54,661 nt of DNA from an uncultured Bacteroidales bacterium (GTDB lineage: Bacteria; Bacteroidota; Bacteroidia; Bacteroidales; Paludibacteraceae): assembly GCA_900319105.1 (NCBI GenBank), contig ONND01000011.1, positions 1 through 54,661 of the forward strand, written 5' to 3'. The notes beneath the pieces were generated by a model. The model made no database searches and was not told the DNA's origin. It was given only the letters and a program-made list of their open reading frames with translations. The position numbers were made by a program, and so were the translations under genes. Of this stretch, positions 1 to 54,661 are shown piece after piece (positions within the stretch are counted from its first letter, which is position 1; each line of letters begins with the position of its first letter).

Positions 1-100
1 AAACTAAAATTGAAAATGAGCCCGGTACAATACCGAACTCACTTTCAAGATCAAATCAAATAGATTTAATAATCCGTCCAACTTTTTGGGGTCACCTCAC
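1..100 (+). mobile_element. right end of an IS3-type insertion sequence (partial)
   Basis: The stretch 78-100 reads, on the minus strand, TGAGGTGACCCCAAAAAGTT followed by GGAC. This TG-started sequence with a CCCCAAAAAGTTGGAC core is typical of terminal inverted repeats of IS3-family (IS150-like) elements. A hairpin with CGGTA/TACCG arms lies at about 20-45. No transposase coding sequence is inside the window, so this would be the last ~100 bp of an element that extends off the left edge. The call rests on remembered IR similarity only. Confidence 0.5.
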
Positions 101-133
101 ACCCGGAGGGGCTTTTTTTGTCCATCGACCAAT

Positions 134-160
134 CATGTACTTTGTACATTGTACATTATA
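134..160. repeat. short word repeat, family TTGTACATTGTACATT
   Basis: Degenerate tandem copies of GTACATT / TTTGTACATT. Related words recur at 2022-2050, 5313-5350 and 41131-41160, two of which are inside signal peptide codons. The repeat overlaps the -33 region of the promoter at 149-178. Confidence 0.6.
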
Positions 161-178
161 TTATTTTCTTTATTTTTG
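149..178 (+). promoter_or_regulatory. candidate Bacteroidota promoter for a small RNA
   Basis: TTG at 149-151 and TATTTTTG (TAnnTTTG) at 171-178, spaced 22 nt rather than the usual 23. A second TATTTTTG follows at 193-200. It would drive the structured region 185-330. Confidence 0.35.
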
Positions 179-184
179 TGAGGG

Positions 185-330
185 CGTAGCCCGTATTTTT
201 GTAAGGCGGTAGTACGGCAGACTGCCGAACGTAGGATAAGCGGTTGAAGGCGGGCGTCGGGCTTGCACGAAAGAACGACTTTAAACGATTAGACTAAGGC
301 TCATCAAGAGCCGTACCGCCGCGTTTTTGA
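185..330 (+). ncRNA. candidate structured RNA upstream of prfB
   Basis: About 145 nt without an ORF. A long-range helix closes it: GGCGGTA-gta-CGGC at 203-216 pairs with GCCGTACCGCC at 311-321, with a small bulge. The 3' arm is followed by GCGTTTTTG, a short U run, so the closing helix could also act as a terminator. Inside are smaller GC-rich stretches. A rod closed by a long stem would fit 6S RNA, but I could not recognise a family. It is not translated in any convincing frame. Confidence 0.3.
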
Positions 331-346
331 TTACCTAAAAATCACC

Positions 347-367
347 AACGACTAACGACTAACGACC
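347..367. repeat. short word repeat, CGACTAA x3
   Basis: Three near-perfect tandem copies of AACGACT in the gap before the prfB promoter. This is one of many word families in the window. Confidence 0.7.
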
Positions 368-394
368 ACTTACCGAAAAAAATCTCCGATTTTC

Positions 395-426
395 TTGCAC
401 ATGTCAAAAAAAAGTACTATCTTTGC
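395..426 (+). promoter_or_regulatory. prfB promoter
   Basis: -33 TTGC at 395-398 and -7 TATCTTTG at 418-425, exactly 23 nt apart. The spacer has the CATGTCAAAAAAAAG block seen in several promoters of this window. A TTG at 395 opens the same reading frame as prfB, but it is the -33 box and not a start codon. Confidence 0.85.
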
Positions 427-457
427 AGCCGATTTTAATTTGGCAAAATATAGGCTT

Positions 458-1564
458 ATGATAACGATAGAACAACTGAAGGATGTGCAGCAGCGTGCGG
501 ATAAGCTGAAGGCTTATTTGCAGATCGACGAGAAGCGCATCCAATTAGAAGAAGAAGAGCTGCATACGCAAGCCCCGGGTTTCTGGGACGATGCGAAAGC
601 CGCCGAGGCACAGATGCGCAAGGTAAAGGGCATCAAGCGATGGATAGACGGCTATGAAGGCGTACGTGCAGCTGTAGAGGAACTGAACCTCAGTTATGAG
701 TACTACCGCGAGGAGTTAGTGAGTGAAGAAGAGGTGGACGCCGCCTACTCTCATGCTTTATCGGAAGTTGAGGACCTGGAGATGAAGAACATGCTTTCGC
801 ATGAGGAAGACCAGATGCCGGCGGTGCTGAAGATTGTGTCCGGTGCCGGCGGAACCGAAGCGCAGGACTGGGCAGAGCAGCTGATGCGTATGTACCAGCG
901 GTACTGCGAGAAGCACGACTACAAAGTGACGATCGCCAACCTGCAGGAAGGCGATGAGGCGGGAATTAAGACCGTGACCTTCAATATCGAGGGCGACATG
1001 GCGTACGGTTATCTCAAGAGCGAGAACGGCGTTCATCGCCTCGTGCGCGTCAGTCCTTATAACGCGCAGGGTAAGCGCATGACGAGTTTCGCGAGCGTCT
1101 TCGTAGTGCCGCTCATCGACGACACCATCGAGGTAGAGGTCAATCCCGCAGGGATCAGTTGGGACACCTTCCGTAGCTCCGGTGCCGGTGGACAGAACGT
1201 CAACAAAGTGGAGTCCGGCGTGCGTCTGCACTATAAGTTCGTCAACCCGCTGACTAACCAGCCGGACGAGATCGTCATCGAGAACACCGAGACGCGCGAC
1301 CAGCCGAAGAACAGAGAGAACGCCTTACGGCATTTGAGGAGTCAGCTCTACGAGTTAGAGCTCGAGAAACGACGCCAGGCACAAGCCAAAGTGGAGGCGG
1401 GGAAGAAGAAGATTGAATGGGGCAGCCAGATACGCTCCTACGTCTTCGACGACCGCCGCGTAAAAGATCACCGCACGAACTACCAGACATCGAACGTCAA
1501 TGCTGTGATGGACGGAGACATCGATGCCTTCATCAAAGCATACCTAATGGAGTTTCCGGAATAA
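458..1564 (+). CDS. prfB: peptide chain release factor 2
   Basis: Class I release factor that reads UGA/UAA stop codons and triggers peptide release on the ribosome. The product is 368 aa. The catalytic GGQ motif (SSGAGGQNVNK) is at residues 244-246. The RF2 anticodon-like position has SPY in RLVRVSPYNAQG, where E. coli RF2 has SPF. The start is set at ATG 458 because the longer frame back to 395 runs through the promoter. The frame is continuous, so the UGA programmed +1 frameshift that autoregulates prfB in many bacteria is absent. Confidence 0.95.
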   Translation: MITIEQLKDVQQRADKLKAYLQIDEKRIQLEEEELHTQAPGFWDDAKAAEAQMRKVKGIKRWIDGYEGVRAAVEELNLSYEYYREELVSEEEVDAAYSHALSEVEDLEMKNMLSHEEDQMPAVLKIVSGAGGTEAQDWAEQLMRMYQRYCEKHDYKVTIANLQEGDEAGIKTVTFNIEGDMAYGYLKSENGVHRLVRVSPYNAQGKRMTSFASVFVVPLIDDTIEVEVNPAGISWDTFRSSGAGGQNVNKVESGVRLHYKFVNPLTNQPDEIVIENTETRDQPKNRENALRHLRSQLYELELEKRRQAQAKVEAGKKKIEWGSQIRSYVFDDRRVKDHRTNYQTSNVNAVMDGDIDAFIKAYLMEFPE

Positions 1565-1592
1565 AAATAATAATCATAAAATACATACAATT

Positions 1593-1979
1593 ATGAAAGC
1601 AAAAGTATTCTTCATGGCCGCATTGGCCCTCATGTCCTGCCTCTGGGTAGGTTGCAACAAGAAAAACAGTAGTAAGACTGAATTAGACGGTACCAAATGG
1701 CAAGGAAAACTTGAAATCGTCGGTATTACTGTCGATCTTTCTTTCGTTGATAACGAGTGCTACCTCACTTCTAATATACCCGGTGCGGCAGCTAAAGGCA
1801 CCTATACCACCGATGGCTCGCAGGTATATATCACGGTCACCAACATCACAGGCGACTGGGGCGGTAACATCAAAAGCGGGTATGTGCTTTCCGGCACCTA
1901 CAGCCTCTCTGATAAAACAATGGTATTTAAGTTTGTGATAGAGGGGCGTCCCATCACCATCACGTTTTATCAAAAATAA
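1593..1979 (+). CDS. small lipoprotein, lipocalin-like size
   Basis: 128 aa. Signal peptide MKAKVFFMAALALMSCLWVGC ends in a lipobox (LWVGC) with Cys21 as the likely lipidated residue, followed by an NKKNSSK linker. The remainder is beta-rich, with the pattern 'GTKWQGKLEI...GTYTTDG...GTYSLSDKTMVF', which resembles the small META/lipocalin-like lipoproteins of Bacteroidota. It lies 28 bp after prfB and 18 bp before the C1 peptidase, so it could be cotranscribed with them. No function can be assigned. Confidence 0.8.
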   Translation: MKAKVFFMAALALMSCLWVGCNKKNSSKTELDGTKWQGKLEIVGITVDLSFVDNECYLTSNIPGAAAKGTYTTDGSQVYITVTNITGDWGGNIKSGYVLSGTYSLSDKTMVFKFVIEGRPITITFYQK

Positions 1980-1997
1980 TCATCAAATCATATTTCT

Positions 1998-3338
1998 ATG
2001 AATAGCAAAATCACTCTATATCTATTGTCCTTTGTCCTTTGTCCATTGTCAATATGGGCACAGCAAGACACCACTGTTGTGGTGAGTGAAGCAACCGTAG
2101 TGTCCGCAGACACCACCCTCACGACGCTTCAACCCGATTCGGCAGTTATCGCCGAGCAGAAGAAAGAATTAGAGGCGCAGAAAGATACGAATGCGATGAA
2201 GCCCGACACCGCGGACGGTTTCCGCTTCACGACGATCGACAGCGTAGGTATCACCCCCGTCAAAGACCAGCACCGCAGCGGTACCTGCTGGGCGTTCTCG
2301 ACACTGGGTTTCTTAGAGTCCGAAATACTGCGTACGAAAGGCAAGATCGTGGATTTCTCCGAGATGTACGTAGTGAGCAAGACGATGATGGACCGCGCGA
2401 CTTACTGCGTACGTATGTACAACGACGTTAAGTTCGCCGCCGGCGGAAGTGCGTACGACGTGATCTATTGCATGAAGCACTACGGTCTGGTGCCTCAAGA
2501 AGCGATGCCGGGCATCCGTTACGGTTCGTCGCCCGCCGACACCCTGCCCGTTCATTCCGAGTTGGACAAGGTAGCAAGCGGCTATCTGAACGCCCTGACG
2601 GGAATGAAAAAACTGACGCCGGTATGGCGTGAGGGTCTGCAGGCTATCTATGACACCTATCTGGGTGCCTGCCCGACCGAATTCAAGTACGAAGGCAAGA
2701 AATATACGCCGCTCAGTTTTGTGGAGTCGTTAGGTCTGGACGCGGACGACTATGTCTCGCTGACGAGCTATACCCATCATCCTTTCTACCAGACTTTCGC
2801 CCTCGAGGTGCCGGACAACTGGCGAATGGACCAGATGTACAACCTGCCGATCGACGAGCTGATGCGCGTCATTGACAATGCCATCCAGGCGGGCTACACC
2901 CTTGCCTGGGGCGCAGACGTGAGCGAGATCGGCTTTACCCGCAAAGGAATCGGCGTGATGCCTCAGGACGAGAAAGGCGCAGACATCACCGGTAGCGACA
3001 TGGCCAAGTGGGTTGGTATGAGCAAAGACAAACAGAAAGAGGAACTGACCAAGAAACCCCTGCCGGAGAAAGAAGTGACGCAGGAGATGCGTCAACAGGC
3101 ATACGACAACTGGGAGACCACCGACGACCACGGGATGCAGATCTTCGGTATCGCCAAAGACCAGACCGGCAAGAAATACTACATGGTGAAGAACTCCTGG
3201 GGTAAGATCAAATCGGACTACAAGGGAATCTGGTATATCAGCGAGGCGTTCATGCGCTACAAGACCAACGACGTGCTCGTTCATAAGAACGCTATTCCCG
3301 AGGATATCCGTGTTAAGCTGGGGCTTAATGTTAAATAG
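1998..3338 (+). CDS. C1 family cysteine peptidase, bleomycin hydrolase/PepC type, secreted
   Basis: 446 aa papain-fold aminopeptidase. The triad is visible: Cys97 in HRSGTCWAFS, His378 in DDHGMQIFG and Asn399 in VKNSWG. It has an N-terminal signal peptide ending in SIWAQ, so it acts outside the cytoplasm, unlike cytosolic PepC. The signal peptide h-region (LLSFVLCPLS) is coded by copies of the word TCCTTTGTCC/ATTGTC. The stop codon sits in the GTTAAA word repeat that continues to the next gene. Confidence 0.9.
   Translation: MNSKITLYLLSFVLCPLSIWAQQDTTVVVSEATVVSADTTLTTLQPDSAVIAEQKKELEAQKDTNAMKPDTADGFRFTTIDSVGITPVKDQHRSGTCWAFSTLGFLESEILRTKGKIVDFSEMYVVSKTMMDRATYCVRMYNDVKFAAGGSAYDVIYCMKHYGLVPQEAMPGIRYGSSPADTLPVHSELDKVASGYLNALTGMKKLTPVWREGLQAIYDTYLGACPTEFKYEGKKYTPLSFVESLGLDADDYVSLTSYTHHPFYQTFALEVPDNWRMDQMYNLPIDELMRVIDNAIQAGYTLAWGADVSEIGFTRKGIGVMPQDEKGADITGSDMAKWVGMSKDKQKEELTKKPLPEKEVTQEMRQQAYDNWETTDDHGMQIFGIAKDQTGKKYYMVKNSWGKIKSDYKGIWYISEAFMRYKTNDVLVHKNAIPEDIRVKLGLNVK
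2022..2050. repeat. word repeat TTGTCCTTTGTCC inside a signal peptide
   Basis: Tandem degenerate copies of TTGTCC[TA]TTGTCC encode LLSFVLCPLS of the C1 peptidase. A nearly identical block at 5313-5350 encodes LLSFILCPLS of the S41 protease signal peptide. Confidence 0.75.
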
Positions 3339-3390
3339 TTAAAGAGTTAAAATGGTTTTACTTGCGTAAAACGTTAAAGAGTTCAATGGC
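3329..3390. repeat. word repeat GTTAAAGAGTTAAA with hairpin
   Basis: Copies of GTTAAA(T/G)AGTTAAA run from the peptidase stop codon to the yigZ start codon. In the middle, GTTTTAC-TTGC-GTAAAAC (about 3354-3371) forms a perfect 7-bp hairpin without a U run. Confidence 0.6.
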
Positions 3391-3736
3391 AGCAGAAGGC
3401 ATCTATAAAGACCGCGGCAGTAAGTTCTTAGGCTTTGCAGAGCCGATCCAAGACGAGGACGAAGCGAAAGCGCGCATCGCATGGTACAAGAAGAAATACC
3501 ACGACGCCCGGCATGTATGCTACGCCTATCGTCTGGGGCCGAACTTATGGCGCACGAAAGATGACGGCGAACCGCACGGTACCGCCGGCGCGCCTATCCT
3601 GCGGTCTATTGATGCACGAGGATTAGATAACATCTTAGTCGTCGTGGTACGCTATTTCGGCGGCACACTGTTAGGCACCGGAGGCCTGATGGTGGCGTAT
3701 AGGGAAGCGTCCAAGGCGGCACTGGATAATTGGTAA
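3386..3736 (+). CDS. YigZ/IMPACT family protein, C-terminally truncated
   Basis: 116 aa from ATG 3386; a TTG at 3362 lies in repeat sequence and is unlikely to be the start. It contains the whole IMPACT N-terminal domain: SKFLGFAEPI, the DARHVCYAYRLG block, DDGEPHGTAGAPIL and VVRYFGGTLLGTGGL. Family members are about 200 aa with a second ferredoxin-like domain (DUF1949). Here the frame ends right after EASKAALDNW, where a GC-rich palindromic element begins (3737). I infer that the C-terminal domain was lost or replaced by that element. The IMPACT domain alone may still fold. Confidence 0.8.
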   Translation: MAAEGIYKDRGSKFLGFAEPIQDEDEAKARIAWYKKKYHDARHVCYAYRLGPNLWRTKDDGEPHGTAGAPILRSIDARGLDNILVVVVRYFGGTLLGTGGLMVAYREASKAALDNW

Positions 3737-3830
3737 AGCCCCACCCGTAAGGTTCTATGACCGTCCACTGGACGCTCAATCGGGCAAAGCCCTTCACCCC
3801 ATAAAGGGGAGGAGAAAGGGGAGGAGAAAT
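3737..3830. repeat. GC-rich palindromic element at the broken end of yigZ
   Basis: It starts with AGCCCCACCC, the same left end as the elements at 18540 and 9561, and ends with ACCCCATAAAGGGGAGGAG plus a second GGGGAGGAG. It fills the whole gap between truncated yigZ and the acyltransferase gene. Confidence 0.6.
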
Positions 3831-3836
3831 AAAGAA

Positions 3837-4883
3837 ATGAAAGATAAATATAGAGATATTAGAGCTTATCGCGTAGGATGGTTATTGACCATCTGCGATT
3901 TTCTATTTGCCTTTCCGCTGTTATGGATTTGGGCGAAACGAACGTCAAAGGGTATTCGCTTGGAGTACTTAGGCGACCGCAAGCAGATTGAGAAAGACAT
4001 CCAACACGGCGCTTTCTTCATGACCAACCATCGTGATATCGTGCTCGATGCAGCCTGGCTTTCCTTGAAGCTCCGATGCCGCTATTTCATCCGTCCGTTC
4101 ATCGGTATCGGCAACAACCTCTTTGCCTACAAATGGATTGAGTGGTTAGTGCGTTTCAACCGCTGCTTCGTGGTCAAGCGCGGCGCAGGCGTACATGCGC
4201 AGTTAGAGAACTCACGCCAACTATCGGCGTATATCCGTTCGTTGCGGGAAGAAGGCAAGTCCATCTGGTTGGCCCAGCGTGAAGGTCGCGCCAAGGACAG
4301 CAACGACCTGACCCAAGCGAGTGTGCTCCATATGCTGACTATTGATTTTGAGCAGCAGAACCGCCCCGTGGAGGAGTTCTTCGATTACGTCAAGGCGCTC
4401 AACATTTGTCCGGTTAGTATCACGTACGAGTACGACCCCTGCGACTACCTCAAAGCCCGTGAGATGCAACTCAAGCGGGATAACCCCAAATGGCGCAAGC
4501 GGGCGAAAGACGATGTCGAATCCATGAGAACCGGTATTCGCGGCGAGAAAGGAAGGGTTGTCTATCGTCTCACGCCGAGCATCAATCATGATATCGACAA
4601 GATGTTAGAGAAATATCCCTACTACCGCGGCCTTCCTGTCAAAGACCAGATCAATCATTTATGCTTCATCATTGACCAACATATTTTCCTCGGCTATGAG
4701 ATCTTCGATCGTGGCACGGATTTTGATGCGTACATCGAGAGCCGTCTTGCCAAGATTGATATCCCGAACAAAGATGAAGCCTTCCTGCGCGAGAGACTAT
4801 ATGAGATGTATAACAACCCCGTAATTAATTACAACAAAGCAAACAAGTATTATGAAAAGAGCAATATTCCCGGGCTCGTTTGA
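3837..4883 (+). CDS. PlsC-like glycerolipid acyltransferase
   Basis: 348 aa. Acyltransferase block I appears as MTNHRDIVLDAAWL (His and Asp pair of the catalytic site), block II-like FVVKRGAG, and block III-like WLAQREGRAKDSND. One hydrophobic segment near residues 14-31 suggests membrane attachment. This is the family annotated as 1-acyl-sn-glycerol-3-phosphate acyltransferase in Bacteroidota; the acyl acceptor cannot be read from the sequence. The 3' end overlaps coaD by 32 bp, which implies cotranscription with coaD. Confidence 0.8.
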   Translation: MKDKYRDIRAYRVGWLLTICDFLFAFPLLWIWAKRTSKGIRLEYLGDRKQIEKDIQHGAFFMTNHRDIVLDAAWLSLKLRCRYFIRPFIGIGNNLFAYKWIEWLVRFNRCFVVKRGAGVHAQLENSRQLSAYIRSLREEGKSIWLAQREGRAKDSNDLTQASVLHMLTIDFEQQNRPVEEFFDYVKALNICPVSITYEYDPCDYLKAREMQLKRDNPKWRKRAKDDVESMRTGIRGEKGRVVYRLTPSINHDIDKMLEKYPYYRGLPVKDQINHLCFIIDQHIFLGYEIFDRGTDFDAYIESRLAKIDIPNKDEAFLRERLYEMYNNPVINYNKANKYYEKSNIPGLV

Positions 4884-5301
4884 CCCGTTTACAGTAGGCC
4901 ACTATGATATCGTGAAGCGTGGCTTGGAGTTATTCGACGAGATTATTATCGGCATCGGTCGAAACAGTACGAAGAAAGAAACTTTCCCCATCCGTGAACG
5001 CGAAGAGGCTATCCGAAAGATCTTCGCCGACGAGCCGAGGGTTAAAGTAGCGATCTATGACTGTCTGACGGTTGATTTCGCCAAGGAGCAAGAGGCGAAG
5101 TTCATCTTGCGCGGCATGCGTTGCATCGGCGATTTTGAGTATGAGCGTAACATGGCAGAGGCCAATAAGCAACTCGCCGGCGTAGAGACGATCATCCTCT
5201 ACACACGGCCGGAATATGCCCATATATCGTCCACCTTGGTTCGTGATTTATATGCTTATGGAAAAGATGTCAGCGAATTTGTTCCGAATACATTACGATA
5301 G
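4852..5301 (+). CDS. coaD: phosphopantetheine adenylyltransferase
   Basis: 149 aa enzyme that joins ATP and 4'-phosphopantetheine to dephospho-CoA, the penultimate step of CoA synthesis. The nucleotidyltransferase signature PGSFDPFTVGH (residues 7-17) holds the TxGH ATP site, and HISSTLVRDL near residue 124 is the second ATP site. Length is normal (about 150-160 aa). It overlaps the acyltransferase upstream and the S41 protease downstream. Confidence 0.95.
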   Translation: MKRAIFPGSFDPFTVGHYDIVKRGLELFDEIIIGIGRNSTKKETFPIREREEAIRKIFADEPRVKVAIYDCLTVDFAKEQEAKFILRGMRCIGDFEYERNMAEANKQLAGVETIILYTRPEYAHISSTLVRDLYAYGKDVSEFVPNTLR

Positions 5302-6928
5302 ACCGGCTTTAGTACTTTGTCTTTTATCCTTTATCCTTTGTCCATTGTCCGTCTCTGCTCAGAGACAGGCGACCTCGCGGGCGAACGAGTGCATCGATAT
5401 CTTCAACGATGTACTGCGCCAGGTGGACGTCAACTACGTCGATACCCTCAATTACGAGGATCTGACGGAGACCGCCATCAATGCGATGTTACATAAGATC
5501 GACCCTTATACGATCTATTATCCGAAGAAGAAAGACCGCGACCTGCGTATGCTGACCACCGGAAAGTACGGCGGCATCGGTTCGATCATCCAGCAAAGGA
5601 AGCCTACCCCTACCCCCTCCCTAAAGGGAAGGGAATCCGGAAAGATCAGCAAAGACAGCCTTTGGACCTATGCCGTTAATCCCTACGAAGGCAAGCCCGC
5701 CCAGCGCGCAGGCATCGAGGCAGGCGACCGTATTCTGTCCGTTGACGGCAAGACGACCAAAGGTCTCACCGTCAGCGAAGTGAGCAATCTTCTTCGCGGC
5801 GATCCCGGTACCACCGTGGTGTTGGAGATCGAGCGTGAGGGAGTGAAAAAGCCTTTCAAGGTGTCCATCGTGCGTGAAGATATCCATATGAAGCCTGTGA
5901 GCTATGCCACGGTCTTCCGCGCCGACACCCTCTCCCAACCTGTTGCCTATATCGCCTTCAATGAGTTTACGGAAGGCTCGGCTCAGTCGTTCACCAACAC
6001 ACTAGATGACCTCTATTACACGCACGGTGCGCGTCAGTTGATCATCGACCTGCGCGGTAACGGCGGAGGTATTGTGGATGAAGCCTTGCAGATCGTGAAC
6101 CTGTTCATCGATCGCGACCAGATGATCGTCGAGACCCGCGGTAAGACTGCACAAAGCAACCGTACGTACCGTACACGTAACAACCCGAGGTACAAAGAGT
6201 TGCCGATCATCGTATTAGTGGATAAGAACTCCGCATCGGCGAGCGAGATCGTCTCCGGTGCGTTACAGGACTTAGGCCGCGCCAAGCTGATCGGTCAACG
6301 GACCTACGGCAAGGGACTCGTGCAGAACGTGCGCCCGGTAGCGTACGGCGGACATATTAAGGTCACCACCAGCAAGTACTACCTGCCTTCTGGTCGCTGC
6401 ATCCAAGCGATCGACTATAGCGAGCGACAGAAAGGACATCAACTGAAACGCGACACCGCCGGAGGTATTCTGCCCGATATCGTGATCAAAGACAGCGCAA
6501 AAGTAGATATCACCTATACGCTATACATCAATAATTATTTCTTTGATTATGCGACGCGGTACCACCGTCTGCACGACAGTATAGCCGATCCGAAGAGCTT
6601 CGAGGTGACGGATGAGATCTTAGAGGATTTCTGTGCTTTCTTAGACGAACGCGGCTTCACGTACGAGACGGAGACCGGTAAGTTCTTCCAAGACATGCTC
6701 AAGATGGCGAAGAACGAAGATATCGACTCCGCCACCATCGCGCAGTTAGAAGCCTTAGAACCTGTTCTAAAGCCCGACTACCGCGCTGCTATCCAACGCA
6801 ACAAGAAAGAAATACAGGATTTTCTCGGCTCCGAGATCGTACTGCGTTATTACTACCAGAAAGGTCAGGCAGCGTACCGCCTCCGTTTCGACGACGAAGT
6901 GAAACGCGCCCTCAAGGAGTTACAGTAG
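5252..6928 (+). CDS. S41 family C-terminal processing protease with PDZ domain
   Basis: About 558 aa from ATG 5252; starts at 5216, 5258 and 5267 are also in frame. Signal peptide LLSFILCPLSVSAQ, then a PDZ domain (NPYEGKPAQRAGIEAGDRIL, DGKTTKGLTVSEV) and the S41 catalytic core: LRGNGGG, the Ser motif NSASASEIVSG and the Lys motif TYGKGLVQ. It cleaves C-terminal tails of periplasmic proteins. A palindromic element is inserted in frame between the N-terminal helical part and the PDZ domain (5601-5644, KPTPTPSLKGRESGK). The 3' end overlaps the converging DUF4832 gene by 9 bp. Confidence 0.92.
   Translation: MLMEKMSANLFRIHYDRPALVLCLLSFILCPLSVSAQRQATSRANECIDIFNDVLRQVDVNYVDTLNYEDLTETAINAMLHKIDPYTIYYPKKKDRDLRMLTTGKYGGIGSIIQQRKPTPTPSLKGRESGKISKDSLWTYAVNPYEGKPAQRAGIEAGDRILSVDGKTTKGLTVSEVSNLLRGDPGTTVVLEIEREGVKKPFKVSIVREDIHMKPVSYATVFRADTLSQPVAYIAFNEFTEGSAQSFTNTLDDLYYTHGARQLIIDLRGNGGGIVDEALQIVNLFIDRDQMIVETRGKTAQSNRTYRTRNNPRYKELPIIVLVDKNSASASEIVSGALQDLGRAKLIGQRTYGKGLVQNVRPVAYGGHIKVTTSKYYLPSGRCIQAIDYSERQKGHQLKRDTAGGILPDIVIKDSAKVDITYTLYINNYFFDYATRYHRLHDSIADPKSFEVTDEILEDFCAFLDERGFTYETETGKFFQDMLKMAKNEDIDSATIAQLEALEPVLKPDYRAAIQRNKKEIQDFLGSEIVLRYYYQKGQAAYRLRFDDEVKRALKELQ
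5313..5350. repeat. word repeat TTATCCTTTGTCCATTGTCC inside a signal peptide
   Basis: Five degenerate copies of CTTTRTCC/ATTGTCC encode the hydrophobic core of the S41 protease signal peptide. Same family as 2022-2050. Confidence 0.75.
5601..5644. repeat. GC-rich palindromic element inserted in the S41 protease
   Basis: The element reads AGCCTACCCCTACCC, then CCTCCC-taaa-GGGAAGGG, then AATCCGGAAAG. It shares its left arm and the right flank GGGAATCCGG with the element at 18540-18583, but is read in another codon phase (KPTPTPSLKGRESGK here, SPTLTLPLMGGNPGS there). Confidence 0.75.
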
Positions 6929-8449
6929 TTTGACGCCCTGCGTCGTATAAAAGGCATCGCCCTTGCGGATCAACAGATGACCGTTTCGCAACACTTTATG
7001 TACCTGCGGAGCGGTTTTTTGTAGGTCTATTCCCTCCCCTGCGGCGGGTACAACAGTAAGCGAAGCATTGAGGATGTTCATTCCCGTTATAGAATCCCAT
7101 GTACCTTCATTCGCAAAGCGCACGGCATAGCGCGGGTCAGCCGCCAGTTTATCGGAAGCATCCGGTAAGTACAGATATAGGTTGTATGTTCCGGCAGGAA
7201 CTTCATCCGGCAATGTGAGCGTCTCATCTATCGTCGTCAGAGCATGGTTAGGCGCCCAGCGACGGGGGTCAGAGGCTAACTGAAGGCGGAAAGTATCCTT
7301 CTCATTGCGCAGTACGATATACGCCGGACGTTCGTTATAGAGCGGTGCACAGCCTGTATTGCGCAGGCATATCTGTACCGGCATGGAGGATCCTACTTGT
7401 GCCGAATCCGGAAGAGAAGCCGTGACGAGTTGGAAACGATAGCCCAACACACGCTCCATCTCCGCAAAAGCTCCGTTAGTACGCCATTTATCCGTCACTT
7501 CTTCTGCGTATTGCGAACCGCAGAAGGTCCAATGGTAGCGACGTAACTCCGCCATGGTAGTGTCGTACTTCGCCACTATGCTTGCTAATGAATTTTGTTC
7601 TACATTTGTCTCACCACCATTAGGCACATAAAGCGTCTCTTGGGCGATGTAGTTTCGCAAAATAGGATCATCATCCGGTCCGTCGCCATTACGACCATAC
7701 GTACCATCATTACCCCATGCATTGAGGAACGCATCATTATGATGACCAATACGGGCACGTGCAGAAGAGGAATAAGCTTGTGCTGAATCAAGCGGTATTT
7801 CATCGCCTAAATACGACAGTTTAATCAGCGGATAGCGCACCAACAGGAAACGACCCGACGGACAAGCACTGATCAACGACTGCAGTATAGTGCGACGGTC
7901 AGGAGTCAGTTCCTGAGTCTCATTGCCGTAATTACTGCTATAATACCACTCGCCCCAACGACCTACAAAACCGGCTTCAAGGGCAAAAATAACATCTTTA
8001 TTGGACTCCAGGTGGGGTTTGAGTTGCTCTATATGACGCTTTGCCCAGGTGAGCGAGGCATCGGTCTTACTACTCCAGTCGTAAGCAAACCGCAGGACAC
8101 ATTTGAAACCATGATTGCGCAGGATCTGCATATCCTCGTCAAAGCCGGTCAGAATCTTATCCGACAGGTCTTTGGTCTTGTAGTTCTTGAGGTAATACAT
8201 CAGCATGACGAGGGACTGGTTCTTCCGATCCGGATAGTTCTCGTCCTCCTCGTCCCAGTACCACTCTTCCTCGGGTTTCACCACGTGATTCTTGGAATCC
8301 GACAGGGCAACATCTCCTCCTAATTGGTCGGTAAAACCGCGCTCCGGATTCGGGAAGACCGTTACATCATCCGCTTTGTAGGTGATGTCCGTTGCAGATA
8401 CAGTTAGAGCCAAGAGGCCTGCTGTGAGTAATAAGAATAAGCGTTTCAT
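6920..8449 (-). CDS. DUF4874/DUF4832 secreted protein
   Basis: 509 aa with a signal peptide (MKRLFLLLTAGLLALTVSA). NPERGFTDQL near residue 34 and the following TIM-barrel-like region (LRFAYDW, EAGFVGRWGEW) match the DUF4874 family. The C-terminal part (LRNTGCAPLYNERPAYIVL) matches DUF4832. These families are suspected glycan-active proteins but no activity is established. The end carries the tail LRNGHLLIRKG-x-YTTQGVK, almost the same as in the protein at 40651. It is the last gene of the steroid-reductase-like operon, 5 bp after the SDR gene, which is an odd partner. Confidence 0.85.
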   Translation of the reverse strand: MKRLFLLLTAGLLALTVSATDITYKADDVTVFPNPERGFTDQLGGDVALSDSKNHVVKPEEEWYWDEEDENYPDRKNQSLVMLMYYLKNYKTKDLSDKILTGFDEDMQILRNHGFKCVLRFAYDWSSKTDASLTWAKRHIEQLKPHLESNKDVIFALEAGFVGRWGEWYYSSNYGNETQELTPDRRTILQSLISACPSGRFLLVRYPLIKLSYLGDEIPLDSAQAYSSSARARIGHHNDAFLNAWGNDGTYGRNGDGPDDDPILRNYIAQETLYVPNGGETNVEQNSLASIVAKYDTTMAELRRYHWTFCGSQYAEEVTDKWRTNGAFAEMERVLGYRFQLVTASLPDSAQVGSSMPVQICLRNTGCAPLYNERPAYIVLRNEKDTFRLQLASDPRRWAPNHALTTIDETLTLPDEVPAGTYNLYLYLPDASDKLAADPRYAVRFANEGTWDSITGMNILNASLTVVPAAGEGIDLQKTAPQVHKVLRNGHLLIRKGDAFYTTQGVKLL

Positions 8450-8454
8450 TCGTA

Positions 8455-9282
8455 TTAGTGCATGAATTGGGCTAGTTTCTTTTGTGCCAGGAAAAGCATC
8501 CAGTCGGGCGTGTGGGTCAGAAGCGGTGTAGAGAGCCAGTTGAGGAATCCCGGTGTGTCCGCTTTCTTATTGCGGAACATCTTCTTCAATGCCCTCTTGA
8601 CAAGTTTCTCCGGCGGGATAGAGACGGTAAGCGCTACCGCTATCTTACGCCATTTGGGCGAGAGCCCGAAGAGTTCGGTGTCCACGGCGCCGGGCGCCAT
8701 GACGGTAATACCGACATTATGCGGCCGTAGTTCGTACCAGATGGATTTGGAGAAATTATAGATGAACGCCTTGGTAGCGTTATAGGTCTGAATACCCGGC
8801 ATCGCCATCCATGCCGACATGCTGCTCATATTCAATATATACCCGCGCATGCGTTTATGCCCGCATATACGCGAGTTGGCTTCCTCGGGCGTCAGTTCGC
8901 GCTTGACCATATCTTCGGCAAAGAGACGGGTCAGTTTAGCTACCGTGTTGACATGTAGCTGCAACATCAGGTCGATGCGTTTGAGGGATGTATCACAATA
9001 AGGGTTGAAGAAGAACACGCCGGCATTATTGATGAGTACATCAATGACGTAGCCGTTTTCCTTACACCATGCGTGTAAGTTCTCCGCTGCATCCGGCAGA
9101 CTGAGGTCCGCAAAATGTGCAACCGTCTTCACGCCGTAGGTCTCGGCTAAGTTCTTCGCTACCTCGTCCAACTCTTTTTGCTGGTTGCTGACGAGCAGGA
9201 GATCGCTATGATAATCTCGTGCGAGTTGGGTGGCGTACTGCAACCCAATACCGCTACTTGCTCCTGATACTAAGCTCAGCAT
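8455..9282 (-). CDS. short-chain dehydrogenase/reductase, candidate hydroxysteroid dehydrogenase
   Basis: 275 aa classical SDR. Cofactor glycine motif SGASSGIG near residue 7, NNAG near 86, catalytic Ser in NMSSMSA and the Tyr/Lys pair YNATK. Its start overlaps the end of the OYE gene by 29 bp, so translation is probably coupled. SDRs are substrate-diverse. The 3-hydroxysteroid dehydrogenase role is inferred only from the neighbours, an SRD5A-like reductase and an enone reductase, matching the known 3-beta-HSDH partner in gut Bacteroidales. Confidence 0.85.
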   Translation of the reverse strand: MLSLVSGASSGIGLQYATQLARDYHSDLLLVSNQQKELDEVAKNLAETYGVKTVAHFADLSLPDAAENLHAWCKENGYVIDVLINNAGVFFFNPYCDTSLKRIDLMLQLHVNTVAKLTRLFAEDMVKRELTPEEANSRICGHKRMRGYILNMSSMSAWMAMPGIQTYNATKAFIYNFSKSIWYELRPHNVGITVMAPGAVDTELFGLSPKWRKIAVALTVSIPPEKLVKRALKKMFRNKKADTPGFLNWLSTPLLTHTPDWMLFLAQKKLAQFMH

Positions 9283-10564
9283 CTTTCTCTAATTTAGCTA
9301 TTTCACGTTGAATACGAGGCGAGATGGGCTCTCCGTCGCGCTCTACGCACTCATGGCATTTCATATCCTTGGAGTACATGCGTCCTACGCAGTAGTTGGA
9401 GCGTTTACAGCCTGCATGGTAGTGCGGGTTCTCCTGTACATGCTTGACGAAATCGGGATCCTTGATGAGCACGTGTGCGATCTGGAAGAGTTCGAAGCCT
9501 TCGTCCATAATCTGCTGACAGTTATCGCCGCTCTGCACACCGCCGACGTAAATCAGTACGGGAGCCCCACCCGACCTCTCTGTAGAGGGGAGGAGATCTT
9601 CTGCTAATGCTTTTTGGAAGATCTTCGCTTTGTCCATGAAGTAGAGTTCCTTGAAGGGGACGGTAGGCGTCATGACGGCAGCTACGCCGGGGATGTTAAG
9701 CGCTGCCTTGAGCCACCAGAACGAACTCATCTTCATGTAGTGCGCGAGGGTCTTGTAGGGCATAGCGCCACCCAGGATCGTCATCGGCGAACGGCTCACG
9801 GTACCGCCGGAAAGGACGATACCATGTACATTATGCTTGGCAATCTCTTTGGCTACCTTGATGCCCTCTTCGATGCTAACGCCATGCCAGCAGTCATCCC
9901 ACATGTTGGTCTTAACGACCACCGCGATGTCTTTTCTGGCGTGCTCCATCACCTCGTCCAGCACTTCGTTCATGAAACGTGCACGGTTCTCAAAACTACC
10001 GCCGTACTCGTCATGGCGGTGGTTCGTGCGCGGTGAGAGGAACTGCGAGAGGAGATAGGCATGTCCAGCATGGATCTCCACGCAGTCAAAACCGCACTCA
10101 CGCGCCCAGTCCACCGCCTCGCCGAATTTCTTAACGAGGTTCTTTATCTCCGCCACTTTGAGGCGTCTATGGATCGTCGGGCTATAGAGGTTGAACCATG
10201 TATCGGCACTCACCGGCATACAATGGCAGGTATAGAAATGTGTCATGTTACCGCAGTGGCCGAGTTGGATAGAAGCCTTAGCGCCCTCTGCATGGATGGC
10301 GTCGGTCATCTTCTTCATATCCGGGATGATCTCCGGGCGCACGTAGAGCTGTCCGTCAAAAGAGACGCCGGATAGATCGACAGCGCAGTAAGCGACCGTC
10401 GTCATACCGACGCCGCCACGTGCCACTGACACATGGTAATCTTGGAGCTGCTGTGTAGGCGCATTTCCGCGCGCCATATTCTCGAAGGCCGCAGAACGGA
10501 TAATACGGTTCCGCAAAGTTATCGGCCCCAGTTGGAAAGGGGTAAAGAGTTTGTTATTGGTCAT
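9254..10564 (-). CDS. NADH:flavin oxidoreductase, old yellow enzyme type, candidate 3-oxo-delta4-steroid reductase
   Basis: 436 aa FMN TIM barrel. N-terminal FTPFQLGPITLRNRIIRSA, active-site region EIHAGHAYLLSQFLSP, DEYGGSFENRARF, and phosphate-binding region IYVGGVQSG. The C-terminus has four cysteines (GCKRSNYC...KCHEC) that could hold a [4Fe-4S] cluster as in 2,4-dienoyl-CoA reductase and BaiCD, but the protein lacks their extra FAD/NAD domains. A palindromic element (9561-9597) is inserted in frame, giving LLPSTERSGGAP before the phosphate-binding strand. In the operon context the enone C=C of 3-oxo-delta4 steroids or bile acids is the best substrate guess. Confidence 0.88.
   Translation of the reverse strand: MTNNKLFTPFQLGPITLRNRIIRSAAFENMARGNAPTQQLQDYHVSVARGGVGMTTVAYCAVDLSGVSFDGQLYVRPEIIPDMKKMTDAIHAEGAKASIQLGHCGNMTHFYTCHCMPVSADTWFNLYSPTIHRRLKVAEIKNLVKKFGEAVDWARECGFDCVEIHAGHAYLLSQFLSPRTNHRHDEYGGSFENRARFMNEVLDEVMEHARKDIAVVVKTNMWDDCWHGVSIEEGIKVAKEIAKHNVHGIVLSGGTVSRSPMTILGGAMPYKTLAHYMKMSSFWWLKAALNIPGVAAVMTPTVPFKELYFMDKAKIFQKALAEDLLPSTERSGGAPVLIYVGGVQSGDNCQQIMDEGFELFQIAHVLIKDPDFVKHVQENPHYHAGCKRSNYCVGRMYSKDMKCHECVERDGEPISPRIQREIAKLEKDAELSIRSK
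9561..9597. repeat. GC-rich palindromic element inserted in the OYE gene
   Basis: GAGCCCCACCCGACCTCTC-tgta-GAGGGGAGGAG on the plus strand, antisense to the gene. Same left arm as the elements at 3737 and 18540. It codes on the minus strand for a loop in the OYE protein, so elements are tolerated in both orientations. Confidence 0.65.
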
Positions 10565-10568
10565 AATG

Positions 10569-10597
10569 ATAGTCGACTAGTTGACTGGTGTACTAGT
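10569..10597. repeat. word repeat GACTAGTTGACTGGTGTACTAG
   Basis: Degenerate copies of the word GTCGACTAGTTGACT... fill the 28-bp gap between the 5-alpha-reductase-like and OYE genes and include the stop codon of the former. Confidence 0.6.
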
Positions 10598-11411
10598 AAA
10601 TAAAAGGAATAATACGTTTCAGTTTCTTACGATCAAACTCGTCGGGGAACTCTTCCTCGTATTTCTTGTAGATCGAGTTCGCCCGCGGCACAAGGTTGCA
10701 GCAGGAGAACCAGAAGAAGAGCAGTCCGGCAAGCGACCATGTGAGGATGGCAAAACCGAGCCACTCCGTGATCTCACCCAAGTAATTGGCACTGGTGACG
10801 TACTTGTACATGCCTTTCTTAGGCAGGTAATGGTTTGTGTCGCCGGGTTTGCGGAGATGGCGGATCACATAGTCCGAGTGCATGTTGATAACCCATCCCG
10901 TGAAGAAGATCATCGTACCGATGATAAACCTCGGGTCAGTAAGCCAAGAAACGGAATAGAGTTGGGAATAATACGGGTCCTGCGGCGCCAAATGGAAGAG
11001 CCAAAATCCCTGGATATAACCATTGATCAGATTCCAAACGACGGAGAGGATCATGATTGCCACCGGCATCTTACTCTTCCCCTTCAAGAGGAAAGGAAAA
11101 ATGAACGAGCGCTGGAAATAATGGAACTCAAAGAAGAGGAAGAAGAGCCAATACGGCGCATTTTTGACCGCTTCAGCCACCACCGGATCGGAGCTTCCCA
11201 TCGCCTTGAAATACTCATACCACACGACGAAAAAGACCGGACACTCCATCAGAAACCAGCCTACTTTGTTATTCAAGGCCGGTCCCCACTTCTCCGAACG
11301 CATCTTACCATAACCGGCATCCACGAAATAAAGGGACACAAAAACGACCAAGCCTATCAAGAACATGATAAAGAGCAGGTCGTAGAAAAAATCAATCGTA
11401 TAAATATTCAT
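10593..11411 (-). CDS. 3-oxo-5-alpha-steroid 4-dehydrogenase family protein (SRD5A-like)
   Basis: 272 aa membrane protein from ATG 11411; an upstream in-frame ATG at 11474 lies at the promoter. The C-terminal part YVTSANYLGEITEWLGFAI, TWSLAGLLFFWFSCCNLVPRA and KRIIPFIY matches the steroid 5-alpha-reductase domain almost residue by residue. Catalytic residues known from human SRD5A2 are kept: Glu57 corresponds to Glu56 (GWFLMECP) and Tyr91 to Tyr98 (FHYFQRSF); the Gln before the Glu is Met here. Six or seven membrane segments are visible. It is the first gene of the operon. It would reduce the delta4 bond of 3-oxo steroids to 5-alpha products using NADPH. Confidence 0.88.
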   Translation of the reverse strand: MNIYTIDFFYDLLFIMFLIGLVVFVSLYFVDAGYGKMRSEKWGPALNNKVGWFLMECPVFFVVWYEYFKAMGSSDPVVAEAVKNAPYWLFFLFFEFHYFQRSFIFPFLLKGKSKMPVAIMILSVVWNLINGYIQGFWLFHLAPQDPYYSQLYSVSWLTDPRFIIGTMIFFTGWVINMHSDYVIRHLRKPGDTNHYLPKKGMYKYVTSANYLGEITEWLGFAILTWSLAGLLFFWFSCCNLVPRANSIYKKYEEEFPDEFDRKKLKRIIPFIY

Positions 11412-11471
11412 ATCGTTGTTTGTTATATTTCCAGTTTGTATTGCCGGTAAATGCGGCAACAAAAAATCGTA

Positions 11472-11502
11472 CAAAGTTACGAATTTAAATTCGTATATGC
11501 AA
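11472..11502 (-). promoter_or_regulatory. promoter with palindromic operator for the steroid-reductase-like operon
   Basis: On the minus strand the -33 TTG is at 11502-11500 and the -7 TAACTTTG at 11479-11472, 23 nt apart. The spacer is not the usual A-tract: it is the perfect 18-bp palindrome TACGAATTTAAATTCGTA (11478-11495), which overlaps the first bases of the -7 box. This position fits a repressor operator. Confidence 0.8.
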
Positions 11503-11508
11503 GAAATC

Positions 11509-12456
11509 TTAATAATCGGAAACTTTTTCTTTCATTTGGCACACAAATAATCCGACAATTATTAATCCGATGCCTACCCATTTGGCGAGCGGGAGATGTT
11601 CACCGAAGAAGAGAAACATCCATAAGGCAGTAAAAGCAGGGCGTATATTATTGAACGCGTTCGCCTGGGTCACGCCTATCTGACGCAGAGCGTAGCAGAA
11701 GAGGATGAAGGCCGTGACACTCGCAAAAACCGTGAGATAGCCTACACTCCAAAGAGCGATCTGCGTCTGGGTCTCGTCGATCGTATAAAGGACCCTATGA
11801 AGCACTTCCGGTCCTTCCTTGAAATACCAGATCGGGAGGAAGAACATTAGACTGATGAGTTGGGTATAAAAAACGAAGGACAAAGAGCTGTATTTCGTCG
11901 GTGTTTTGCGCATCATGACTGAGTCAATCACAGCCGCCGAGACAGCAGAGAAAGCCATGAGAATTCCCCAGTAGTTTCCGATAGAATAGTTCTTCGCACC
12001 TACGAGCGTCAGTACAAACACACCAACGGTAGAGACAAGGATACCTAATATATTATTGCGTGAGATGCGTTCGTGCAAGATGATGGCAGCAAAGATGGGA
12101 CTAAGTAAGGGCGAGGTAGAAAGGAGTGTCTCTGCGATCGTAGGACTATTCAGCGCGTCGTAGGCGTACGTCTCGAGCATGTAATAAAGGAAAGGCTGGC
12201 AGAAACCCGCAATGAGAAAGAGGGGCAGATCCTTGAGTTCTATCCGCTGGAGGCTACTGAGCGAATGGCTGGGACTAATGATGCCGATAAGAAACATCAA
12301 GAGAACGGAAGGCACAAAGCGCATTACGATCATGGTAAAGGGCGGTAAAACAATCAAGGCTTGCTTGATGGCTATTCCGCTCACCGACCAGATGATCATA
12401 GAGATGATCAGAGCAATGATGGCCGCGATGTGTATTCTATTTTCTATAAGCGACAT
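11509..12456 (-). CDS. EamA/DMT family transporter
   Basis: 315 aa with ten hydrophobic segments in two repeats, the drug/metabolite transporter fold. Typical features are the SGIAIKQALIVLPPFTMIVMRF start, NSPTIAETLLSTSPLLSPIFAAIILHE in the first repeat and the second-repeat end QANAFNNIRPAFTALWMFLFFGEHL. Substrate unknown. It has its own promoter and lies upstream of the steroid-type operon, so a link with steroid transport is only a possibility. Confidence 0.88.
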   Translation of the reverse strand: MSLIENRIHIAAIIALIISMIIWSVSGIAIKQALIVLPPFTMIVMRFVPSVLLMFLIGIISPSHSLSSLQRIELKDLPLFLIAGFCQPFLYYMLETYAYDALNSPTIAETLLSTSPLLSPIFAAIILHERISRNNILGILVSTVGVFVLTLVGAKNYSIGNYWGILMAFSAVSAAVIDSVMMRKTPTKYSSLSFVFYTQLISLMFFLPIWYFKEGPEVLHRVLYTIDETQTQIALWSVGYLTVFASVTAFILFCYALRQIGVTQANAFNNIRPAFTALWMFLFFGEHLPLAKWVGIGLIIVGLFVCQMKEKVSDY

Positions 12457-12491
12457 ATGTCAGCCTGTATACGTACTGCGCAAATCGAGCG

Positions 12492-12522
12492 CAAAGGTAC
12501 GAAAAATATTTGACATGTGCAA
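12492..12522 (-). promoter_or_regulatory. promoter of the EamA transporter
   Basis: -33 TTG at 12522-12520 and -7 TACCTTTG at 12499-12492 on the minus strand, 23 nt register, with TGCACATGTCAAA after the -33 box. Confidence 0.85.
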
Positions 12523-12639
12523 GAGGTAGAGAGATTTTTCATAAAAACGGAGAAGAGTGGTTCATTATTTTTTGCGCACAGAGGAAAGGCATCTTGCAGG
12601 CCCTAAAGTGCATTCAAACGATAGAAGACCGACAAAAAG

Positions 12640-12664
12640 TATATATATACATAGTATATATATA
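12640..12664. repeat. AT inverted repeat
   Basis: TATATATATAC-ata-GTATATATATA: an 11-bp perfect stem with a 3-nt loop. It is AT-only apart from the GC pair closing the loop, with no clear U run, so it is a weak terminator candidate at best. Confidence 0.5.
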
Positions 12665-12698
12665 GTAAAAGCCTCTAATTGTACAAATTGGCGTTTTA

Positions 12699-12742
12699 TC
12701 CTTCGGTAATCCTTCGGTAATGATTGGGTAATCCTTCGGTTT
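12699..12742. repeat. word repeat TAATCCTTCGG x3
   Basis: TAATCCTTCGG occurs twice in tandem and a third time after TAATGATTGGG. Intergenic member of the word-repeat class. Confidence 0.8.
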
Positions 12743-12776
12743 TATATCGGGTTCATCAGAACGAGGAGGTGGGAAA

Positions 12777-12812
12777 GGTGTATGGTGTATGGTGTATGGT
12801 GTATGGTGTAGG
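12777..12812. repeat. tandem heptamer GGTGTAT x4-5
   Basis: Four perfect 7-bp units followed by a decayed fifth (GGTGTAG). Perfect units suggest recent slippage, so copy number could differ between strains. Confidence 0.9.
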
Positions 12813-13090
12813 GAGAAGGCGGACTGCCTGAGCCATGCGGATAGCGTTTTTTTATGTCGTATGCTGTTCCGCAAAAAACGTGGTGCCCCCCACTCGTGCT
12901 TTTGCGTTCCCCATCCGCAAAAGAACGTTTTTGCCGGAACACATACGCCAAGGCGGGTGTAGGAGAAGAAAATGCAAAAAGAACGCGAACAAAATACGAT
13001 AGACGAAACGGAGGGGATGCAAATATGCGATAAAAAGGCACAAGAAACACAAACAAAAAGGCATAAAAAATACGAATTTACACAAATTAT

Positions 13091-13122
13091 TTGCATATGT
13101 CAAAAAAAAGCAGTACCTTTGC
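13091..13122 (+). promoter_or_regulatory. lptD promoter
   Basis: TTGCATATGTC at 13091-13101, A-tract, GCAG, then TACCTTTG at 13114-13121. This is the best match in the window to the extended consensus; -33 to -7 register 23 nt. Confidence 0.88.
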
Positions 13123-13234
13123 ACGCTAAATTGGTGTAATGTGCGCATATGCGCGCTTGTTCGACGTGTGCGCAATATAAAGGAAGGCACTAAAAGAGGC
13201 TAAGAGAAAGAGAAAGCGAAAGCGAAAAAAGAAG

Positions 13235-16183
13235 ATGATTTGGAAGCAAAGATATATGGTTTGGGTACCGGCACTACTCTGCTCTATCGCAGGGTGGGCA
13301 GATATCCGTATAACTGCGCTTCCAAATGACAGCATTGAAATCCGGGAAGTCCAAACGGATACAAGCGTAGCGGATAGCGTTGCGACGGACTCTATTGTTG
13401 CAGGGCGGATTGTACGGGACAGCGTTGATACAGGACGGGGTGATAGTACCGGTATTCCGCGGATTGAGGGAGATAGTGTGTTGATGAATGATAGTATCAT
13501 GAGGAACGATAGTATCATGCCGAACGATAGTGTGCAGCCGAAAGAGAGTGATCTGAAAGCGCCGGTATATTATCAGTCGTCCGATTCGATGATCATGACC
13601 AAGAACGGTAACGCCTATCTGCACGGAAAGGGTGAACTCAAATACGAGACGCTGGAACTGACCTCCGAGTACATCCGGATGAATCTCGACAGCAGTCTTA
13701 TCTATGCGCAGGGCGTGTATGACACACTCAATTACGAGTGGGTCGGTAAGCCTGTTTTCAAAGACGGCAAGGACAGTTACGAGACAAACGAGGTGACCTA
13801 TAACATCAAATCTCGTAAGGGATATATCCGTCACGTTGTGACCCAGCAGGGTGAAGGTTATGTGATTGCGGACAAGACGAAGAAACGCGACGATGATATC
13901 ATGATGATGACGGGCGGTCAGTACACGACTTGCGACGACCACGAACATCCGCACTTCTACCTGAAGATGACCAAAGCGAAAGTGAAGCCGGGTGAGTATA
14001 TCGCTTGCGGTCCGGCGTACATGGTAGTAGGTGAAGTGCCGTTACCGCTGGCTATACCGTTTGGTTTCTTCCCGATTTCGAAGTCATACACGAGCGGTAT
14101 TCTGATGCCTACTTTCGGCGACGACTACTCGCGCGGTCTGAACCTCTGTAACGGCGGATATTACTTTGCCATCAACGACTACATGGACCTGCAGATCGTA
14201 GGTGATATATACACAAAAGGTACTTGGGCCGTTCGCGCGCAAACGAAATATATCTGGCGGTACCATTTCTCGGGTAACCTGTATATCAGTTACCGTAATG
14301 ATGTAACGAGTGAGCGCGGTATGCCGGACTACGCGACACAGCGTAACTTCCAAATCCAATGGACTCACTCGCAGGACGCCAAGTTCAATCCTTATTGCAC
14401 CTTCTCGGCGAGCGTTAACTTCTCGACGAGCGGTTACAACCGTAGTAATATCAACAGTTACTACAACTCCACCCTGTACTCCGAGAACACGAAGAGCAGT
14501 ACGATCAGTTACCAACAGCGTTTCCCTGATAGTCCCTGGAGCCTTACGGCTTCTGCCAGCGTCACGCAACGCACGCGCGACTCGACGATCTCGCTTACCG
14601 CGCCGGAGTTATCGGTCAGCATGAGTAGTATTTATCCTTTCAAGCAGTTACGCGAGCATGTGCTGAAGAAAAAAGGCAAGATCAAGGGCAAGGAACAATG
14701 GTACGAGAAGATCAAGTTGTCGTACAACATGAACGGTCGTATTGAGGCGCAGAACATGAAGGAGCGCTATTTTGCACATTCCAATTTCCTTCGCGACTGG
14801 AAGACCGGAATGCAGCACAGCGTGCCTATCAGCGCCAGCTTTATGCTCTTCAAGTACCTGAGTATCACTCCGAACATCAACCTAAAGGACAGGATGTATT
14901 TCTCGCGAATTGACCAGAGTTGGGACCACGAGGCGCAGGAGTTACACCGGGACACTACAACCGGCTTCTATAACGTCTTCGATTTCAATGTGGGTGTAGG
15001 TATCACGACGAAGTTCTACGGATTCTACACGCCGTTGAAGAAACTGTTCCCGAACAGCAAGGTGGAGAAATTCCGCCATGTGATCACTCCGCGTATCAGT
15101 TTCAGTTTTGCGCCGGATTTCACGAAGAAAGGTTGGGGTTATTACGGCAGTTACGACGAGCCGGTGTACGACGGCGTGGACAGTATTACTGGGCGTAAGA
15201 TCCAGAAAATAGATGAGATGGGCAATCCGATGTACGTTCATCGTCAGTACTCGCGTTTCTCGAACGGCATCTACGGCAACGCGCCGGGTGGCGGTCTGTC
15301 CGCCAACCTCAGTTTCGGTCTGGAGCAGAACCTTGAGATGAAGATGGTCAATAAGGACGACACGACAGGCAAGCAGCCCTTCAAGGTGGTGAGCATCATC
15401 GATAAATTCAGCGTGGACGGCGGTTATAACTTCGCCGCCGACTCGATGCGATGGAACCTCTTCCAAGTCAGTTTGCGTATCAAGATCCCGAAGCTCAATA
15501 ACTACAGCGTGACCCTATCGACGACGCTTGATCCGTATATGTACCAGCTCAATGCGCTTGGACAGCCGATCCGAACGGACAAACAGTACTGGCACCACGG
15601 CCGTTTCCCGCACTGGAACGGTTTCAGTTGGCAGTTCTCCTATTCGTTCAGCAACCAGACCATCAAGAAATGGCGTGACAAATTAGAAGGCCGTCGTAGC
15701 AAACCGGAGAAGACGGAAGAGATGAGCGCCATGGAGCATAACGAAGACGGTACCGACAAGAACGCCAAACAAACCAACAAGACCGAAGAAGTGGATGACG
15801 GCTACGTGAAGACCGATTTCCCATGGAGTATCTCGTTCAGTTATTCGCTGTCCTATGCCAACGGTCCGGAGTTTGACTACAACAAGATGTATTACAAGAT
15901 GATCTGGCGTAACAACCTCTATGTGAGCGGTAATTTAGGTCTCGGCAAGGGCTGGAAAGTGAGTGCGAGCATGACGTACGATTTCGATCATATGAAGTTG
16001 ACGAGCTGTAACTTCAACGTGAGCCGCGACCTGCACTGCTGGAACATGAGCGCGAGCATCAACCCGATCGGTCCGTTCAAGAGTTACTCCTTCCACATAG
16101 GCGTCAACGCGTCGATCCTGCAAGATCTCAAATATGATAAGAACAGTAGTTCATCCAGTAACTCAAATATACAATGGTGGTAA
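13235..16183 (+). CDS. lptD: LPS-assembly protein LptD (OstA family outer-membrane barrel)
   Basis: 982 aa. Signal peptide, then a low-complexity stretch rich in DSI/DSV and ND repeats (residues about 30-110), the OstA/LptA-like jellyroll (GNAYLHGKGELKYETLELTSEYI, GGQYTTCDDHEHPHF) and a long beta-barrel full of alternating aromatic strands. It inserts lipopolysaccharide into the outer leaflet of the outer membrane. Cys in the TTCDDHEHP region is typical of the family. It has its own strong promoter with about 110 nt of leader, and slyD and der follow in the same direction. Confidence 0.9.
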   Translation: MIWKQRYMVWVPALLCSIAGWADIRITALPNDSIEIREVQTDTSVADSVATDSIVAGRIVRDSVDTGRGDSTGIPRIEGDSVLMNDSIMRNDSIMPNDSVQPKESDLKAPVYYQSSDSMIMTKNGNAYLHGKGELKYETLELTSEYIRMNLDSSLIYAQGVYDTLNYEWVGKPVFKDGKDSYETNEVTYNIKSRKGYIRHVVTQQGEGYVIADKTKKRDDDIMMMTGGQYTTCDDHEHPHFYLKMTKAKVKPGEYIACGPAYMVVGEVPLPLAIPFGFFPISKSYTSGILMPTFGDDYSRGLNLCNGGYYFAINDYMDLQIVGDIYTKGTWAVRAQTKYIWRYHFSGNLYISYRNDVTSERGMPDYATQRNFQIQWTHSQDAKFNPYCTFSASVNFSTSGYNRSNINSYYNSTLYSENTKSSTISYQQRFPDSPWSLTASASVTQRTRDSTISLTAPELSVSMSSIYPFKQLREHVLKKKGKIKGKEQWYEKIKLSYNMNGRIEAQNMKERYFAHSNFLRDWKTGMQHSVPISASFMLFKYLSITPNINLKDRMYFSRIDQSWDHEAQELHRDTTTGFYNVFDFNVGVGITTKFYGFYTPLKKLFPNSKVEKFRHVITPRISFSFAPDFTKKGWGYYGSYDEPVYDGVDSITGRKIQKIDEMGNPMYVHRQYSRFSNGIYGNAPGGGLSANLSFGLEQNLEMKMVNKDDTTGKQPFKVVSIIDKFSVDGGYNFAADSMRWNLFQVSLRIKIPKLNNYSVTLSTTLDPYMYQLNALGQPIRTDKQYWHHGRFPHWNGFSWQFSYSFSNQTIKKWRDKLEGRRSKPEKTEEMSAMEHNEDGTDKNAKQTNKTEEVDDGYVKTDFPWSISFSYSLSYANGPEFDYNKMYYKMIWRNNLYVSGNLGLGKGWKVSASMTYDFDHMKLTSCNFNVSRDLHCWNMSASINPIGPFKSYSFHIGVNASILQDLKYDKNSSSSSNSNIQWW

Positions 16184-16216
16184 TTGAAAGAAGTTGAAAG
16201 TTGAAAGTTAAAAGTT
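16184..16216. repeat. word repeat GTTGAAA / GTTAAAA
   Basis: Tandem TTGAAAGAAGTTGAAAG then TTGAAAGTTAAAAGTT fills the entire 33-bp gap between lptD and slyD and runs up to the slyD start codon. Confidence 0.8.
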
Positions 16217-16792
16217 ATGATAGAGAATTTAAAAGTAGTATCTGCGACATACGAACTGTATATTGCAGACGAAAACGGAAAAGAAGAATTAATGGAACAA
16301 GCGACGGAGCAAGCTCCGCTCGTATGGTGCCAAGGTGAAAAAATGATGCTTCCTGCTTTTGAAGCGCAGATGGCAGGCAAGAATGTCGGCGACCCGTTCG
16401 ATTTCGTGCTCAAAGCGGCAGAGGCTTACGGCGAGTATTTCGAAGAAGGCGTCCAGGAATTGCCGAAGAAGATGTTCTTCAACGGCGATGGTGAGTTTGA
16501 CGACGAGCGCGTGTATGTCGGTGCGATCGTGCCGATGAACACCGTGGATGGTCAGATCGTCAAGGCTCAGGTATGCGAAGTGACGAACGACACCGTGACC
16601 ATCGACCTCAATCATCCGTACGCCGGCGAGGATCTGCATTTCAAGGGTAAGATCCTTGATATCCGTGACGTTACGGAAGGCGAGCTGAAAGCGATAAGAA
16701 ATCCGAGGCATGGCTGCGGAGGTTGCGGAGGAGGATGCTCCAAGGGTAAAAAGAACTGTAACAATTGCGAAGGAGGATGTAACTGTGGCTAA
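16217..16792 (+). CDS. slyD: FKBP-type peptidyl-prolyl isomerase, SlyD-like
   Basis: 191 aa. FKBP core with an IF chaperone domain ([12 protein letters not shown]...[57 protein letters not shown]). The C-terminal tail is a Cys/Gly metal-binding sequence ([14 protein letters not shown]...NCGEGG-like, eight Cys), as in SlyD proteins that bind nickel or zinc. A cytosolic folding helper. The last bases overlap the GTG start of der. Confidence 0.9.
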
Positions 16793-18101
16793 CATTGTAG
16801 CGATCGTGGGAAGGCCTAATGTAGGCAAATCCACCCTCTTCAACAGGCTCACCGGCACGCGGCGAGCCATAGTGATGAATACCGCCGGCACGACGCGTGA
16901 CCGTCAGTACGGCAAAGCCGAATGGTGCGGTCGTGAGTTTTCGGTGATCGACACCGGCGGATGGGTTGTTAACAGCGATGACACGTTTGAGAGCGAGATC
17001 AACCGTCAAGTGGACCTCGCTATCCGCGAGGCGGATGTAGTGATGCTCGTGGTGGATGTGAACGAAGGTGTGACGCAATTCGACATGGAAGTGGCGCACC
17101 TGCTTCGTCAGGCAAAGAAACCGACCATCCTTTGCGTCAACAAAGTAGATACTTTCGAGAACCAATACGGCGCGGCGGAGTTCTATAAACTCGGTCTGGG
17201 CGAACCGTTTATTCTCTCGGCAGAGAACGGTTTGGGCACAGGTGACCTGTTAGACGAAGTAGTAAGCCGATTCAGGAAAGAAGACGATAGCGACGAGGAG
17301 TTAGAAGATCTTCCGCGCTTTGCGATCGTAGGTCGTCCGAACGCCGGCAAGTCCAGTATTCTCAATGCGTTCATCGGTGAAGAGCGAACGATTGTAACGG
17401 ATATTCCGGGCACTACGCGCGACTCCATTTATACGCGCTATAACAAGTTCGGCAAGGATTTTTATCTGGTCGATACAGCGGGAATCCGTAAGAAAGCGAA
17501 AGTGACGGAAGACCAGGAGTATTACTCGGTCGTTCGTTCTATCCGCGCGATAGAAAACAGCGACGTGTGTATCCTCATGATCGACGCGACGCGCGGTATT
17601 GAGGCACAGGACCTGAATATCTACTCGCTGATCCAGAAGAACAAGAAGGGTCTGGTAGTGTGCATCAACAAGTGGGATCTGGTAGAGAGCAAGACGAACC
17701 AGGATATTAAGGCGTACGAGAGTGCCATACGCGAACGAATTGCGCCGTTTACGGATTTTCCGATCATCTTCACGAGTGCCGTAACCAAACAGCGAATCTT
17801 CAAGGTGGTAGAGACTGCGCTGCACGTGTACGAGAACAAAAACAAGAAGATTCCGACCGCGCAGTTGAACGAGAAATTCCTGCCTCTGATCGAGAACTAC
17901 CCGCCGCCCGCATGGAAAGGCAAGTATATTAAGATCAAGTATTGTACCCAGTTGCCGAACACGCAGATCCCGACTTTTGTGTTCTTCGCGAACCTGCCGC
18001 AGTACGTCAAAGAGCCGTACCGCCGCTTCCTGGAGAACAAGTTACGCGAGTGGTGGGATTTTAACGGTACACCGGTGCAGTTGTTTATCCGGGCGAAATA
18101 G
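16785..18101 (+). CDS. der: ribosome biogenesis GTPase Der
   Basis: 438 aa, two tandem GTPase domains and a KH-like domain. P-loops GRPNVGKST and GRPNAGKSS, switch motifs DTGG and DTAG, NKVD and NKWD specificity motifs. It acts in 50S subunit maturation. The start is set at GTG 16785: this gives [14 protein letters not shown] as in the family, and AGGAGG at 16771-16776 is a well-placed SD, unusual for this phylum but also part of slyD coding sequence. Overlaps slyD by 8 bp. Confidence 0.95.
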
Positions 18102-18156
18102 ACCGCTTCGCTGTAAGACCTATTTTTAAGAAAAAGTTTACTTTTTACTTAAATAG

Positions 18157-18188
18157 TTGCATATATCAAAAAAAAGTTGTAACTTTGC
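18157..18188 (+). promoter_or_regulatory. promoter of the FAH-porU operon
   Basis: TTGCATATATC at 18157-18167, A-tract, then TAACTTTG at 18180-18187; 23 nt register. It lies about 20 nt before the first start codon and would serve the run to aroK. Confidence 0.85.
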
Positions 18189-18206
18189 GCGCTTTTTGTT
18201 GGGTGA

Positions 18207-18755
18207 ATGAAAATCATAGGCTTCGTATATAATCCTTTGTCGATGGTCGATCGTCGATGGTCGATGGTATTAAAAGGCGACAGTTGTCTGCTGAACGGCC
18301 GCAAGCCGATGTTCATTCCGGAATGGACGCAGGAGTTAGGTGTGACAGATTGCATCATCTTACGCGTCAGCCGCCTGGGCAAAGAGGTAGCCTTGAAATT
18401 TGCGGACCGCTATTACGACGCCATCGCTCCCGGAGCGGACTTCATCGCGATGGACACGCTTCGCGAGGCACAAGCGACCCAACAGCCGTGGACCAAAGCA
18501 TTGGCCTTTGATTATTCGCTGGCGATAGGAGAATGGAGCAGCCCCACCCTAACCCTCCCCCTGATGGGAGGGAATCCGGGAAGTCTTGTCCTCTCTCCTG
18601 AAGAAGCGATGGTAGAGGCGAGCAAGGTAATGACGATCCGGCAAGGCGATTTGATATATATCCAGCGCAGCCACGCACCACGGCCGGTACACAAAGAAGA
18701 AATCATACGGGTAGAGATAGACGGGGAAGAAAAATTATACTGTAAGATCAAATGA
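18207..18755 (+). CDS. fumarylacetoacetate hydrolase family protein, altered
   Basis: 182 aa. The FAH core is visible: KPMFIPEWTQELG, DRYYDAIAPGADFIAMDTLREA, PWTKALAFDYSLAIGEW and a C-terminal TIRQGDLIYIQRS. The N-terminus has NPLSMVDRRWSMVLK coded by a TCGATGG word repeat where the family has its substrate lid and a phenylalanine-methionine-lysine-proline motif. A palindromic element (18540-18583) inserts SPTLTLPLMGGNPGS after GEW. The metal-binding EXE region usual in active FAH enzymes is not obvious, so activity is doubtful. Confidence 0.7.
   Translation: MKIIGFVYNPLSMVDRRWSMVLKGDSCLLNGRKPMFIPEWTQELGVTDCIILRVSRLGKEVALKFADRYYDAIAPGADFIAMDTLREAQATQQPWTKALAFDYSLAIGEWSSPTLTLPLMGGNPGSLVLSPEEAMVEASKVMTIRQGDLIYIQRSHAPRPVHKEEIIRVEIDGEEKLYCKIK
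18239..18267. repeat. word repeat GTCGATGG x4 in coding sequence
   Basis: GTCGATGGTCGATCGTCGATG then GTCGATGG codes for SMVDRRWSMV in the N-terminus of the FAH-family protein. Confidence 0.85.
18540..18583. repeat. GC-rich palindromic element inserted in the FAH-family gene
   Basis: AGCCCCACCCTAACCCTCCC-cctgat-GGGAGGG then AATCCGGGAAG. Left and right flanks match the element at 5601-5644. It encodes SPTLTLPLMGGNPGS in frame. Confidence 0.8.
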
Positions 18756-21700
18756 GAAAAATCATTTTCATAGTACTATTAGCACTCAGCCTGCCGATGA
18801 TGGCCGGCATCCACACGTATGCAGATCAATCGATTCTGAGCAGCGGCAAATGGGTGAAGATCCGCGTCAGCGAATCCGGTGTATGCCGCATGAGTTTCGA
18901 GCAGCTAAGTGAGGCAGGTCTCAATCCGTCGCAAGTACGCGTCTTCGGTTATGGCGGTGCGATGCTCAAACAGGATTTCACGAAAGCCAAGATAGACGAC
19001 CTGCCACAAGTACCGGTTTATGTCGGATCGGACTATGTGCTGTTCTGGGTACAAGGTCCTATCAGTTGGGCGTACAACGGTTCGCGCTTCACGCACACCC
19101 GCAATACTTATTCTAATTACGGCTACTATTTCCTGACGGATAATATAGGGACACCCTTGGCTCCGCCCACCGGCGATGCGATCAGCGGCACTCCGACAGA
19201 GATCACTACCTACCCGTTCTATCAGGTACATGAGAAAGACTCGATCAACCTCATCGACCGCACAGGTATCGTAGGAGGCGGCCGTGAATGGTACGGCGAG
19301 CAGTTCAGTCCAAGTCAGCGCCGCACAGTCACTTTCTCAACGCCTAATGCGCTGACCACGGAAAAAAGTACCGCCTATATTGATGTAGCCAGTGCGTCCA
19401 ATGTGGCAGCAGCGACTTTCCGCAGTTCTTTCAACGGAAGTTCGGCATCGGTCAGTGTACCGACTATCAGCGGCCCGGAGGCCAACTATATCTTTGGAAC
19501 AGCCGCCAGTTTGAATACCTCTGCGACGTCGGCTTCATCGCGCCAACAGATCCAATTGACTTATCAGAACTCGGATGCCAGTTCCTTAGGTTGGCTCAAC
19601 TATATCGAGTTAACGACCCCCAGTGCGTTGAAAATGACCGGCAGTTTTATGCCGATCCGCACGAAGGAGAACTACTATACGACGACTCCTGTCCGTTTCC
19701 ACCTCAGCGGCGCCAACAGCGCTATGCAGGTATGGGACATCACGGATCTGAGTGCCATCAAACGGATGCCGACGACCCTCAGCGGCACAGAAATGCAATG
19801 GACGGGAACTCAGCAAGACGGCATCCATGAATACGTAGCCGTCAATCCGGCAGGTTCGTCCTGGGTAAGCGCAACCGTTATAGGCCAGATAGCCAACCAG
19901 AACCTCCATCGCCTGTCGAACATCGACTACGTGATCATTTGTCCAAGCGGCTACGAATCCATCGCACAGGATTTGGCCAAAGTACATGAGCAGAAAGAAG
20001 GCATCACCTGGGCCGTTGTAACAGATCAACAGGTCTATAACGAGTTCTCGTCCGGTACTCCGGATGCGACGGCTTACCGATGGCTGATGAAGATGCTTTA
20101 CGACCGCGCGGACGGCAATGCGATACAGAAACCCCGATGGCTGCTTTTAATGGGTCATGGTACGTTTGACAATCGCAAACTGCTATCCACCTCCGGCGCT
20201 GCAACGCTGCTTACCTATCAGGCGAAGAACTCGCTCAACGAGGTGAAAGCCTACGCGACGGATGACTACTTCGGATTCCTGGACGACAACGAAGGCGAAT
20301 CGGATATCACAGGACGAATGGATATCGGTGTAGGTCGTTTACCCGTAAGCAGTACCGATGAGGCACGTGCGGTAGTGGACAAACTGATTCGTTATATCCA
20401 GAATCCCAATGCCGGCAAATGGAAGAGCCAACTCGTTTATTTGGCTGACGACGGCGAAAACGGAGCCCATACCCAAACGGCAGAAACGAGCGCTGAACTG
20501 GTTCGTTTAGCCAATCCGGATTTTGTTGTGACAAAGATTTTCCTGGATGCCTATCCCCAAGAAGTAACCGCCAGCGGCGAGAGTTATCCTGTAGCAAAGA
20601 ATAAAGTAGCCCAACTGCTGAAGAACGGAGTGTTCCTCTTCGACTACTCCGGCCACGGCGGATATAACGCTATTACCAGCGAGTCTATTCTCACGCTCAA
20701 GGAGATAGACGCCATGCGTAATGAGAACTTAGGGTTCTGGCTCTTCGTCACTTGTAATTTTGCTCAGTACGACGGCGGTAAGCGTTGTTCCGGTGAAGCA
20801 TGTGTGCTCAACCCGAACGGCGGTGCCGTAGGTCTCTTGGCCGCTACACGTACCGTTTATGCTCCGGGAAACACCCAACTCAACCGCGCTGTATGCTCCG
20901 AACTCTTTGCCCATGAGAACACTTGCCACTATGAGGCCACCTTGGGCGAGGCGATTATGAGAGGTAAGAACCGACTTGGCGCGAACGACAATAAGATGTC
21001 CTATGTGCTCTTTGGCGATCCGGCTATGCGACTCAATTATCCGACGAATTACCAAGTAGCAACGACCTCCGTCATCGATACCCTGCATGCTTTGGATGTA
21101 CACCAGGTAAAGGGTCAGATCGTAGATGAAGACTCTATTCTCGTCTCGGATTTCAACGGCTCGGTAGATGTCACCGTGTACGACAAGATCCAAGAGATCC
21201 CGACGCGGGATAACGATCAAGCAGGCGGTGAGGCGGAAGTGGTGAGCTACAAGGATTATCCGAACACCCTGTTCTCCGGCAAGACCACCGTCAAAGACGG
21301 TTTATTCCAATACACCTTCATGGTACCCAAAGACATCCGCTATAACTACGGCAACGGTCGAATCGTCTATTATGCCCGCACGTCTCAGGAAGAAGGGACC
21401 GAAGAAGCTATCGGTCATTTCGAAGACTTCATCATCGGCGGTTCGGGTACTTCCTCCATTTTGGCGGACACCGTAGGTCCCGAGATGACGATTTATCTCA
21501 ACACCCCGTCTTTCCGAGACGGCGACAAGACCTACTCCACTCCGCGTTTCTTTGCCGATCTGTACGACGAGAACGGAATCAACACCGCCGGTGCCGGTAT
21601 CGGGCATGACCTGATGCTTGTGGTGGACAATGATGCCAAGAAGACTTATTCGGTCAACGAATACTTCACCTCTGCCAACGACAGTTACCAGCAAGGTCAG

Positions 21701-22108
21701 GTAAGTTACCTGATGAACGAGCTGGCGGACGGTCCGCACACCCTGACTTTCCGTGCATGGGACTTGCTCAATAACAGCACCACCAAGAGTCTTAATTTTG
21801 TTGTAGAAGCGGGCATCGATCCGTCTATCTACTCCGTCACGACCTACCCGAACCCTGTTCGTGCAGCAGGTGTGCTGAATATGATTGTTCATTATGATCA
21901 ACCGGATGAGTTGATCCAGACCCAGATATATCTGTACAACACCAACGGTCAAGTTATATGGAAGCAGGAACAGGGCAATCCTGACCAGGTTTCACTCCAG
22001 TTGTCCCAGATGGGTCTCCAACCCGGCGTCTATTTCTACAGCGTTCGGATCAAATCCGAGGGTAGCAAATATGCCAAGTCGTCCGGTAAGATTATTGTCG
22101 TCAAATAA
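18752..22108 (+). CDS. porU: type IX secretion sortase PorU
   Basis: 1118 aa secreted C25-type cysteine protease. PorU cleaves the C-terminal domains of type IX cargo and attaches the cargo to A-LPS at the cell surface. Signal peptide, PorU N-terminal region (GKWVKIRVSESGVCRMSFEQL), then the gingipain-like catalytic His in YSGHGGYNAITSES and Cys in FVTCNFAQYDGG. The last ~80 residues (TYPNPVRAAGVLNMIVHY ... LQPGVYFYSVRI) form a type IX C-terminal domain. ATGA overlap (4 bp) with the preceding gene indicates coupling; porV follows 98 bp later. Confidence 0.93.
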   Translation: MRKIIFIVLLALSLPMMAGIHTYADQSILSSGKWVKIRVSESGVCRMSFEQLSEAGLNPSQVRVFGYGGAMLKQDFTKAKIDDLPQVPVYVGSDYVLFWVQGPISWAYNGSRFTHTRNTYSNYGYYFLTDNIGTPLAPPTGDAISGTPTEITTYPFYQVHEKDSINLIDRTGIVGGGREWYGEQFSPSQRRTVTFSTPNALTTEKSTAYIDVASASNVAAATFRSSFNGSSASVSVPTISGPEANYIFGTAASLNTSATSASSRQQIQLTYQNSDASSLGWLNYIELTTPSALKMTGSFMPIRTKENYYTTTPVRFHLSGANSAMQVWDITDLSAIKRMPTTLSGTEMQWTGTQQDGIHEYVAVNPAGSSWVSATVIGQIANQNLHRLSNIDYVIICPSGYESIAQDLAKVHEQKEGITWAVVTDQQVYNEFSSGTPDATAYRWLMKMLYDRADGNAIQKPRWLLLMGHGTFDNRKLLSTSGAATLLTYQAKNSLNEVKAYATDDYFGFLDDNEGESDITGRMDIGVGRLPVSSTDEARAVVDKLIRYIQNPNAGKWKSQLVYLADDGENGAHTQTAETSAELVRLANPDFVVTKIFLDAYPQEVTASGESYPVAKNKVAQLLKNGVFLFDYSGHGGYNAITSESILTLKEIDAMRNENLGFWLFVTCNFAQYDGGKRCSGEACVLNPNGGAVGLLAATRTVYAPGNTQLNRAVCSELFAHENTCHYEATLGEAIMRGKNRLGANDNKMSYVLFGDPAMRLNYPTNYQVATTSVIDTLHALDVHQVKGQIVDEDSILVSDFNGSVDVTVYDKIQEIPTRDNDQAGGEAEVVSYKDYPNTLFSGKTTVKDGLFQYTFMVPKDIRYNYGNGRIVYYARTSQEEGTEEAIGHFEDFIIGGSGTSSILADTVGPEMTIYLNTPSFRDGDKTYSTPRFFADLYDENGINTAGAGIGHDLMLVVDNDAKKTYSVNEYFTSANDSYQQGQVSYLMNELADGPHTLTFRAWDLLNNSTTKSLNFVVEAGIDPSIYSVTTYPNPVRAAGVLNMIVHYDQPDELIQTQIYLYNTNGQVIWKQEQGNPDQVSLQLSQMGLQPGVYFYSVRIKSEGSKYAKSSGKIIVVK

Positions 22109-22206
22109 AATCAATTGTATAACATCAATTAGTCTGTTTATGCCTATGAAGCAAATCGCTTGAACATTTGAAACTGAATTAAAAATTAAAAACAAATAAC
22201 ATCACA

Positions 22207-23394
22207 ATGAAAAAAATTCTTATTTCTCTCGCAGCCTTATTGTGTCTCTCTACGAGCATAAAGGCTGTCGATGACACGATGAACCCGTTGATTACGGCTA
22301 TGCCGTCACTCTCGATTGCTCCGGACGCCCGTGCAGCCGGTATGGGTGATGTAGGTGTAGCTACGGAGGCAGATTTTAACTCGCAGTACTGGAACCCAGC
22401 CAAGTACGCATACATGTACACGAAGGGTGGTATTACGGCTAACTACACGCCGTGGTTGCGTAAACTCGTAGGCGATATCGACCTGGCTTACCTCGCCGGT
22501 TTCTATAATTTCGGTGACCTCGCCGGTGGTATCGGTGCCAGCTTTACGTATTTCTCGATGGGTGATGTAGCGCTGACGGACGCTCAGGGTCAAACCCTGC
22601 AGAACGTACGTCCTAACGAGTGGGCTCTCGACCTCAGTTATTTCCGTAAGTTACATGAGTACGTATCGATGTCTGTTGCCGTTCGTTTCCTCTACTCGGA
22701 CCTCAACAACGGAGTGAACAGTACTGCTACCGGTGCCACAGAGATGCACCCGGCCTGGACGATGGCTGCTGACATTGCCTTGTACTACAAGCAGCCGATC
22801 GAGTTGCCGATGGGTACGAGTCACTTCAGCCTCGGTTTCAGTCTCAAGAACCTCGGTGGTAAGATGACGTACGCTGACGACGGAAGCAGCAACTTCATCC
22901 CTGCGAGCATGAACCTCGGTGTAGGCTATGAGTTGCCGTGCGACCAGCATAACTTCCTGACCTTCAATTTGGAGACCAATAAGCTGTTGGTACCGAGCCG
23001 TAAGTCCAAGTTTGCTCCGGACGAGACGACTCACCAGTACACCCAAGAGCAGTACTCTCAGATCAACCCTGCCAAAGGTTGGTTCCAGTCTTTTGCAGAT
23101 GCTCCGGGCGGTGCGAAAGAGGAGTTCAACGAGGTACGTTGGGGTGCAGGCATCGAGTATAGCTACAACAAGCAGTTCTTTGCCCGTGCCGGTTACAGCT
23201 ACGAGAACTACTACAAAGGTAACCGTAACTACATTACCTTCGGTGCCGGTTTCCACCTCTCGATCGTAACACTCGATGTATCGTACTGCGTAGGTCTGGC
23301 AGCCACCAACCCGCTTGACCAGACGATGCGTTTCACGCTGGGCTTCGACCTCTATGGAATCAAGGACCTCGTGAACAACCGCAAGAAGAAATAA
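22207..23394 (+). CDS. porV: type IX secretion outer-membrane protein PorV
   Basis: 395 aa FadL-like barrel with a signal peptide. N-terminal pattern PLITAMPSLSIAPDARAAGMGDVGVATEADFNSQYWNPAKYAY is diagnostic of PorV. PorV takes type IX cargo from the SprA translocon and shuttles it to PorU. porU and porV side by side is common in Bacteroidota. The 98-bp gap before it holds only AT-rich sequence (ATTAAAAATTAAAAACAAAT) and no consensus promoter. Confidence 0.92.
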   Translation: MKKILISLAALLCLSTSIKAVDDTMNPLITAMPSLSIAPDARAAGMGDVGVATEADFNSQYWNPAKYAYMYTKGGITANYTPWLRKLVGDIDLAYLAGFYNFGDLAGGIGASFTYFSMGDVALTDAQGQTLQNVRPNEWALDLSYFRKLHEYVSMSVAVRFLYSDLNNGVNSTATGATEMHPAWTMAADIALYYKQPIELPMGTSHFSLGFSLKNLGGKMTYADDGSSNFIPASMNLGVGYELPCDQHNFLTFNLETNKLLVPSRKSKFAPDETTHQYTQEQYSQINPAKGWFQSFADAPGGAKEEFNEVRWGAGIEYSYNKQFFARAGYSYENYYKGNRNYITFGAGFHLSIVTLDVSYCVGLAATNPLDQTMRFTLGFDLYGIKDLVNNRKKK

Positions 23395-23423
23395 CCGGAT
23401 AGCATCCAGACGCGTTTAAAACC

Positions 23424-23894
23424 ATGCGAATTGGATTTGGATATGACGTACATCAATTCACCCCGGGTCGCCCGTTGTGGCTCGGGGGGATTGAGGTACC
23501 TCATGACCGCGGTTTACTGGGTCACTCTGATGCCGATGTAGCTATTCATGCGCTATGCGATGCCCTATTAGGCGCGGCAGCGATGCGCGATATCGGTTAT
23601 CATTTCCCGGACACCAAAGGCAACGAATATGAGGGTATTGATTCCAAGATTCTCCTTCGCCGCGTAATGAGCATGCTCCGCGAAGCGGGCTACGAATTAG
23701 GAAACTGCGATCTGACCATCTGCGCACAGGCTCCGAAACTCAATCCGCATATCGAGAAGATGCAGAAATGTTTGGCGGAAGTGATGGGCGTTGCGCCAAA
23801 CCAAGTGAATATCAAAGCCACGACGACAGAGCATTTGGGCTTCGTAGGCCGCGAAGAAGGAATCGCTGCGTACGCAGTAGCGTTGCTGAATTGA
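23424..23894 (+). CDS. ispF: 2-C-methyl-D-erythritol 2,4-cyclodiphosphate synthase
   Basis: 156 aa enzyme of the MEP isoprenoid pathway. Metal site DVHQF (Asp8, His10), LLGHSDADVAIHALCDALLGA, and ATTTEHLGFVGREEGIAAYAV near the end. Normal length. Stop codon lies in the TTGAAAA word repeat. Confidence 0.95.
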   Translation: MRIGFGYDVHQFTPGRPLWLGGIEVPHDRGLLGHSDADVAIHALCDALLGAAAMRDIGYHFPDTKGNEYEGIDSKILLRRVMSMLREAGYELGNCDLTICAQAPKLNPHIEKMQKCLAEVMGVAPNQVNIKATTTEHLGFVGREEGIAAYAVALLN

Positions 23895-23919
23895 AAAATG
23901 AAAATTGAAGATTGAAAGT
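23890..23919. repeat. word repeat TTGAAAAATGAAAATTGAAG
   Basis: Copies of TTGAAA/ATTGAAG link the ispF stop and the TTG start of the next gene; both the stop codon and the start codon are part of the repeat. Confidence 0.7.
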
Positions 23920-24247
23920 ATTTCTTCTCAATATTGCTTTTACCTTCATTGCAAGTCTATTTCAACTGAAGGGCAATCCTAAAGTAGTGGCCGAAAATGG
24001 TCCCTACACACGTATCGCGCTGACAGACAGCACCACGATGGAGATCTACGAATCGGATTCGATACTCGTGGTTTTCACCGCATGCGCCCCACAATGCTCT
24101 TCGTGCGCGCGTGTATATAATAAGGAGTGGAAACTGATACGAACGATCACCCCACCCTTCTCGTCCATCTTCCCCTTGGCTACGATTGAGAACGGCCGAA
24201 TTATTTGGAAGGACAACGACACATGGAACTACCAATCTACCTTGTAG
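23912..24247 (+). CDS. small exported protein of unknown function
   Basis: 111 aa with a hydrophobic N-terminus (VFLLNIAFTFIASLF) and a later CAPQCSSCARVYNKEW stretch with three Cys. The only early in-frame start is TTG 23912, which lies in a word repeat; the original start codon may have been overwritten. The rest (YTRIALTDSTTMEIYESDSILVVF...FPLATIENGRIIW) is beta-like. No family recognised. It overlaps aroK by 25 bp, so it is likely translated. Confidence 0.65.
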   Translation: MKVFLLNIAFTFIASLFQLKGNPKVVAENGPYTRIALTDSTTMEIYESDSILVVFTACAPQCSSCARVYNKEWKLIRTITPPFSSIFPLATIENGRIIWKDNDTWNYQSTL

Positions 24248-24768
24248 GTTATATGGGAGCGGGTAAAACCACCGCAGGTCGTATGCTGGCAGAGAAACTC
24301 GGCTGGCATTTTGTGGATTTGGATGAGGCCTTCGAGCATATTCACGGCTATACAACGGCGGAGTATATCCGTACGTTCGGCATAGAGGCCTTCCGCAAGA
24401 AAGAAAAATATGTAGTGGAAGATTTGGCGGACCAATCGCCCTACGAGAAAGTGATTTACGCTACCGGCGGCGGGTATCCGTGCTGGGAGGACAATATTGA
24501 TTGTCTGCTGGAATTAGGCACGAGTATCTATATCCGCTGGAAACCCGAGCATTTGGCTAAACGCTTGAGTCTGACAGACCTGAGCGAACGTCCGGTCTTA
24601 CAAGGACGCACAGAAAAGGAGCTACTCTCTTTTATAGCTCCCCAGCTTGAAGCGCGCGAACCCTTCTACAGCCGTGCGCATTATATTCTCGATGTAGATA
24701 TCTGCGACGAGCAATCCGACGAGCGGATCGCGGACGCTTTATTTCGCCTGATAAGCGAGCGCAAATAA
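24223..24768 (+). CDS. aroK: shikimate kinase
   Basis: 181 aa from ATG 24223; an ATG six codons upstream is less likely because the family begins a few residues before GYMGAGK. P-loop GYMGAGKTTAGRML, substrate residues in DLDEAFE and FRKKEKYV, ATGGGYPCW, and lid Arg in RPVLQG. It phosphorylates shikimate on the way to chorismate. The 3' end overlaps the end of the converging sufE gene by 30 bp. Confidence 0.93.
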   Translation: MELPIYLVGYMGAGKTTAGRMLAEKLGWHFVDLDEAFEHIHGYTTAEYIRTFGIEAFRKKEKYVVEDLADQSPYEKVIYATGGGYPCWEDNIDCLLELGTSIYIRWKPEHLAKRLSLTDLSERPVLQGRTEKELLSFIAPQLEAREPFYSRAHYILDVDICDEQSDERIADALFRLISERK

Positions 24769-25161
24769 TCGCATCTGTTTGAGCATCGCCGCTATTCCGT
24801 TACTGCGTGTGGGACTCAGATGCTCGCGTAATCCTATCCGGTCAATGAAATAGAGGTCGGCATCCAAGATCTCCTTCGGCGTATGGTCATTCAGTACTCT
24901 CAGAAGCAACGCCACAATACCCTTGACGAGTATCGCATCGGAATCTCCCTGGTAATGAATCTTACCATCCTGTAACGAAGCGGTAAACCAAACGGTTGAT
25001 TGACATCCGTCAATCTTGTTCCGGTCGTTCTTATCCGCCTCCGGCATCGGGTGCTTCTCTAACTCTTTGCCGTAGTCAACCAGCAGTTGATATCTATCCA
25101 GCCATTCATCGAGAGCCTCGAACTCATCGATGATCTCGTCTTGTGCTTCGTTAATCGTCAT
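24739..25161 (-). CDS. sufE: SufE family cysteine desulfurase partner
   Basis: 140 aa from ATG 25161; the frame extends further up inside ftsE. The catalytic Cys is in KIDGCQSTVWF, and LLLRVLNDHTPKEIL and HLSPTRSNGIAAMLK match SufE. SufE accepts sulfur from SufS for Fe-S assembly. The start overlaps the ftsE stop by 4 bp. Confidence 0.92.
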   Translation of the reverse strand: MTINEAQDEIIDEFEALDEWLDRYQLLVDYGKELEKHPMPEADKNDRNKIDGCQSTVWFTASLQDGKIHYQGDSDAILVKGIVALLLRVLNDHTPKEILDADLYFIDRIGLREHLSPTRSNGIAAMLKQMRLFALAYQAK

Positions 25162-25820
25162 ATACGTACCTCCCCGTTCTCGAAGATCCATCGTTTGCCG
25201 GGGTAGTTCTCCGGCCAATTCAGATTATGCGTGGACATAAGCACCGTAATACCGGCCTGACTGATGGCATAGAGCAGGTCCATGATCTCCTTGCCCGTTT
25301 CGGCGTCTAAGTTGCCTGTCGGTTCATCGGCGAGGATCATCTCCGGCGAGTTCAGCAAAGCACGCGCAATAACCACACGTTGCTGCTCACCTCCGGATAG
25401 TTCATAGGGTTTCTTGTAGGCTTTGTTCTCCATGCCGACCTGTTGCAGCACTTCGAGCACATGCGCCTTCATCAGTTTTTTATCACTCCACCCCGTTGCA
25501 CGCAATACAAAGAGCAGGTTCTCCTCTACCGAGCGGTCGGTGAGCAGTTTATAGTCCTGAAAAATAATTCCTAAGCGGCGACGCAGGTACGGCAGTTTGC
25601 GGCGACGGATACGCGTCATGTCGTATTCGAGTACATGCGCTTCTCCGCTTGCTACGGGCAAAGCGCCATATAGCGTCTTCATCAGCGAGGACTTGCCACT
25701 ACCTACTTTACCCAAGAGGTAGATCATCTCGCCGTTCTCGACATGCAGGTTGACGTCATGCAGCACTATCTGATCTGCCTGACGCACCTCCACATTCTTA
25801 TAATCAATGAGTACCGCCAT
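25158..25820 (-). CDS. ftsE: cell division ATP-binding protein FtsE
   Basis: 220 aa ABC ATPase. Walker [11 protein letters not shown] (residues about 36-45), signature [16 protein letters not shown], Walker [13 protein letters not shown]. With FtsX it activates cell-wall hydrolases at the septum. No ftsX is adjacent; it must lie elsewhere. The gene shares one base with the DUF349 gene stop (TAATG) and overlaps sufE by 4 bp, an operon of three. Confidence 0.9.
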
Positions 25821-27076
25821 TAATCCTCGTTATTGATCTTGTTTTGGATCTCTTCCAGTTGCTTTTTCAGTTCGTTAATCTTGCGCTGCATGCTATCCAC
25901 CAGTTGGTTCGCCGTCTTGGATTTCGCAGTAAAGAACAGAATATTATTCTCTGCAGTCTTGATCTCCTGCTGCAACTTATCACGCATGCGACGCAAGCCG
26001 TCTGCTCCTTGATTTGCAATCGCCTTGGCTGCACGTTCCGCCTGTGCTTTCGCCCGCTCCTCGCGCGCCTTTACGCGCTCCAGATATTCCTTATGTTTCT
26101 GCTCACGCTCTTTGCGACGCTCACGCAACTCATGATAGAACTCGGTCTTGGTATGGAAGAAGCGGTCGCACTCAGCGCGATACTCATCGTAGATTGGCTG
26201 ATTGAATTTCTTGGGTGCAAAGCCGATGGTACGCCATTCTTTCTGGAAGGCCTGCACTTTCTCTGTTGCCTCATCCCAGGCCTTGATGGTCATCGGTTCA
26301 CCGTTCACGAGCGGCTCATTGATAGCCTTCAGCTGGTCAATGATCGCACGCTTGGCTGCCAAGTTCTCCTGCTCTTTTGCGTGCAGGTTATCAAAATAGG
26401 CCTGATGTTTCTTGTTGATAATAGTGGATGCCTCTTTGAAGCGGTTCCAGAGATCCTCACGCAGCTCGCGAGCCACCGGTCCTATCTCTGCCCACTCGTC
26501 GTGCAACTGCTGCAAAGCACGGCTGGCCTCCACGATATTCTCGTTGTTTTGCAGACGCTCGGCTGCTTCGCACAGCAAGGTCTTGAGCTCCAAGTTCTTC
26601 TTGAAATCCAGGTCACGCAACTCGATGTTGATCTTCACGAGATCGTAGAACTGCTCTTGGTAACGCTGATACGCCTTACGCAGTTCCTGGGTCTTGGTCT
26701 CCGGGACGGCTCCGATACTTTTCCACTCGGCTTGCAGTTCACGCATACGCTGCAGATTAGCCATTACGCCATCTGTCTCGCCCTCGGCCATGGACTTCAT
26801 TTCCTCCAAAATAGCCTGTTTGCGAGCGAGGTTAGCCTCCTGCTCCTGCGCAGCTTGCGCAGCCACTTCCGCGCGCTTCGCCTTATATTGAGCGAGCAGT
26901 TGCTTAAACTCGTCCTCCAACGGATCTGCCTCCGTCGCCACTTCGCCCTCCTGCTCCTCATTCAACGAAGCATAGAAACGCGTCTTAATACGATCCACCT
27001 GATCCTTCACGGCCGTTGCGTCTTGCTCCAACAGGCCTTTCAACTCTTCGATGAGCTCTTGTCTGGTACTTGCCAT
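25820..27076 (-). CDS. DUF349 repeat protein
   Basis: 418 aa from ATG 27076, set by the promoter at 27100-27130. It contains several ~70-residue DUF349 repeats (LQAEWKSIGAVPE, LHDEWAEIGPVARE, FQKEWRTIGFAPKK) and a charged coiled-coil C-terminus (KLQQEIKTAENNILFF...INELKKQLEEIQNKIN). Cytoplasmic, highly helical. Function unknown in this phylum. Confidence 0.9.
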   Translation of the reverse strand: MASTRQELIEELKGLLEQDATAVKDQVDRIKTRFYASLNEEQEGEVATEADPLEDEFKQLLAQYKAKRAEVAAQAAQEQEANLARKQAILEEMKSMAEGETDGVMANLQRMRELQAEWKSIGAVPETKTQELRKAYQRYQEQFYDLVKINIELRDLDFKKNLELKTLLCEAAERLQNNENIVEASRALQQLHDEWAEIGPVARELREDLWNRFKEASTIINKKHQAYFDNLHAKEQENLAAKRAIIDQLKAINEPLVNGEPMTIKAWDEATEKVQAFQKEWRTIGFAPKKFNQPIYDEYRAECDRFFHTKTEFYHELRERRKEREQKHKEYLERVKAREERAKAQAERAAKAIANQGADGLRRMRDKLQQEIKTAENNILFFTAKSKTANQLVDSMQRKINELKKQLEEIQNKINNED

Positions 27077-27099
27077 AACGATAAAATCAATTTTGCGTG

Positions 27100-27130
27100 C
27101 AAAATTACAAAAAAAAAATGACATACGCAA
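27100..27130 (-). promoter_or_regulatory. promoter of the DUF349-ftsE-sufE operon
   Basis: Minus strand -33 TTGCGTATGTC at 27130-27120 and -7 TAATTTTG at 27107-27100, 23 nt register, T-rich spacer. Confidence 0.85.
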
Positions 27131-27153
27131 GGGTTACGTCATTTTTTTAGTCC

Positions 27154-28464
27154 TTATTGGTTGATTACTAACCGTAATGGGCGGGATTCATCGTCCGCTT
27201 TCTTAAATTGCTGCAATATCGGATCATCTTTTTCCGGTAACTTAAAGCCGAACATTTCCGTGAAAGCCGTCAACTTGCGTGCCGCTTTTCGCTTACGTTG
27301 TACCTGTTGAGCGGACTTTTTCTTTCCTTTGTTTCCCATATCCGGCAGGAAGGGGTCAATGATTTTCTGTTGCTCCGCAGCTACGATTTGCTCTGCCGTA
27401 GCTACCTGCATAGGGATTTTGGCAGCACGGCTGCTGTATTCGGCAAATCGTACTCGGTCCAAATTACTCATCCCGAGCGCAATACTCTTGAGTCGATCCG
27501 GCGCGTCCTTCTGCATCACCTTGCGCCATAAGTTACACTCAATCTCCTCCGAGATATAATAGGGTTTCTCCGCCGGCACATAACTGAAGCGCACTTTCTT
27601 GCCCTCCACACGGACGGTGCGGGTCAACGGCGGTTCTTCCTCGACCACCTGCATCATCGGGTCGTTCGGCAAGGTCAGAGCCACCCGCAGACCGATATAT
27701 CCAGCCGAAGTCTCGGGTTTATACCAGCGGCGCACGGAGATATGACTGTTTGCGTTACACTCATCGTAACTGCCGCCTCGCGCAATACGGTGTACTCCGG
27801 TATCGGCGCCACAGGGATTCGGGCTGGTCGATAACTGATAAGGGCCATAGAGATCCTGGCACCACTCGGACACATTTCCCGTCATGTCATATAATCCCAG
27901 GGCATTCGGACGCTTACGTCCAACAGGGTGCCGCCAGTTACCGGAGGTGGAATAGGTCCACCCCACACTATCCGCCTCGTTTCCTCCGGCATAGCGATAC
28001 GCCTTTCCTATACCACCGCCACGCGCAGCGTATTCCCACTCCGCCTCCGTGGGCAAACGGAAGGGCATGCCGGTGATACTATCCAAGCGGCGGACAAACT
28101 CCTGACAGTCATACCATGTGACATAAGAAACAGGGACGGTCGGATAACCATCCGGACTGATGACTTCGCGTTCCGGCATCACTGCACGCCAGAGTTGAAC
28201 CGTCACTTCCGTCGTACCGATGTAATACGGAGAAAGGAAAACAAGATGAGCCGGTTTATCGGTATAAATATCCCGATCCGTTTGCTCAATCGTCGCACCC
28301 ATCACAAACGAGCCGCCCTCCACACGCTGCAAGGTCAGGTAGATTCCATTGATCTGAAACTCCAAGCGTTTGAGCGAGTCCGGCACTACCGGCTTATGCC
28401 GCTTGGCATACACCGGCGTCAAGCACATGAGCAAGCCTATAAATATAATACATTTCTTACACAC
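27154..28464 (-). CDS. SUMF1 (formylglycine-generating enzyme-like) domain protein
   Basis: 436 aa from GTG 28464, with a signal peptide ending VYAKR. Residues about 50-270 form a full SUMF1/FGE fold (GGSFVMGATIEQTDRD, PYYIGTTEVTVQLWRAVM, FRLPTEAEWEYAARGG, GLYDMTGNVSEWCQDLYG, RIARGGSYDECNANSHISVR). The second half repeats the first in degraded form: PYYISEEIECNLWRKVM mirrors PYYIGTTEVTVQLWRAVM, and FAEYSSRAAKIPMQVATAEQ mirrors the FVRRLDS...LPTEAE segment. It is related to GldK/PorK in fold but not a lipoprotein. Exported, role unknown. Confidence 0.85.
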   Translation of the reverse strand: MCKKCIIFIGLLMCLTPVYAKRHKPVVPDSLKRLEFQINGIYLTLQRVEGGSFVMGATIEQTDRDIYTDKPAHLVFLSPYYIGTTEVTVQLWRAVMPEREVISPDGYPTVPVSYVTWYDCQEFVRRLDSITGMPFRLPTEAEWEYAARGGGIGKAYRYAGGNEADSVGWTYSTSGNWRHPVGRKRPNALGLYDMTGNVSEWCQDLYGPYQLSTSPNPCGADTGVHRIARGGSYDECNANSHISVRRWYKPETSAGYIGLRVALTLPNDPMMQVVEEEPPLTRTVRVEGKKVRFSYVPAEKPYYISEEIECNLWRKVMQKDAPDRLKSIALGMSNLDRVRFAEYSSRAAKIPMQVATAEQIVAAEQQKIIDPFLPDMGNKGKKKSAQQVQRKRKAARKLTAFTEMFGFKLPEKDDPILQQFKKADDESRPLRLVINQ

Positions 28465-28632
28465 GCCTTATATACTACAAATACCGTGCCAAAATATGAA
28501 TGTGGTAAAAAAGGCGAACAAATAGTAGTCGGACGTTACGTAGTGGTAACGATGTGGTAACGTAAATGACCGCTAAATGACTGCTAAATAGGCATGTTTA
28601 GACCTAAAATTTGCATTTTCTTACAGAAATCC
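28465..28632. other. intergenic stretch with word repeats
   Basis: Holds GTAGTGGTAACGATGTGGTA-type copies (28541-28560) and TAAATGACCGC/TAAATGACTGC/TAAATAGG copies (28562-28591). No gene, and no clear promoter for the SUMF1 gene. Confidence 0.6.
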
Positions 28633-28664
28633 TTGTTTATGTCAAATATTTGTTGTAACTTTGC
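28633..28664 (+). promoter_or_regulatory. promoter of the CPBP protease gene
   Basis: TTG at 28633-28635 followed by TTTATGTC, and TAACTTTG at 28656-28663; 23 nt register. A leader of about 130 nt follows with two small hairpins (CTCCG/CGGAG and AAGCG/CGCTT). Confidence 0.85.
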
Positions 28665-28799
28665 AGCCAAAAGTTGCAAAGACATTTTTTATCGTCCCTC
28701 TCCGTGACGTAAAACCGGAGGTCGTGCAAGCGTGCGCGAACATATTGAAATAAAGCGTTTACACGCTTGTGATCTGATGGTTTGACATGAAATATACCT

Positions 28800-29516
28800 A
28801 TGGGAACAAAAGAGTCAAAAAATAGATGGATGGCAATCGCTTTGTTCTATGTAATTGCAGTAATTGTACGTGCGCTGGCATTGAAATACCAAGACCTCGA
28901 TACCCATACGTACGTAACATGGCTATGGAATTGGGCACGTGGCATTGGTCCTTGTTTGGGAGCAATCGTCGCAGTACTCGTCTTTAAGCGAAAATTCTAT
29001 TGCTCAATAACGGGCACATCTGTTTGGAAATCCATATTGACTGTATTATTGCCGTTTTGTCTGTGCTTTTTTCTCAATCGTGAACTGAGTTTTACCTTGC
29101 TTGGTTTTGTCTTTTATTCATTTCTCGAAGAGGTTGGTTGGCGAGGCTATCTGCAAGGGGAGTTGAAAGAATTGAATACAATCTGGCGCGTGCTCATCAT
29201 TGGACTCATGTGGTTTTTCTGGCATATCTCAATAGGATTCAATATGGGTAGCCTGATATTCTTAGCTGTCCTTTTGTTGGGTACGTGGGGAATCGGTTGC
29301 ATAGCCCGTGATACGAAAAGTCTTGTTGCTTGTGCTTGTTTCCACACGTTATTTAACTTCTCTAACCAGAGTGGCATAACTTTTACTCCTATGGTGATAG
29401 TTCTTTATATCGTCGTTATTGCCGGTTGGTTTGTTATCTGGTATGTACCATGGAATAAGATTGTAGTGCAAAAAAAAACAAAGGCTGAGGGATTCGAGGG
29501 CACCGACATTGCCTGA
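28800..29516 (+). CDS. CPBP family intramembrane glutamic endopeptidase
   Basis: 238 aa, about seven membrane segments. Motif 1 EEVGWRGYL (catalytic Glu pair and Arg), motif 2 MWFFWHISIG (His) and motif 3 FHTLFNFSN. CAAX-type membrane proteases of this family are often tied to bacteriocin immunity or membrane stress. Base composition is more AT-rich than the neighbouring housekeeping genes, and it sits next to a tRNA gene. Both hint at transfer, but no integrase is visible. Confidence 0.88.
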   Translation: MGTKESKNRWMAIALFYVIAVIVRALALKYQDLDTHTYVTWLWNWARGIGPCLGAIVAVLVFKRKFYCSITGTSVWKSILTVLLPFCLCFFLNRELSFTLLGFVFYSFLEEVGWRGYLQGELKELNTIWRVLIIGLMWFFWHISIGFNMGSLIFLAVLLLGTWGIGCIARDTKSLVACACFHTLFNFSNQSGITFTPMVIVLYIVVIAGWFVIWYVPWNKIVVQKKTKAEGFEGTDIA

Positions 29517-29684
29517 CGGCAATCCCACCTCGAAAACCCTAAAGCCTGCCGGCGGCATCCTGTGCAAAGCTACAGTTCTTACAACCGATTTAACGCACAC
29601 AAGAAACAGACTAACGTCCGCTATTTATTTGCCCGTCTATAGGGCAATATGAGTAAACTCCTATGCCCCGCTGACGTACAAATA

Positions 29685-29712
29685 AAAATGAGAGCCATAT
29701 GACTCTCATTTT
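29685..29712 (-). terminator. terminator of tRNA-Ser (possibly bidirectional)
   Basis: Perfect 10-bp inverted repeat AAAATGAGAG-ccatatga-CTCTCATTTT. On the minus strand the 3' arm ends in a T-rich run (TTTTTATTTG), placed just after tRNA-Ser. On the plus strand it could also stop CPBP transcripts. Confidence 0.8.
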
Positions 29713-29753
29713 CTTGTTTTGCGTCACCTCGGTTTCCCGAACTCGACGCTTTG

Positions 29754-29842
29754 CGGAGAGTGAGGGATTCGAACCCCCGATACGACGTAATGCGTATACC
29801 GCATTTCGAGTGCGGCTCTTTCGACCACTCAGACAACTCTCC
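29754..29842 (-). tRNA. tRNA-Ser (anticodon CGA)
   Basis: Acceptor arms GGAGAGT/ACTCTCC, D-arm, anticodon stem CCGCA/TGCGG with loop CTCGAAA (anticodon CGA, reads UCG), long type II variable arm as expected for serine, T-arm GGGGGTTCGAATCCC-like, discriminator G. The CCA end is not encoded. Confidence 0.95.
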
Positions 29843-29918
29843 TCGTCGGTAACGACGAAATGCAATCAAATTAGAAATTTTCGGGAGCCCTACTTATTTC
29901 TATTTCGAAAAGCGGGTG

Positions 29919-29949
29919 CAAAGGTACTGCTTTTTTTTGACATACGCAA
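29919..29949 (-). promoter_or_regulatory. promoter of tRNA-Ser
   Basis: Minus strand TTGCGTATGTC at 29949-29939, A-tract, GCAG, TACCTTTG at 29926-29919. Nearly identical to the lptD promoter; 23 nt register. Confidence 0.88.
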
Positions 29950-29995
29950 ATAATTTTGCATTTTTTTTGCAAATAATTAAATTGCGCAGGCCTCT

Positions 29996-30850
29996 CTATA
30001 TTGTATCAATGAAGAATTTCTGCTTGCGATTGAACATCGAGATTCCAATAAAAAGCAGAATAAAAATGATAACAGCACTATAGCCCAAATCCGTCCACGA
30101 GAACTGTCCGGCTCCATAAGCCCCGTATTTGAAGGTCTCAATGATCGCCGTCATCGGATTGAAAAGCATGATCTTATGCAGCGTGGGATTCGTGACGTAC
30201 GAGAGCGGATAAACAATTGGCGTGGCATACATCCAAAGGGAGACGAAGACACCGAAGAAATTCGTCAGATCACGATACTTGGTAGTAAGCGACGAGACAA
30301 TCAACCCCAACCCAAGCGCCAGGCACTGGATCATAAGAATCAATACCGGGAAAAGGCACAAATACCAGGTCGGCTGCAGATGTACGCCCTTGAACACAAA
30401 GAGCAGATAGACCATGACGAACGTACCTAACTGCAAAGAGAAGCGGAACATCTTCGATATGACAACAGAAACCGGCGATACAAGACGCGGGAAATAGACT
30501 TTCCCGAACAATCCTGCGTTCGATTGAAACGTACCGGCCACGGCAGTCAAGCACTCCGAGAAATACTCCCAGAGGCAGATACCGCTCAGGTAGAACACCG
30601 GCTGGGGGATATCATCCGTAGGAATGCCTGCGATGCGACCGAAGACGATGATATACATGAACATCGAGAAGAGCGGCGAGATGAAATACCATCCCATACC
30701 AAAGATGGTTTGCTTGAACTGGACCGTTATATCGCGCTTGATAAACAGCCAGATCAGGTATTTCTTCTGCCAGAGTTCCTTGAGTCCAAGCCCTTTTGCA
30801 AAGGTGGTAGGAGAAATCTCCGTCGTCCAATATGTAGAGTCATTCACCAT
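29996..30850 (-). CDS. ABC-2 type polysaccharide export permease (copy 2)
   Basis: 284 aa, six membrane segments. Wzm/TagG/KpsM pattern: RDITVQFKQTIFGMGWYFISPLFSM, FGKVYFPRLVSPVSVVISK, SSLTTKYRDLTNFFGVFVSLWMYATPIVYPLS, LFNPMTAIIETFKYG. It is a diverged duplicate of the permease directly upstream. No ATPase gene is adjacent. The start codon lies inside an AAATG word repeat (MVNDS), with a stop immediately upstream. Confidence 0.88.
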   Translation of the reverse strand: MVNDSTYWTTEISPTTFAKGLGLKELWQKKYLIWLFIKRDITVQFKQTIFGMGWYFISPLFSMFMYIIVFGRIAGIPTDDIPQPVFYLSGICLWEYFSECLTAVAGTFQSNAGLFGKVYFPRLVSPVSVVISKMFRFSLQLGTFVMVYLLFVFKGVHLQPTWYLCLFPVLILMIQCLALGLGLIVSSLTTKYRDLTNFFGVFVSLWMYATPIVYPLSYVTNPTLHKIMLFNPMTAIIETFKYGAYGAGQFSWTDLGYSAVIIFILLFIGISMFNRKQKFFIDTI

Positions 30851-30877
30851 TTAATCATTTACCATTTGGTCATTGTG
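30841..30877. repeat. word repeat AAATGACCAAATGGTAAATG at a start codon
   Basis: On the minus strand: CAATGACCAAATGGTAAATGA then TTAAATGGTGAATGA. It fills the 27-bp gap between the two permease genes and supplies the second gene's start codon and codons 2-4. Same family as 38388-38424. Confidence 0.8.
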
Positions 30878-31726
30878 TCACACAGTGTCCATGAAGGATT
30901 TCTGTACTTTATTGAAAAGCATCAGTCCGAAAACCAGTAACACTAACGTACAAGCGGCGCTATAAGCGAGCCAGAGCCATGAGAACTGCCCTTGCCCCAG
31001 CAACGAATACTTGATCGCCTCCATTACCGGCGTGACGGGATTAAGCGACATCGCCAGATGGAGTTTGGGGTTCGTCACCATGCTCAGCGGATAGATCACC
31101 GGCGTGACATACACCCAAAGCGAAATAACCTTATTAAGCATGATCTGCAGGTCGCGGTACTTAGTCGTCATCGAAGAGAAGATCATGCCGAAACCGACTG
31201 CCATCAACGCCAGCAAGAGGATCAAGAACGGGAAGAGCGCCAGTTGCCAATGAATAACCAGTTGCGTACCTGTAGCCACATAATAGATATAGAAAGCAGC
31301 AAAAATGGCGAGCTGGATAGCCAGCGAAAGCATGTTCGTCGTCACTGCTACAAGCGGCATTATGATACGCGGGAAATAGACCTTGCCGAAGATATCCGCA
31401 TTCGACACAAACGAATTGGAGGTAGCGCTCAAACAACTTGCGAAATAGCCCCAGATAGAGATACCCAAGAGGTAGAAAAGGATGGCCGGAACGCCGTCCG
31501 TAGGAATCTGCGCGATGCCTCCGAAGACCGTAGCATAAACGATAACAGAAAGCACAGGCGTAATTATGAACCACAGCGGGCCAAGGATCGTCTGTTTGTA
31601 CGCCGTTCGGAAATTACGCGCCACGAAGAGCAGGAACATATCGCGATACCGCCACAGTTCCGCCCAGTCGATCGCCAGCAGTTTATCCTTTGGCGTGATG
31701 GTCAAATCCCATTGTTCCTCTTTCAT
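30878..31726 (-). CDS. ABC-2 type polysaccharide export permease (copy 1)
   Basis: 282 aa paralogue of the next gene: ARNFRTAYKQTILGPLWFIITPVLS, FGKVYFPRIIMPLVAVTTN, SSMTTKYRDLQIMLNKVISLWVYVTPVIYPLS, SLNPVTPVMEAIKYS. The two may form a heterodimeric channel for a lipid-linked glycan with an ATPase encoded elsewhere, or each a homodimer. It begins 4 bp after the end of the MMPL gene, so all three are probably cotranscribed. Confidence 0.88.
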   Translation of the reverse strand: MKEEQWDLTITPKDKLLAIDWAELWRYRDMFLLFVARNFRTAYKQTILGPLWFIITPVLSVIVYATVFGGIAQIPTDGVPAILFYLLGISIWGYFASCLSATSNSFVSNADIFGKVYFPRIIMPLVAVTTNMLSLAIQLAIFAAFYIYYVATGTQLVIHWQLALFPFLILLLALMAVGFGMIFSSMTTKYRDLQIMLNKVISLWVYVTPVIYPLSMVTNPKLHLAMSLNPVTPVMEAIKYSLLGQGQFSWLWLAYSAACTLVLLVFGLMLFNKVQKSFMDTV

Positions 31727-31730
31727 GCGT

Positions 31731-34700
31731 TCAGCCTTCTTTCTCTATTTTCTCCTCTTTGTCTGCCTTTTCCTCTTCTCCGGTAAAGCGGTTTTTCTTA
31801 CCATACACCACCCATTTGTCGAGCGCCACGAGGACAGCCGGCACCACCGTCAACGTCAGTACAATCGCCACGAAGGCACCAACGGCCAGGCAGCCGACAA
31901 TATTGCTAATCATCAGATCATCAATGAATAGCGCCATCGCTCCGGGACCAAGCACCATGATCAGACCCGAGGTAAGAATCGTTCGTATCGAACCGCGGTA
32001 AGCGGCACAGACGGCATCCACCTGGAGCATGGTCTTCCGGTTCTCGCGGTAGTAGTTCGCAAAGAGGATTCCATAGTCGATAGTCGCTCCCATGAGGATT
32101 GCCTGCACAATCAGGTACGCGAGGTATAACATCTGGCCCGTAACCAACCCAGCCACCACCACATTGACATAAACCGCCGTCATCACCGCCACAACAAGGA
32201 TTGTCGGAACGATAATCGAGCGGAAAGTGATGGCTACGATGAGGAAGATTGCCAAGATAGTCAGAAGCGAAACGACATTCATCTCATGGTCAAAGCCGCC
32301 TCGCATCTCCGCGTACATCACCGATTCGCCTACATAATAATGTTCATGCGGCATACGTGCGTCCGCAAGGGCGGTAAGGGTATCTACAAATGCGTATGTC
32401 TGTTTCGATTCGACCGGCAGAGAAGACAGCACGACGAGTAAGGAGTGATCCTCCTTGCGCAGTTGCCCAAGACCGTCTTTGAGTTGCGCCTTGATAGTCG
32501 TTGCCTGGGACTGGATTGAATCCGGCAGTATATCTTTCAAACGCGGATCATAGACGAGTGTGTCGCAGAGGTACACCAGCAGCGGTTCGAAGCCCAGACG
32601 CAACGTGTCGCAGTTGCCATGAACCGAACCATAATAATCATAGAGCAAGGACATCTGAGCCGGCGTAACAGGAGCAGACTTAACATCCGACAACTTCATC
32701 AGCCGCGCTAACTTAACCGCCATCTGATCCGAAGTATAAGTCTGCTCGCCAAACACCAGTTCCGTAAAGAGTTCCGCCTGCATATCCGCCTTGGACGGGC
32801 CTTTGTGCTTGGGAGTCTCCTGCTGGGATTTCGCATTAGAGACCGCCGTAGCGGCACGCGTAGTGTCCATGCTATGGAGCGAACGCTGCATCTCTGCGAT
32901 AGTTTGGAGAAGTGCCTCTTTATCGAGATCCGACGGATTGACTGCCACCTGCGGTTCCGCTTGCTTTTTCGGCGGGTTAGCTATCGCCAACAGTTCATCC
33001 TCCGTGAAGTCATTGAGCCCGAAGGCCTGCAGCAGTATATTCAACTCTTCCGGTGTGAGCGACGCGTTCGCATTCGCCAAGTCCATGAGGTATGCACGCT
33101 GCCCCAGCATCGTACGCTGCTCATCGGAGATCATGCCTGCCAGACCTTTGCGTTTGAACAAGTCATCCACCAGCAGATGGACGTACTGCAGCGGTGTCAT
33201 TTTCTTCACTTTCCCGGGCGCGTATCCATAAACCAGACGCGTCTGAATAGCGGTCGAACCGATGAAGAGCGACATCTCGTTCACCGACATCGGCAGACGA
33301 ATAGCTGCGGTGTCGGTCAGTTTGTGCATCTCAACCGAGATCGCAGATGTATGTGTAGCAGTCAGCCGCTCAATAAACGGGATCACCGCGATCTTTTTCG
33401 CATCTATCTGCGTCACTACGACTGTATCTTCTGTCATCGCCAGTGGTGTCGGACTATAGAGAAGCGGCGCGATGGTCTCACGAACAGGCACCACGGTATC
33501 GACCAGCGGTTCGGGTTCTTCTGTCTTGACGGGCTCCTCAACAACCGGTTCGGGTTCCTTCGCCGGTTCGGGAGCCGGTACATCCAACATCGATTGTAAC
33601 GACTCTATCTGCTCCTTCATCTCATCATCGAGATACGAAGAAAAGAGCGGATTAGAGGCCACATGCGTATGGAGGAAACGGGCTATGTCCGGGAAGGCTA
33701 TACGCTGCTCTTTGTCTGGCTTGGAGCGCATGTAATAAAGCAAACGTACCATCTCCGGATTGATTGCATCCAGAGCCTCCGATGGTACTTTCGTTCCTTC
33801 CGGCATGAAATCCTTGAAGTCTGTCAGTAACGAACGCACATGACGAGCCATCTCACCCGGAGTCAGCCGTTGGGACATCAGCGTCGGATAAGAGATGACG
33901 GACTGAATACCCGGCTGTGCCATCAGGCTGTCCACCAGATTATACACAGAGTCTTCATCGTTCGTGTCATACACGAGCACAAAGGGGTTCGGCGAGGGGA
34001 ATACCTTCTCTATCTGCGACTCTGCCTCGGCAGAGAAGAAAATAGTCGTCTTGCTGGACAGATACCAAGAGGCAAAGAACAGCAGCACGCCGCCCACCGC
34101 CATCGGTAATTTATGCCGTGATATGAAACGCGCCATGCGATCGGTAGGCGGTATATATGCCGCTTTCGCCGTTTTGTTAATCGTCCGGCGGAAAAGCATC
34201 ATCAACGCCGGCATAGCGGTGAAGGTACAGATAAGCGAACAAACAACGCCCTTTGCCAGCACTATTCCCATGTCGGCTCCTATCTTGAGGCGCATGAAAC
34301 AGAGCATAAGCAGTCCGACGACCGTCGTGAGTGCTGACGACAGGATAGAAGGAGCCGCCTTTGCGATTGCTCTGTTCGCAGCCAGCACGGCTGTATTCCG
34401 ATCGGTATGTTCGTCTTGCTCCTGGCGGTAACGGTTGAGCAACACGATACAGTAGTCGAGCGACAAGACCGCTTGCAGAATCGAACCGATGAAGTTGGTC
34501 GTAATGGATACCGAAGGCAGCAACGCATTCGTTCCCATATTCAGGACGATTGCCAAGCCGGCAGTAATGAGAATGACTACAGGTTCGAACCATGATTGAG
34601 CCATTACAAAGAGCACCAACATGATTAGTACCGCAGCAAAAATCATTACTGAGATCGGCGGCGTAGCGCCATCCTGGCTGGTCTCTACAACACAGTTACC

Positions 34701-35045
34701 GCCAAAACGGTTATTGATCTGTTTGCCGAGCGCTTTCTGATTAACCGACTTTGGCACATCAAGATCAAAGAGCGTGTGGGTACTATCCGCCGAGTAGCGG
34801 AAGGACACTCCTTTCACGTCCGGATAACCCTCCAAAAGTGTTCGGATACCCGGAACTTCGTTCGGTCGCAGGTTCTCGAACATCACATGCACATCGGCTC
34901 CGGACATCTGCGCGGAAGAACCGAACTCATCCGTGATGATCTCCAAGCCGTATTTCATCTGCGAATCATCCGGCAGATACTTCGTCATATCCGCATTCAC
35001 GTTGACATGCAACATCATGATGCCGCAGGCAACCGCGAGTGCCAC
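31731..35045 (-). CDS. MMPL/RND family transporter, N-terminal start unclear
   Basis: At least 1104 aa. Two RND-like halves, each with a large extracytoplasmic domain and about six membrane segments (VLLNRYRQEQDEHTDRN; YLIVQAILMGATIDYGILFANYYRENR). The central domain has a Pro/Glu-rich linker (PAPEPAKEPEPVVEEP). Likely exports lipids or hydrophobic compounds. GTG 35045 is the first accepted start codon but lies inside the first membrane helix; the frame continues upstream as LKRSFHYILFAIT before meeting a stop in a GATTAGGG word repeat. A CTG at 35084 is the only other candidate start. Confidence 0.85.
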   Translation of the reverse strand: MALAVACGIMMLHVNVNADMTKYLPDDSQMKYGLEIITDEFGSSAQMSGADVHVMFENLRPNEVPGIRTLLEGYPDVKGVSFRYSADSTHTLFDLDVPKSVNQKALGKQINNRFGGNCVVETSQDGATPPISVMIFAAVLIMLVLFVMAQSWFEPVVILITAGLAIVLNMGTNALLPSVSITTNFIGSILQAVLSLDYCIVLLNRYRQEQDEHTDRNTAVLAANRAIAKAAPSILSSALTTVVGLLMLCFMRLKIGADMGIVLAKGVVCSLICTFTAMPALMMLFRRTINKTAKAAYIPPTDRMARFISRHKLPMAVGGVLLFFASWYLSSKTTIFFSAEAESQIEKVFPSPNPFVLVYDTNDEDSVYNLVDSLMAQPGIQSVISYPTLMSQRLTPGEMARHVRSLLTDFKDFMPEGTKVPSEALDAINPEMVRLLYYMRSKPDKEQRIAFPDIARFLHTHVASNPLFSSYLDDEMKEQIESLQSMLDVPAPEPAKEPEPVVEEPVKTEEPEPLVDTVVPVRETIAPLLYSPTPLAMTEDTVVVTQIDAKKIAVIPFIERLTATHTSAISVEMHKLTDTAAIRLPMSVNEMSLFIGSTAIQTRLVYGYAPGKVKKMTPLQYVHLLVDDLFKRKGLAGMISDEQRTMLGQRAYLMDLANANASLTPEELNILLQAFGLNDFTEDELLAIANPPKKQAEPQVAVNPSDLDKEALLQTIAEMQRSLHSMDTTRAATAVSNAKSQQETPKHKGPSKADMQAELFTELVFGEQTYTSDQMAVKLARLMKLSDVKSAPVTPAQMSLLYDYYGSVHGNCDTLRLGFEPLLVYLCDTLVYDPRLKDILPDSIQSQATTIKAQLKDGLGQLRKEDHSLLVVLSSLPVESKQTYAFVDTLTALADARMPHEHYYVGESVMYAEMRGGFDHEMNVVSLLTILAIFLIVAITFRSIIVPTILVVAVMTAVYVNVVVAGLVTGQMLYLAYLIVQAILMGATIDYGILFANYYRENRKTMLQVDAVCAAYRGSIRTILTSGLIMVLGPGAMALFIDDLMISNIVGCLAVGAFVAIVLTLTVVPAVLVALDKWVVYGKKNRFTGEEEKADKEEKIEKEG

Positions 35046-35083
35046 CGTGATGGCGAATAATATGTAATGAAAACTACGTTTCA

Positions 35084-35120
35084 GGGGATTAGGGGATTAG
35101 AGGATTAGGTGGTTAGGGAT
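35084..35120. repeat. word repeat GGGGATTAG x5
   Basis: GGGGATTAGGGGATTAGAG followed by GATTAGGTGGTTAGGGATTA. It covers the whole gap between rluB (stop codon included) and the first codons of the MMPL gene. Confidence 0.9.
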
Positions 35121-36154
35121 TATTCGAAGGCGCCCATGTGGAGCATATTCACCTCTTTGGGTGTGAGGAAACGCCATTTACCGCGACCTACGTTTTTCTT
35201 GGTCAAGCCGGCAAAAGAAACACGGTCGAGGTTAACTACCTTATACCCTACTTTCTCGAATATACGACGAACAACGCGGTTCTGTCCCGAGTGAATCTCC
35301 AGACCAATATGCTTGCGGTCCTCTTTGGGGAACTCCAGCGCGTCGGGGATGATACGCTCGTCGTCCAGTACGACACCGGCACGAACGATAGCTTCGTCCA
35401 CTTCCTCCAACTCACGGTCGAGAGTAACTGCGTAGATCTTCTTCTTATGGAACTTCGGGTGCGTCAACTTAGCTGCCAGGTCACCATCGTTGGTAAGCAG
35501 CAGTACACCGGTGGTATTACGGTCGAGACGACCTACCGGATAGATGCGCTCCTGACAGGCATTACGCACGATATCGATGACGGTATGACGCTCTTGCGGG
35601 TCGTCGGTGGTCGTCACCGTGTTCTTCGGTTTATTGAGCAGGATATAGACCTTACGTTCGCGACGAACGGGCTGGTCATGGAAACGAATATCATCCGTCG
35701 GCAGCACTTTAACGCCCAGCGAATCAGCTACTACTCCATTGACAGTAATGACACCGGCCTGAATAAAATCATCCGCCTCTCGACGGGAACAGATACCTGC
35801 GTTAGCAAGGTACTTATTCAGACGAACAGGCTTCGTCAGATCTTCATGCTGCTCACGATAAACTTGCTGTTTATGAGCCGAATAGAGTCCGTTATTACGT
35901 TTGGGTTTACCTCCGAACGGACGGTTCGGACGGTTGGGGCGCTCGCCGTTGGACGGACGTTCGCCGTTAAAAGAGCGATGAGGACGATCGGTTCGCTCTA
36001 CGCGCTCTGGATTAAAACCGAAAGCAGCGGGTTTGTCACCTTCGCGGTGGAATCGGGGACGAGCAGAAATCGGTTCGCCCTCTCTGCGGAAGCGCGGACG
36101 AGGTCTGCGCTCACCATTGTTGGAATTGTTGTCAAACATGTTTTCTCTAAACAT
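35120..36154 (-). CDS. rluB: pseudouridine synthase RluB family
   Basis: 344 aa. The N-terminal ~100 residues are a basic, Arg/Gly/Asn-rich disordered tail (RPRPRFRREGEP, NGERPNRPNRPFGGKPKRNN), common in Bacteroidota homologues. Then an S4 domain (VRLNKYLANAGICSRREADDFI) and the RsuA-type catalytic core with Asp in GRLDRNTTGVLLLTNDGDL. It modifies 23S rRNA. A second start at 36139 (MFDNNSNN) is possible because the first lies in a word repeat. Confidence 0.9.
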   Translation of the reverse strand: MFRENMFDNNSNNGERRPRPRFRREGEPISARPRFHREGDKPAAFGFNPERVERTDRPHRSFNGERPSNGERPNRPNRPFGGKPKRNNGLYSAHKQQVYREQHEDLTKPVRLNKYLANAGICSRREADDFIQAGVITVNGVVADSLGVKVLPTDDIRFHDQPVRRERKVYILLNKPKNTVTTTDDPQERHTVIDIVRNACQERIYPVGRLDRNTTGVLLLTNDGDLAAKLTHPKFHKKKIYAVTLDRELEEVDEAIVRAGVVLDDERIIPDALEFPKEDRKHIGLEIHSGQNRVVRRIFEKVGYKVVNLDRVSFAGLTKKNVGRGKWRFLTPKEVNMLHMGAFE

Positions 36155-36176
36155 TAAACTTAAAACTTAAAACTTT
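36148..36176. repeat. word repeat AAACTTAAAACTT
   Basis: Three degenerate copies of TAAAACTT abut and include the first rluB start codon. Confidence 0.75.
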
Positions 36177-36253
36177 TTTCCATATGTGACCCTCGCGGGC
36201 CAACATGCGTGCTCACGCACGCGAATAATAAATAATGTGAAAAGGCAAAAGCA

Positions 36254-36436
36254 TTAAGCTTCTGCCTTCTCGATTGCCAGTTTACCACGATAGTAGCCGC
36301 AAGACGGGCAAACAGTGTGGTAGATGTGAAGTGCGCCACAGTTCGGGCATGTAGCCAGTGTCGGGGCTTTCACTACGTCATGAGTACGACGTTTCGCTTG
36401 TCTGGTGTGCGATTGTCTTCTTTTAGGATGTGCCAT
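36254..36436 (-). CDS. rpmF: 50S ribosomal protein L32
   Basis: 60 aa. MAHPKRRQSHTRQAKRRTHD start and a zinc ribbon CPNCGALHIYHTVCPSCGYY. It follows the DUF177 gene as in most bacteria. The preceding gap carries an AAATGGTAAATGATTAAAT word repeat (36437-36475). Confidence 0.97.
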   Translation of the reverse strand: MAHPKRRQSHTRQAKRRTHDVVKAPTLATCPNCGALHIYHTVCPSCGYYRGKLAIEKAEA

Positions 36437-36475
36437 AATTATTTACAATTTAATCATTTACCATTTGTTTATATC
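36437..36475. repeat. word repeat AAATGGTAAATGATTAAATTG
   Basis: Minus-strand copies of (A)AATGGTAAATGATTAAAT lie directly upstream of the rpmF start; same word family as 30841-30877 and 38388-38424. Confidence 0.7.
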
Positions 36476-36479
36476 TTTA

Positions 36480-36938
36480 TCAATTTTCGGGTTCCGGCTC
36501 ATCACAGAGGTGATCATGGAGGAGAAGTTCCATTTGCTTATTGCACTCACCCGGTTGGTGACAGTGAACGAGCGGAATATTGATACTTACTATTTCATAA
36601 GCGAGCCAAGAGAGGTCGAGTTGGCTATTGGTCGTTGCAGGTCCGTCCTGTCCGTTAGCTTCCTCGTCTTCCGAGAAGATCTCTTGCTCTTCATCGATGT
36701 CAAGGGGCATTGGGTCGAGGCATCTATCGCACACAACAAAGACAGTTCCATGAACCGCTATATTGAGCTGATAGTCCTCCTCCCGGAGATTTAGCGTCGC
36801 TTTGCACTCCACCGTTCCGCTCAGGACCTCCGTCTTCTCAAGAGAAGCAAAGAAATCGTTATTGAGCTGTATATCAAATGAATGCGTTCCTATCGAAAGG
36901 CGCTTCAAGTCGATTGTATAGTGGTTCTGCTCGCTCAT
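36480..36938 (-). CDS. DUF177 (YceD family) protein
   Basis: 152 aa. Core of the family: CKATLNLREEDYQLNIAVHGTVFVVCDRCLDPMPLDI, with the paired cysteines typical of YceD. Known as a 23S rRNA accumulation protein in plants and E. coli, and almost always encoded before rpmF, as here. A hairpin sits 7 nt before its start codon. Confidence 0.9.
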   Translation of the reverse strand: MSEQNHYTIDLKRLSIGTHSFDIQLNNDFFASLEKTEVLSGTVECKATLNLREEDYQLNIAVHGTVFVVCDRCLDPMPLDIDEEQEIFSEDEEANGQDGPATTNSQLDLSWLAYEIVSINIPLVHCHQPGECNKQMELLLHDHLCDEPEPEN

Positions 36939-36944
36939 AGACGC

Positions 36945-36966
36945 AAAATCGCATAAGGGCGATTTT
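36945..36966 (-). promoter_or_regulatory. leader hairpin before the DUF177-rpmF genes
   Basis: Perfect 8-bp stem AAAATCGC-ccttat-GCGATTTT on the minus strand, in the 5' leader 7 nt from the start codon. It could control translation of this ribosomal-protein operon. No T run on the transcribed side. Confidence 0.45.
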
Positions 36967-37001
36967 TCTCGTGTTTACCACACTCGATTAAAAATCGGGT
37001 G

Positions 37002-37032
37002 CAAAGGTACTGCTTTTTTTTGAATTATGCAA
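37002..37032 (-). promoter_or_regulatory. promoter of DUF177-rpmF
   Basis: Minus strand TTGCATAATTC at 37032-37022, A-tract, GCAG, TACCTTTG at 37009-37002; 23 nt register. Confidence 0.88.
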
Positions 37033-37094
37033 GATTTTTGTGAAAAATAATCGTTTTTCTTTGCAAAATAAGAACTTTTTCACATAATTATTTA

Positions 37095-38135
37095 TCAGCA
37101 AGCCTCGAATTGACGCAAGAAACGGACATCGTTCTCGGAGAAGAGACGCAGATCCTTGACGCGGTACTTGAGGTTCGTGATACGCTCAACGCCCATACCG
37201 AACGCATAGCCGCTATAGACCTTGCTGTCGATGCCGCAGGACTCCAACACATTTGGATCAACCATGCCGCAACCGAGGATCTCCACCCATCCGGTGCCTT
37301 TGCAGAACGAGCAGCCCTTGCCGCCGCAGATGTTACAACTGATATCCATCTCGGCACTCGGCTCTGTGAACGGGAAATAAGAGGGACGCAGACGGATCTT
37401 CGTCTCCGGGCCGAACATCTCTTTCGAGAAATAAAGCAAGGCTTCGCGCAGATCAGCAAAGCTGACATTCTTATCAATATACAATCCTTCTACCTGATGG
37501 AAGAAACAGTGTGCTCGCGCCGAGATCGCTTCGTTGCGATATACTCTACCCGGGCAAAGCACGCGGATAGGCGGCTTCTGGCTCGTCATAACGCGGGTTT
37601 GCACAGACGATGTATGCGAGCGAAGGAGCACGTCGGTCGGTTTCTGTACTCCAATCTCCTTCTCAATAAAGAAGGTATCCTGCATGTCGCGTGCCGGGTG
37701 TTCCGGTGCAAAATTCAGCATGCCATATACGTGCTTATCATCCTCTACCTCAGGTCCTTGCGCAATCGTAAAACCGATACGGGAAAAGATATCCTCTATC
37801 TCTTCGCGAACCAACGAAAGCGGATGACGTGTACCAAGTGCTATCGGATCCGGCGTACGGGTAAGATCCAACTTATCTGCCTCCGCGCGCTTCGCCTCAA
37901 ACTGCTCTTTGAGCTCATTGATGCGTCCTTCCGCCGTCTGACGAAGCTGGTTCAGCATCTGTCCCAACTCACGTTTCTCCTCCGGAGCGACATTGCGGAA
38001 CTCGTTAAACAGCCCCGTGATCTCACCTTTCTTACTGAGATACTTGATACGCAACGCTTCCAACTCGTCAGCGCTCGACGCTTTCAAGTCCTGTACCTGC
38101 GTCAATAATGATTGAATACTATCTTTTAATGCCAT
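37095..38135 (-). CDS. pheS: phenylalanyl-tRNA synthetase alpha subunit
   Basis: 346 aa class II aminoacyl-tRNA synthetase subunit. N-terminal coiled coil (ELEALRIKYLSKKGEITGLFNEF), motif 2 region LLRSHTSSVQTRVM, VYRNEAISARAHCFFHQVEGL, motif 3 GYAFGMGVERITNLKY. The CNICGGKGCSFCKGTG insertion is a zinc-knuckle-like pair seen in Bacteroidota PheS. pheT is not adjacent, as is normal in this phylum. Confidence 0.95.
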   Translation of the reverse strand: MALKDSIQSLLTQVQDLKASSADELEALRIKYLSKKGEITGLFNEFRNVAPEEKRELGQMLNQLRQTAEGRINELKEQFEAKRAEADKLDLTRTPDPIALGTRHPLSLVREEIEDIFSRIGFTIAQGPEVEDDKHVYGMLNFAPEHPARDMQDTFFIEKEIGVQKPTDVLLRSHTSSVQTRVMTSQKPPIRVLCPGRVYRNEAISARAHCFFHQVEGLYIDKNVSFADLREALLYFSKEMFGPETKIRLRPSYFPFTEPSAEMDISCNICGGKGCSFCKGTGWVEILGCGMVDPNVLESCGIDSKVYSGYAFGMGVERITNLKYRVKDLRLFSENDVRFLRQFEAC

Positions 38136-38187
38136 AATTCGTTTGACCTTTTGGCCATTTATCCTATATGATTTTCAAAATCGGGTG

Positions 38188-38218
38188 CAAAGGTACAACA
38201 AAAATTTGGAATACACAA
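38188..38218 (-). promoter_or_regulatory. pheS promoter
   Basis: Minus strand TTGTGTATTCC at 38218-38208 and TACCTTTG at 38195-38188; 23 nt register. The leader holds a GATTTT/AAAATC palindrome. Confidence 0.82.
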
Positions 38219-38269
38219 GGATTTGACGGTAAAAATCTGCTTTAGGAGAATATTTTTTATATAAATGAT

Positions 38270-38301
38270 TTGCATATGTCCCTAAAAAGTTGTACCTTTG
38301 C
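38270..38301 (+). promoter_or_regulatory. promoter of the nitroreductase gene
   Basis: TTGCATATGTC at 38270-38280 and TACCTTTG at 38293-38300; 23 nt register. Confidence 0.88.
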
Positions 38302-38328
38302 ACCCAAATTTACAAATAAATCAAAGTT

Positions 38329-38925
38329 ATGAAAAAATTCTTCCTTTTTGCATGTGTAGCGGCAATGTTCGCTTCCTGCGCTCAAAAAAATGGCCAAATG
38401 GTAAATGACCAAATGGTAAATGGCTTTATGGATTTGGCACGTGCGAGGTTCGCTGTGCGTGAGTACGACCAAAAGCCGGTTGAGCAGGCAAAGATCGATT
38501 CGATCCTGGAAGCAGGACGTCTCGCTCCGACGGCTAAGAACATACAGCCGCAACATATCTATGTGCTGCAAAGTCCGGAGGCTATCATAAAGATCAATGC
38601 CCTGACCCGCTGCGCATATCAGGCACCGGTAGTGTTCCTCGTTTGTTATGACACCGACTTGGCATGGACCAAAGATGGCGAAAGTTCGGGAAACATGGAC
38701 TGCTCGATTGTGGGTACACACATGATGCTTGAAGCTACCGAATTAGGTTTGGGAACCTGCTGGGTAAAGTGGTTTGACCCCGCAGAAGTAGCCGCAGCCT
38801 TCGACTTGCCCGCCAACCACAAACCATCTTTCCTCATGCCGTGCGGCTATGCTGCCGAGGGTGTGCAACCCAGCGAAAATCATTTCAGCCGCAAACCGCT
38901 TTCCGAGACCGTGACATACAAATAA
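38329..38925 (+). CDS. nitroreductase family lipoprotein
   Basis: 198 aa. Lipobox MFASC (Cys17) followed by the repeat-coded linker AQKNGQMVNDQMVNG, then an FMN nitroreductase fold (ARARFAVREYDQKPVEQAKIDSILEAGRLAPTAKNIQPQHIYVL; GTHMMLEATELGLGTCWVKWF). Reduces nitro groups or quinones with NAD(P)H, here anchored to the envelope, which is unusual because flavin enzymes of this type are normally cytosolic. The linker word repeat makes up 13 residues. Confidence 0.88.
   Translation: MKKFFLFACVAAMFASCAQKNGQMVNDQMVNGFMDLARARFAVREYDQKPVEQAKIDSILEAGRLAPTAKNIQPQHIYVLQSPEAIIKINALTRCAYQAPVVFLVCYDTDLAWTKDGESSGNMDCSIVGTHMMLEATELGLGTCWVKWFDPAEVAAAFDLPANHKPSFLMPCGYAAEGVQPSENHFSRKPLSETVTYK
38388..38424. repeat. 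word repeat AAATGGTAAATGACC in a lipoprotein linker
   Basis: AATGGCCAAATGGTAAATG then ACCAAATGGTAAATGG, in frame, coding for NGQMVNDQMVNG right after the lipidated Cys region. Confidence 0.9.
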
Positions 38926-38929
38926 GCCG

Positions 38930-39637
38930 ATGAAACAATACAAGGCTGTTTTTCTGGATTGGGACGATACGATCGGCGACTGGACAAATGCCGAACATAA
39001 GGCTTTACAAGATATCTTTGAGACGTACCATCTAAGCCAACTATATCCTGCTTTTGAGGATTTTATGTCTGCTTACAAACCCTATAACTTGGAATTATGG
39101 GGTAGATATGGGCGTGGTGAGATAACCAAAGATTACCTGCACTTCGAGCGTTTTTACCAACCTCTAAAACCGGATGAGGAACCTGATTTAAACAACTGTC
39201 CCAAAGATCTTCTGGCGCATCAAATAGGAAAGGATTTCCTCCGGCTGACGAATAAGTACTTCTCATTGCTGCCGGATGCGGAACGGGTTGTTCGGAGATT
39301 AGCGGATAAATATCCTTTGACGATCGTGTCAAATGGCTTTCGGGAAGTGCAGTACTACAAATTAGAGCACTCCGGTCTGGCCAACTGCTTTGCGCATACC
39401 CTCATCAGCGACGAGATAGGAATCAATAAGCCCCAACCCGAAATCTTCCGCATCGCTTTAGAGCGCAACGGGATGCAAGCGGAAGATGTCGTTATGATCG
39501 GAGACAGTTATTCTTCCGACATTGCAGGAGCCAAAGCTGCCGGAATTGACCAGATTTGGATTCATTCGGGAGAAACAACCGAAGCAGCCACTTACATCGT
39601 TCCGAAACTGACAGATGTCTTAACCATCCTTTGTTAA
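38930..39637 (+). CDS. HAD family hydrolase, YjjG-like
   Basis: 235 aa. HAD motif I FLDWDDTIGD (Asp nucleophile and acid), motif II IVSNG, motif III Lys in INKPQPEIF, motif IV GDSYSSDIAGA. YjjG relatives dephosphorylate noncanonical pyrimidine nucleotides. It lies 4 bp after the nitroreductase gene and shares 4 bp with the 3' end of the AraC gene on the other strand. Confidence 0.9.
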   Translation: MKQYKAVFLDWDDTIGDWTNAEHKALQDIFETYHLSQLYPAFEDFMSAYKPYNLELWGRYGRGEITKDYLHFERFYQPLKPDEEPDLNNCPKDLLAHQIGKDFLRLTNKYFSLLPDAERVVRRLADKYPLTIVSNGFREVQYYKLEHSGLANCFAHTLISDEIGINKPQPEIFRIALERNGMQAEDVVMIGDSYSSDIAGAKAAGIDQIWIHSGETTEAATYIVPKLTDVLTILC

Positions 39638-40477
39638 TCATTCCCGCGCATGTACTCGCCCGGAGTGATGCCGGTTTTGTTCTTGAACATACGCGTGAAA
39701 TGATGCGGGTAATCGAAACCGAGCATATATGCCGTTTCGCTGATACTTCGGCCGCTCATGAGGATGTTTTTCGCAACCCGGATGATATACGATTGGATAT
39801 ATTCCTTGGCGGAAGCACCTGTCGCTTGTTTGACTAAATCCCCGAAATACCCTGCTGAATACGCCATCTCCGAGGCGCAATACGCTACCGTCGGCAAGCC
39901 TTTTTCGGCTTGCCGCAGCCGTAATCCGTGCATTCTGCCGCCAATAAGCCCGCTGGCAATAATCCAAAATCAAGCGCAAATACCCTACCACTATATTCCG
40001 CAATGCCGAACTATCCTTATGCGCTTTCAGTTCTTCGCGCAGAGCGCTTATGAGCATCTCTATCGCGTCCCATTCCTTCGGATCCAAAGGCAGCGAGTCG
40101 GTGAAGAAATACGAGAAGAAATTATACTCCGCGATGTGCGCCTCTAAATCGGTCTTACTCATCAACTCCGGTGACCACAACACCGCCCAACCATTCAGGA
40201 AAAGCGGATTGCCGTCATCCTCTCTGCCGCCTATTTGTCCCGGCGCAACGGCAATCACCGACCATTCGCTCACCTGCACAGGCCGCACGCCGTAAGACAA
40301 GTTCTGCGGAAACTCCCGTTGGATGAACAGCCCGTACACGCCATAACTGTTCATGCTCGTCCTGACTCCCTTCTCCAGTTCATCGAAATGAACCACACTA
40401 ATCAGCGGATGCAAGACCTCCGCTTCCAAATGCCGTGCATACACATTCGGCTCTCGTATATTCAGGACTTTTTTCAT
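39634..40477 (-). pseudogene. AraC family regulator, frameshifted
   Basis: The N-terminal part (from ATG 40477, cupin-like sensor: FIQREFPQNLSYGVRPVQVSEW...LRLILDYCQRAYWRQNARI) continues in the wrong frame after about 39930. The intact HTH part (GLPTVAYCASEMAYSAGYFGDLVK, ISETAYMLGFDYPHHFTRMFK, GITPGEYM) is in the +1-shifted frame from ATG 39933. The linker between is shorter than in family members, so a small deletion with a frameshift is likely. Either a pseudogene, two separate polypeptides or an assembly error. Confidence 0.75.
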
Positions 40478-40496
40478 AAGGGCTGCAATTTGGCTG

Positions 40497-40527
40497 CAAA
40501 GGTACAATTTTTTATCGAAATATGCAA
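40497..40527 (-). promoter_or_regulatory. promoter of the AraC gene
   Basis: Minus strand TTGCATATTTC at 40527-40517 and TACCTTTG at 40504-40497; 23 nt register. Intact although the gene is broken. Confidence 0.85.
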
Positions 40528-40650
40528 AAATGGCAGTCAAAAAATCATCTTTTTTTGCATTTTCTGCAAAAATGGTAGTAATTCGGCAAATATATGTTAT
40601 TCTATATACGACAAAAGCAGTAATTTTGCAGCAAATTTCAAAAGAACATT

Positions 40651-41175
40651 ATGAGACATTTCGTAACACTTGTTTTTGCGCTGAGCACAATGACCCTTAT
40701 GGCACAAACACCTATTAACATCATCGTCGGTTCGAAGACCTTTACTGCTACGCTCGCTGATTCCGAAACAGGCGAAGCTTTTGCTGCCTTATTACCCCTG
40801 ACCGTCACGATGAACGAGCTGAACGGCAATGAGAAATACCATTACCTCAGTTCCTCTCTTCCCACCGCCGCATACAGGCCCGGCACAATCCACGCCGGCG
40901 ATCTGATGCTCTACGGCAACAACTGCGTAGTCCTTTTCTACGAGACCTTCAACACCTCTTATTCCTATACCCGCCTCGGCGCAATAGACAACCCTTCCGG
41001 CCTTGCCGCCGCTCTCGGTTCCGGTAACGTCTCCGTCCGTTTTGAAAAAGGACAAACCACAAACCTCACCACAACCCTCTCCCAAAGAGAGGGAGTAAAG
41101 GTGCTCCGTAACGGACAACTCTATATAAGATACAATGGAACAATGTACAATGTACAAGGGGAAATAGTGAAATAG
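40651..41175 (+). CDS. secreted cyclophilin-like fold protein with C-terminal tail
   Basis: 174 aa. Signal peptide (LSTMTLMAQ), then a cyclophilin-like domain: NIIVGSKTFTATLADSETGEAFAALLPLTVTMNELNGNEKYHYL, GDLMLYGNNCVVLFYETF, YTRLGAIDNPSGLAAALGSG. After it comes a palindromic element (TTTLSQREG) and the tail VLRNGQLYIRYNG-x-YNVQGEIVK, shared with the DUF4832 protein. The tail also includes a TACAATG word repeat. A -7 TAATTTTG at 40620-40627 is present with a weak -33. Enzymatic role unknown. Confidence 0.82.
   Translation: MRHFVTLVFALSTMTLMAQTPINIIVGSKTFTATLADSETGEAFAALLPLTVTMNELNGNEKYHYLSSSLPTAAYRPGTIHAGDLMLYGNNCVVLFYETFNTSYSYTRLGAIDNPSGLAAALGSGNVSVRFEKGQTTNLTTTLSQREGVKVLRNGQLYIRYNGTMYNVQGEIVK
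41074..41094. repeat. short GC-rich palindrome in coding sequence
   Basis: CCCTCTC-ccaaa-GAGAGGG in frame at the junction between the cyclophilin-like domain and the C-terminal tail; core of the palindromic element class. Confidence 0.65.
41131..41160. repeat. word repeat ACAATGTACAATGTACAA in coding sequence
   Basis: Copies of TACAATG / AACAATG in the last codons (YNGTMYNVQG) of the cyclophilin-like protein. Confidence 0.65.
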
Positions 41176-41195
41176 TTCTTTTCTTCCCGTTATTT

Positions 41196-41227
41196 TTGTG
41201 TATTTGAAAAAAAAGTAGTAATTTTGC
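41196..41227 (+). promoter_or_regulatory. promoter of the ABM lipoprotein gene set
   Basis: TTGTGTATTTG at 41196-41206, A-tract, TAATTTTG at 41219-41226; 23 nt register. Upstream of four genes to 43350. Confidence 0.82.
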
Positions 41228-41254
41228 AGCGGAATTCAAATAATAAGATCATAA

Positions 41255-41683
41255 ATGACCAATAAATTTTTATTCTTCTTTTTGCTCGCAGCAGTCACTT
41301 TTGCAGCATGCAATAAATCCGATAGGAAAATGACAAATGACCAATTACAAATGACAAATGCTTTGCTGGTTCGTATCGCTGAGATCGAGGTGAATGAGGG
41401 ATATTTGGAGGAATATCTCGCGGCGGCACATAATGTGGGCACGAAGTCTGTGGAAAGTGAAGAGGGCGTAATTTGTATCTTCCCGATGCAGGTCAAGGAC
41501 TCGCCGAACACGATCCGCATTTTGGAGATTTACCGCGACGAAGAGGCTTATCAGGCACATTTGCAGACTCCACATTTCCTCGAATACAAACAAGGCACGC
41601 TACATATGGTCAAGTCGCTGCAACTCGTAGCCACCGAGCCGCTTGCGCCGGAGGCCATGCCGATGATCTTCAAGAAATATTAA
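41255..41683 (+). CDS. antibiotic biosynthesis monooxygenase (ABM) domain lipoprotein
   Basis: 142 aa. Lipobox TFAAC (about Cys20), a repeat-coded linker KMTNDQLQMTN, then a ferredoxin-like ABM domain (LLVRIAEIEVNEGYLEEYLAAAHNVGTKSVESEEGVICIFPMQVKDSPNTIRILEIYRDEEAYQAHLQTPHFLEYK). ABM proteins oxidise quinol-like or aromatic compounds without cofactors. The start codon is also in an AAATGACC word. Confidence 0.88.
   Translation: MTNKFLFFFLLAAVTFAACNKSDRKMTNDQLQMTNALLVRIAEIEVNEGYLEEYLAAAHNVGTKSVESEEGVICIFPMQVKDSPNTIRILEIYRDEEAYQAHLQTPHFLEYKQGTLHMVKSLQLVATEPLAPEAMPMIFKKY
41326..41361. repeat. word repeat AAATGACAAATGACC in a lipoprotein linker
   Basis: AAAATGACAAATGACCAATT then ACAAATGACAAATG, coding KMTNDQLQMTN right after the lipobox region. 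Confidence 0.9.
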
Positions 41684-41701
41684 CAGAAAACAGAATACAT
41701 T

Positions 41702-42217
41702 ATGAACGTATTGATTCTTCAGGCTTCGCCGAGAGCGAAGGGTAACACCGCTTGGATGGCGGACGAATACAAGAACGCAGCCGAGGCTGCAGGACATAGC
41801 GTGACGCTCGTGAACGTGGCGCACAAACATATCGCAGGTTGTCTGGCGTGCGAGTACTGCCACGGCAAGGGCAACGGCGCGTGCATCCAGAAAGACGACA
41901 TGCAGGAACTCTATCCTTTGATGGCAGAGGCGGAAGTGCTGGTTTTGGCGGCACCTATTTATTATTTCACGCTCTGCGCGCAGATCCAGGCGCCTATTCA
42001 GCGAATGTACTGCGTTAACGCGCCGGCTAAAGTGAAGAAGATGGCGTTGCTTTGTTCGTCTTATTCGCCGAGTGTCTATGATGGCGCAACGGCTGAGTTC
42101 CGCGACATCTGCAACTACTGGCATGCCGAGAATATGGGCGTTGTAACCGCAAAAATCGACGAGCAGAAGACCGATGCTACGAAGCAGAAAATCGTTGAGT
42201 TGGTAGCGAAGTTATGA
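41702..42217 (+). CDS. flavodoxin-like NAD(P)H-dependent oxidoreductase
   Basis: 171 aa flavodoxin fold (VLILQASPRAKGNTAWMADEY, VLVLAAPIYYF). A cysteine cluster CLACEYCHGKGNGAC (C-x2-C-x2-C-x7-C) resembles the iron-sulfur flavoprotein motif. Cytosolic. Its stop overlaps the next start (ATGA). Confidence 0.88.
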   Translation: MNVLILQASPRAKGNTAWMADEYKNAAEAAGHSVTLVNVAHKHIAGCLACEYCHGKGNGACIQKDDMQELYPLMAEAEVLVLAAPIYYFTLCAQIQAPIQRMYCVNAPAKVKKMALLCSSYSPSVYDGATAEFRDICNYWHAENMGVVTAKIDEQKTDATKQKIVELVAKL

Positions 42218-43350
42218 GAAAAATTATGACCCTTGCTTTGGCTGTATTGCTGGTTGCATGCAGCCCAAAACAGAAGACAGAAACAAGAGATATGAATCAA
42301 CTTTCGTTTACAACGGAGCAGGCGGCGTGGATGAGTGCTATCGCTTGCGATGAGGCTAAGGGAGACCTGGTGGCGTTGGAGTCGGCTATTCATAACGGGT
42401 TGGAGGCTGAATTGACGGTTAGCCAGATCAAGGAAGCACTCTCGCAGTTGTATGCCTATACGGGTTTTCCGCGGAGTCTGAATGCGCTGGGCGTGTTGCA
42501 GCGTGTTATTGGTGATCGCCAGGCGAAAGGAGTCAAGGTTCTTATGGGCGAGGATGCAAGTCCTTTGAACGAGGATTATGACGCACTTAAAGAAGGTACA
42601 CGCGTGCAGACGCAGTTGGTGGGCAGGGCTTTTGAGTATGAGTTTGCGGAAGCGACGGATTATTACCTGAAGGCGCATTTATTCGGAGATATTTTTGCCC
42701 GTGATAACCTGACTTATGCTGACCGTGAGTTGGTGACTGTTTCTGCCTTGAGCGGTTTGGAAGGCGTGGAACCGCAACTCAAAGCCCACATCGCCGGCGC
42801 ACGCAATATGGGTGTGACCGAAGAGCAGTTGCAAGGCATTGTGGTGGCTCTCGCGGCAAATGGTCTTCTGGCGAAAGCCGGACGCTTGGCAAAAGCTTAT
42901 GATGAGTTATCCAACAGCGACAGCGGTCTAACAGTGGAACGGTCTAACAGCGAAAGCGGTCCAGCAACGAAGTGGTCTGTTGGCTCGCCCAACTCCGCTT
43001 ACGCCCAGTATTTCGTGGGCCAGAGTTTTCTGCAACCGTATTTTGGCGGTGTAGCGAATGTGACGTTTGAGCCGCGTTGCCGCAATAACTGGCATGTTCA
43101 CCACGGAGCGGTACAAGTGCTGATCTGCGTGAGCGGCAAAGGTTGGTATCAGGAGTGGAACAAACCCGCAGTTGCGCTTACTCCGGGAACCGTGATTGCT
43201 ATTCCTGAAGGCGTCAAACACTGGCATTGAGCCGCGGCGGACTCGTGGATGCAGCACTTGGCGATTCACACCCAAGAGCAACCGGGCGCCACGAACGAAT
43301 GGCTCGAACCCGTTAGCGATGCGCAATATAACAAATTGATTACGTTTTAA
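42214..43350 (+). pseudogene. carboxymuconolactone decarboxylase-cupin lipoprotein with internal TGA
   Basis: Lipobox VLLVAC, two carboxymuconolactone-decarboxylase (AhpD-like) domains (residues about 30-115 and 135-225), a repeat-coded linker (NSDSGLTVERSNSESGPATK), then a C-terminal cupin (NNWHVHHGAVQVLICVSGKG, VIAIPEGVKHWH). The frame meets TGA at 43228-43230 and then continues as AAADSWMQHLAIHTQEQPG...NEWLEPVSDAQYNKLITF to TAA at 43350. Homologues read HWHGAA here, so a GGA glycine codon mutated to TGA. The truncated 338-aa form still has most of the cupin. Confidence 0.8.
42911..42978. repeat. word repeat GGTCTAACAG / CAGCGAAAGCGG in an interdomain linker
   Basis: AACAGCGACAGCGGTCTAACA and AACGGTCTAACAGCGAAAGC then GGTCCAGCAACG link the CMD and cupin domains in frame. 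A related word, GGTCTAACAGGC, is in the activase linker at 44457-44496. Confidence 0.85.
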
Positions 43351-43426
43351 TCCTTATAAAAAAGGCAAATCTATAAGGGAAAGCAGGCTGCAAATTAAGA
43401 AATAGCGGACTGCACTAAAGAAAAAG

Positions 43427-43456
43427 CACCTGGCGCTTGTGTGCGTCAGGTGTTTT
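43427..43456 (+). terminator. terminator whose loop holds the -33 box of the next promoter
   Basis: CACCTGGCGC-ttgtgt-GCGTCAGGTG (10-bp stem with one G-T pair) followed by TTTT. Loop TTG (43437-43439) is the -33 element of the promoter at 43437-43467. Confidence 0.8.
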
Positions 43457-43467
43457 GTGTACCTTTG
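43437..43467 (+). promoter_or_regulatory. promoter of the activase pair, inside a terminator
   Basis: -33 TTG at 43437-43439 and -7 TACCTTTG at 43460-43467; 23 nt register. The whole 3' arm of the upstream terminator lies in the spacer. Confidence 0.82.
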
Positions 43468-43504
43468 CAGCATAATTTAATAACTCTATCAAATAAGGTA
43501 CACA

Positions 43505-45286
43505 ATGTATAAATTAGGAATCGACATAGGCAGTACGACTATTAAGATGGCGTTGGTCGAAGTACAAGGTGACGATGTACAAAGTACAAAGGAAGTTCGG
43601 ATTCTTGCGACCGACTACCGCCGCCATAACGCAGAACCGATGAAGGTCGGACAGGAGATGATCGAAGGAATCTTGAAAGCTGTCAGCGATCAGCATTCTG
43701 CTATCAACGTTGGCATCACCGGCTCTGTGGGAATGGGTTGTGCGCAGCGGCTTGGTATCGGTTTTCACCAAGAGGTGATTGCTGCCGCAGAAGTGGTGAA
43801 ACAGCTCTATCCGGATGTACATTGTTTAGTGGACATCGGCGGCGAGGATAGTAAGATGATCTTCTTTGAAGAAGGTTGTGTGCCGGAGATGCGTATGAAC
43901 GGAAACTGCGCAGGAGGAACAGGTGCGTTTATTGACCAGACAGCGACATTGCTGGGCGTGGAGACAAGCGAGTTGAATGAGCTGGCAGCCAAAGCCGAAC
44001 ATATCTATCCGATTGCGTCCCGTTGTGGCGTGTTCAGTAAGACCGATATCCAGAACCTTATTTCCCGTTCAGTAAGCAAAGAGGACATTGCCGCCTCGAT
44101 GCTTCATGCCGTTTCGATGCAAGTGGTGAGTGCACTTGCGCGCGGAACAGAAGTGCATCCGAAGATCTTCCTCTGCGGCGGTCCGTTTGCTTATATTCCC
44201 GAACTCCGCAAACACTTGTTGCAGGCACTTGAGATGACGGAGGAAGATTGCATCGTGCCCGAATATACGCAGTTTATTCCAGCCATCGGAACAGCCTTGC
44301 TGGCAGAAGGAGAACCACTCACATACACGCAGGTGCGTTCCCTATTTTCTAATGACCATTGTGGTGTTGCTCCGCTTTCCGGAACTCTGCCACCGCTCTT
44401 TGCCGACGAAGCGGAATACCAGAAATGGCTATCGGAGAAAGAGAAGAAGTATGGAAATCTAACAGGCGAAGCCGGTCTAACAGGCATAGCCGGTCCTTTC
44501 TATCTCGGTGTTGATTCCGGTAGCACGACTACCAAATTGGTCCTGATTAACGAGCAAGGGCAGTTGGTTTTCACAGACTACAGCTACAATAACGGCAATT
44601 CGTTGCAGGCTTTTCATTCAGCCTTACAACGAATGCGAGACGCGCTCGGGCAGGACATCGAGATAGCCGGCAGTTGTTCGACAGGTTACGGCGAGCAGTT
44701 GCTCAAGACCGCTTTTCGTTTGGATCATGGCATCGTGGAGACCATGGCACATTTCATGGCGGCGAAACACCTGCAACCGAACGTCTCTTTTGTGCTCGAC
44801 ATCGGCGGCCAGGACATGAAAGCCATCTTCGTGGAGAATGGTTCTATCCAAAGGATAGAGATCAACGAAGCCTGTTCGTCAGGTTGCGGCAGTTTTATCA
44901 TGACTTTTGCGCGGCAGTTGGGCTACGAAGTAAGCGATTTTGCGCACATGGCGACGCTGGCGCAACACCCGTACGACCTCGGTACACGCTGCACGGTATT
45001 CATGAACAGCAAGGTCAAACAAGCCATGCGCGAAGGAGCACAAGTGGACGACATTGCCGCAGGATTCAGTTATTCGGTTATCAAAAACTGCCTGTACAAG
45101 GTGCTCAAACTGCAATCTTTCGACCAGTTAGGCGAACATATCATGGTTCAAGGCGGCACATTCCGCAACCATTCGGTCGTTCGCGCACTCGAAATTCTCA
45201 CCGGCAAAGAGGTCGGCTTTGGCCCGATCCCCGAACTAATGGGCGCGTATGGATGTGCACTTTATGCGAAAGGAGGCCAACTATGA
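43505..45286 (+). CDS. acyl-CoA dehydratase activase, tandem BadF/BadG ATPase domains
   Basis: 593 aa with two ASKHA ATPase domains of the HgdC/BcrA type. Domain 1 starts [15 protein letters not shown] and has Cys ligands in [11 protein letters not shown] and SRCGVF; domain 2 starts [16 protein letters not shown], with [11 protein letters not shown] and TRCTVF. A shared [4Fe-4S] cluster between subunits or domains injects electrons into 2-hydroxyacyl-CoA dehydratases. A word repeat (44457-44496, [13 protein letters not shown]) lies between the domains. In many Bacteroidota this is fused to the following gene; here ATGA overlap separates them. Confidence 0.9.
44457..44496. repeat. word repeat GGTCTAACAGGCGAAGCC in an interdomain linker
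   Basis: CTAACAGGCGAAGCCGGT and CTAACAGGCATAGCCGGT, an 18-bp tandem pair with 16 matches, between the two ATPase domains of the activase. Confidence 0.85.
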
Positions 45287-47787
45287 AACTGAACGAGTTA
45301 CTGCAATCTGACCACTTCGAGGAAAAAGAAGAGATATGTCCGGGCTGTCAGAACCACTGCCAAGTGCGCGTCTATTCGTTTGCGAACGGGCGCCAATACG
45401 TCTCCGGCAATAACTGCGAGCGCGTCTATTCCAACGAAGGCACCACTGCCTACAAAGGCATCAATATGTTCGAGGAAAAATATAAATTACTCTTCGAAAA
45501 ATCACAAATCACAAAAACGAAGTTAATCGCGCCCTTGCGGCAGAGAAATGACAAATCACAAATAACCATCGGTCTTCCCCGCGGCCTCGGCATCTACGAG
45601 AACTACCCGTTCTGGCAGACACTTTTCGGCTGTTGCGGAATGCGTGTGCGGCTGAGCGGCATGAGTACGAACAGGCTTTTTGACAAAGGCGTGCGGACCA
45701 TCGTGGCGGACAATATCTGCTACCCTGCCAAACTGATGCACGGGCATGTGATGGATCTTATCGAGAAACAAGTGGACCGCATTTTCTATCCGTGGGTGGT
45801 GTTCGAACGCAAGGAGGACGAGCAATCGAAGAACAGTTTCAACTGCCCGGTCGTCAGCGGTTATTCGGATGTGATCAAGAGTGCCATCAACCCCGAGAAG
45901 AACTACGGCATTCCTTTGGACGCGTCGACCATCTCGTTCAAGGACGAGGAACTGTTGCGGGCTTCTTTAGTAGAATATCTCTCCACACTCAATATCAGTG
46001 AATCCACCGCACAAGCAGCTATCACTCAGGCGATTACAGCGCAGCAGAACTATCTCGACGCATTGGAAAAACGCAATATGCAAGTCTTCAACGAGGCGCG
46101 TGCAGCAGGTCGGATGGTTATTCTCTTGGCAGCGCGGCCTTACCATATCGACCCGCTTATTCAGCATAAGATTGCCGATGCGATTGCGGCGATGGGTATT
46201 GATGTGATCACGGAGAATGTGGCTGCGCACGAGGGGCAAGCCGTCTATGACGAACTGAACGCGATGGCGCAATGGGCGTACCCGAACCGCATTTTCAAGG
46301 CTGCCCATTGGGTCGGTAAAAGCCCGTACAACAACCTGCACATGGTCGAACTGACGTCATTCGGTTGCGGCCCCGATGCGTTCATCTTGGACGAAGTGCG
46401 GGCAATCCTGTCCCGTTATGGCAAGAACCTCACCGTCCTCAAGATCGACGATGTGAACAACATCGGTTCGCTCCGCCTCCGCGTCCGTTCCCTCGTCGAG
46501 AGCGTCAATGCCGCCCCTCGAAATCCCGAAATATCGAAATCTCGAGATCTCGGAAACAAAGCGCCATTCACCACCAAGCCCTTCGAGCACTCCGACCGCG
46601 ACCGCGTCATCTTAACCCCGTATTTCGCAGAGGGTTACAACGAGTTCCTGCCCACTATTTTTAGTTTGGCGGGTTACCGCATCGAGTCGCTGCCGATGGC
46701 GACACAGGAGGACGCCGAAGAAGGGCTGCACGTGGCGAACAACGACATCTGCTATCCGGCTACTATCGTGGTGGGTTCGATCATGCGGGCTTTGAAATCC
46801 GGCAAGTACGACCTCTCGAAGACCGCCGTGGCGATCACGCAGACAGGCGGGCAATGCCGTGCGTCGAACTACTACGCGCTCATCAAAAACGCCCTCGTGG
46901 CGGCTGGCATGAGTCAAGTGCCGGTGATAGCCGTGGCCATCGGTCCTAGTCTCAAAAACAGCCAGCCGGGCTTTGAGATCAATTGGTTACACCTCATCCG
47001 TCCGACGCTCGAAGCACTCTATTTCGCCGACGCGCTTGCCAAACTCTATTATCCTGCCGCTCCGCGCGAACGTATCCCCGGCGTGGCGCGCAAGCTCTAC
47101 GACCATTACCTCAACGCCGCGCAACCGCTCTTGGCGAAGCGCGACTACCGGGCTATCCGTCTGCTCATGCGGGATGCCACGGGCGCGTTCACGGACATTT
47201 CGGACACCACCAAACAAGTGCCGGTGGTCGGCGTGGTCGGCGAGATATATGTCAAGTACAACTCGTTCTCGAACCACGGCGTCGTCCGCTGGCTCATGGA
47301 GCACGGCGTGGAAGTCGTACCGCCGGCGATTACGGGCTTCTTCTCCACCTCTATCCCTAACGCGTTCATCAACCGCGAGCAGCATATCCGCAAGGACGGT
47401 CTGAGCCCCTGGCAGGCAAAGCTCGTCAACCGCCTTTTGCTCCACTATGCACATGTCTATGACCGTCTCTGCGGCGACTACCCGTTCTACCGGCCGTTCA
47501 CGGATATCATGGACATCTGGCACAAGAGCCGTCGTGTGATTAACTCCGCCGCAGACTTCGGCGAGGGATGGTTCTTGCCCGGCGAGATATGCGACTTGGC
47601 GGATCACGGCATCCACAAAGTGGTCTCGCTGCAACCTTTCGGCTGTATTGCGAACCACATCATCAGCAAAGGTATCGAACGCCGTTACAAAGATCTCTAC
47701 CCGCATCTGTCGTTGCTTTTCCTCGACTTCGATGCCGGCACATCCGATGCCAATATCACCAACCGCTTGCACTTTTTGCTGCAATAA
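45283..47787 (+). CDS. DUF2229 / 2-hydroxyacyl-CoA dehydratase-like protein
   Basis: 834 aa from ATG 45283; the open frame runs further back inside the activase gene but there it is a shadow. N-terminal Cys cluster [13 protein letters not shown] and [12 protein letters not shown]2229 ([20 protein letters not shown]), then HgdB-like parts with cluster ligands ([45 protein letters not shown]). It partners with the ATPase upstream in a putative radical or redox dehydratase system; the substrate is unknown. Two word repeats interrupt it (45498-45565 and 46518-46555). Confidence 0.88.
45498..45565. repeat. word repeat AAATCACAAATCAC in coding sequence
   Basis: AAATCACAAATCACAAAAAC at 45498-45517 and AAATGACAAATCACAAAT at 45546-45563 flank the segment LIAPLRQR; encode KSQITKTK and NDKSQIT. 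Confidence 0.8.
46518..46555. repeat. word repeat GAAATCCCGAAATATCG in coding sequence
   Basis: CGAAATCCCGAAATATCG then AAATCTCGAGATCTCGG encode [12 protein letters not shown] in a linker between the two HgdB-like regions. Confidence 0.8.
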
Positions 47788-47788
47788 T

Positions 47789-47820
47789 TTGCAGAAATGA
47801 AAATATTTTAGTATCTTTGC
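47789..47820 (+). promoter_or_regulatory. promoter of the TetR gene
   Basis: TTG at 47789-47791 and TATCTTTG at 47812-47819; 23 nt register. Confidence 0.8.
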
Positions 47821-47845
47821 ACCGAGTTTAACAGACTTATTAAAT

Positions 47846-48466
47846 ATGACGACAAATGACAATATGGAACTGCGGATTCGCGAAGTGGCACAACAACTGT
47901 TTTTCGAACAGGGCTATGCCGCTACATCGACCACGCAGATTGCCAAAGAGGTCGGCTGCACGCAGGCACTCGTTCATTATTATTACCGCACGAAAGAGAA
48001 CCTCTTCCGGCAGATTTTCTTGGAGCAGGTCTTGGCGGCGTTGAATGTCATCGGACGCTCTTTGGCGAACGAAGAATCGTTTGACCGCTTTATCGAGCAA
48101 GCGATTTCCATGTATTTTGATGCGCTGTCGAGTAACCCGCGTTTGCCGTTCTTTGTTTTGGAAGAGTTGGTCAACAACCCCGAACGCCGCAAGTACATGC
48201 GTGAGAAATTCGTCAAAAATCCCACTTATGCGATGCTTTACATGCAGTTTGACGCACGTCTCAAGCAGGAGCAGCAAGCCGGGCATATTACCAAAATCGA
48301 CCCCTTTGATCTGATGATCACTATCGCTTCGATGACGGTCTTTACGTTCGTCTCGCTTCCGATGTTCCAAGACCTGCTTTCGCAAACGGACGACCAAGTG
48401 CGGGAGTATATAGCCCATCGTAAATCCGAGATCATCCGCATGGTCAAAAAGATCCTCAAACCATAG
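47846..48466 (+). CDS. TetR/AcrR family transcriptional regulator
   Basis: 206 aa. Typical HTH at residues about 27-55 (YAATSTTQIAKEVGCTQALVHYYYRTKENLFRQI). The C-terminal ligand domain is all-helical (SNPRLPFFVLEELVNNPERRKYMREKF). The first codons (MTTNDN) come from an ACAAATGAC word. It may control the neighbouring lipoprotein and redox genes, but no palindrome in their promoters proves this. Confidence 0.9.
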   Translation: MTTNDNMELRIREVAQQLFFEQGYAATSTTQIAKEVGCTQALVHYYYRTKENLFRQIFLEQVLAALNVIGRSLANEESFDRFIEQAISMYFDALSSNPRLPFFVLEELVNNPERRKYMREKFVKNPTYAMLYMQFDARLKQEQQAGHITKIDPFDLMITIASMTVFTFVSLPMFQDLLSQTDDQVREYIAHRKSEIIRMVKKILKP

Positions 48467-48516
48467 AGACAATCTCCCCAATATGCAAAAGTGGTATATA
48501 TTCGAGCGATTTGTGT

Positions 48517-48548
48517 TTGCGTATCTGCAAAAAATGTAGTAATTTTGC
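48517..48548 (+). promoter_or_regulatory. promoter of the alpha/beta hydrolase gene
   Basis: TTGCGTATCTG at 48517-48527, A-tract, TAATTTTG at 48540-48547; 23 nt register. Confidence 0.83.
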
Positions 48549-48574
48549 AGCGGTTTTCAGATAAGAAAGAAAAT

Positions 48575-49699
48575 ATGAGAAAGTTTTTAACCCTTATGCT
48601 CGCGGTAATTACTTTTGCTGCTTGCACAAATACAAATGAAAAAATGAGTAAATGCGCAAATGACACCTGGGACAAAGTCTTCCCGCTTAGTGAGAAAGTA
48701 AACCACCAAAAGGTATCCTTCCAAAACCAATACGGTTTCACGTTAGTTGGCGATCTCTACACGCCGAAGGCAAATGACAAATCTCAAATGTCAAATCACA
48801 AATATGCGGCTATCGCCGTGTCCGGTCCTTTCGGCGCAACCAAAGAGCAGAGTTCGGGTCTATATGCGATGAAGATGGCGGAGCGCGGATTTATAACGCT
48901 GGCTTTCGATCCGTCCTTCACAGGCGAGAGTTCGGGTGAGCCGCGTCGTACGGCGTCGCCGGATATCAATACCGAGGACTTCATGGCAGCGGTGGATTTC
49001 CTTTCCAAACTGCCCGAGGTGGATGCAAACCGCATCGGTATTATTGGTATCTGCGGATGGGGAGGTATTGCACTCAATGCGGCGGCAGCAGATACGCGTA
49101 TCAAAGCGACCGTGGCTTCGACGATGTACGACATGACGCGTGTGTCGGGCAACGACTACAACGATGCTTTTGACGACGAGCAGTGGCGTCATCGCAATCG
49201 TGAGAACCTCTCCCAACAGCGTCTCGCGGATCCTAATGCCATGGCAGGTGGCGTGTTGGACACCGTTCCTCCGCAGGCTCCTCGTTTTGTGCACGACTAC
49301 TTCGATTACTACAAGACCCCGCGTGGCTACCATGTGCGCAGCGGTAACTCGAATGACGGCTGGCGTGTCATCGGCACGCAGGCATATGCCAACAGCCGTT
49401 TCATGTATTACATCAATGAGATCCGTTCGGCGGTTTTGATCATGCACGGCGAGGACGCCCACAGCCGTTATTTCGGCGAAGCGGCGTACCATTACATGGT
49501 GGACGGCAAGGCAGAGGGCTACAAGACCGTGGTAGATCCGAATCCTTGTCCCAAAAACAAAGAGCTCCTTATCATCCCGGACGCTTCCCATTGCGATCTC
49601 TATGACGGCGGCTATACCGAGCCGGCAGGCAAAGGCGAACCCAAGAACCTCATTCCCTGGGACAAGTTGGCGGAGTTCTTCAACAAGAACCTAAAGTAA
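48575..49699 (+). CDS. alpha/beta hydrolase lipoprotein, dienelactone hydrolase-like
   Basis: 374 aa from ATG 48575; the open frame to 48491 runs through the promoter. Lipobox TFAAC, linker TNTNEKMSKCAND from a word repeat, then an alpha/beta hydrolase: oxyanion region AVSGPFGATKEQ, nucleophile elbow IGICGWGGIAL with Cys instead of Ser as in dienelactone hydrolases, Asp in MHGEDAHSRYF and His in DASHCDLYD. A second word repeat (48770-48805, NDKSQMSNHK) lies before the first core strand. Envelope-anchored; substrate unknown. Confidence 0.88.
   Translation: MRKFLTLMLAVITFAACTNTNEKMSKCANDTWDKVFPLSEKVNHQKVSFQNQYGFTLVGDLYTPKANDKSQMSNHKYAAIAVSGPFGATKEQSSGLYAMKMAERGFITLAFDPSFTGESSGEPRRTASPDINTEDFMAAVDFLSKLPEVDANRIGIIGICGWGGIALNAAAADTRIKATVASTMYDMTRVSGNDYNDAFDDEQWRHRNRENLSQQRLADPNAMAGGVLDTVPPQAPRFVHDYFDYYKTPRGYHVRSGNSNDGWRVIGTQAYANSRFMYYINEIRSAVLIMHGEDAHSRYFGEAAYHYMVDGKAEGYKTVVDPNPCPKNKELLIIPDASHCDLYDGGYTEPAGKGEPKNLIPWDKLAEFFNKNLK
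48625..48665. repeat. word repeat ACAAATGAAAAAATGAG in a lipoprotein linker
   Basis: ACAAATACAAATGAAAAAAT then GAGTAAATGCGCAAATGAC encodes TNTNEKMSKCAND directly after the lipidated Cys. Confidence 0.8.
48770..48805. repeat. word repeat CAAATGACAAATCTCAAATG in coding sequence
   Basis: GCAAATGACAAATCTCAAAT then GTCAAATCACAAATATG, coding NDKSQMSNHKY in the hydrolase. Confidence 0.85.
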
Positions 49700-49708
49700 A
49701 TTGCAGAT

Positions 49709-50242
49709 ATGAAAGTAGTTGTATTGTCAACCTCCCTCCGTCCTGGATCGAACAGCCACGCGTTGGCGGAGCAGTTTGCGGAAGGTGCTAAGAGTGCCGG
49801 ACATGAAGTGGAATTGATCTCGCTGCGCGGCAAAGAGATTAAGTTCTGTATCGGTTGCCTCAAGTGTCAGGAGACAGGTGCTTGCGTATTCAAGGACGAT
49901 GTGCCGGCTATTATGGAGAGCGTGCTCAACGCGGATGTTGTGTGCTGGGCGACACCTATTTATTACTATGAGATGTCGGGGCAGATGAAGACGCTCATCG
50001 ACCGAATGAACGCCATGTATCCGAAGGATTACAAGTTCCGCGACATCTACCTGCTGACCACGGCAGCCGAGGACGAGGAGTTCACACCCAAACGCGCTGA
50101 GAGCGGTTTGCAGGGATGGATTGACTGCTATGAAAAATGCTCGCTTAAAGCCCATCTTTTCTGCGGCGGTGTGAATGATCCGAAGGAGATTGCCGGAAAC
50201 TCAAAACTCCAAGAGGCGTACGAATTGGGCCAGAAGATCTGA
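49709..50242 (+). CDS. flavodoxin family NAD(P)H-dependent oxidoreductase, iron-sulfur type
   Basis: 177 aa. VVLSTSLRPGSNSHALAEQF binds FMN phosphate; the cluster CIGCLKCQETGAC is C-x2-C-x2-C-x5-C, the compact motif of iron-sulfur flavoproteins; ADVVCWATPIYYYEMSGQMKTLIDRM follows the family. It lies 9 bp after the hydrolase gene, so it is cotranscribed. A paralogue of the protein at 41702. Confidence 0.9.
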   Translation: MKVVVLSTSLRPGSNSHALAEQFAEGAKSAGHEVELISLRGKEIKFCIGCLKCQETGACVFKDDVPAIMESVLNADVVCWATPIYYYEMSGQMKTLIDRMNAMYPKDYKFRDIYLLTTAAEDEEFTPKRAESGLQGWIDCYEKCSLKAHLFCGGVNDPKEIAGNSKLQEAYELGQKI

Positions 50243-50262
50243 TACATTCGCCCAATAAAAGC

Positions 50263-50304
50263 AAAAAAAATCCTGCATACATTTGCGTATGTGGGATTTT
50301 TTTT
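50263..50304 (+). terminator. strong terminator whose loop holds the xpt -33 box
   Basis: AAAAAAAATCCTGCATAC-atttgc-GTATGTGGGATTTTTTTT: an 18-bp stem with two G-T wobbles and an 8-T tail. The loop TTG (50283-50285) is the xpt -33 element. Confidence 0.88.
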
Positions 50305-50314
50305 ATACCTTTGC
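50283..50314 (+). promoter_or_regulatory. xpt promoter, inside a terminator
   Basis: TTGCGTATGTG at 50283-50293 and TACCTTTG at 50306-50313; 23 nt register. The spacer is the 3' arm plus T run of the upstream terminator. Confidence 0.85.
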
Positions 50315-50341
50315 AGCCGATTAAACTAAAAAACAACCATT

Positions 50342-50917
50342 ATGGAGGAACTAAAGCAACGTATTTTAAAAGACGGCAAAGCAAAGAAAGAGGGGAATGT
50401 GGTACTTGTCAGCAGCTTCCTCAACCACCAATTGGACCCGGAACTGATGATGCATTGTGCGCAGGAGTTCGCGCGTCTGTTTGCCAACCAAGGTATTAAT
50501 AAGATCGTCACGATCGAAGCGTCCGGTATCGCGCCCGCGATTATGCTGGGGTATATAATGCACCTGCCGGTGGTCTTTGTCAAGAAGAAAAAGCCCAAGA
50601 CAGTCGATACCTCTTGGAACTCGTGGGTATGGTCTTTCACGCGCAACGACGAGACGACGGTCTGTATCGACCGCAAGTTTCTGACGGACGAAGACCGCAT
50701 CCTATTCATCGATGATTTTCTGGCGGACGGTCACGCTTCCGGCAGCATTATTGATCTATGTCGTCAATCGGGCGCGCAGATAGCAGGAATGGGCTTTCTC
50801 GTGGAGAAAGGATTCGCTAAAGGCGGTCAGTTCCTCCGAGACCATGGCATCCCGTACCATGCCTTGGCAACCATCCAACAGATCAACGATGACAACACAA
50901 TGGTGGTTGAAGGATGA
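50342..50917 (+). CDS. xpt: xanthine phosphoribosyltransferase
   Basis: 191 aa purine salvage enzyme that makes XMP from xanthine and [28 protein letters not shown], and the PRPP loop [14 protein letters not shown]. No purine riboswitch precedes it; the leader is under 30 nt. Confidence 0.93.
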
Positions 50918-51477
50918 GGACAGAACGAGAAAAAATGTTGGCAGGCGAAGTGTATGACGCCTGCGATGCGGAGTTATTGGAAGATCTCAACCGTGTGAAA
51001 GTGCTTTGCCAGCAGTATAACAACCTGCTGCCGACGGACTTTGCGGGACGTAACAAGATGATCCGTGAGATCTTGGGTCAAGCGGATGAAGACACGTTCA
51101 TCAACCAGCCTTTCTATTGCGATTACGGCAAGCATATACGTGTCGGCAAGCGGTTCTTCGCAAACTTCGCTTTTACGGTCTTGGACGAGGCGTATGTGAC
51201 TATCGGAGACGATTGTTTCTTGGGTCCGAACGTGCATATCTACTGCGCGTGCCATAGTACAGACCCGCGTGAACGCAAGACCCGCCAACAATGGGCAAAA
51301 CCCGTGACTATCGGCAATGATGTGTGGATCGGCGGCAACGTAACTATCCTGCCGGGTGTCACTATCGGCGACAACTGCACGATCGGAGCCGGTTCGGTCG
51401 TTACGCATGACATTCCTCCCTACTCCATTGCCGCCGGCAATCCTGCTAAAATAATTAAAATGATTGATGCGATATGA
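50914..51477 (+). CDS. maltose O-acetyltransferase family protein
   Basis: 187 aa hexapeptide-repeat acetyltransferase. N-terminal Mac domain ([32 protein letters not shown]), left-handed beta-helix with catalytic His in the ...[10 protein letters not shown] region, and [36 protein letters not shown] overlap with xpt. It acetylates a sugar or nucleoside; identity uncertain. Confidence 0.9.
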
Positions 51478-51579
51478 CATTCTTTCGCTCATTACGGTTC
51501 ATGCTTGAGGCGGCATGTGGCATAAATATATTGTACTCTCTAACAGAGGGAAAAAGGAACAATTGACTCATTTGTCGTA

Positions 51580-52146
51580 ATGACACCAACTATACTTGAT
51601 ATACATACCCGGGATGAGTTCCGCTTATGGCTGGAAGCGAACCATGCTACGGCATCGGAGTGCTGGCTCAGTGTCAAGCGCGGCCGACCCGACGACAGCG
51701 AGGTGCTATGGTACCTGGATGCCGTCGAAGAGGCCCTCTGTTTCGGTTGGATCGATAGTACCGGAATCTGTATCGACGGTGTTCAGATGCAGCGTTTCTC
51801 CCCTCGCAAGAAAAAAAGCCCGTGGACCGAACTGAATAAAGAACGAGTGCGCCGGTTGGAACGATTAGGAATGATGACCGATGCCGGACGACGCGTTTTG
51901 CCGCCTATGGGACCGCGCAGTTTTCGGATAGACGAAGAATTGGAGACCGTACTCAAAAAAGCTCGGGTGTGGTCCTCCTTCCGTTCCTTCCCGCCGCTCT
52001 ACCAGCGTATCCGCGCATACAATGTAACGTTCTACAAGACGCGCGATCCGCAGACTTACCAAAAGGCGCTTGCCCATCTCATCACAGAGACTAAGAAAGG
52101 CAAAATGTTCGGCGAATGGAATGACTACGGCCGATTAATTGAATAA
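51580..52146 (+). CDS. YdeI/OmpD-associated family protein
   Basis: 188 aa. Start HTRDEFRLWLEANHATASECWLSVKRGRP, VEEALCFGWIDSTG, FSPRKKKSPWTELNKERVRRLERLGMMTDAGRRVLPP: the bacteriocin-protection YdeI pattern. Function poorly known. The preceding 100 bp has no consensus promoter. Confidence 0.85.
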   Translation: MTPTILDIHTRDEFRLWLEANHATASECWLSVKRGRPDDSEVLWYLDAVEEALCFGWIDSTGICIDGVQMQRFSPRKKKSPWTELNKERVRRLERLGMMTDAGRRVLPPMGPRSFRIDEELETVLKKARVWSSFRSFPPLYQRIRAYNVTFYKTRDPQTYQKALAHLITETKKGKMFGEWNDYGRLIE

Positions 52147-52155
52147 GAAAATACT

Positions 52156-52296
52156 ATGAAAGCATTTTTTATCAATGGTTCTCCGCGCAAGATCCGCGTC
52201 AGAGATTCGGGGATGAGAGAAGTAATCAGAAATGGAAGGGATTTATATTGCCGCCTCTGTGTTGTATCCGATTATTTGAGCAACGATGTCATATAG
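52156..52296 (+). pseudogene. remnant of a flavodoxin-like reductase gene
   Basis: MKAFFINGSPRK is the standard start of NAD(P)H-dependent FMN reductases (phosphate loop NGSPRK). After codon 12 the sequence becomes unrelated and stops at codon 47. The break lies exactly at a TCCGCGCAAG direct repeat that recurs beyond the AAA ATPase gene at 53931. Confidence 0.65.
52182..52201. repeat. direct repeat left of the AAA ATPase
   Basis: TCCGCGCAAGATCCGCGTCA; matches 53931-53950 at 18 of 20 positions. Confidence 0.65.
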
Positions 52297-53609
52297 ACTG
52301 GGAGAATCGTTGTTTGCTGCTGTTGCTCATAATCTTTTGTAGTAATTAGGAAACGTTTACTTACTCTGGATGGATACTTACTACAGAATTCGTCTAATGA
52401 TTGATGCGTTTTATAACCGGAAGACTTAACTTCCAATGGCCATAATTTGCTTTCTTTAGACAATAGAAAATCTACTTCATACAAGCGTTTTCCATCTTCG
52501 CTTGGGAAAGTGTAATAGAATAGTTTCTGTCCGGTTGCAACAATCGTTTGCGCCACGATGTTCTCGTAAATATAACCCAAATTGGTTTGCAATTTATCGT
52601 TAAGTAATTTAGAATAAATGATATTCTCCGTTACGTCCTTATCCCAAAAAGCAAGTGTCACAAATAGTCCTGTGTCAGCCAAAAACATTTTATAGCGCTC
52701 TTGATCTTGCGTAAGTGACATGCCAACGTTTGGGTCATTACAACGATAGCACATAAGAACGGTCTTGCTATCCTCCAAATCGTTAAGGAATTCCAACATT
52801 TTGTCTCCTTTAACCTCGCCGATGGCTTGATACGGCATATAGCGAGACACGTTATTACTCAGTTGCGCAGGGATATTCAAAAAAAGTTTCTCCACTCTCC
52901 CTGTCGGATCTATCTTGCGAAAATCGTCCAGATAGAGTTTGATAATGTCTCGTTTGACTTGATCCACATCGCTAAGGTTATTCGTATCAAGATAAGCATT
53001 CACAGCCTGTGGCATACCCCCAACAAGCATATACAATCTAAAATCGCGCATAGCTTTGCGATGAGTCGGTCCTAAAGGTATTCCTTTTTGATAGAATTGT
53101 GGCAACAGATCCGGAGTCACCTCATCTGCTAAAGCCCATCGGAACTCGTCATAATCCATTGGGTACATGGAAATTCGTGTCTCTTCGCTGGGAATGGTGA
53201 TGTCTTTGGTGTTCTTTTTGATACTGATAAGCGAACCTGTTTCGATAAAATCATATCGACCATCTGCAACCAAGTATTTGATAGCCTGCCGCGCGATGGG
53301 AAATTTTTGCACTTCGTCAAAGATAATAAGCGAATCGCGTTCGTATAGTTTGACATGTGTTTGCTGTTGCAACAACATGAAGAACATATTCATGTCTGTC
53401 AGGTCATCAAACAAATCTCTTATTGCCTGCGTCGTATTATTAAAATCGATTAGAATATACGATTTATATTCGCTCTGCGCAAATTGTTTCACAATTGTTG
53501 ATTTTCCCACACGACGTGCACCCTCTATGAGCAAGGCGGTTGCACCTTTGCGTTGTTCTTTCCATCGGAGCAATTTCTCATAAATCTTGCGTTTAAATAC
53601 TCTTTCCAT
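52272..53609 (-). CDS. AAA ATPase with DUF4143
   Basis: 445 aa. Walker A EGARRVGKST near residue 32, Walker B LIIFDEVQKFP, sensor ETGSLIS, then DUF4143 with a PD-(D/E)XK-like core YEVDFLLSKESKLWPLEVKSS. This Bacteroidota-rich family is of unknown role, often mobile and sometimes linked to defence or toxin-like modules. Codon use is more AT-rich than the neighbours, the gene is flanked by imperfect direct repeats and it has helically phased repeats in front of its promoter, so recent transfer is likely. Confidence 0.9.
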   Translation of the reverse strand: MERVFKRKIYEKLLRWKEQRKGATALLIEGARRVGKSTIVKQFAQSEYKSYILIDFNNTTQAIRDLFDDLTDMNMFFMLLQQQTHVKLYERDSLIIFDEVQKFPIARQAIKYLVADGRYDFIETGSLISIKKNTKDITIPSEETRISMYPMDYDEFRWALADEVTPDLLPQFYQKGIPLGPTHRKAMRDFRLYMLVGGMPQAVNAYLDTNNLSDVDQVKRDIIKLYLDDFRKIDPTGRVEKLFLNIPAQLSNNVSRYMPYQAIGEVKGDKMLEFLNDLEDSKTVLMCYRCNDPNVGMSLTQDQERYKMFLADTGLFVTLAFWDKDVTENIIYSKLLNDKLQTNLGYIYENIVAQTIVATGQKLFYYTFPSEDGKRLYEVDFLLSKESKLWPLEVKSSGYKTHQSLDEFCSKYPSRVSKRFLITTKDYEQQQQTTILPVYMTSLLK

Positions 53610-53632
53610 ATATCAGTATTTGAAATCCGCTG

Positions 53633-53663
53633 CAAAGTTACATCTTTTTTTCGATATATGCAA
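53633..53663 (-). promoter_or_regulatory. promoter of the AAA ATPase gene
   Basis: Minus strand TTGCATATATC at 53663-53653, A-tract, TAACTTTG at 53640-53633; 23 nt register. Confidence 0.87.
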
Positions 53664-53682
53664 ATATTTTGTGAGATTTTTT

Positions 53683-53781
53683 CGACCGAGCGCGTTTTTT
53701 AATTGTTATAAATATCGACTTAGCGCATTATTTGCACATAGATATATTCGTCTAAGCGCACTTTTTCTTTCCCTATATGGT
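53683..53781. repeat. three 33-bp phased repeats upstream of the ATPase promoter
   Basis: Units begin at 53683, 53716 and 53749 with core CGnCnnAGCGCnnTnTT: CGACCGAGCGCGTTTTTT, CGACTTAGCGCATTATTT, CGTCTAAGCGCACTTTTT. Spacing is exactly 33 bp (about three helical turns). They sit just upstream of the minus-strand promoter. Confidence 0.65.
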
Positions 53782-53930
53782 GAATGTCATATTACCCTTT
53801 TTAAGATTCAATTACGATATCTCGTCGGTATCCTGTCGGTCTATCGTCCCGTATCCGAGTCGTAAGCAAGTCGTGTGCGGCAGGTAAGGGCAAAAGTTTC
53901 CGATTATTAAGATTTGGTCATTATCTAACC

Positions 53931-53950
53931 TCCGCGCAAGGTCCGCGTAA
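53931..53950. repeat. direct repeat right of the AAA ATPase
   Basis: TCCGCGCAAGGTCCGCGTAA; imperfect copy of 52182-52201. Confidence 0.65.
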
Positions 53951-54117
53951 CCTCAGCTGATTTTTGTTATATGAAACGTGGTTTTAAGGTGTATGATTGT
54001 TAAGAATAAGGATTAGAACGCTACTTAACATAAGAGCTGTCAATCAGCCATTCTCAAGCCACTCTTGCGCCACTATTATCCTTCAATATCCATACCCCTC
54101 TATATATAGTCAAGAAA

Positions 54118-54152
54118 GTTGCAAAATCGATCACCTCTTTTGCAACTTTTTT
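54118..54152 (+). terminator. Rho-independent terminator-like hairpin
   Basis: GTTGCAAAA-tcgatcacctc-TTTTGCAAC followed by TTTTTT. No gene on the plus strand ends nearby, so the transcript it would stop is unknown. Confidence 0.6.
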
Positions 54153-54282
54153 CATTTTTTTTGCATTTCGGACCAAAATGCAGGTTTCCAATTGACCTAT
54201 AGCCATATATTTATGTCTATGTTGGTTGCTTCCCTTCTCGGCGGAGCGGTATCGTATTTTGCGATCCATTCGCCGTAATAAT

Positions 54283-54661
54283 CGTGCCCTTGTGGCTAAG
54301 AACGCGATTGGAGGTGGTTGCAGCCACCGGCAGGTAGAGTGTAGGGCGCAGCTGCATTATTAGGGCTCCCACAGATTTTAATCTGTGGGAAGAGGAGGAA
54401 ACACAACCATTACATTTGTTGCAGGGGCTCTGACCTGTTAATCATGGATTGTCGTTTCCGGCGAAGGGCGAACAAACGTGACTGAAAGAGGTAGACCGTA
54501 GGTAGGTATAAAAGAAAACTGCCGGCTTGTTATGAGTCAGCAGTCTTACACAATCCGTACTCGGGTTGCAAGCACAATGTAAAGGAAGTGCCTTTAGCTT
54601 GGCAACAGTTGCAATTTTTTGCTATTTATTGTTATTTAACCGGATCTCCTCATGATAAAGG
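54283..54661 (+). ncRNA. candidate structured RNA or group II intron 5' part, cut by the window edge
   Basis: No ORF, G-rich and full of helices: GGTGG/CCACC near 54312, a perfect TCCCACAGAT-ttta-ATCTGTGGGA hairpin (54367-54390), and a long-range helix GGATTGT/ACAATCC closing about 54446-54557 with an inner CCGGC/GCCGG pair. The segments GGCGAAGGGCGAACAAACGT and GACTGAAAGAGGTAGACCG resemble domain I of bacterial group II introns, and GTGCC near 54289 could be the 5' end. The family is not proven. Confidence 0.35.

Follow-up and report, generated by a model that had tools for sequence, protein, structure and literature searches.

Genes and organization of the locus

The window, i.e. the whole stretch of 54,661 nt analysed here, derives from an uncultured Bacteroidales bacterium of the Paludibacteraceae. 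Positions 6920-11411 of its minus strand encode a DUF4874/DUF4832 protein, a short-chain dehydrogenase (SDR), an old-yellow-enzyme-type reductase (OYE) and an SRD5A-like protein (5AR). The original prediction of four minus-strand genes with short gaps or overlaps is confirmed in coordinates and strand. A gap of 28 nt separates 5AR from OYE, OYE and SDR overlap by 29 nt, and 5 nt lie between SDR and the DUF4832 gene. The features of the locus are as follows.

11509..12456, minus strand: EamA/DMT-family transporter gene (315 aa, PF00892), conserved neighbour
11472..11502, minus strand: promoter-like element TTG-N20-TAnnTTTG before 5AR, in 69 of 81 upstream sequences
11478..11495, no strand: 18-nt palindrome within the spacer of this element, a proposed operator (arm pairing, genome search)
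10593..11411, minus strand: 5AR, SRD5A-like membrane ene-reductase (272 aa, PF02544)
codon 11244-11246, minus strand: E56 of 5AR, aligning with SRD5A2 E57
codon 11118-11120, minus strand: Y98 of 5AR, aligning with SRD5A2 Y91
9254..10564, minus strand: OYE-family FMN reductase (436 aa, PF00724), no second domain found
about 9347-9409, minus strand: C-terminal Cys cluster of OYE (C386/C392/C403/C406), conserved motif
8455..9282, minus strand: classical SDR, putative 3-hydroxysteroid dehydrogenase (275 aa, PF00106)
6920..8449, minus strand: DUF4874-DUF4832 protein (509 aa, Pfam), optional last gene

A tblastn comparison recovered the order 5AR, OYE, SDR in 74 of 80 named relatives, so that the operon is more than a chance arrangement, and its conserved core consists of these three genes. 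Three of the six relatives lacking the order run into a contig end; L071, L080 and L081 carry 5AR with no OYE or SDR close by. At the clustering used, none of the other neighbour families recurred in more than two of the 20 loci taken from other genomes.

The DUF4832 gene, originally proposed as fourth member, is present in the window but represents a sporadic add-on. A complete copy follows SDR in only 10 of 80 relatives (within 23 nt in nine of the ten), which rules it out as a core partner; L021 holds a mere fragment on the opposite strand. In the window its 3' end shares 9 nt with the convergent gene of an S41 protease. Both domains exceed their Pfam cut-offs (DUF4832, E 2e-51; DUF4874, E 4e-42), the N-terminus resembles a signal peptide by eye, and no PDB relative appeared up to E 10. 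Excerpts of two papers place DUF4832 in clusters for the Pel polysaccharide and in a dockerin-carrying cellulosomal protein from the rumen, hence a carbohydrate role may be guessed at.

The EamA gene, 97 nt upstream of 5AR in the window, was absent from the earlier account. It was found in 69 of 80 relatives, once on the opposite strand, and a promoter-like element intervenes between EamA and 5AR in 65 of the 68 co-directional cases; for the window, it is therefore simpler not to count EamA as the first gene of the operon. An own promoter-like element precedes EamA in only 9 of 68 cases; in the window it begins 66 nt ahead of the ATG. In L002, L004 and L008, three of the closest relatives, the EamA and 5AR genes overlap and no intervening element is present, hence both genes must share a transcript. 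An EamA gene also stands near the Phocaeicola cluster discussed below, on the other strand.

Sequence signatures of the three core proteins

5AR scores above the curated cut-off of Steroid_dh PF02544 (E 6e-41; 142 bits in the genome-wide search), and its best PDB matches are the bacterial PbSRD5A (7c83, 1e-52) and human SRD5A2 (7bw1, 4e-39); a worm enoyl-CoA reductase was matched weakly (E 3e-7). The structural models of 5AR and OYE (pLDDT 64 and 66) were too weak for pocket modelling and served for fold matching only. For 5AR, Foldseek returned only 7c83 and 7bw1 at E <= 1e-3, with TM about 0.5. A phage collection contained no 5AR at E 1e-10.

The catalytic Glu56 and Tyr98 are retained as originally predicted: they align with E57 and Y91 of SRD5A2 (PDB 7bw1) and are conserved in 109 of 109 aligned homologues. 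Excerpts of PMC7815742 and PMC7591894 report that changes of E57/Y91 abolish or strongly lower SRD5A2 activity; the former also describes a Q-E-Y signature, eight NADPH-binding residues, and loss of activity in Q56A/L. Compared to SRD5A2 and PbSRD5A, 5AR shares PF02544, the E57/Y91 pair and seven of the eight NADPH-binding residues, whereas M55 occupies the position of Q56 (M-E-Y) and I247 that of H231. All 49 Bacteroidales rows examined have methionine at this position (37/37 of the high-score class and 12/12 of the low-score class), and I or L stands at the H231 position in 37/37 high-score-class rows. The SRD5A signature is kept in part only. Because Q56 is replaced by M, 5AR is filed here as a PF02544 homologue that may work like an SRD5A1/2-type enzyme, not as a confirmed member.

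OYE scores above the cut-off of Oxidored_FMN (PF00724, E 8e-56) and keeps the catalytic-type residues H165, H168 and Y170 in 102 of 102 aligned sequences. The predicted C-terminal Cys cluster is real: in the alignment of 102, every sequence with letters at these positions carries C386, C392 and C403, whereas the fourth, C406, is variable beyond the window's group. What stays constant is C-x5-C-x10-C with a following H, replaced by Y in 2 of the 29 rows with letters. The best NCBIfam match, NF041087 (BaiCD-type), reached 182.2 bits against a cut-off of 825 and covered positions 2-255 of 642 only; the architecture is not BaiCD-like. The OYE barrel and catalytic Tyr are common to the Firmicute BaiCD / ci2350 enzymes (NF041087; excerpts of PMC12238238), whereas the window protein has 436 aa against the 642-position model, carries C-x5-C-x10-C, and shows A169/Q174 where the Firmicute steroid 5-beta-reductase has N166/S171 (matched by eye). 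The homologue comparison attached to the original prediction decides neither way: the nearest structures of 5AR are steroid 5-alpha-reductases, those of OYE general ene-reductases.

SDR belongs to adh_short (PF00106, above cut-off, E 3e-32), with the glycines of G-x3-G-x-G (G7, G11, G13) in all 83 rows that have letters there and S154, Y167 and K171 (S-Y-x3-K) in 87/87 rows. At family level it matches generic SDR only; a 3-hydroxysteroid dehydrogenase function is putative. The window has one SDR, whereas in 6 of the 20 other loci read the first SDR is followed by another, SDR-B.

Promoter-like element and spacer palindrome

General scans for sigma-70 promoters and terminators gave no excess over shuffles. 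Before 5AR, 69 of 81 sequences contain the element TTG-N20-TAnnTTTG, each time with a spacer of 20 (17-23 allowed in the search), as compared to 0/75 upstream of OYE and 0/73 upstream of SDR. The element and a spacer palindrome with covarying arms are newly described here. All six arm pairs match in 41 of the 69 promoters, and the only zero-mismatch site in the window's genome is the 5AR promoter spacer. The palindrome is present in 47 of 59 promoters of a foregut-rich lineage versus 0 of 10 of a hindgut-rich lineage, in which OYE is phylogenetically incongruent.

Rather than an operator, the palindrome could be a side effect of AT-rich promoter spacers inherited from a common ancestor, which we regard as unlikely. 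Consistent with such an origin, 8 of the 19 exact sites in 20 genus genomes are not before 5AR, some preceding unrelated genes, TamB-like and NadK-like by eye, and one lying inside a gene, and 12/59 promoters of the foregut-rich lineage fall below 5/6 arm pairs. Against it, 148 other promoter-like matches from the same loci and the window include none with six pairs and two with five, and the arms change together, 41/59 being perfect as compared to a shuffled mean of 15.3 (maximum 24). Independent arm-change pairs on starred branches numbered 5 and 4, the other arm never changing oppositely; the sign tests (p 0.0625 and 0.125) had too few pairs to reach 0.05. No regulator candidate was found among the flanking genes scanned.

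Distribution and habitat

5AR was detected in 111 of 121 sampled genomes of the genus (51 of the 52 high-quality ones). Of 393 Bacteroidales genomes sampled, 90 contain a homologue at E <= 1e-20. Among 47 high-scoring Bacteroidales genomes, 40 have 5AR followed by a same-strand OYE within 4 kb; in 34 of these pairs the match ends lie within 60 nt, and SDR completes the same-strand group in 27. These adjacency counts rest on the 53 best OYE and 48 best SDR rows; by eye, none of the weakest 11 and 10 rows left out adjoins a 5AR. The remaining 7/47 genomes have no adjoining OYE. The order 5AR-OYE-SDR holds across families in the genomes read.

The close relatives of the organism are ruminant Paludibacteraceae-like MAGs. 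Counting compartment names in record titles, 14 of 62 loci with a 5AR at least 79% identical name one, i.e. foregut (12), duodenum (1) and colon (1). Some related MAGs come from hindguts, and the operon also occurs in hindgut MAGs of the family. The window's genome gave no match to the bile-salt-hydrolase (BSH) family; only 6 of 61 genus genomes gave a strong one. An endogenous hopanoid or sterol substrate was considered and rejected: the squalene-hopene cyclase family PF13243 has no match in the window's own genome (91% complete), so there is no sign of an endogenous polycyclic triterpenoid made by that route.

Comparison with bile-acid clusters

According to excerpts of PMC12697870 and PMC9645264, Bacteroidetes clusters of 5BR, 5AR and 3beta-HSDH produce isoalloLCA. 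Excerpts of PMC11647740 describe conversion of 3-oxo-delta4-LCA into 3-oxoLCA by P. distasonis via a 5-beta-reductase, but the part of the PMC12692668 table headed 5-beta-reductase lists Firmicutes only. The window resembles the isoalloLCA clusters in gene types and adjacency, but differs in its ruminant lineage, the spacer palindrome, the optional DUF4832 gene and a doubtful substrate. The likeness to gut Bacteroidales clusters claimed originally extends to 5AR-OYE-(SDR) in 15 Bacteroidales family codes and to named human-gut species, with 5AR-OYE-SDR in Phocaeicola massiliensis and OYE-SDR in Parabacteroides distasonis. Both named-species loci are homologous and syntenic, while orthology to the biochemically characterised genes is putative. 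The P. distasonis proteins WP_005861966.1 and WP_009276610.1 share 51.5% and 37% identity with the window's OYE and SDR in the same order, and the two SDRs fall on one side of the tree (support 100/100), termed SDR-A type in the present analysis; unlike the window, P. distasonis has no 5AR in the 13-kb locus or the 117-kb record.

Proposed function and substrates

On balance, the locus probably encodes a palindrome-controlled module for ring-A redox chemistry of steroids, likely of plant origin, in a rumen Paludibacteraceae-like genus. 5AR, OYE and SDR, with DUF4832 in the window, would form one transcription unit, controlled at the palindromic operator by a substrate-sensitive putative regulator. 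With E56 and Y98 holding the carbonyl of a 3-oxo-delta4 steroid, the membrane-bound 5AR may deliver an NADPH-derived hydride to C5 and so give the 5-alpha product. OYE with FMN would reduce the same enone to the 5-beta product or, alternatively, run in reverse and supply 5-beta steroids to 5AR, while SDR would interconvert 3-ketone and 3-alcohol.

Since most of the close relatives with a compartment label come from the foregut, plant steroids (sapogenins, phytosterols) are the most likely usual substrates and fit better than bile acids. Bile acids should be scarce in the rumen. Sapogenins undergo oxidation and reduction in sheep, yielding smilagenone, smilagenin, epismilagenin and tigogenin (excerpts of PMC10385484), the set of products expected of such a module. 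Literature searches on rumen sapogenin and sterol reduction gave chemistry and no enzyme, and none of the window's clade acting on a sapogenin or sterol. Several observations speak against the reading as a ring-A module for plant steroids, namely M-E-Y, the loss of H231, the proximity of OYE to general ene-reductases and its differing pocket residues, as well as the hindgut MAGs, the six strong BSH matches, L071/L080/L081 and the seven genomes without adjoining OYE.

Alternatively, the locus could be a bile-acid cluster as in human-gut Bacteroidales, kept by the rumen lineage for the lower gut or by descent. 5BR would then open 3-oxo-5-beta bile acids into 3-oxo-delta4 forms, which 5AR and 3beta-HSDH close to isoallo forms. 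The gene set equals that of the described clusters (excerpts of PMC12697870 and PMC9645264; PMC12692668 table), and the P. distasonis and Phocaeicola loci and the operon-bearing hindgut MAGs point the same way. Of the original bile-acid parallel the gene arrangement stands but the substrate is doubtful: 12 of 14 labelled close relatives are from the foregut, BSH is confined as stated above, and the foregut-rich and hindgut-rich lineages are unlike in palindrome and OYE type. As the organism is close to ruminant MAGs, bile acids are unlikely to be its usual substrate, and this alternative is given a minor though real chance.

A non-steroid enone or isoprenoid (a plant terpenoid or endogenous polyprenoid lipid), with the fold used as in SRD5A3, which reduces polyprenol (excerpts of PMC7815742), or enoyl-CoA reductases, would suit M-E-Y, the lost H231, the weak worm match and the near-universal presence in the genus, yet is improbable given that steroid 5-alpha-reductases are by far the best matches with E57/Y91 kept, that a homologue in only 90/393 Bacteroidales speaks against a general endogenous role, and that P. 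distasonis, with reported 5BR activity, has the OYE-SDR pair without 5AR in its record.

Returning to plant steroids, a more far-reaching version is doubtful, in which operator-controlled ring-A reduction is a core pathway of a large rumen genus, acting in the forestomach before absorption by the animal and a source of the sheep sapogenins, with DUF4874-DUF4832 freeing aglycones and a hindgut lineage lacking the operator and having swapped its OYE. The sapogenins made would comprise 5-beta (smilagenone/smilagenin) and 5-alpha (tigogenin) forms. The secreted DUF4874-DUF4832 protein would act on saponins or steryl glycosides, where present, and the bile-exposed hindgut-rich sister lineage would have lost, or never had, the operator.

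Implications

The literature on steroid reduction by gut Bacteroidales, in the excerpts considered, centres on bile acids and human hormones. If ruminant bacteria near-universally have a copy under its own promoter, dietary plant steroids would become the likely original substrate, and rumen sapogenin and sterol reduction would gain a genetic handle. The difference in palindrome and OYE type between foregut and hindgut constitutes a natural experiment on substrate choice, albeit one evolutionary contrast only. Gut-type ring-A reduction genes are near-universal in the sampled rumen-associated group, and their real substrate may be the plant steroids of feed.

Operon layout and conservation

The operon in the window is real and conserved; its general kind is already known, its host group is new. 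It comes with a candidate regulatory element, seen for the first time here, and with a steroid 5-alpha-reductase-like protein (5AR) that is partly non-canonical. In transcription order, the genes at this locus are:

12456–11509, minus strand, EamA gene, first
11411–10593, minus strand, 5AR, an SRD5A-like membrane reductase, second
10564–9254, minus strand, OYE, an old-yellow-enzyme-family FMN reductase, third
9282–8455, minus strand, SDR, a classical short-chain dehydrogenase and putative hydroxysteroid dehydrogenase (3-HSDH), fourth
8449–6920, minus strand, DUF4874–DUF4832 protein gene, last

They are separated by 97, 28, −29 and 5 nt, and the identities given in the original prediction agree with Pfam and PDB matches. 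The window corresponds to contig C11 in a 2.26 Mb genome (completeness 90.8%). It also holds, at 18752–23394, a C25 peptidase that bears a type IX secretion tail and, after it, PorV, a combination we take to be a PorU/PorV-like pair. Among the best 80 of 128 related stretches from named genomes, the closest 5AR relatives (93%) belong to uncultured Bacteroidales MAGs. Many further listed relatives are titled Paludibacteraceae and are of ruminant origin, “RUG” in the titles presumably denoting rumen genomes.

In these 80 loci, tblastn located the OYE, at least partly, downstream of the 5AR in 77 and the SDR in 74. Neither was found downstream in L071, L080 and L081, and the contig ends within L048, L073 and L075, which are SDR-less in this count. 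Complete reading frames numbered 69 for EamA, 75 for OYE, 73 for SDR and 10 for DUF4832. All ten DUF4832 genes lie on the same strand behind the SDR, nine of them within 23 nt; L021 holds a DUF4832 fragment only, located elsewhere. With complete copies in 10 of 80 loci, the DUF4832 gene is therefore an optional accessory and not the operon partner it had been proposed to be. In L002, L004 and L008 the 5AR start is overlapped by EamA around 6001, unlike in the window. Within the genus of the window, the 5AR was present in 111 of 121 sampled genomes, and in 51 of the 52 with at least 90% completeness and at most 5% contamination.

A 5AR profile built from 16 sequences matched 90 of 393 sampled Bacteroidales genomes (E ≤ 1e-20). 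The matches form a high-score class (at least 295 bits; 49 matches, 47 genomes) and a low-score class (at most 241 bits; 44 matches, 43 genomes). OYE and SDR were searched in 62 of the 90, i.e. all 47 high-class and 15 low-class genomes. A same-strand OYE follows the 5AR within 4 kb in 40 of the 47 high-class genomes; in 34 of these the match ends are at most 60 nt apart, and in 27 an SDR also comes behind, within 6 kb. Excluding one 2.2-kb case, our tally from the searches puts this adjacency in 39 genomes with 15 family codes. Seven high-class genomes have no adjacent OYE (G001, G003, G120, G148, G218, G299 and G363); some of them carry an OYE on a different contig, and the OYE search of G001 gave no match. 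Adjacency within 4 kb was found in none of the 15 low-class genomes searched, G075 and G271 having a same-strand OYE 9.2 kb downstream.

Promoter-like element and spacer palindrome

Taking the window together with the 80 loci, 69 of the 81 5AR upstream sequences contain the element TTG-N20-TAnnTTTG, which we take to be the Bacteroidota −33/−7 promoter pattern. Its spacer is 20 nt in all 69, with 17–23 permitted, and the element was found upstream of neither OYE (0/75) nor SDR (0/73). In 65 of 68 co-directional cases it falls within the EamA–5AR gap. The 12 sequences devoid of it include those of L002, L004 and L008, which are among the closest relatives. As background, 93 of 3400 random 150-mers drawn from these loci contain the pattern with a 17–23 spacer; in loci of other genomes it was found within 150 nt of the 5AR in 6 of 19.

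The 20-nt spacer before the 5AR encloses a palindrome, ACGAAW-N4-WTTCGT (11478–11495). All six pairs match in 41 of 69 5AR promoters and at least five in 47, compared to 0 and 2 of 148 matches elsewhere in the same loci and window, controls that fit the promoter pattern only and are not proven promoters. The arms covary, with matched pairs ACGAAA/TTTCGT, ACGAAT/ATTCGT, ACAAAA/TTTTGT and ACTAAA/TTTAGT. Independent pairs on the 5AR tree gave 5 and 4 contrasts, the second arm never changing in the opposite direction; the sign tests (0.0625 and 0.125) are limited by the few contrasts. Among 19 5ARs in loci of other genomes, only L112, of the same genus as the window, has the palindrome. The genome of the window contains a single exact site, the one before the 5AR, and two one-mismatch sites, not above the reversed-pattern control. 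Tallied from searches of 20 genus genomes, 11 of 19 exact sites precede the 5AR and 8 lie elsewhere, and a regulator dedicated to the operon is therefore not proven. Some of the latter copies precede genes judged by eye to be TamB-like and NadK-like.

Foregut and hindgut lineages

Compartment names were counted by eye in the record titles of the 80 loci, a MAG label giving the sampling place and not the habitat of the cell. Among 62 loci whose 5AR is at least 79% identical to that of the window, 14 are labelled (12 foregut, 1 duodenum, 1 colon), whereas of the 18 less similar loci 15 are labelled (2 foregut, 13 hindgut). Among promoters of the former set, 47 of 59 have at least five of six palindrome pairs, against 0 of 10 in the latter. 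5ARs of the hindgut-rich lineage group with L073 and G383 (support 97/89 in a 59-row tree, 86/80 in a reduced tree), a grouping that its OYEs reject (AU p 7e-7). The conflict means that in this one lineage either an OYE has been replaced or ancient paralogues have been sorted, and the foregut/hindgut difference as a whole is a single evolutionary contrast. In L063–L069, L072 and L074, a hindgut-rich lineage, the operon's OYE is just 62–64% like that of the window, the 5AR and SDR 71–75%.

Catalytic and cofactor residues

The two 5AR residues singled out in the original prediction, E56 and Y98, are kept in 109 of 109 homologues. The crystal-structure paper on SRD5A2 describes a Q56-E57-Y91 signature and eight NADPH residues (PMC7815742). 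These positions were transferred by alignment to 37 high-class and 12 low-class Bacteroidales 5ARs. The Q56 position is Met in all rows (37/37 and 12/12), which speaks against a textbook enzyme. At the H231 position, high-class rows have Ile or Leu whereas 10 of the 12 low-class ones keep His; this sets the high-score class apart as its own group.

In the OYE, H165, H168 and Y170 are unchanged in 102 of 102. Three Cys of its previously noted cluster are likewise constant where letters are present; the fourth varies among C, H, K, N, D and V across other genomes. The model of BaiCD, a Firmicute 5-beta-reductase, has a second domain, in contrast to the window OYE.

Human-gut counterparts

The Phocaeicola massiliensis record (L132) contains a 5AR (51–54%), an OYE (52%) and a second SDR type, SDR-B, with EamA on the opposite strand. 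In the Parabacteroides distasonis record (L133), an OYE (WP_005861966.1, 51.5%) is directly followed by an SDR of the window type, SDR-A (WP_009276610.1, 37%); a search for a 5AR gave no match. Both are filed as circular non-mobilizable plasmids and carry genes that look housekeeping. The window SDR groups with the P. distasonis type, separate from SDR-B (support 100/100). Both types are consecutive behind the OYE in 6 of 20 other loci read; L117, L118, L119, L123, L124 and L126, from other Bacteroidales, carry the very different SDR-B as fourth gene. SDR-B is perhaps the opposite 3-HSDH.

P. distasonis is described as converting 3-oxo-delta4-lithocholic acid (LCA) into 3-oxoLCA via a 5-beta-reductase, its HSDHs interconverting LCA forms (PMC11647740). 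From synteny and taxonomy, we infer that the OYE is this reported enzyme. The table of a different review has only Firmicutes for 5-beta-reductase; its 3alpha- and 3beta-HSDH entries include P. distasonis, and those for 5-alpha-reductase include P. goldsteinii, B. theta and A. onderdonkii (PMC12692668).

Proposed function

Most likely, 5AR, OYE and SDR constitute a ring-A redox set. The 5AR would yield the 5-alpha product, the OYE the 5-beta product or the reverse reaction, and the SDR the 3-alcohol; published models for gut Bacteroidetes follow the same scheme (PMC9645264, PMC10672800). In sheep, saponins are reported to give smilagenone, smilagenin, epismilagenin and tigogenin through oxidation and reduction (PMC10385484), and 5-beta stanols dominate herbivore faeces, as expected from phytosterols (PMC6366745).

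The likeness to gut steroid and bile-acid clusters drawn in the original prediction is good; its emphasis on bile acids and its DUF4832 link are weak. A search of the window genome for the bile-salt-hydrolase family gave no match; 18 of 61 genus genomes have matches, 6 above 200 bits and 12 weaker or partial. In the rumen, which precedes the bile duct along the gut, the more probable substrates are plant steroids.
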